Virus record (IMG/VR): IMGVR_UViG_3300035698_000741
Location: 1 to 23,392 of that record
Length of the DNA: 23,392 bases
Direction: 5' to 3' (one strand)
Origin: a virus
Made by a program: the position numbers and the translations under genes. The notes under the pieces were generated by a model. The model did not search any database. It saw only the letters and a program-made list of their open reading frames with translations, and was not told where the DNA came from. Position 1 is the first letter of the stretch. Every line of letters starts with the position of its first letter. Below, one piece after another: positions 1 to 23,392 of the stretch.

Positions 1-991
1 ATAATTTAAACGAATCAACATATTGGCAATTTAAAATACCTGCTGAGTTTGTTGATCCATCAATTGAATCTGCTGTGCAATATTCTGCATTAATAGACTC
101 GCTGGCATTTTTCCAACTTTGTATGCCTCCGTTCTCGCAAAAAGCCGCTGAGGAACTGTCTAGGTCTGTGAAATCTATACCTCGATAGGTGATGTTATTC
201 ATGCCTCCATCGGCATAAAACCCCATTGTGGTAACACCTGTTCCATCGACAATAAACGAACTACCTGGCCACGCTTGGATGTAAAGCCTGGTGCTTTCTC
301 CTGAACGACTGATTTTAGCTGTAATGCAATTGGCCGTACCTCCGCCGCCGTTAGGGTTGGCTGTGTTAGTCCCGTCTGGGATAGTCGTTCCCTTTCCGTA
401 TATGTATCTCTTTGAGCCAACATTGCTGATGGCGTCATAGATATTATCGTAAGGACTCGCAAGAGTTCCCGAACCGTTAGAGCCTGCATCGGCATCGAAA
501 AACACTGCATTAGCATTTGATGCGACCATTGATGTTGATGAGATAACACCGTAGGCAAAAGTTTTCGCCGCGTGATGTAGTACTGCTGATCCGGTAGCGC
601 TAGAAAGCGTCATCAATACTCTGTGGTCACCTAAGCCATTGTGAGTGGTTAAATTCCCTGCTGATACTGGAACACTGATAGCTTTGATACTTGCATCGCC
701 ATTAGCCCAGCTTAATGTGCCTGTAACTACTGTATGTGCATCACCACTGGTTGTGTAAGTAACACCAACTGCGCCAGCCGTTCCGTGAGTACGGCAAATG
801 TAAAACGTGTGCGTTCCTGCTGCCGACAGTTCTGAATAATCGACGTAAAAACCTATACGACCAGGAGTTGTCAAGGCGATACTTAGTGGGTATACATTGG
901 AAGAGGGAGTATCTGGCACATCAATGCCCCCATACGTAGCGCTGCCTTGGTCATACATTTGGTGAATCGTATTTGCGAGTGCGTTACTCAT
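1..991 (-). CDS. Tail spike/fibre-like protein, Calx-beta plus beta-helix (partial)
   Basis: The frame is open from ATG at 991 to the left edge with no stop, giving the first 330 residues; the C-terminus lies outside. Residues about 45-145 resemble a Calx-beta domain: a FYICRTHGTAG strand pair, VTYTTSGDA, then GTLSWANGD and an alternating ISVPV strand. Residues about 155-196 carry a NAVFFDADAGSNGSG-ASPYDNI block, like the opening of right-handed parallel beta-helix (pectate-lyase-fold) proteins, and the rest is rich in N, G, S and T. Such proteins usually act as host-surface binding or polysaccharide-degrading spikes. It follows the connector genes, 34 bases after the previous stop, with an AGAGGG ribosome site. 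The domain reading comes from sequence pattern only; no catalytic residues can be assigned. Confidence 0.72.
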   Translation of the reverse strand, partial: MSNALANTIHQMYDQGSATYGGIDVPDTPSSNVYPLSIALTTPGRIGFYVDYSELSAAGTHTFYICRTHGTAGAVGVTYTTSGDAHTVVTGTLSWANGDASIKAISVPVSAGNLTTHNGLGDHRVLMTLSSATGSAVLHHAAKTFAYGVISSTSMVASNANAVFFDADAGSNGSGTLASPYDNIYDAISNVGSKRYIYGKGTTIPDGTNTANPNGGGGTANCITAKISRSGESTRLYIQAWPGSSFIVDGTGVTTMGFYADGGMNNITYRGIDFTDLDSSSAAFCENGGIQSWKNASESINAEYCTADSIDGSTNSAGILNCQYVDSFKL

Positions 992-1022
992 AAACCACCC
1001 TCTTATTATTATTATTATTCAT
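984..1022 (-). other. Possible 12-codon leader ORF with AAT repeat
   Basis: Between the connector gene and the spike gene there is an ATG followed by five AAT codons (positions 1005-1019), then KRVVYE and a TAA. Its stop overlaps the spike start, which would suit translational coupling. An AGGG lies about seven bases upstream, inside the end of the preceding gene. The peptide is very short and may not be made. The AAT run is also a simple trinucleotide repeat. Confidence 0.25.
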
Positions 1023-1025
1023 TAG

Positions 1026-1400
1026 TTACCCTAAATCGACACGCTCATTTTCTTTAGCGGCTATCGCCACGCGGAAGCCACCTGAGTCTAAATTCTGGAT
1101 TCGGGTAACTTTAAATTGTTTGTTTTGGTGAACTATATAATCATTGATTTCTATAGCAAACTTCATAGTAAACTTCATAAGTTCTGGAGTACGTTCACCG
1201 GACTTTAATGGCTTAAGTTGCTCGCCAAATAATCCATCGTCCCTATCACCTACCGGAACCGGAGTTGCCAATAATGTTACAGGGTTGTTGAACCTACCCT
1301 CAACCCAAAAGTTATCTTCGTCATAAGTGCCTTCAGCTTTTACATAAACTTTTACAGGTACAGCGGTGCGTGAGTTAATAGCCCTACTAACATTAATCAT
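1026..1400 (-). CDS. Probable head-tail connector/head-closure protein
   Basis: 124-residue soluble protein with no signal peptide or membrane segment. The C-terminal stretch (roughly residues 87-117), DYIVHQNKQFKVTRI followed by SGGFRVAIA, resembles the 'wGkeyrV...ggfyraiA' ending of small neck proteins found after DUF4054-type genes in phages with this head module. Its ATG overlaps the stop of the upstream gene (ATGA), so the two are probably translationally coupled. Position between the DUF4054-like gene and the spike supports a role in joining head and tail. The assignment rests mainly on position and size; the exact function (stopper, adaptor or tail completion) cannot be decided here. 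Confidence 0.5.
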   Translation of the reverse strand: MINVSRAINSRTAVPVKVYVKAEGTYDEDNFWVEGRFNNPVTLLATPVPVGDRDDGLFGEQLKPLKSGERTPELMKFTMKFAIEINDYIVHQNKQFKVTRIQNLDSGGFRVAIAAKENERVDLG

Positions 1401-1777
1401 GGTACAGCCACCCTTGGCCCTGCAAAGGCAATCCTTCGTAGGCGGGCATACTCTTGGCCGTAACTTGTTGATGCAAAGTTCTCGTACAACATTGCTGTAC
1501 TTCCTGTTTCTTTAGGCATAGCCAGCTCGACTACTACATCTTCTACTTCAGTCCTTCGTAAAGGAGCCATCGCATTACTGTCGCCTAAAGCTTGTTGTTG
1601 GTTTATCACATAGTAATGGGAAACTAAATTCGCCATCGCTTTGTTATACATACCAACCCACCTATCCTCTACCAATCCCATTTCTATAGTGGCATCTTCA
1701 AGGAGTAGGTCGAATAATTCTGGGTTTACTTCAAAAAAGTTTGGGAAACGTAAAGCCCAACTTTGGAATGTCAGCAT
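1397..1777 (-). CDS. DUF4054-like head-tail adaptor protein
   Basis: 126 residues. The N-terminus has the pattern of the DUF4054 family: an aromatic-rich FPNFFEVNPELFDLLLEDA segment, then a helical WVGMYNKAMANLVSHYYVI segment, a polar linker, and a C-terminal SYGQEYARLRRIAFAGPRVA segment close to the usual 'T.yGq.y..l.r....g..v' ending. Family members are small, mainly helical connector subunits that dock on the portal (adaptor type). The position, shortly after the capsid gene, fits. It starts 22 bases after the preceding stop and ends in a 4-base overlap with the next gene. Confidence 0.62.
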   Translation of the reverse strand: MLTFQSWALRFPNFFEVNPELFDLLLEDATIEMGLVEDRWVGMYNKAMANLVSHYYVINQQQALGDSNAMAPLRRTEVEDVVVELAMPKETGSTAMLYENFASTSYGQEYARLRRIAFAGPRVAVP

Positions 1778-1799
1778 CTAAGCCTCCCAATCTAGTTAA

Positions 1800-2288
1800 T
1801 TATTTATCTTCGTTTTCTTTGTAAAGCTCTTTGATTTCTTTTAGGGGAGTGGCTTTGGGAATTAATATTCCTTTCTCGCGCAGAAACTCAACCATAAACT
1901 CAAGCTCTGCTTCGGCTTTAGTTAATACAGGTTTAATGATTGTGAGCTGTCGTGCTTCAATAGCTACTTCAATCAATGAGATTTCTTTTGTCTTACCAGT
2001 AGGCATACGCACTATTCGGGTAAGTTGCTTGTCGCCAATCTTAGCGCCAATAATATCCTCTTCCTCTTCATCAAAGAGTTTGATACGTGTTTTAGAATTA
2101 GTAGCGGCCAACCAGAGTTTGTCTTCAATTTCTACAGTAGACATAGGTGGGATACTAATTAATTCAATTCGTGCTTGTGCTTCTCGGGTAATTTTATTTC
2201 CATTGTCATCTTTAAAGGAAACCATTTCGCCAGGATTTGTGCGGGCCATGAACTGCACGTTGCATAGCTGATTGTTTTGTACTTGCAT
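1800..2288 (-). CDS. Unrecognised structural-region protein
   Basis: 162 residues, not recognised. It is soluble and charged, with an acidic DEEEED patch near residues 73-78 and a helical, lysine- and glutamate-rich C-terminus ending KELYKENEDK. The middle (about residues 40-70) alternates hydrophobic and polar residues as in beta-strands. The start is well supported: AAGGAG lies nine bases before the ATG. It is the first gene after the terminator that follows the capsid gene, so its expression is probably lower than that of the capsid. A minor head or neck component is the most likely role, inferred from position only. Confidence 0.6.
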   Translation of the reverse strand: MQVQNNQLCNVQFMARTNPGEMVSFKDDNGNKITREAQARIELISIPPMSTVEIEDKLWLAATNSKTRIKLFDEEEEDIIGAKIGDKQLTRIVRMPTGKTKEISLIEVAIEARQLTIIKPVLTKAEAELEFMVEFLREKGILIPKATPLKEIKELYKENEDK

Positions 2289-2301
2289 TGTTGTTACTCC
2301 T

Positions 2302-2335
2302 TGTTAAAAATCTTGCCCCGATTTCTCAGGGCAAG
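2302..2335 (-). terminator. Factor-independent terminator after the major capsid gene
   Basis: On the minus strand a perfect 7-bp stem, CTTGCCC with GGGCAAG (positions 312-318 and 329-335 of the third kilobase), encloses a 10-base loop. An A and then five T residues follow directly. It lies 15 bases after the capsid stop and ends about 14 bases before the next start. Its placement parallels the T7 T-phi terminator behind gene 10 and would raise capsid transcript over the downstream genes. Confidence 0.72.
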
Positions 2336-2349
2336 TATTACTGTATCGT

Positions 2350-3348
2350 TTAGATACCAGACCACACTGCAATAGCAGCTGGGTAGGTGACTTCTAAAGC
2401 ACCCATACGGCCACGGCCTGGGACTTCATAAACCAAACCATGTTGTTGTACTGGGAAGTACTGCAAAGGCAGAGGCTCACGAATACGAACAGTCTCAGTA
2501 CCTTCTGGGGTAGTCTTAGCAATAACTACGAAACATTCACTGCCGCCATTACCTTGGCCTTCAATAGCATTCAAAGCTTTAACTTTTGAGCTGTCAGTGA
2601 TGAACTCGTTGTTCTGTAAGAAGTAAGCGAGGATAGTGGTGTCGCTATTGATAGAACGTGGAGTAGAACGAATGTAGTTCCACAATGCTACTGGCAACCA
2701 CAACTCTTCAGGGCGGTGAATCTTCTTGGTAGAAGAGAACATTGCGCCAACGGCATTAACCAAATCACCAATAATTTCTTCTGGAGTTTTAGTAGACCAT
2801 TCAGTGTTAGTAGAAGTACCGACAGCAACAGTTGCTTTAGTAGTACTAGGCTGCTCGAAGAAGCCAGTGAAGCCAGCTTCAGCATTACCGTACCAAACGG
2901 CATCGTTCATAAATTCTTCATAGCCACGACGAGAAGCCATAGCACGACGAGCTTCCAGAGGAAGACCAGCCATGTTAGCAGCAGCAATCTCATCTACATC
3001 AAAATCGTAAGCAACACCTACGGATTTAACAGACAGTGAGAATTCTTTACCCATGATGTCAGACTTAGGTAAGTCGATAGCGCGGGCATTAATTACTTGT
3101 GCTTTACCAACACGATCATAGCTGCGGTAAGTTAGAGTTTGAGCGCCAGCACCACCAAAGGTGTTAGTAGCGAAACATTCACGGGCTTCCAAATCAGGAT
3201 AGAGAACATCGTAAGTTTGTGTTTCGATAGCTTCTAGTTGGCGCTGGAAGAATGCACCATCATTGTCAGTCATTTTATTCTCGTCAACTAAGCGAGCTAC
3301 GGCATCAATCAAGGTAACTACAGTACCGTCTTTCATTTTAACTTTCAT
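2350..3348 (-). CDS. Major capsid protein (DUF2184-like, HK97 fold expected)
   Basis: 332 residues. It resembles the DUF2184 family of major capsid proteins: an N-terminal helix with FFQRQLEAIETQTYDVLYPDLEAR, then TYRSYDRVGKAQVI, a strand-rich SVKSVGVAYDFDVDEIAAANMAGLPLEARRA core, a NDAVWYGNAEAGFTGFFEQP segment, and a C-terminal PLPLQYFPVQQHGLVYEVPGR-MGALEVTYP-AIAVWSG ending typical of the family. It would form the icosahedral shell. The neighbours are the expected ones: portal, protease/scaffold and decoration protein upstream, connectors downstream, with a strong terminator immediately after. The ATG has an AAGGA about ten bases upstream. The N-terminus does not look like a long cleaved delta domain, consistent with a separate scaffold fused to the protease gene. 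Confidence 0.87.
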   Translation of the reverse strand: MKVKMKDGTVVTLIDAVARLVDENKMTDNDGAFFQRQLEAIETQTYDVLYPDLEARECFATNTFGGAGAQTLTYRSYDRVGKAQVINARAIDLPKSDIMGKEFSLSVKSVGVAYDFDVDEIAAANMAGLPLEARRAMASRRGYEEFMNDAVWYGNAEAGFTGFFEQPSTTKATVAVGTSTNTEWSTKTPEEIIGDLVNAVGAMFSSTKKIHRPEELWLPVALWNYIRSTPRSINSDTTILAYFLQNNEFITDSSKVKALNAIEGQGNGGSECFVVIAKTTPEGTETVRIREPLPLQYFPVQQHGLVYEVPGRGRMGALEVTYPAAIAVWSGI

Positions 3349-3366
3349 TATTATTATAATTCCTTA

Positions 3367-3834
3367 TTACGCTAAGTTGATTTTAACAACAGCAATTTCA
3401 CCAGCACCAACAGAAGTTTCATAACTCATGTTAGTTGCTAAGGTACGACCAGCAGCAGCGGCTTGATAGAAAGCACCAGTGGTGTCGTTTACATAAACTG
3501 GATCACCAGCAGTTACGGCTGCAATAGCAATAACATTGATAAAGCCTTCACGTAGAATGGCTACTTCATCACCGGCAACATAATCAACAGTGCCATCGGA
3601 AGGACGTAGTGACGCTTCTTTAGCTTGCTGTAATACACAAACTGCGAACAGGTTGGCAACAGCGCCACCGCCTACAGCTACAGAGCGATCTACTGAGCCA
3701 CGTTGAACGGCTAAGCCAGCGGCTACACCAGCACCCTCTACAACAGCAGAGTGGATAGTCATGGTGTGGATGAGTCCGTAGGTTTGGCCTACAACTGCAT
3801 CACGGGTGTTAATAGTATAATTTTGTACGGGCAT
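3367..3834 (-). CDS. DUF2190-like capsid decoration/cement protein
   Basis: 155 residues, rich in Ala, Val and Gly, with the composition and layout of DUF2190 (capsid decoration or cement) proteins. The N-terminal third has GLAVQRGSVDRSVAVGGGA, the middle has a DYVAGDEVAILREGFINVIA strand pair, then AAVTAGDPVYVNDTTGAFYQA, and it ends in a short EIAVVKINLA strand. DUF2190 and related proteins bind the outside of HK97-type shells at three-fold positions and stabilise them. It sits between the protease/scaffold gene and the capsid gene, 18 bases before the latter, as usual in this module. It is probably made at high level. Confidence 0.8.
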   Translation of the reverse strand: MPVQNYTINTRDAVVGQTYGLIHTMTIHSAVVEGAGVAAGLAVQRGSVDRSVAVGGGAVANLFAVCVLQQAKEASLRPSDGTVDYVAGDEVAILREGFINVIAIAAVTAGDPVYVNDTTGAFYQAAAAGRTLATNMSYETSVGAGEIAVVKINLA

Positions 3835-3846
3835 TTCTTATTTTCC

Positions 3847-4854
3847 TTATTTGCTATTGCGTTCGATCATTTTGTCTCGGGCAGTCACGGCTGGAGAAAC
3901 TTCTTGCTCATCCTTCATCTGCGCTTGCTTTTCTAACTCAGCAGTCATTTTTGATTCAGGTTTAGCTTTCAAGCTATCTTCCAACAATATGTCAAAACGA
4001 ACAGCAACATACTCTGGCGATGCATCACTTAGGTCAACCTCAATAACCTTCTCAACAACTGCTTTTTTAGCGTCATCAATTTTAAGGCCGGTAACATCTA
4101 GGTCGGTTAGCTTTGCAACTTGTGCAACAAACTGAACACGGCCTTCGATTAACTTCTCGATTGCATCTTCGTCTACGATCTTTGCTTCGGCTTCTTTAAC
4201 TTTTAAAGTCAGCTCTGCCTTTTCGTCTTCAAGCTTCTGAATTTTATTTTTATTATCTTCCAACACTAAATTAGCGTCAGACAGTTTTGCTTGTACTTCT
4301 TTTAATTCCATTGGTAACTCTTCGTCTGCAATGCGGGCACTACCAGCTCGGCCTTTACTTACTATGGCGATATGGTTGACCCTTATATTTGTTTTTTCAG
4401 CATCCCAATCAACATTGGAGTCTGCCAGTTTAAGTCCACACGTATGTCCAGAAGACAATTCGGATGAGCCGCTGCCAACAAGAGCTAAAGCGTCTGGTGA
4501 GTCTATTACCAGTGTCCCACTTAGTTGTTGACCATCTGCAAAGGGTACGCCATTAAGGTGTCCCTTCTTAAGTTCTTTGCCATTAGCCACGGTTACATCT
4601 TCTTCAGGATGACCTATGGTTATTGGCGCTGAGAAATATGAATCTATGCTGTCTTTCGCAAACAACTCTTCATCCCTCGTCATTACTTTCACAATTGAAT
4701 CAGGATCGCGGCTGGCGAATAAGTCACCGCACTCGGAAGCTTTGTAATACATAATCCCTGTTCGGGCTATTGTGCATGGAGCTACCATTAATCCTGAGTC
4801 TAAAAATTTTCGTTGTGAAGGCAGTGAAAGTCTGTCATTAAAAGTTAATAACAC
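3847..4854 (-). CDS. Prohead protease fused to scaffold (DUF2213-like)
   Basis: 335 residues. Residues about 20-175 form a DUF2213-type prohead protease domain. GHP (His82), ELSSGHTCGL (Ser134/Ser135) and NHIAIVSKGRAGSA (His161) are the recognisable family motifs and contain the likely catalytic His and Ser. Residues about 182-240 are a heptad-like coiled coil rich in K, E and L, followed by a charged helical C-terminus, the usual layout of a protease fused to its scaffold. It would guide prohead assembly and then be cleaved. The start is GTG at 4854, supported by AGGAG eight bases upstream; that GTG shares one base with the portal stop (TAGTG). Confidence 0.83.
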   Translation of the reverse strand: MLLTFNDRLSLPSQRKFLDSGLMVAPCTIARTGIMYYKASECGDLFASRDPDSIVKVMTRDEELFAKDSIDSYFSAPITIGHPEEDVTVANGKELKKGHLNGVPFADGQQLSGTLVIDSPDALALVGSGSSELSSGHTCGLKLADSNVDWDAEKTNIRVNHIAIVSKGRAGSARIADEELPMELKEVQAKLSDANLVLEDNKNKIQKLEDEKAELTLKVKEAEAKIVDEDAIEKLIEGRVQFVAQVAKLTDLDVTGLKIDDAKKAVVEKVIEVDLSDASPEYVAVRFDILLEDSLKAKPESKMTAELEKQAQMKDEQEVSPAVTARDKMIERNSK

Positions 4855-6161
4855 TACTTCGACTCCTGTTGGTTATTAGTTTTACCTTGTTGGGCCACAA
4901 ACTGTTCAGTTGTTGGTGAGGAGCCTAAATCTAAAGCCCCAAACATTTTGGTATTTTTCAATGCCTCTAATGCTACCTCTCTTGTAATTATTCCTGCTTC
5001 TACTAAATCTTTAAGTTGTTGTACGATGTTTAGTTCGCGCTCGGCTTTCTGTGCTGAAGACTCTGGGAAAATACAATTCCACTCATAGTCCCACTCTTTA
5101 ATGCCGAAGTGCTTCTGAAGTATTGCATCAATAATTTCAAGTCGTGGATCGAATACTGAGGTCTGTAGCCCTGTAAGAAATTCGATATAGTTTACTAAGT
5201 CTGATTCACCAGTTGCGTTCATACCATCTGGTGATGCACTTAGAAAACGTGTTGCAGGGATGCCTACGGCTGCTGCAATAATTTTCAAGTATTCCCATAT
5301 CAAATCTTTTACGCCCGATAAGGCAATACTCTTTGTGTCATACTCTTCTGTATCATCTAACAGCAATACGTTGTATACGCTTTTCATTTGCTTCATAACT
5401 CTGAAGCGTTTCATTATTGCTTTCTCCCCTTCGGGGTTTGTCAACAATGCTTGTAGGCCATCCACAGTTACAACATCTATCGTTGCTTCTTTACAAAGCT
5501 GAGAGGCTGCTGCTGCTGCTACATGGAAGTTATCTATGGTGGACATTAACGGGATCAGCGTTGAATCGCTGTACCATTGGTTCCTTTGCTTTTCCCATAC
5601 GGGTAAGTCTGTTCCTTCAAACCTTATAACCCTTGTGTGGTGTATTCGTGATGGACTACCCAAGAATGAGTAGTACACCGGCAAACCATAATGAGGACTC
5701 ATGGGATTAACTTCCATGATCCCTGTCGCCACCATCCTGACACGCTCTATAACTCGTAGAGAATTAATACAGCCTTTCTTTAAGTTATTAATATCTAAGG
5801 GTTCAGTTAATTCTGCTCCGTCTGCTAAATCTAAAACGAGAAAAGAAGTTCCATAAACCCTGGCCCACTTGTAAGCCTCCCTAAATAATTCAGCAATTTT
5901 AAACTGCTTGTCGGCAAGTGTTCCGTCGTCACTATCTATAGTTCGCCACTTCCTAGTGGTATCTTGAGGTATGATGTTACAAACCTTTTGAGATACCCAA
6001 TCTTCTCGGTAGCGTGTTATAAGTTGTGAGTAGTCGGAGTTGTTCCCGCTAGGAGTCCAATGGTTGTGTGAGTTAGAGTCGGCACTTGTGCCAAGCCCTG
6101 TCATCACATTTTCTAAACCGTCAGCTGCCTTTAAGGAATCTACTTCGGCAACTTCATCCAT
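4854..6161 (-). CDS. Portal protein (DUF1073/Phage_portal_3-like)
   Basis: 435 residues. The protein follows the DUF1073-type portal pattern: a YSQLITRYREDWVSQKVCNIIPQD segment near residues 44-68, an AYKWARVYGTSFLVLDLADG segment, then VRMVATGIMEVNPMSPHYGLPVYY and RIHHTRVIRFEGTDLP. The long helix region includes KIIAAAVGIPATRFLSASPDGMNATGESDLVNY, very characteristic of this family. The C-terminus is polar and low in complexity. It would form the dodecameric ring through which DNA is packaged. It overlaps the upstream small gene by eight bases, and its own stop overlaps the protease start. The ribosome site is weak (GGGATT), so translation is probably coupled to the gene before it. Confidence 0.86.
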   Translation of the reverse strand: MDEVAEVDSLKAADGLENVMTGLGTSADSNSHNHWTPSGNNSDYSQLITRYREDWVSQKVCNIIPQDTTRKWRTIDSDDGTLADKQFKIAELFREAYKWARVYGTSFLVLDLADGAELTEPLDINNLKKGCINSLRVIERVRMVATGIMEVNPMSPHYGLPVYYSFLGSPSRIHHTRVIRFEGTDLPVWEKQRNQWYSDSTLIPLMSTIDNFHVAAAAASQLCKEATIDVVTVDGLQALLTNPEGEKAIMKRFRVMKQMKSVYNVLLLDDTEEYDTKSIALSGVKDLIWEYLKIIAAAVGIPATRFLSASPDGMNATGESDLVNYIEFLTGLQTSVFDPRLEIIDAILQKHFGIKEWDYEWNCIFPESSAQKAERELNIVQQLKDLVEAGIITREVALEALKNTKMFGALDLGSSPTTEQFVAQQGKTNNQQESK

Positions 6162-6339
6162 TGCTTAATCCCATATTTTTATTATCTTTATCAACAAAGA
6201 TTCCATCTGCTGTCTCAATGGCCAACTCTACTTTATTAGAGCAAGCTGTAATTGTCGCTAAGGTTGATCCGTCTTTGCCAATTATAAGTAGCGTACTGTT
6301 CTTTTCTGATCGTCCATCAAGTCTTGTTCGTAAAGCCAT
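6154..6339 (-). CDS. Small unrecognised protein, possibly CsrA-like
   Basis: 61 residues from ATG at 6339, chosen because AGGAG lies about ten bases upstream and the TerL stop is just before it; longer readings would overlap TerL deeply. The sequence has LLIIGKDGSTLATITA and KVELAIETADGIFVDKD, an order of short beta-strands reminiscent of CsrA/RsmA RNA-binding proteins (IG near the start, then V-L-I-A and a final V-D strand). The match is loose and lacks a clear RNA-binding arginine in the usual place. It lies between terminase and portal and overlaps the portal start. It could instead be an unrelated small structural or regulatory protein. Confidence 0.55.
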   Translation of the reverse strand: MALRTRLDGRSEKNSTLLIIGKDGSTLATITACSNKVELAIETADGIFVDKDNKNMGLSNG

Positions 6340-6352
6340 TATTCTTATTCTC

Positions 6353-8347
6353 CTAAACCCAAGATTCGTAATTAGCACTTTTCTTTTCAAAAGCAATAAT
6401 GCAAGCATCCGATACGTTATCTGTAACGTCATCATTACCTGTACCGCTACCCAGTCCTGTAGCACCTAATATCTCCCGCATGATGTGGGCCTTGTGTACA
6501 TGCTCTGCTGGGAATAATATTCTTCCTTGAGCAAAGTAAGGTAAGGTGTTCATAAACCGTGAAGTTTTATCCGCGCCACTTCTATCTCTGGGTACGGGAA
6601 GGAGTCTGATATTTCCATCCCGCATAAATTGTTGATTCAAATAATGCCCACTGCTTTTATCTTCCATGTACAATGCTTTTGGAAGCAGTCGTGGAAAGTT
6701 TCTATCAAGCAGGTTATGTTTCTTCCAGAAGTTTATTAATTCTTCTTTAAGTTCTGGTGTCTCCCACTTACCTATCAGGGCATCTATCATTATCAATCTT
6801 GATTGATTATCAACTCCCCAATAGATAGCTACTGAGAAATCACTGTATGTTTGTATTGTTGAGGCTGTATCACAAGTTAAGAAAGTGCTGACAATCGAAC
6901 TCTTGTCCAGTTGCTCATACTCTTCCCACCATTCATCAGCCACTAAGCCTGAACCTTTGGCAATAGGGTCGCCCATATACTGAGAGTTAAATGTATAGGG
7001 TGTTGCTTTCTCCATTGCTAGGAGGCTTGTTAAACTTTTTCGGCTAGGCCATAACGCACAAGGGAACTCCGGTCTGTCTAAAGTAAACAGTATTGGAATT
7101 GCATGTGAGTAGTTGTGCCTAACTATTTGTGCGTCATACCATTCCTGTGTGCCTACATCATCCTTCTCGATCAGAGCTGGGATGTTTAGCCATAAGTATT
7201 TGTCTGTTGATCCGCCACGAAGTATATGCCCAACTAAGTCATCGTCGTGAACACGCTGCATGATGATTGCCATTGGTGTTCGACCACATGGTATCTCATT
7301 GCCATCTTCATCTTGGACAGAACCATCATTAGCCAACCGGCTCATAAAAGTATTATCATAGCGATCATTAATCTCTGACCGGACAGTGGCGCTATAAGCA
7401 TCTTTAGGTTTTATTGCATCATCAACGACGAAACAACCTGAGTACGTTGAGTGCAGTGTGCCTGCGCCTTTGCCTGTCATCTTGCCGCCTGTTGGGACAG
7501 CATGCATAACACCTTGCTTGGTAGTACCCCATTTTTCCAGTGATCGTTTAGCTGGATCAATTCTTACATTAGAGAAGACTCGCATGAATAACTCGTCAAG
7601 CATGACTGTTCTAATGTAACCACTACTCTCTTGCACAACGTCATCAGCATAAGAAGTAATAATGTTATGGCTGCTGGGGTTCTGGCAAAAAGAATACAAG
7701 GGTAAAAATATACTGAGGATTTGAGTTTTGGAATGTCGTGGTGGGATGGTTACGATAACTCGATCATAACCTTCTTCTCCATCAATCATGCGTTGACATA
7801 CATCAAACATAATTTCATGGAAGTCTTGCATTTGGAATCTAAAGCCCATCTGTATCTGGAAAGCCCAGAGACAAAACACTTTAAAGTTACTGCTCAATAT
7901 TATCCTAGCTTCTTCAAAGACTGCTGGGGATAATTTATTTATGTCTACGTCGAGTGGGTTCTTGATAACTTGTTGAACTAAGTCATCACATGCTTCCTCG
8001 CCCTTCTCTACTACTGCTTCTCCTTCTGTCCGGTCTGACTCACCTTTCTGAATAGTTTTCTTTATCTCATCAGCGAAGGCGGTGTTGTTCCTATAATCTC
8101 CAGTCTTAAGAGCTTTAGCTTGCGCTTTAACTAGGGACTTTAGTAAGGCATTTTCAGACAGGCCCATGCCATCTATTTCAAAGGCAAGGGATTCTTGATA
8201 TTCATCTTGAATGTATTGGGAGCCAGAAATCAGCTTCCGTATTTGGGGAAGGGTGTTTGATATACCACGGCTTCTGCTTACCTTAAGTAAGTCGCCGTAG
8301 TTTTGTAGTAGGAGTTGGACGAGATAATTCTCAGTATCTCTGTCCAT
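6353..8347 (-). CDS. terL: Terminase large subunit with long N-terminal extension
   Basis: 664 residues. The ATPase domain has a Walker A-type loop PPRHSKT at 202-208, a Walker B CFVVDD at 305-310, and between them TGKGAGTLHSTYSG as in P22/lambda-like large terminases. The RNase H-fold nuclease domain shows Asp493 (TCDTAST), Glu562 (MEDKSSG) and an acidic cluster NDDVTDNVSDA at 639-648. The enzyme pumps DNA into the prohead through the portal and cuts it. About 150 residues precede the recognisable ATPase, more than usual; they are helical and contain charged segments. No separate small terminase is obvious nearby. The start is ATG with AGGA six bases upstream. Confidence 0.92.
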   Translation of the reverse strand: MDRDTENYLVQLLLQNYGDLLKVSRSRGISNTLPQIRKLISGSQYIQDEYQESLAFEIDGMGLSENALLKSLVKAQAKALKTGDYRNNTAFADEIKKTIQKGESDRTEGEAVVEKGEEACDDLVQQVIKNPLDVDINKLSPAVFEEARIILSSNFKVFCLWAFQIQMGFRFQMQDFHEIMFDVCQRMIDGEEGYDRVIVTIPPRHSKTQILSIFLPLYSFCQNPSSHNIITSYADDVVQESSGYIRTVMLDELFMRVFSNVRIDPAKRSLEKWGTTKQGVMHAVPTGGKMTGKGAGTLHSTYSGCFVVDDAIKPKDAYSATVRSEINDRYDNTFMSRLANDGSVQDEDGNEIPCGRTPMAIIMQRVHDDDLVGHILRGGSTDKYLWLNIPALIEKDDVGTQEWYDAQIVRHNYSHAIPILFTLDRPEFPCALWPSRKSLTSLLAMEKATPYTFNSQYMGDPIAKGSGLVADEWWEEYEQLDKSSIVSTFLTCDTASTIQTYSDFSVAIYWGVDNQSRLIMIDALIGKWETPELKEELINFWKKHNLLDRNFPRLLPKALYMEDKSSGHYLNQQFMRDGNIRLLPVPRDRSGADKTSRFMNTLPYFAQGRILFPAEHVHKAHIMREILGATGLGSGTGNDDVTDNVSDACIIAFEKKSANYESWV

Positions 8348-8354
8348 TTATTTC

Positions 8355-8717
8355 CTATAAGAGTTCATCACCAGGTTCTACTTCGATGGGTTCATACTCT
8401 TCATCATTGTCTGTAGTATGTGTACTGTCTTTTCCAATCAAACTGGACTGACAATACGGGCATTCATTATTGGGTGAGAATAGGTATTCCTCATCTTTGA
8501 GGTAACTCCCACAGCTTTGACATTTCATGTCGTTCTCCACTTCTTGCACCAGTTCGACAGAGTACCCTTTGTCGATCTTCTTATTGTACTCAATAAGTGC
8601 CTCTTTGCTACTGGTATATTCTTTTACTTCATCTTGAGGTTGATCTGCACTACCAGAGTACCAAACATGGAGTATGTATTCTACAGTAGGGCTATTATTA
8701 TTAGTATTGTTACTCAA
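8355..8717 (-). CDS. Zinc-ribbon protein of unknown function upstream of terL
   Basis: 120 residues from a TTG start at 8717, supported by AAGGA six bases upstream. A CxxC pair at 66-69 (CQSCG) and another at 86-89 (CPYCQ) form a probable zinc ribbon. The first 60 residues look like a small alpha-beta domain (VEYILHVWYSG, then YTSSKEALIEYNKKIDKGYSVELVQEV). The C-terminus is acidic (DNDEEYEPIEVEPGDELL). It opens the packaging operon right after the intergenic gap and ends seven bases before terL, the place where a small terminase often sits. It does not look like known small terminases. A DNA-binding or packaging-associated role is inference. Confidence 0.62.
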   Translation of the reverse strand: MSNNTNNNSPTVEYILHVWYSGSADQPQDEVKEYTSSKEALIEYNKKIDKGYSVELVQEVENDMKCQSCGSYLKDEEYLFSPNNECPYCQSSLIGKDSTHTTDNDEEYEPIEVEPGDELL

Positions 8718-8861
8718 TGGGGTTCCTTATATTTTATCTTCTTAAGTTGTAGAGGTAGACACCAACCCAAGGAAACTTTACAGGTACTTTAAAGGTACTT
8801 GGAATAGTCTCTCTTAGGTCGGGGGTTTCTCGTACTTTTCCCTAAAGGGGGCCACTTGGCT
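8718..8861. other. Non-coding gap between RNA polymerase and late genes
   Basis: This 144-base gap is the longest one separating two minus-strand genes. It holds three 11-bp tandem repeats (8768-8800), a short G/C-rich stretch just after the RNA polymerase stop (8842-8860: CCCTAAAGGGGG and GCCACTTGGC), and a 13-mer, CTCTCTTAGGTCG at 8809-8821, that recurs once at 16198-16210. No convincing terminator or host-type promoter was seen. It is the natural place for a late promoter used by the phage RNA polymerase, or for a packaging site. Confidence 0.5.
8768..8800. repeat. Three 11-bp tandem repeats upstream of the terminase operon
   Basis: Plus-strand units are CAAGGAAACTT, TACAGGTACTT and TAAAGGTACTT. 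The last two differ at two positions near the left end; the first is more diverged. The 11-bp period is close to one helical turn, so repeated protein contacts would lie on one face of the DNA. The array lies 51-83 bases before the start of the zinc-ribbon gene. Operator, promoter element or packaging site are all possible. Confidence 0.55.
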
Positions 8862-10670
8862 TTATTCAAAGAATCTTGGACAGTTTTTCAGCGTCTCAAC
8901 ATCCCACGAACCCTCGATAGGAGGCTCTTCTAACTGCACTGAGTACAGCGACTCCCACTCCGCCTTTAGTGTCAGCAAGTAGTCGTCTTTGTACAAAGCT
9001 ATAAACTGCTCTACGATTATTTTGTAAAGCAGTTCGCTGTGATTTACATGGACTGCAAATGAGTCATGTATCCATATGCCATCAATATCCAATAGGCGTA
9101 ATGCCGTTGCACACATTCTTAGGTGTGTTGCATCAAGGGAGTGGATTACATTGGGAGCTATTTTGTTTCTTGCTGATACTAAGTCAGGTATCTTCTGACC
9201 ATTTATCCCCAGCTGGGGGACTAAGGTAGTGGCCCTGTACCGTCTTCCTTGGTAGACAGCACTCACCCTTTTCCGCTTGTACTTGTAAGCATCCTGCATA
9301 GCTTTAAAGCCATCAGGAGTCGTCCATTCAACTTCGCTTTCACCCGTTGTGTTCATAATGGTAGTGACGGAATCAACCAGCCAATTTCTACCTGCTACGA
9401 ATGGGGATAAAACCTCATTGACGCAATCAAACAGTAAACTGCCTAACTTGGCACACTCAGAGTACGTCAGTCCTTCACCAGTGGTTTTCCAGCCTCCATC
9501 TACCCATTGGGTAGGGGCCATGAATAAATCCCTCACAGCGTCCATGCTGGTCGTTCTGGTGGCACTGTACGGAAACGTCATCACAGACACCTTGCAGCTT
9601 TTTCTTGTTGCTAGGTACTTCATGTCCTCCGGTAAGTTCGTCTCCCAGTGTTTGGCAACATACTCATACATATCCAAACCATCGGGTGCTTCTTCAGGCT
9701 CCATCCCTAGTCGCGCTGATATGGCATTTGTTTTACTCAGTGCTGTCCAGTGTTGAAGGCCGGAGCAGCGACCATCTTTAGGGATGTATGCGGCTATCGG
9801 TTTTTCAGGGAACTCTACAGCTTGTCTAAGTAAGTCGGCCATTGCCATGAATGAGAACGGCTTATCAAAATCTTTCCATTCGTCCCTGTATTTCTTTGGG
9901 TCTTTTGCTATCTCTACGATGTGATCTTTGGTGAGTTCTACTTCTGCATACCCTAGAGCAGCCTCAATGAGCGCCAGCAAGCCAGCTCCAGTTACTACCT
10001 CAGTACGGGCAGGTATCACTAAAGCTTTCTCTGTGTCGCTTCCTTGTGGCGAGAAGCCCATAGTGGATTTAATATAGCCACGGCCACGACTATCCCTAAA
10101 CCAAGGAAATCTGAACTCTCGGCCTAAGTACTGGCTGGCATACTGCTTAGCTCTACTGTGGGCTAAGTACTGCGGGTCTTTCGGAGTACAGGGTGGGAAC
10201 TCTTCAAGTATATCGTAGATAAATTTGTTAATGGTGAAGTAGGGTTGGGCTAATGAGGACATTGCAAATGAGTTGGTGTCCTGTTCTTTACCTCGCCTTA
10301 CTTCATCGTATATCACGCCATCAACAGGGAAGACAGCAAACTTATCGGGCGGCTCTGCGGAGTTATAAAGTTCGTATAGTTTATTTGTAGGGATACAGTA
10401 CGCTATCGTTTTCTTCTTAACTCTTATCGTAAAGCTTTCAAAGTAGCCAGCACTCTCTAAAACCATAATAAACTTTAGGGCAAGTGCTGGGTTCTTCCGA
10501 TACATGTTTGCAAGTGATGATCGCTTGAATCTATGTTGCCCATGTTCAGGCTTACTGCACAGTTTATTATGCAGTCGTATCACACAGTCAAAGTAACCAT
10601 CAACATCTTCTTTTTTATAGACTGGAACCAAAGGAATAAGGGCATCAAGAATTGAATTAAAATTCTTCAA
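8862..10670 (-). CDS. Single-subunit T7-like DNA-directed RNA polymerase (short form)
   Basis: 602 residues. The T7-family catalytic motifs are intact with T7 spacing: DSRGRGY at 193-199, motif A DGRCSGLQHW with Asp299, motif B R356-K360-Y368 (T7 R627, K631, Y639), the NKIAPNVIHSLDATHLR segment, and motif C IHDSF with Asp536. About 195 residues precede DSRGRGY, against about 420 in T7, so the promoter- and RNA-binding N-terminal domain is greatly reduced. The C-terminus ends PRFFE rather than the T7 FAFA. Start is TTG at 10670 with GAGG six bases upstream. It should transcribe late phage genes. Its place between replication and structural blocks recalls phiKMV-like phages. Confidence 0.93.
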   Translation of the reverse strand: MKNFNSILDALIPLVPVYKKEDVDGYFDCVIRLHNKLCSKPEHGQHRFKRSSLANMYRKNPALALKFIMVLESAGYFESFTIRVKKKTIAYCIPTNKLYELYNSAEPPDKFAVFPVDGVIYDEVRRGKEQDTNSFAMSSLAQPYFTINKFIYDILEEFPPCTPKDPQYLAHSRAKQYASQYLGREFRFPWFRDSRGRGYIKSTMGFSPQGSDTEKALVIPARTEVVTGAGLLALIEAALGYAEVELTKDHIVEIAKDPKKYRDEWKDFDKPFSFMAMADLLRQAVEFPEKPIAAYIPKDGRCSGLQHWTALSKTNAISARLGMEPEEAPDGLDMYEYVAKHWETNLPEDMKYLATRKSCKVSVMTFPYSATRTTSMDAVRDLFMAPTQWVDGGWKTTGEGLTYSECAKLGSLLFDCVNEVLSPFVAGRNWLVDSVTTIMNTTGESEVEWTTPDGFKAMQDAYKYKRKRVSAVYQGRRYRATTLVPQLGINGQKIPDLVSARNKIAPNVIHSLDATHLRMCATALRLLDIDGIWIHDSFAVHVNHSELLYKIIVEQFIALYKDDYLLTLKAEWESLYSVQLEEPPIEGSWDVETLKNCPRFFE

Positions 10671-10684
10671 GTAACACCTCTATT

Positions 10685-11050
10685 TTACCAACGTGCTTTT
10701 TCACCTCTCACATCGACATGGGTAAAGCTTTCATACTCTCCCAAACCTAATAAGTTGGCGTAGTTTCTTGCCTCTAAGTAACGAAAGACTTTATGTGCAT
10801 CCACACCATCAACTTGGATGTCTGCTGCGATATGTAATTTATGTTTTGACATAGGCGAACCTCCGACAAACTCGTTATGCCACTTACAACGGAATCCTGA
10901 AGTTATCTCTACAACGGCGTTAAAGTGGACACGAACATCTTCCAAAACCAACAGTAGGGCAGTAGGTACTTCTCTATTCTTACTAGTACAAACTAGGTCT
11001 TTACACTTGCAGTCAAACTCACTGCTGTAGAAGTTATCCGATACCTTCAT
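10685..11050 (-). CDS. M15-type zinc peptidase, probable endolysin
   Basis: 121 residues. It matches the peptidase M15 (VanY/DUF882-like) domain. FRCKWHNEFVGG at 53-64 is followed by the zinc motif SKHKLHIAADI with His70 and Asp77, and THVDVRG with His111. The pattern SxHxxGxAxD is kept except that the Gly position is His73. Such phage enzymes cut peptide bonds in peptidoglycan (L-Ala-D-Glu or D-Ala links) to lyse the cell. There is no signal peptide, so release would need a holin, which is not visible next to it. Its ATG overlaps the dUTPase stop (ATGA), and the RNA polymerase gene starts 14 bases after its end. Confidence 0.82.
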   Translation of the reverse strand: MKVSDNFYSSEFDCKCKDLVCTSKNREVPTALLLVLEDVRVHFNAVVEITSGFRCKWHNEFVGGSPMSKHKLHIAADIQVDGVDAHKVFRYLEARNYANLLGLGEYESFTHVDVRGEKARW

Positions 11051-11559
11051 CGGCCAGTACTCCCAATACCACCCTCACCTCTATCGGTAGCTGCAAAACC
11101 ACCAACCTCTACAAACTTAACTTGCTTGAGGTAAGGCATGAATATCATCTGACACAACGCATCACCGGCTTTGATTTCTAAGAAGTCATGGCCTTCGTTG
11201 CGAAGCTTGATAAATATTTCACCTTGGTAATCTGCATCAATAATTCCGGCAGTGTTTGCCAAGCGAAGGTAATGCTTAAATCCTAAGCTGGATCGTGGAA
11301 CAATCATCCCAAACAACCCAAAAGGTGAAGTGTGGTTTTTGTGGTGTGTGTTAGAGCCAATGTGGATTTTTAAACCTGTTGGGATTTTCACATCACAACC
11401 TGGCATTAATCCAACATCTTCTGTTGAGTACAAATCAACACCAGCTGACTCTTCTGTTTGTTGGTAAGGTAATTCAAAAGGGTAGTGAGGTAATTTTATT
11501 ACTTCAATATCTCCGTAGTCATATCCAATATTGGCATAATTACTTTGTGCTAACTGCAT
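11047..11559 (-). CDS. dut: dUTPase (trimeric type)
   Basis: All five trimeric dUTPase motifs are present in order: ESAGVDLYS, VPRSSLGFKH, NTAGIIDADYQGEI (with the catalytic Asp), GDALCQMIF, and the C-terminal arm RGEGGIGSTGR. The enzyme hydrolyses dUTP to dUMP and pyrophosphate, keeping uracil out of DNA and feeding dTMP synthesis. I chose ATG at 11559 (170 residues) because AGGG lies about eight bases upstream; an ATG at 11592 would add 11 residues but has its GGAAG almost touching the start. Either start overlaps the end of the ribonucleotide reductase gene, so the pair is probably translationally coupled. Confidence 0.95.
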   Translation of the reverse strand: MQLAQSNYANIGYDYGDIEVIKLPHYPFELPYQQTEESAGVDLYSTEDVGLMPGCDVKIPTGLKIHIGSNTHHKNHTSPFGLFGMIVPRSSLGFKHYLRLANTAGIIDADYQGEIFIKLRNEGHDFLEIKAGDALCQMIFMPYLKQVKFVEVGGFAATDRGEGGIGSTGR

Positions 11560-13247
11560 TCTTTTTGCCCTGTCTCTTGATTTATGTAACATGCTTCCGC
11601 AGGTTCTTTTGGCGCTTCTACTTCGTTTAGAATTCCAAAGCGCTTTCCTTTTGGATTGAATGTCGTTACTCCTTTACAGCCCATTTCCCATGCCTTCATA
11701 TAAATACCTTTGAAGTCATCCCAATCCATTTCGGGATCGCAGTTAATAGTTTTAGAAACTGCTGAGTCACAGAACTGTGAAGCAATACCCAGTACTGATA
11801 AATGTTCATCAGCGGTGCATTCAGTTGCCTTCTTCCCCATCACGCCATAAAGGCGGTAAGCACAATCTTCTACCTTTTCTACAATAGGCCCGTCAAAGGT
11901 TTGAATAGTCCGGTCATAGTGGTGAGAAAATACTGGCTCAATACCCCCTGAAACATTATCTGCACATAGGCTGATTGTTCCGGTAGGTGCATAGGAAATT
12001 AAGTGGCTGTTGCGGATACCATACTCTGCAAGATCATCCTGAATATCTTGCGGTAAAGTATTTACAAACTTACTGGCAAGGAACTTCTCTTTATCAAATA
12101 AAGGAAAAGCCCCTTTCTCTTTCGCTAACTCAATACTGGCTCGGTAAAGTTCATTACGAAACAGTATTGCTACATCAGTGAACCACTCGTTAAATAAGGG
12201 GCTACCATAACTGTAACCAATAGACTCACCGGCATTTGCTACGGCTGTCATACCTAAACCCATACGGCGTTTATTTTTAGCTTCTTCTTCCTGAGCAACC
12301 AGTGGGTATATAGTGCGGTCGATAATGTTATCCATAGCTCTAACAACTACAGGAATATCCCTAGCAAAAGCCATTAAATCAAATTTACGATTATGGTCTA
12401 CATACTTCATCAGGTTAAACGAGCCTAATAAGCAAGCTCCATAGGGAGGAAGTGGTTGTTCTCCACAAGGGTTAGTTGCAGCAATCTGTTCACAGTAGTA
12501 GAGGTTGTTCATACGATTAATTGTATCGAGGAACAATACTCCAGGTTCGGCCCACTCCCATGTGGATCGCATTACTTTTTCAAACAGTGAACGAGCGTCA
12601 ACCCATTCATAGACACGGCCATCAAACATTAGTGGAAAGTCACCGCCATCACGAACAGCTTCCATAAATTTATCAGTAACACCAATAGAAGTATTGAAGC
12701 GGGTAAGCTTAGTTTCGTTATGCTTTGCTGTGATAAATTCTTCAATGTCTGGGTGGTCAACACGAAGGACAGACATTTGTGCGCCTCTCCGGTGGCCTGC
12801 TGCTGAGATTGTTCCGCAAATAGAATCACCAATATCCATAAAGGCAACGGGGCCTGTTGAACGTGACTCCAGTTTTGCGATCAAGTCACCTTTAGGTCGA
12901 AGGGTACTGAAGTCATAACCAATACCGCCACCAAGTCGCATAGTCTTCCCAGCTTCAGAATACTTATCCATAATGGAGTCGAACGAATCTTCTATCGTGC
13001 CACTAACAAAACAATTAAACGCAGTGACTTTACGTGGAGCGCCAACAGCTGCTTGAGTCCTACCACCACCCATAAAGCGTTGTTCTAAAACAATTTGCTT
13101 TAATGCTTTAAAGTGGTCTTGGTCATCTTTCAGTGCATTTGCAAATCTGATCTGAGACTCTTCAAAAGATTCTCCTTTGCCACGATATTTCATGGCGTGT
13201 ATTTCTTCACTTATAGGGAGTGTCGGCCCGTATTTAATATTGCTCAT
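11550..13247 (-). CDS. nrdJ: Class II (adenosylcobalamin-dependent) ribonucleotide reductase
   Basis: 565 residues, one chain. Cys79 (FNCFVSGT) and Cys272 (YGACLLGSFNL) form the substrate redox pair. NPCGE at 259-263 holds the thiyl-radical Cys261 with Asn259 and Glu263. GGGIGYDFSTLRP and YAPTGTISL are also typical. No partner beta subunit or NrdD-type glycyl-radical site is present, which fits the B12-dependent class. It makes deoxyribonucleotides from ribonucleotides for replication. The C-terminal tail has Cys553 and Cys564 ten residues apart, the likely thioredoxin relay pair, with wider spacing than the common CxxC or Cx4C. The length is short for the class, with little N-terminal regulatory sequence. 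ATG with AAGG seven bases upstream. Confidence 0.94.
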   Translation of the reverse strand: MSNIKYGPTLPISEEIHAMKYRGKGESFEESQIRFANALKDDQDHFKALKQIVLEQRFMGGGRTQAAVGAPRKVTAFNCFVSGTIEDSFDSIMDKYSEAGKTMRLGGGIGYDFSTLRPKGDLIAKLESRSTGPVAFMDIGDSICGTISAAGHRRGAQMSVLRVDHPDIEEFITAKHNETKLTRFNTSIGVTDKFMEAVRDGGDFPLMFDGRVYEWVDARSLFEKVMRSTWEWAEPGVLFLDTINRMNNLYYCEQIAATNPCGEQPLPPYGACLLGSFNLMKYVDHNRKFDLMAFARDIPVVVRAMDNIIDRTIYPLVAQEEEAKNKRRMGLGMTAVANAGESIGYSYGSPLFNEWFTDVAILFRNELYRASIELAKEKGAFPLFDKEKFLASKFVNTLPQDIQDDLAEYGIRNSHLISYAPTGTISLCADNVSGGIEPVFSHHYDRTIQTFDGPIVEKVEDCAYRLYGVMGKKATECTADEHLSVLGIASQFCDSAVSKTINCDPEMDWDDFKGIYMKAWEMGCKGVTTFNPKGKRFGILNEVEAPKEPAEACYINQETGQKECS

Positions 13248-13288
13248 ATATCTACCTTAATAATGTTGGATACTCCTTTTAATTATTC

Positions 13289-13471
13289 TTATCTGAAGTC
13301 TTTCGCTGTTTGTTTAATTTCTTCTAACTCTACTGCTTCTACTTCAGCCGCAGATATAAGATTACTTTGATAATCCACTGGCTCTTCAACTACCTTGTAG
13401 TTCTCTTTATGTTTATAAAAAGCGCCGCCATGCATTGATAGGCCATTTAGATTAGTAAATACTGTTTGCAT
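13289..13471 (-). CDS. Small unrecognised protein between phosphoesterase and reductase
   Basis: 60 residues, not recognised. It begins directly at the end of the phosphoesterase gene (its ATG touches the TAG stop), with AAGGAAA inside the previous gene as ribosome site. The sequence is soluble. Its second half is acidic and helical (SAAEVEAVELEEIKQTAKDF). A 41-base spacer separates it from the reductase. Being in the operon, in frame with a good ribosome site, suggests that it is real; nothing indicates its role. Confidence 0.5.
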   Translation of the reverse strand: MQTVFTNLNGLSMHGGAFYKHKENYKVVEEPVDYQSNLISAAEVEAVELEEIKQTAKDFR

Positions 13472-14227
13472 CTATTTATTTTCCTTAAGTAATCTAGCTA
13501 CTGAAACGAACTCAACGTCATGTCTGCCGTCAACTTCATACACCTTCAATAAACCCCTAAAGTGATGATTACCTTGTGGGCCTTTGTACCGTTCGTCGTG
13601 CATATAAAACGCACCCATGACAACACCAAATTGATGTTCACCACTGGATAGGTAACGCTCACCGTATTCAAGTATCTGTGCATGACCTTGTATAAAGCTC
13701 CTTCCTATTTTGGTGAGTTTGTTAGCCATAGCACCACCCCAAGGTCTACCTGACATTGGGTTGGCAAAGAAGTGGCTAAACAGTATTCCCTGTATATCCA
13801 CAATTTCTAAAAAATCGTAGTACTCAATCCCCATTGCCTTCACTTGTCCACGCAGATCAAACATACCGACCATGTTAGGGTTGTCCTCCATGTACCGGTA
13901 AAGTCTGAATTCGTGATTGCCTTCGGTGAAAACTATCCTTGGGTTGTATGGCTTTTTCCTATTTTGTCTCTGTCTCTTCTGCAACTCACGCAGAGGACTT
14001 AGTAATAAATCTAATGCATCAAACCCAGAGTCAAGATCACTCCGCAGTCTTTTGCCTTCGATTGAAGCCTTACCTTTGTCGTAGAAAGAAAGCGATGGGA
14101 AGTCCCACCAGTCTCCTATAATTACAATTGTTTCAGGTTGTTCTTTTATTATTAGGTTTCCAGCAGCTTCGATGTGGTCGAGGGGAACTCCTGGCTTAAC
14201 CTGTGTATCAGGTATTACTAATATCAA
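13472..14227 (-). CDS. Calcineurin-like metallophosphoesterase
   Basis: 251 residues. The metal-binding motifs of the calcineurin-like family are in order: PDTQ (Asp7), GDWWD (Asp39), GNHE at 103-106, SHFF (His152) and GHAQ (His182). The family binds two metal ions and cleaves phosphomonoesters or phosphodiesters; the substrate cannot be told from sequence. Phage members are often found among replication genes and may act on nucleotides, cyclic nucleotides or nucleic acids. The start appears to be TTG at 14227, with AGGA seven bases upstream; an out-of-frame ATG nearby ends after eight codons. It lies 17 bases after the ligase stop. Confidence 0.85.
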   Translation of the reverse strand: MILVIPDTQVKPGVPLDHIEAAGNLIIKEQPETIVIIGDWWDFPSLSFYDKGKASIEGKRLRSDLDSGFDALDLLLSPLRELQKRQRQNRKKPYNPRIVFTEGNHEFRLYRYMEDNPNMVGMFDLRGQVKAMGIEYYDFLEIVDIQGILFSHFFANPMSGRPWGGAMANKLTKIGRSFIQGHAQILEYGERYLSSGEHQFGVVMGAFYMHDERYKGPQGNHHFRGLLKVYEVDGRHDVEFVSVARLLKENK

Positions 14228-14244
14228 GTGCCATCCTACAAAGC

Positions 14245-14934
14245 CTAAATAGACTCTTCATCTTTATCCCAGCGAACTCTTCTGAATTTCGGGAATCTCA
14301 TTTTGTTGGCAGTTGTCATTTCTCTGTACCCAACTTCTATTACTTGACCAATCATGTCATCGCGCTTGAGCCAAAACTCCATACGCAAATCGTCAGTAAG
14401 CCCACTACCAACTGATCCATAGTTAGTAAGGAAGCTTCCTAGCTTTCCTACGTTCTTATTTGTCCCTTCCTTGTAGCCAGTGATTCGTACATCGGCACTC
14501 AGTTCTGGGACTACCTTGAGCCACCGCGCACCCTTCCTGATGATGATCCCTTCATGTCCTTGCCTAAGCTTTTGCGCCATGAGTTTCGTGAGCCAACTTT
14601 CTTTCGGGTCTTCTTTTGTTCCCAAGAATAAACGCGGGTCGGGTGGGTCGAGGTTGTACACCATGTCTTGTGTAATGTGTCTTGGAGACTCAGAGCGCAC
14701 CAGAGACACAGACTCATTCCAATTAACACTAAATATTTCTGCATCATTAAATTCTAAATTCCCTAAGTTATGTAATGGCTTGCTATTGCGACTAACAACA
14801 TCACCACTAGCCAACCGTAATGCCCGAACCCCATCCAACTTGATGTATACAAGCCACTCTCCTTTAAGATCGCCACCATCGTAGTAGGTAGCTTTTGTGT
14901 ATTTGGTGCCATCAACTAATAATTTTACTGGCAT
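14245..14934 (-). CDS. Very small ATP-dependent DNA ligase
   Basis: 229 residues. The nucleotidyltransferase motifs are visible: motif I KLDGVR with the AMP-accepting Lys32, VSRNSKPL (motif Ia region), DAEIF (motif III), EGIIIRKG at 128-135 (motif IV), and WLKVVP with Lys140 (motif V region). A short OB-fold-like C-terminus of about 80 residues follows (GKLGSFLTNYG and GQVIEVGYREMT). It would seal nicks between Okazaki fragments. T7 ligase is 359 residues and Chlorella virus ligase 298, so this is unusually compact, with short loops between the motifs. Its ATG lies inside the last codons of the HNH gene, with AAGGAG seven bases upstream. Confidence 0.87.
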   Translation of the reverse strand: MPVKLLVDGTKYTKATYYDGGDLKGEWLVYIKLDGVRALRLASGDVVSRNSKPLHNLGNLEFNDAEIFSVNWNESVSLVRSESPRHITQDMVYNLDPPDPRLFLGTKEDPKESWLTKLMAQKLRQGHEGIIIRKGARWLKVVPELSADVRITGYKEGTNKNVGKLGSFLTNYGSVGSGLTDDLRMEFWLKRDDMIGQVIEVGYREMTTANKMRFPKFRRVRWDKDEESI

Positions 14935-15431
14935 AATTTTCTCCTTGCGTATGTAGCATATTGCTCTCGCCTATCTAATGCAGACTTGGCTGGCTCTATG
15001 CCCACCTTCTCTAAGAAACTTTTCTGTTTATCTGCTTTACGTTTTGAGAAAACAATTGCTTTCTTTTGTACAGCAGATTCTTGTTTGGACACTCCATAGC
15101 GTTCTGAGTAAGTTGTTATTGAGTGGCATGGCTTACATACCGCATCTAACTCATCTTCACGCACATACAAAAGCCGTTGAACGAATTCACCAAAGTTATC
15201 TCGGGTAAATGCGCCAACAGCTATTGAATGGTTTATTTCTATTTCTTTTAACGGGAATGGGTTTTTGCAATCACTACAGTCAATATGGAAGACTTGTCGT
15301 TTACCTTTCAGCTTTTTATAACGTAGCTTCTTTATTACCTCTAGCTTTGCAGGATGCTTTACCCATACTCTCCTTAACTCTGACCTAAGCCAGCCGTGGA
15401 AAGCTTCTTCTGTTTCACAATAACCGTACAC
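14925..15431 (-). CDS. HNH endonuclease with zinc-binding cysteines
   Basis: 168 residues. Cys52 and Cys55 (IDCSDC), then EIEINHSI with Asn67-His68, then Cys99-x-x-Cys102-His103 (VCKPCHSITTYSERYG) give the layout of an HNH (beta-beta-alpha metal) nuclease with a structural zinc, as in endonuclease VII-like and restriction-type HNH enzymes. The C-terminal 55 residues are basic and helical, probably for DNA contact. It sits between exonuclease and ligase, where T7-like phages need a junction-resolving or host-DNA-degrading nuclease; no T7 gp3-type endonuclease I is seen in the window. Start is GTG at 15431, overlapping nothing but within five bases of the exonuclease stop, with GAGGG before it. 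Confidence 0.78.
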   Translation of the reverse strand: MYGYCETEEAFHGWLRSELRRVWVKHPAKLEVIKKLRYKKLKGKRQVFHIDCSDCKNPFPLKEIEINHSIAVGAFTRDNFGEFVQRLLYVREDELDAVCKPCHSITTYSERYGVSKQESAVQKKAIVFSKRKADKQKSFLEKVGIEPAKSALDRREQYATYARRKLCQ

Positions 15432-15432
15432 A

Positions 15433-16380
15433 TCACGCCCTCAACTCTCGTATCGTATTTGTTTGTGGGTGGTATGCTCTACGAGTGGAAGTGTTACTCC
15501 ACATGACAGGGTAGTCCGCGTCATTGCCTTCGATGACTTCATCAACCATCCAAAGACAACCGGCTTGCTTCTCTAAGTGGCTTACCCACTCTTTTCCAAA
15601 CTGTTTTTCGTATTGCTCTTGGATGATAACTAAACCTTCTTCATAGGAAGTGGTTTTATCCAGCAGTTCAAATGCTGCTATAGCACCGATACCAAGACGC
15701 TTCTTATATTCTTGGCCTACTTTCTTTCCAGATTTATATTTCTGAGTAACGTGTTTACCACAACCCATAATTCCATCTGTGCTATCACCTGTTAAGCATT
15801 GCCATAAGAAGAACTTCTTACCATTGCCTTTTACTTCTTTCTTTTCTTTGCCTTTGGTATCTACTTTAATTTCTAAACGTAATTCACCAAACCCATCGAC
15901 ATAAATAAGCTTCTCCCCAGTGTGTACGGTCTCCCATCGGTAATGGTGGCCTGACACTTGTAATAGGTCTTTATCTATTGTGATGATGATGGTTGAGTTA
16001 GGCTCGGCAACAACTTGCTCGTATGCCATAAGGTCATCGGCTTCCAGACCTATTTGAATCTCTGCATCCCACCAATCAGTTACATGGCCTTTTGCATCTT
16101 TCAAAAATTCTGGTCGCCAAACACCCTTACGGTTTTCTTTGTATTCAGGCATTAGTGCATGTCTGAAGTTTGTATCGTGCGAAAGAAATACTCTTAACTC
16201 TCTTAGGTCGAGTCGGTTAATTATTGTCTTTAGCTTTGCGTCTATGGACTTAGTAATGGATCGGAACAAGGCTGTATTAATTTCATCCTCGTCCTTCCCA
16301 TACTCTGCCGCTGCACAAACACTAAAGACAAGCAAATCACCGTCAACTAATCCTACAGTTGGTTTACTTGTCTTTGACAT
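15433..16380 (-). CDS. 5'-3' exonuclease (T7 gp6/FEN-like)
   Basis: 315 residues. Acidic metal-binding residues of the PIN/FEN nuclease family stand in order: VDGD (Asp13, Asp15), LEADD at 111-115, TIDKD (Asp135, Asp137), and LTGDSTDGIMG (Asp198, Asp201). This last motif also starts the helix-hairpin-helix DNA-binding region, continued by LGIGAIAAFELL. In T7-like phages this enzyme removes RNA primers, degrades host DNA for nucleotides and makes ends for recombination. A lysine-rich insert (about residues 174-188) lies just before the GDSTDG motif. ATG with GAGG seven bases upstream. The neighbours are single-strand binding protein upstream and HNH nuclease downstream. Confidence 0.9.
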   Translation of the reverse strand: MSKTSKPTVGLVDGDLLVFSVCAAAEYGKDEDEINTALFRSITKSIDAKLKTIINRLDLRELRVFLSHDTNFRHALMPEYKENRKGVWRPEFLKDAKGHVTDWWDAEIQIGLEADDLMAYEQVVAEPNSTIIITIDKDLLQVSGHHYRWETVHTGEKLIYVDGFGELRLEIKVDTKGKEKKEVKGNGKKFFLWQCLTGDSTDGIMGCGKHVTQKYKSGKKVGQEYKKRLGIGAIAAFELLDKTTSYEEGLVIIQEQYEKQFGKEWVSHLEKQAGCLWMVDEVIEGNDADYPVMWSNTSTRRAYHPQTNTIRELRA

Positions 16381-16388
16381 AGATACCT

Positions 16389-17054
16389 CTACAGTAAGTC
16401 GTCTTCTTCTTCTTCAGCTTCTTCTTCAGCTTCAGCTTTTGGCTCGTCGTCCGCAATCAGGTCGTCAACTTCATCGGCTTCAAAATCGAAGTCGTCGTCG
16501 TCGTCAATCGAACCACCACCGCCACCTTCATAAGCAATAAGGTCTGATATAACAATCATACCTAGATTGATGGAAGTACCTTTACCGTGTTCTGGGTGAT
16601 TAAACTCAGTGATATTTAAACCAACAGTGGCTTGGCTACCATTACCAACTTTAACTTCTGATAAGTCTTCACGAATCTTCGATACGACTCTGGGCGCAGA
16701 TAAATCTTTAACTTCTTTGGTTACTTTATCTAAGTAGCCAGCATTAGCAGAAGCTCGAATAACAACATAGTTATCACCATCGTCAGTAAACGGTGGAGCA
16801 ACTTTGAAGTTTGTTTCAAACTCTTCGGCATCGTATTGAGTTATTGATAGCTTGGCGTGAAACTTCTTAATAGCCTTAGCAATCTTACGAGATACCAGAA
16901 TTTGTATGGGGTACTCACGCTCTGTGGCATCAACACCTTTCTTCTTGTATTTCGGTACGCCACCTTTTGCGTGTTGCAAGTAATATACAAATACATCTTT
17001 AAGTACCAGTACAGGTTTCTCATCGGTGAAGTTCTTGCCTTTCTTAATATCCAT
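16389..17054 (-). CDS. Single-stranded DNA-binding protein, T7 gp2.5-like
   Basis: 221 residues, close to T7 gp2.5 (232). The body (residues 1-180) is strand-rich and basic, as for an OB-fold binding protein; the last 40 residues are almost wholly Asp and Glu after a GGGGGS linker, ending EEEEDDLL. In T7 the acidic tail with its terminal aromatic residue contacts polymerase and helicase and mimics DNA. Here the tail ends in two leucines instead. The tail is encoded by GAAGAAGAA and GACGACGAC runs (16400-16506). The gene lies next to DNA polymerase, as expected. ATG with AGAGGA upstream. The family call rests on size, tail and context. Confidence 0.82.
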   Translation of the reverse strand: MDIKKGKNFTDEKPVLVLKDVFVYYLQHAKGGVPKYKKKGVDATEREYPIQILVSRKIAKAIKKFHAKLSITQYDAEEFETNFKVAPPFTDDGDNYVVIRASANAGYLDKVTKEVKDLSAPRVVSKIREDLSEVKVGNGSQATVGLNITEFNHPEHGKGTSINLGMIVISDLIAYEGGGGGSIDDDDDFDFEADEVDDLIADDEPKAEAEEEAEEEEDDLL

Positions 17055-17076
17055 GTAGATTTTCCTCTTTATTTAA

Positions 17077-18993
17077 TTAGTGGATTAGCGAATAGTTCTT
17101 ACCGAACTGTACGTCTGAATCCATTTCTCTATTCATGCCCAACTCATCGTTAAGGCGTTCCATAGCTTGCTTCATTATTTTCGTCCAACCCTTCTTAGAC
17201 TTTTCTGAATCCTTTACCATCAATATCATTTCATCGTGGAACTGACCTAACAGGTTTGGTGATCTACCAAATCTCTCCTCACAAATATCGAAGACTTTCC
17301 AAAGCCACATATCGAAGATGTAGGCACCAGTGCCTTGACACAATGTACTGAATCTATCTTTCTGAGCGCGCAGTGAATACCAGAACCCATTGACGGGATT
17401 CTCTTGCCACAGTTGACCGTCAATAGTTTTAACAACAGTGTTCTTAGCAATCTCTAAGATTGACCAGTTAAGTTCCCAGTAAGTGTCGCGTAAGGTAAAG
17501 CCCATTTCTTTAGCTACTCCAGCGGCTCTTGCTACTGTTTCTCCACCAGCTCCGTATTGGCAGCTGTAGTTGGTACTTTTACCAAAGTGTCGAATGTTTC
17601 CGTAGTCTTCTATACCGGCTTTGTGGTCTAGCACTTGCTTGCTTGTTAGCAGCTTTGCCATTTCACAAATCAGTAGGTGTGGATCGAAGTCGGATGCCAT
17701 TTGAGTTTTGACATATTCTGGATCGTAAGGCATTTGAAAATGGTGTTTGCATCTGTCCTCTAGTGAAGATAAATCTGCACCAAGTAATGTATAACCATCA
17801 TCAGCCAGTAATAGCGCACGAATCTCTTTACCCCACAAAACGCGAGTCGAAGGAAGGTTTACCAGCTCCACGTGTTTGAGTCGTAGTGTATTCGTTAGCC
17901 CTGAGTAACGTGCTATTAGGTATCCATCAACTTCATCGCGCAGTAAGCCTTTAACAAGACCTAAGCGGTGCTTTACAATACCTAGACCACGCAGACTTTC
18001 TAGTCCTGGCGTTTTAGGTATTAGTCGCATAATTGATGGACACAACTCACCTTCGTCTATGTTGACTTGGGGTATTGCTTTGCTGTCACCAGTTTCTTTA
18101 TCTCTTTTATATTTGAATGTTTCTGGCTTCCAACCTAGCGAGTAAAGCCAGTCCTTAATTTGCACATGGCTGTTGGGGTTTGGTTCTTTATCACCTTTGA
18201 TGAATATGAGTTCTTCGGTATGCCCTTTTCCAAAGCCACACTTGTTCCTCATTGCAATCCACTTCGTACCTTGTGCCGATAAACTGCCATCTTTTTTATA
18301 AGGCTTCTTAGGAAAGCTCATAGAGCCGTATACAGGCACTCTAGGCATAACCAATCTAAGTGCATCGGTCTTCAGTTCAAATTCAACCTGAAGCGTGTCC
18401 TTAAGCTCAGTGGCACCGTCAACGTCCAGCTTCCACTTGCAGTCCTGTTGAACCTTTTGTTGCTTGGATTTGAACATCAGGTACTTAACGAACCTTTCAA
18501 CTTTCTCATCAGTCCGGTAGATGGCTTTGAGCTGGTTGTACTGCTTCTGCCACAACTTGCGCTGGATTCTGCAATCCTGCATTACCCTAAAGTTGTACTC
18601 TTCCTGAGTTTGATTATTCCAGTCTTCAATAACTGGCTTGGGGATTCCAAACTCTTCACCATAATCAGCTAAGCCATAACGCTTACGTCGAGGCTCTAGG
18701 TAGTGGGAAATCATCAGGGTGTCTATAATAGTAATGTTGCTGGTGTCGTAACCTAGAATGTCTAAGGCCACTGCATCGTAGGTGATGCCGCTGTGCATAA
18801 GTAGTACGGGGCTTGAATCTAAGAAGTCTTGAATTTCGTCTTCCTGACTACCTTCAAATAATTCTTCTTTACCTTCTGAATCAATCAACCCTAAGTTGTG
18901 AAGTTTTGGATTTGTTTGTGTAAGCAGGTCATCAATTAAACCTGTTGTTTCTATATCAGCTGCGAATATTTCCCTGCTATGGTATATGCCCAC
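17077..18993 (-). CDS. Family A DNA polymerase with 3'-5' exonuclease (T7-like)
   Basis: 638 residues. Exonuclease motifs: DIETTGL (Asp13, Glu15), HSGITYD with Asp73, and YNFRVMQD with Asp141, so proofreading is predicted active. Polymerase motif A GADLSSLED has Asp407. Motif B runs R468-K472-Y476-Y480 with the same spacing as T7 R518-K522-Y526-Y530. Motif C is FHDE at 585-588. It is shorter than T7 polymerase (704 residues). It copies the genome with the primase-helicase and binding protein encoded beside it. Start is GTG at 18993, with GAGG about nine bases upstream, overlapping the end of the preceding gene by 17 bases. Confidence 0.95.
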   Translation of the reverse strand: MGIYHSREIFAADIETTGLIDDLLTQTNPKLHNLGLIDSEGKEELFEGSQEDEIQDFLDSSPVLLMHSGITYDAVALDILGYDTSNITIIDTLMISHYLEPRRKRYGLADYGEEFGIPKPVIEDWNNQTQEEYNFRVMQDCRIQRKLWQKQYNQLKAIYRTDEKVERFVKYLMFKSKQQKVQQDCKWKLDVDGATELKDTLQVEFELKTDALRLVMPRVPVYGSMSFPKKPYKKDGSLSAQGTKWIAMRNKCGFGKGHTEELIFIKGDKEPNPNSHVQIKDWLYSLGWKPETFKYKRDKETGDSKAIPQVNIDEGELCPSIMRLIPKTPGLESLRGLGIVKHRLGLVKGLLRDEVDGYLIARYSGLTNTLRLKHVELVNLPSTRVLWGKEIRALLLADDGYTLLGADLSSLEDRCKHHFQMPYDPEYVKTQMASDFDPHLLICEMAKLLTSKQVLDHKAGIEDYGNIRHFGKSTNYSCQYGAGGETVARAAGVAKEMGFTLRDTYWELNWSILEIAKNTVVKTIDGQLWQENPVNGFWYSLRAQKDRFSTLCQGTGAYIFDMWLWKVFDICEERFGRSPNLLGQFHDEMILMVKDSEKSKKGWTKIMKQAMERLNDELGMNREMDSDVQFGKNYSLIH

Positions 18994-19237
18994 CTAGTAT
19001 TACCTCTCTGTCGTAAATCGTTTTAGTAGCCCCCTGAAAGTAAAGGTTTGGCTCATTTAAGTGAGTACCATCTACCCTCTTGCCTTCTTCCAACAAATCA
19101 ATTATTAATAGTGTTTTGCTGACAGGAACCCCAGCCTCTTTACAGAGGTGAAGCAAGTCATCTATGGAATTGAGGTCATAGAACTTGGTCGGGTCTTTAT
19201 CGTTTTTATTTCTGACTCTTATTACATCAATTTCCAT
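18977..19237 (-). CDS. Small unrecognised protein between primase-helicase and polymerase
   Basis: 86 residues, not recognised. ATG with a strong AAGGAG seven bases upstream, and a 17-base overlap with the polymerase start, suggest a real, coupled gene. The first half is charged with a helical SIDDLLHLCKEAGVPVSKTLLIIDLLEEGKRV segment; the C-terminus holds short strands (NLYFQGA, YDREVILGGHIP). A single cysteine and no metal motif are present. A replication accessory role is suggested only by its place between the two core replication enzymes. Confidence 0.6.
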   Translation of the reverse strand: MEIDVIRVRNKNDKDPTKFYDLNSIDDLLHLCKEAGVPVSKTLLIIDLLEEGKRVDGTHLNEPNLYFQGATKTIYDREVILGGHIP

Positions 19238-19247
19238 AGATTTCTCC

Positions 19248-20954
19248 TTAAGCTACTTTACGATCTTTGAACTGGTCGCCATCCCAATTACTTTGAATAA
19301 GTTTTCCGGTAGTTTCGTTATAGTAAGTTTTCACTATTCCTGTTTTACCAAACTTCCTGTTCTTAAGTACTGAGATATAACTACAGCTTGGATCAACTGC
19401 TAGTTTGTTTCTACAAAATCCCATCATCATGTGCGAGTAGCGTTGCAGTGCCCTTGATCCAGTAAACTGAGACTCAAGTACCTTGCCGCCATTTTCGTGT
19501 GACTTCTGGTTTCTTTCGGGTGCGTTCAAGTGACTGTAGAATATAATTTCAATATCAAACTTCATTGCTAGGTCAACAGCTTCTCTCGAAACCTTACCTA
19601 TAAAGTCATTACGCTCTGAGGAAGACATACCCTCTGATAAGGTCGTCATGTTATCCAACAAAACGTAATCAATACTGTTGCCACATGAGCGAATCATCGA
19701 CTTCATGCCTTCCCAGTTTTCTTCAGGCGAACCTGACTCTTCTGGGTTCCAAAGCGTGATGTACTTATTCAACTTCTCGGCTGTAGCTCGGAGTTGGTCA
19801 GTGTCGTAAGAAGTTCCAGGAACATGGTAGGGAATAGAATCAACTTTTCCGCAGATGTTCAACAATACTTCTCTTGGACTGGCTTCCATAAATATACCAA
19901 GACCACACCAACCATGTTCTAACGCATTGTGCGCCATCAACTCATAGCCAGTTAAAGTTTTACCTGTGCCTGTACCACCACCAATAGAAATCAACTCTTG
20001 TTTACGTTGACCATAAGTTAGGTCGGTAAGCTCTTCCCAAGGGTAAGACACACCATACTCAACAGGCTTCATTGCATCTTCAATAACATCATCAAAGGAC
20101 AAAGTACCCATTGGTGTTGGCTTAGTTGCATTAAATACAACGGCACTGTGTACAGCTTTTACTCGCCCTTCTTCCAAGCATTTGTTTACGTCCTTTTCAG
20201 GCAGCTTCACAGTCATTGATTGTGGTAGTATTTTACGAGTCTCTACTATTGCCTTCGCGCCAGCTTTATCCTGATCGTACACAAGCACAATCTCTTGCCA
20301 CCGCTTAGAAATTTCATCAGCTAATGGGCCTAGTGAGTCATGCACACTATCAGCACCAGAAGGCAGTGAGATTACAGCGTACTCAGTACTTTCATACTTA
20401 GTACCTTTGTTCTTATCAGTGAGGATTTGCCAAAGTGCAATGGCATCTTCTTCACCTTCGGTAATGTATAGAGTTTTACCACCAATCTTTTTTGCGTTAA
20501 GCCAATTGAAAGGGTCAACTCCCCACATATCACCAACAGCCCACATCTTGAAATCTTTTGTCTTAGTAATAAGCTTCAACTTATAACTAGATAATTTCTT
20601 GGCATTGTTTTTGGTGAATGGGTAGCACATTGCGTTCGGTGTTTTTCCATCAAACTCAGACAGAGCTACACGAACATTGAATTCTTTGTAGGATGATGGT
20701 CGGATTGACCGGTGTTCAAAATCTGGGAAGGGGCAATTTCGTAAAGTGTTTAGTTCTTCTTTTACCTCTTCTGGTGTTTTCTTCTTGATCTTTTTAGGAT
20801 CAGGCGGGTTATCTCCATACGGGTCTGCTACTTTAGTTTGACAAGGAAAGCACCACCCTGAATATTTATCAGTATCAGGGTCGTACCATACTTGCAATCC
20901 ATTAGAAGAACCGCAGGAGTGTGGTAATTTCTCCACACATCTTGCAGTTTTCAT
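19248..20954 (-). CDS. Primase-helicase (T7 gp4-like)
   Basis: 568 residues, the size of T7 gp4A (566). The N-terminal zinc domain has Cys14, Cys35 and Cys38 with either His12 or Cys6 as the fourth ligand, in place of T7's CxxC first pair. The TOPRIM primase centre shows TEGEED (Glu166) and VYDQDKAG (Asp227, Asp229), then PEKDVNKCL as in T7 'KDxNxCL'. The helicase has Walker A GGGTGTGKT at 325-333, Walker B YVLLDN, the FYSHLNAP histidine motif, and GSRALQRYS-MMGFCRNK with the arginine finger region. It unwinds DNA as a hexamer and makes primers. ATG with AAGGAG upstream; first large gene of the replication operon. Confidence 0.94.
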   Translation of the reverse strand: MKTARCVEKLPHSCGSSNGLQVWYDPDTDKYSGWCFPCQTKVADPYGDNPPDPKKIKKKTPEEVKEELNTLRNCPFPDFEHRSIRPSSYKEFNVRVALSEFDGKTPNAMCYPFTKNNAKKLSSYKLKLITKTKDFKMWAVGDMWGVDPFNWLNAKKIGGKTLYITEGEEDAIALWQILTDKNKGTKYESTEYAVISLPSGADSVHDSLGPLADEISKRWQEIVLVYDQDKAGAKAIVETRKILPQSMTVKLPEKDVNKCLEEGRVKAVHSAVVFNATKPTPMGTLSFDDVIEDAMKPVEYGVSYPWEELTDLTYGQRKQELISIGGGTGTGKTLTGYELMAHNALEHGWCGLGIFMEASPREVLLNICGKVDSIPYHVPGTSYDTDQLRATAEKLNKYITLWNPEESGSPEENWEGMKSMIRSCGNSIDYVLLDNMTTLSEGMSSSERNDFIGKVSREAVDLAMKFDIEIIFYSHLNAPERNQKSHENGGKVLESQFTGSRALQRYSHMMMGFCRNKLAVDPSCSYISVLKNRKFGKTGIVKTYYNETTGKLIQSNWDGDQFKDRKVA

Positions 20955-20964
20955 AGTTCACTCC

Positions 20965-21363
20965 TTATAGGAACAAATCTTCGTCATCGTCATCAATTTC
21001 AATTTCTGCTTTCTTAGCAGGTACTTTTTCTTTAGGTGCAGGGTCTTCAAATACTTCATCAGTATCATCAACTGCAACTTCAGTAGCTTCTTCAACTTCA
21101 ACTTCAGTTGGCTCTTCTACAGTTGCTTCGATAAGTACGTCATCAAAGGTCAGCAAGAATTCAATAACAGCTTGTGCTACATTTTCTTTCTGTTTACGGC
21201 TCCGGCCAGTTAAGCCTTCTTTGTTAAGAAAGCTCTGGACACGAATGCCAATTACTTCTTTGTTTTCCAGCATAGCTTCGTGTGCTTCAGCCAGTGCTAG
21301 GTCGGTGAACTCTTCCATATCCGAGGTGGTATATACGGTTTTAGTTTCGCTTGATAATGCCAT
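20965..21363 (-). CDS. Unrecognised protein with long acidic C-terminal tail
   Basis: 132 residues. The first 78 form a helical domain (MEEFTDLALAEAHEAMLENKEVIG, then KQKENVAQAVIEFLLTFDD). The remainder is low-complexity Glu, Asp, Val and Thr with a short Lys-rich break (KEKVPAKK), ending IEIDDDDEDLFL. This tail closely resembles that of the binding protein at 16389-17054 (EEEEDDLL) and the T7 gp2.5 tail, acidic with a hydrophobic end. It may therefore bind the same site on helicase or polymerase. It precedes the primase-helicase by ten bases. The ATG at 21363 has GGAG about ten bases upstream and overlaps the preceding gene by 67 bases. Confidence 0.68.
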   Translation of the reverse strand: MALSSETKTVYTTSDMEEFTDLALAEAHEAMLENKEVIGIRVQSFLNKEGLTGRSRKQKENVAQAVIEFLLTFDDVLIEATVEEPTEVEVEEATEVAVDDTDEVFEDPAPKEKVPAKKAEIEIDDDDEDLFL

Positions 21364-22043
21364 TGTTCTGTTTCTCCAGTTTGAGTTGTTGCGCGGGCCA
21401 ACTTTAATATCTCGTTGATGACTTCTTGCAGTTGTATTTCGTTGTACTGTTTAGCTCCAGTTAATCGGGCGTGTCTTATGACGGTTGCTAATTGCCCATT
21501 AACCGCAGTTCTTTGTATTCCCTTTGCGTAAATTAAGTCGGTGTACCCTATTAGTTCGTTCAAGTATTTGTTTCGTTTAATAGCGGTAAACTGTGCTTTA
21601 CCTACAGCCACAAGACAGCCTTGGATAATCCAATCTGCGTCAAATAAAAGCATGTTTTGTTTAGACCTACGGATATACAGCAATAGCTCTTTGACTATTC
21701 TCTGCTCTATGGTCGTTGCATGTTTCTGATTTAGGTTGAAAGAGCCGGACTCTGTTTCGCCAGCTTTCACTTTGACTGTCTTGATATACACTCGATCAAG
21801 TTCTTGTGCAGATGCCCGAATTAAATCAGGCTCTATGAACTTCATTAAGTGAAAGGGAGTGTGTGTTGATTTTATTAATTTTGAGGTTTGGTTTACTGAG
21901 ATAATTTCCCAGTCTTTTTCGACCACTAGCCCTGTGGGATTTCCCCAATAGATTATCTTATCTTCAGTTGCAATAAGAAAAGCATCGAGTTCAGCAAACC
22001 ATTTTTTAACTATCGAAAAGGCTAGTTCGCTGCCTTCATCCAT
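21297..22043 (-). CDS. Unrecognised early protein, 248 residues
   Basis: Not recognised. Residues 1-70 read as a mixed alpha-beta domain (WFAELDAFLIATEDKIIYWG, VVEKDWEIISVN). A helical region from about 105 to 220 includes EQRIVKELLLYIRRSKQNMLLFDADWIIQGCLVAVGKAQFTAIKRNKYLN. It has no clear catalytic motif, membrane segment or metal site. The C-terminus ends in a proline- and basic-rich YIPPRIWKSSPT. Its ATG has GGAG five bases upstream and lies ten bases after the membrane-protein stop. Its end overlaps the acidic-tail gene by 67 bases. Place at the head of the replication operon suggests an early function. Confidence 0.6.
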   Translation of the reverse strand: MDEGSELAFSIVKKWFAELDAFLIATEDKIIYWGNPTGLVVEKDWEIISVNQTSKLIKSTHTPFHLMKFIEPDLIRASAQELDRVYIKTVKVKAGETESGSFNLNQKHATTIEQRIVKELLLYIRRSKQNMLLFDADWIIQGCLVAVGKAQFTAIKRNKYLNELIGYTDLIYAKGIQRTAVNGQLATVIRHARLTGAKQYNEIQLQEVINEILKLARATTQTGETEQWHYQAKLKPYIPPRIWKSSPT

Positions 22044-22053
22044 CCATTCTCCG

Positions 22054-22278
22054 TTAGGTTATTTTTCCATACAACCAAAATGCTGCTACCCCTAACACAA
22101 GCAGGAAGCCCAAGCAGTTAATGGCGCTTTTTATATATGTTGTAGCAAATGACTTTACTTTCTTTATTGTGGATAAACTTCTATACGCTTCGGCATCTTC
22201 TTTAGGTGTTGGTGATACCATTTCCCAAATTAGCCCACCTACAAAAGAAAACACCAATATTGTTATAAAAACTGCCAT
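22054..22278 (-). CDS. Small membrane protein with two transmembrane helices
   Basis: 74 residues from ATG at 22278, chosen over a TTG one codon upstream because the ATG shares its A with the preceding TGA stop (TGATG), typical of coupling. Two hydrophobic helices are clear: AVFITILVFSFVGGLIW near the start and INCLGFLLVLGVAAFWLYG near the end, joined by a polar, basic loop of about 30 residues. Both termini are predicted on the same side. It could be a holin-like, superinfection-exclusion or host-membrane-targeting protein. It is distant from the endolysin gene, so a holin role is uncertain. Confidence 0.6.
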   Translation of the reverse strand: MAVFITILVFSFVGGLIWEMVSPTPKEDAEAYRSLSTIKKVKSFATTYIKSAINCLGFLLVLGVAAFWLYGKIT

Positions 22279-22637
22279 CAATCCATTCTCGTTTGTTGTG
22301 TAACACGGCTCCCATCTTCTTCAATTGTAACGAGAGCCACCCTACCGTAATGGTAAATGTATACGGTTTCATTACCTAATGATAATTTCATAATTGGGTA
22401 AAGTATTGGATCACCTGGATATTCATATTCTCCAGACTCTCCAATGTCGGCATCTTGTGTCCACGTTACAGGAAAGCCATAGCCATTTTCTAATCGTTCT
22501 TTGAGGGTATCGGCTGTTCCTTCAGCGCACATGTAGGGTAAGATGCCACACATTTCGTGGATCATTTGTACATTACAGTTTGGTTGCGGGAATATGGCCG
22601 CATCAAGCAGCCCCACTTTTCCTAGTAGTCCGTTCAT
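22278..22637 (-). CDS. Unrecognised early protein, 119 residues
   Basis: Not recognised. The middle has several aromatic and acidic residues (YGFPVTWTQDADIGESGEYEYPGDPILYPIM), and residues 86-105 form strands with YIYHYGRVALVTIEEDG. Four cysteines are spread over the protein (one near 21, others near 30-37) without a clear zinc spacing. ATG overlaps the stop of the preceding gene (ATGA), with GGAG eight bases upstream. It is the second gene of the leftward operon after the attachment region, a common place for early host-takeover or anti-defence genes, which is inference only. Confidence 0.58.
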   Translation of the reverse strand: MNGLLGKVGLLDAAIFPQPNCNVQMIHEMCGILPYMCAEGTADTLKERLENGYGFPVTWTQDADIGESGEYEYPGDPILYPIMKLSLGNETVYIYHYGRVALVTIEEDGSRVTQQTRMD

Positions 22638-23050
22638 GCTGATTTCTCCGTTGCTACGAATTGGCTAAAGTCTTTTTGTAGTTCTACTGGTAGTCTTTCA
22701 ATCAAGGTATGCCTTACACCACAAGGTGTCTCAACTGCACCCCACTCGTCGTGTATCCCCTGAATGTCCATTAGTAGTTTTCTATTTTCAATTATGAATT
22801 CTTCATTAGGGCCAAGGTACATGGCTTTTGGGCTTTCTCTGTATTCCCCTATCATATCTTTAACCGTACCTGAGAAGCTCATTAAGGTGGGGTTGTCCTC
22901 TGGTAGCAGGAAACCAACTGCACAATGCATCCCTTCATGCCCATACATACAAGCTCCTGTTACACTCGCGCATCGAGTGCCTTGAGCTGCCATCGCTGCT
23001 GCAATTTCCTTACCCACTTCAATAGCGGTTTTACCTTCTGTTATAATCAT
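22634..23050 (-). CDS. Unrecognised first gene of the leftward operon (CAVGFLLPED motif)
   Basis: 138 residues from ATG at 23050, chosen over a TTG at 23062 because a GGAGA lies five bases before the ATG and the TTG falls inside that site. Residues 27-52 have RCASVTGACMYG and MHCAVGFLLPEDN. This 'C.Y...CAVG.L.P.D' pattern recurs in unassigned small phage and bacterial proteins, sometimes in early regions; I know no proven function. The rest includes GVRHTLIERLPVE near the end. It is the first leftward gene next to the attachment region, so its promoter must lie in the 150 bases to its right; no clear host-type promoter was found there. Confidence 0.6.
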   Translation of the reverse strand: MIITEGKTAIEVGKEIAAAMAAQGTRCASVTGACMYGHEGMHCAVGFLLPEDNPTLMSFSGTVKDMIGEYRESPKAMYLGPNEEFIIENRKLLMDIQGIHDEWGAVETPCGVRHTLIERLPVELQKDFSQFVATEKSA

Positions 23051-23075
23051 TTGGTTCTCCAAGTAGATGAATTCA

Positions 23076-23112
23076 GTGACTCCAAGTATCGTGGAGACAC
23101 TTTGGAGACACC
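23076..23112. repeat. Three near-copies of TTGGAGACAC, possible integrase arm sites
   Basis: Copies are GTGACTCCAAG (23076-23086, read on the minus strand as CTTGGAGTCAC), GTGGAGACAC (23091-23100) and TTTGGAGACACC (23101-23112). A related TCTGGACACCG lies at 23319-23329, on the other side of the attachment core. Tyrosine integrases commonly bind short arm repeats that flank the core. The role is inferred from placement. Confidence 0.4.
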
Positions 23113-23137
23113 AAGTTTGTTTAAATAGTTAAATAAC

Positions 23138-23174
23138 GGCACAAACAAGCAATAATAAGTTTGCTCTGTGTGCC
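23138..23174. repeat. Interrupted inverted repeat next to the dusA-like start
   Basis: GGCACA (23138-23143) pairs with TGTGCC (23169-23174), and AGCAA (23148-23152) with TTGCT (23161-23165), around an 8-base loop, with small unpaired bulges between the arms. It is not followed by a T run on the plus strand. It may be an operator, a directionality-factor site or a structured leader. It lies 28 bases before the dusA-like ATG. Confidence 0.4.
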
Positions 23175-23201
23175 AGTGAAATAGGGCTTAGGCCAGTAAG
23201 T

Positions 23202-23339
23202 ATGCGTAAACCAATGGATAGAAGAGTTTCTGTAGCGCCGATGATGGATTGGAGTGATTCTAAATATTTCCTTTTACAATCAACTACCTATAAACTACGA
23301 ATTAGTTTGGAGGCATTTTCTGGACACCGAGGCTCTTAA
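23202..23339 (+). CDS. Phage-borne 5' end of dusA (replacement start), 45 codons
   Basis: ATG at 23202 has an AGG about nine bases upstream. Residues 7-19 read RRVSVAPMMDWSD, the conserved N-terminus of tRNA-dihydrouridine synthase A (E. coli DusA has RFSVAPMLDWTD). After this the frame diverges and stops at 23337-23339. In the unintegrated phage it would encode only a short peptide. After integration by recombination in this segment, the phage start would be joined to the rest of the host gene and restore it. A second in-frame ATG at 23214 is an alternative start. The reading as a replacement start comes from established behaviour of dusA-targeting elements plus the layout here. Confidence 0.75.
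   Translation: MRKPMDRRVSVAPMMDWSDSKYFLLQSTTYKLRISLEAFSGHRGS
23226..23258. other. Probable attP core (dusA type)
   Basis: The bases coding VSVAPMMDWSD are the part shared with host dusA genes. Known dusA-targeting integrases recombine near this conserved 5' region and their genes lie next to the site. Here an integrase start follows 94 bases to the right. Phage genes on both sides imply attP of a phage genome (or a junction of two tandem elements) rather than attL or attR of a lone prophage. The exact crossover bases cannot be fixed without the host sequence. Confidence 0.65.
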
Positions 23340-23351
23340 AAGGTAAATATC

Positions 23352-23392
23352 ATGGCAACCATAACGCCACGCAAAAGGAAGTCTGGGACTCA
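23352..23392 (+). CDS. int: Tyrosine integrase (5' end only)
   Basis: ATG at 23352 with AAAAGG eight bases upstream opens 13 codons, MATITPRKRKSGT, cut by the right edge. This short basic start resembles the N-terminus of phage tyrosine recombinases (the arm-binding domain often begins MATI followed by basic residues). Its place beside a dusA-like core, on the opposite strand to all other genes, is the usual arrangement for dusA-integrating elements. Only the first residues are visible, so the identification depends mostly on context. Confidence 0.62.
   Translation, partial: MATITPRKRKSGT

Follow-up and report, generated by a model that had tools for sequence, protein, structure and literature searches.

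A short T7-like RNA polymerase as a probable second polymerase in a Chaseviridae-like phage

The window, by which we mean the whole stretch of 23,392 bases that was analysed, is an IMG/VR virus record and a fragment ending in head genes. It is colinear with Pectobacterium phage PM1, in that 17 of the 28 window proteins other than the polymerase treated here, RNAP-A, match PM1 proteins, eight of the larger ones at 42-61% identity; the portal protein stands at 61%, the large terminase subunit (TerL) at 58%, MCP at 57% and the DNA polymerase at 54%. Gene order and these identities place the window beside the Chaseviridae, phages with contractile tails and genomes of 52-56 kb carrying terminal repeats of about 3 kb. 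Between the dUTPase and TerL genes PM1 has small ORFs only; in the window this interval codes for an M15 peptidase, for RNAP-A and for a small zinc-ribbon protein (Table 1). The window also encodes a T7-like replisome, primase/helicase included, and a gp2.5-like SSB at 16389-17054, recognised by PHROG. A separate observation is the large subunit of a ribonucleotide reductase (565 aa, 11550-13247), for whose small subunit the PHROG scans of the window proteins gave no match.

Table 1. Features of the RNAP-A locus in the window, and elements located in related loci
Feature	Position	Strand	Basis
RNAP-A, N-terminally and thumb-reduced single-subunit RNA polymerase, 602 aa	8862..10670	minus	Pfam, PHROG, model, alignment
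Shine-Dalgarno-like GAGGTG ahead of TTG start	10675..10680	minus	read from letters
M15 peptidase, complete gene, adjoins RNAP-A upstream	10685..11050	minus	Pfam + PHROG
Residues 1-60, stand-in for T7 residues 1-209 (in T7 the site of the AT-rich recognition loop, 93-101)	10491..10670	minus	profile alignment
Residues 77-94, predicted beta hairpin matching T7 intercalating hairpin (232-242)	10389..10442	minus	AF2 + alignment
Residues 149-181, shortened thumb, two short helices (T7 thumb 326-411)	10128..10226	minus	models + alignment
DSRGRGY motif, residues 193-199	10074..10094	minus	pattern search + merged alignment
Catalytic Asp299 (= T7 D537)	9774..9776	minus	alignments; invariant in 28 aligned family rows
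R356-K360-Y368 (= T7 R627-K631-Y639)	9567..9605	minus	alignments; invariant in 28 aligned family rows
Residues 464-485, predicted long beta hairpin at T7 specificity loop (740-769) place	9216..9281	minus	model + alignment
HD with catalytic Asp536 (= T7 D812)	9063..9068	minus	alignments
144-nt noncoding gap, RNAP-A to next gene	8718..8861	minus	folding z -2.71 vs shuffles
Small CxxC..CxxC zinc-ribbon-like protein, between RNAP-A and TerL	8355..8717	minus	Pfam, below cut-off
Terminase large subunit, first gene of structural module	6353..8347	minus	58% to PM1
Second, Chaseviridae-type polymerase, 629-730 aa	L049 6085-8277; L052 7735-9624; L055 10588-12585; L062 3691-5643		profile search
Structured RNA element behind RNAP-A	L018 11618-11730; L010 2299-2420; L040 11618-11765; 9 other flanks		covariation

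An earlier note had read the gene at 8862-10670 as an unusually short single-subunit RNA polymerase, and the enzyme class is borne out by the match to Pfam RNA_pol (E 5.7e-46) and by the aligned catalytic residues, the signature of the single-subunit (T7-type) superfamily being present in order (DxxGR, the motif A Asp, the motif B R-K-Y and the motif C Asp). The profile phrog_414 (RNA polymerase) also matches, at E 1.1e-75, with only positions 367-815 of its 816 covered, and a back-translated FRDSRGRGY pattern occurs once in the window and in none of 100 shuffles. The start codon is TTG, with GAGGTG 4 nt upstream. An in-frame TAG at 10682-10680 lies four codons before this start, which leaves an open frame of 605 codons, and the M15 gene is complete; a hidden N-terminal extension, which the note had named as a refutation, is therefore excluded.

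Both the profile-profile alignment against nine normal-length enzymes (E 1.9e-68) and the merged alignment pair D193 of DSRGRGY with T7 D421, and therefore 192 residues lie ahead of the motif compared with 420 in T7, in keeping with the roughly 195 and 420 first counted. The proposal that all motifs keep T7 spacing held for the R-K-Y group, where the intervals (4 and 8) are identical, but the other three are shorter than in T7, at 106 against 116 residues for D193-D299, 57 against 90 for D299-R356 and 168 against 173 for Y368-D536. The catalytic residues are unchanged in 28 of 28 aligned family members. An unusual change in the near-universal DxRGR motif was seen in some relatives, the RNAP-A of L010, L012, L028, L032 and L038 having DSRSR and that of L009 and L034 CSRGR.

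The landmarks of the T7 enzyme, as given in PMC5524818, are the AT-rich recognition loop (93-101), the intercalating hairpin (232-242), the thumb (326-411) and the specificity loop (740-769). The profile alignment starts at RNAP-A residue 61, which equals T7 210, and thus T7 1-209 is represented by 60 residues. The merged alignment places residues 20-40 at T7 106-126, past the AT-rich loop, in a weakly aligned region, and the structure aligner began its pairing at model residue 1 and T7 residue 48 (1cez_A) while giving no residue map; we therefore infer the loss of the AT-rich recognition loop from length and alignment. The promoter-melting, or intercalating, hairpin is retained: residues 77-90 pair with T7 227-245 in the merged alignment, and the AlphaFold2 model of RNAP-A (mean pLDDT 87.2, pTM 0.85) has hairpin strands at 77-84 and 87-94. 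The model of the relative L038 (pLDDT 87.8, pTM 0.81) has the same hairpin at 90-94 and 99-103, and in both models a long hairpin occupies the specificity-loop position. The thumb has roughly half its T7 length, the 75 residues of T7 333-407 pairing with 31 of RNAP-A (150-180) in the merged alignment, so the shortening is not confined to the N-terminus.

The structural comparison with T7 and mitochondrial polymerases proposed in the note was made, and the polymerase fold was matched. Against the T7 promoter complex 1cez_A the RNAP-A model scored Z 26.0 (rmsd 3.6, 577 aligned) and the L038 model Z 31.5 (rmsd 3.9, 568 aligned), and the match to the yeast mitochondrial enzyme 8c5u_A scored Z 33.4 (rmsd 5.5, 519 aligned). 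The yeast mitochondrial and T7 polymerases were the best solved-structure matches of the models, a fold match being no proof of function. A separate T7-type N-terminal domain (PF14700, RPOL_N) was found in none of 13 family records, with five of five normal-length controls positive. A domain encoded elsewhere was rejected on this count; N4 also scored 0, so that a very divergent domain could escape. The suggested reduction of the T7-type N-terminal domain thus stands as to length and the lack of PF14700 in the 13 records, but not as to the promoter-melting hairpin, which is kept. Sequence and models together show that the catalytic motifs are complete, that the specificity loop and the intercalating hairpin are present, and that T7 1-209 is reduced to about 60 residues, in which an AT-rich recognition loop has no evident room.

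Relatives were collected in two scans of IMG/VR. Of the 39 loci in the first scan, 37 (L001, L009-L044) were close relatives and two (L045, L046) were normal-length outsiders; the second yielded 47 loci, 39 of them counted as close relatives and eight (L127-L134) not counted as family, seven being of normal length and L134 having 155 aa only. For the length count we left out L001, L031 and L043 (5' cut), L017, L037 and L039 (3' cut), and the non-family, normal-length L045 and L046. All 32 complete relatives, several of which are near copies of each other, measure 590-627 aa, 31 with a Shine-Dalgarno-like site at the start plus L118 at 615 aa, so that with the window there are 33 complete short sequences. 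The frames of the 31 span 594-657 codons even from stop to stop; on these grounds the short form is a conserved trait of the family. Conservation was read from an alignment of 28 sequences. Among 50,697 phage records the window protein matched 2,379, none at 60% identity or above and the best 60 of the 2,379 at no more than 30%, and a query with L042 gave none of 2,494 matching records at 80% coverage. A plasmid home was rejected, there being four weak plasmid records only (24-28% identity), and so was a prophage home: searched with two short peptide patterns, genome_contigs gave 17 stretches with one or the other, of which none was confirmed, and a prophage lacking both patterns could escape such a search.

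The family members carry another polymerase. A second, divergent open frame matching Pfam RNA_pol was present in six of 13 family records, and a four-protein profile found the second polymerase in all nine records of 52 kb or more (52.5-59.0 kb), four of which had supplied the profile and one of which (G003) has the gene split over the contig ends. With two shorter records, G011 and G013, the total comes to 11 of the 18 family records besides the window; the seven records without it are all fragments of 22.6-32.8 kb. It was not seen in the window either, where the contig stops 12.7 kb upstream of RNAP-A. In G013 the gene (140-1999) has one in-frame stop, TAA. The best listed matches of the second polymerase among isolates are Chaseviridae polymerases at 26-35% identity, and its motifs are DxRGR, DAKxSG and HDCF. 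As a side observation, the region 3' of the second polymerase in G003 (L073 766-860) holds three copies of a GAACTATAGGTAGAG-like repeat spaced by 39 bp, with two further intergenic copies, possibly a candidate array of early or middle promoters.

A tree was built of 37 sequences, each taken from DxRGR to its C-terminus. The 14 family members included in it all fall into a single RNAP-A clade (100/100), which joins nine normal-length T7-like enzymes (100/99), with Syn5 falling outside the grouping of RNAP-A and the remaining T7-like enzymes (99/93). The second polymerase groups with the Chaseviridae enzymes (100/99), and RNAP-A is in neither the Chaseviridae nor the N4 clade; thus RNAP-A looks like an acquired second polymerase of the T7 lineage and not a duplicate. 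Long branches meet in this tree, as the program cautions, which leaves the exact sister of RNAP-A unsure.

Comparison with known enzymes suggests where RNAP-A is new and where it has precedent. Seven phage enzymes of the Autographiviridae type (779-883 aa) are its nearest by profile, at 130-214 bits, and by the tree, and they have the catalytic residues, hairpin and specificity loop in common with it, but they carry the T7-type N-terminal domain where tested, whereas RNAP-A is without PF14700 and has a thumb of half length. Of the Chaseviridae phages PM1, ST32, 4HA13, Myduc and SNUABM_27, PM1 is colinear with the window, as noted, and all five have short enzymes too, but their own polymerase lies in the other clade and at another genome position. 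These five Cleopatravirinae RNAPs have 631-647 aa and 212-217 residues before DxRGR, compared with 350-413 in the four enzymes tested from Aeromonas and Shewanella Chaseviridae phages (L065, L066, L067, L072), so length varies inside the Chaseviridae. RNAPII of N4, made of gp15 and gp16 (673 aa over two chains), is presented in PMC4496689 as a minimal enzyme in which both the N-terminal domain and the thumb are truncated; it binds single-stranded DNA only, its recruitment depends on the single-stranded DNA-binding protein gp2, and its genome has more than one phage polymerase. RNAP-A shares with it the two truncations and the presence of more than one phage polymerase in a genome; N4 RNAPII has 235 residues before its DKRGR. 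RNAP-A differs in being one open frame, not the two chains gp15-gp16 of Schitoviridae, and in belonging to another clade. The N4 gp2 family (phrog_4099) was found in none of 14 family records, several of them fragments, with N4 itself found (1/1), though a remote homologue or a different activator could escape this search. A single query with N4 gp15, run with no positive control, found nothing in 18 of 18 records. Mitochondrial RNA polymerases share the fold but bear N-terminal extensions, the opposite of RNAP-A, and their dependence on helpers (PMC7939475) is a likeness to RNAP-A only as an idea.

The word "unusually" in the note's description must consequently be qualified: RNAP-A is short across its family, but it is not unique in this, given N4 RNAPII, the five Cleopatravirinae enzymes and the entries in BFVD, where short polymerases have rows of 499, 527, 584 (marked fragment) and 599 aa, the completeness of these entries being unconfirmed, and where phiEcoM-GJ1 has a 648-aa model row. 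For the same BFVD entries we gave up "smallest known" as a description. Precedents for shortness as such are N4 RNAPII and the five Cleopatravirinae enzymes, and what sets RNAP-A apart is its context, as a second lineage of polymerase within a Chaseviridae-like phage. Among the papers listed, no title or opening of an abstract concerned a second polymerase in Chaseviridae-like phages, the subscription literature being mostly outside the reach of the search. As far as our searches reach, what is new is the single-chain reduction in the T7 lineage, its family, and its place as the second polymerase of this Chaseviridae-like group.

RNAP-A holds a conserved position ahead of the terminase and head genes: TerL was recognised after it in 29 of 37 loci, the other eight ending inside RNAP-A or within 1 kb, with unrecognised genes between the two in some loci. 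An RNAP-A-like gene was found in none of nine isolated Chaseviridae, where the RNAP-A profile finds only the phage's own annotated polymerase, at 26-41 bits. A counterpart of the zinc-ribbon-like protein was recognised in L001 only (E 1e-4), and a CxxC..CxxC start is readable at the same place in L020; the protein is a possible candidate partner of RNAP-A and not a universal one.

The noncoding gap behind RNAP-A in the window folds into a long hairpin better than shuffles and is a possible place for a late promoter or leader; it contains CCCCTTTAGG, which is common to the L001 and L009 flanks. In the large subclade, GCTAATGGTAAG occurs in 11 of 25 nonredundant 3' flanks with at most two mismatches; shuffled flanks gave 0.14 on average and random 120-nt pieces 0.59. 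These statistics are circular because the motif was taken from the same flanks. The window gap has no close copy (five mismatches). Nor is GCTAATGGTAAG repeated in the manner of T7 promoters: at one mismatch or fewer and outside ORFs of at least 100 aa, 12 records held only the copies behind RNAP-A (G003, G008, G011 and G012) and one at G003 2952, and at up to two mismatches the matches are scattered, most of them inside such ORFs, so that it was rejected as a repeated promoter motif. Repeated intergenic 10-mers had counts at, or at most four above, the maxima of five mononucleotide shuffles, standing out most in G005 (7 vs 3-4) and G003 (7 vs 4-6). Near RNAP-A there were three sigma70-type sites against a mean of 4.9 and four terminator-type sites against 2.5 (sd 1.6), and the motif and repeat searches of the window and its relatives found no promoter for RNAP-A.

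The hairpin that follows GCTAATGGTAAG in the large subclade has compensatory changes at nine of 12 pairs. Its covariation score is 0.638, whereas shuffles give 0.247 and slid partners no more than 0.194. Of five measures of covariation four were above shuffles; the fifth, a count of additional pair types, was not (18 vs 16.3, with 139 of 500 shuffles as high). A covariance model of the element found one copy per source in nine of 48 sources, most of them loci that trained the model, their own records or near copies of them, with L118 as an independent match (E 4.4e-5); it found no copy in the window. Rfam gave nothing in the window at the gathering score and nothing in five loci at E up to 1. 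The junction behind RNAP-A in the large subclade may be a candidate late leader or promoter region, and we offer it as a lead only.

Taking the findings together, we put at about one in two the probability that RNAP-A is a T7-lineage polymerase with which a Chaseviridae-like phage transcribes its late genes from a short promoter, perhaps with a helper. Its parts differ in strength. Judging by its motifs and models, RNAP-A is very probably a reduced but active polymerase. Its place ahead of the structural genes suggests late transcription, a role for which we would give even odds, and the retention of hairpin and specificity loop suggests a short promoter, which we consider marginally the better bet. 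Early and middle genes would be read by the host RNAP and the Chaseviridae-type enzyme, after which RNAP-A would take over the terminase, head and tail genes; deprived of the AT-rich contact, it would use its specificity loop and the melting region to read a short promoter. By analogy with gp2 and N4 RNAPII, a DNA-bound helper may serve its opening or processivity, and since the gp2 family is absent from all 14 records searched, any helper would probably be another protein, for example the gp2.5-like SSB. We hold the need for a helper to be somewhat short of an even chance, the retained hairpin and specificity loop being suited to a helper-free enzyme as well.

That last point leads to the rather doubtful alternative of an enzyme that is reduced yet self-sufficient, its hairpin and specificity loop recognising and melting, unaided by any partner protein, a compact promoter of about -8 to +3. 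Besides the two retained elements, the candidate GCTAATGGTAAG copies in the flanks would agree with this, if one allows that the motif was drawn from those flanks, but they are not repeated in the genomes and are absent in that form from the window, and we know of no factor-independent enzyme as short as RNAP-A. The position just before TerL, in a phage with its own T7-like replisome, could instead point to an enzyme used mainly in replication or packaging, to make primers, or for DNA processing coupled to transcription near the terminase; we think this improbable, as the phage already encodes a primase/helicase and the late polymerases of phiKMV-like phages are also usually found beside structural genes. 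Less probable still is the reading as a duplicate or decaying copy of the Chaseviridae polymerase, for which one could cite that both are short single-subunit enzymes, in the Cleopatravirinae case. It is already contradicted by the tree and by conservation: the two lie in separate supported clades, RNAP-A and the PM1 polymerase are 21.5% identical over 209 residues, which with the tree rules out a recent duplication, the catalytic residues are invariant in 28 rows and the frame is open in 31 relatives.

Returning to the late-gene reading, it can be extended to an uncultured sister group of the Chaseviridae with a programme of two polymerases, in which the Chaseviridae-type enzyme would serve early and middle genes and RNAP-A would be dedicated to late ones, starting just behind its own gene, where part of the group has structured RNA, and needing a helper or open DNA; this fuller scheme is speculative and we consider it rather unlikely as a whole. 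If true, RNAP-A would be among the smallest single-chain transcriptases of the T7 lineage known. The family amounts to a natural deletion experiment, in which the stretch of the AT-rich contact and half of the thumb are gone while the melting hairpin and the specificity loop are kept, and with so small a single-chain enzyme one could ask which parts promoter choice, melting and processivity require; it would be a good test of the minimum that such an enzyme needs to start transcription. According to the ICTV profile of 2022, Chaseviridae promoters had not yet been identified (PMC12842549), and a sister group with two separable polymerases would offer two handles on that question.
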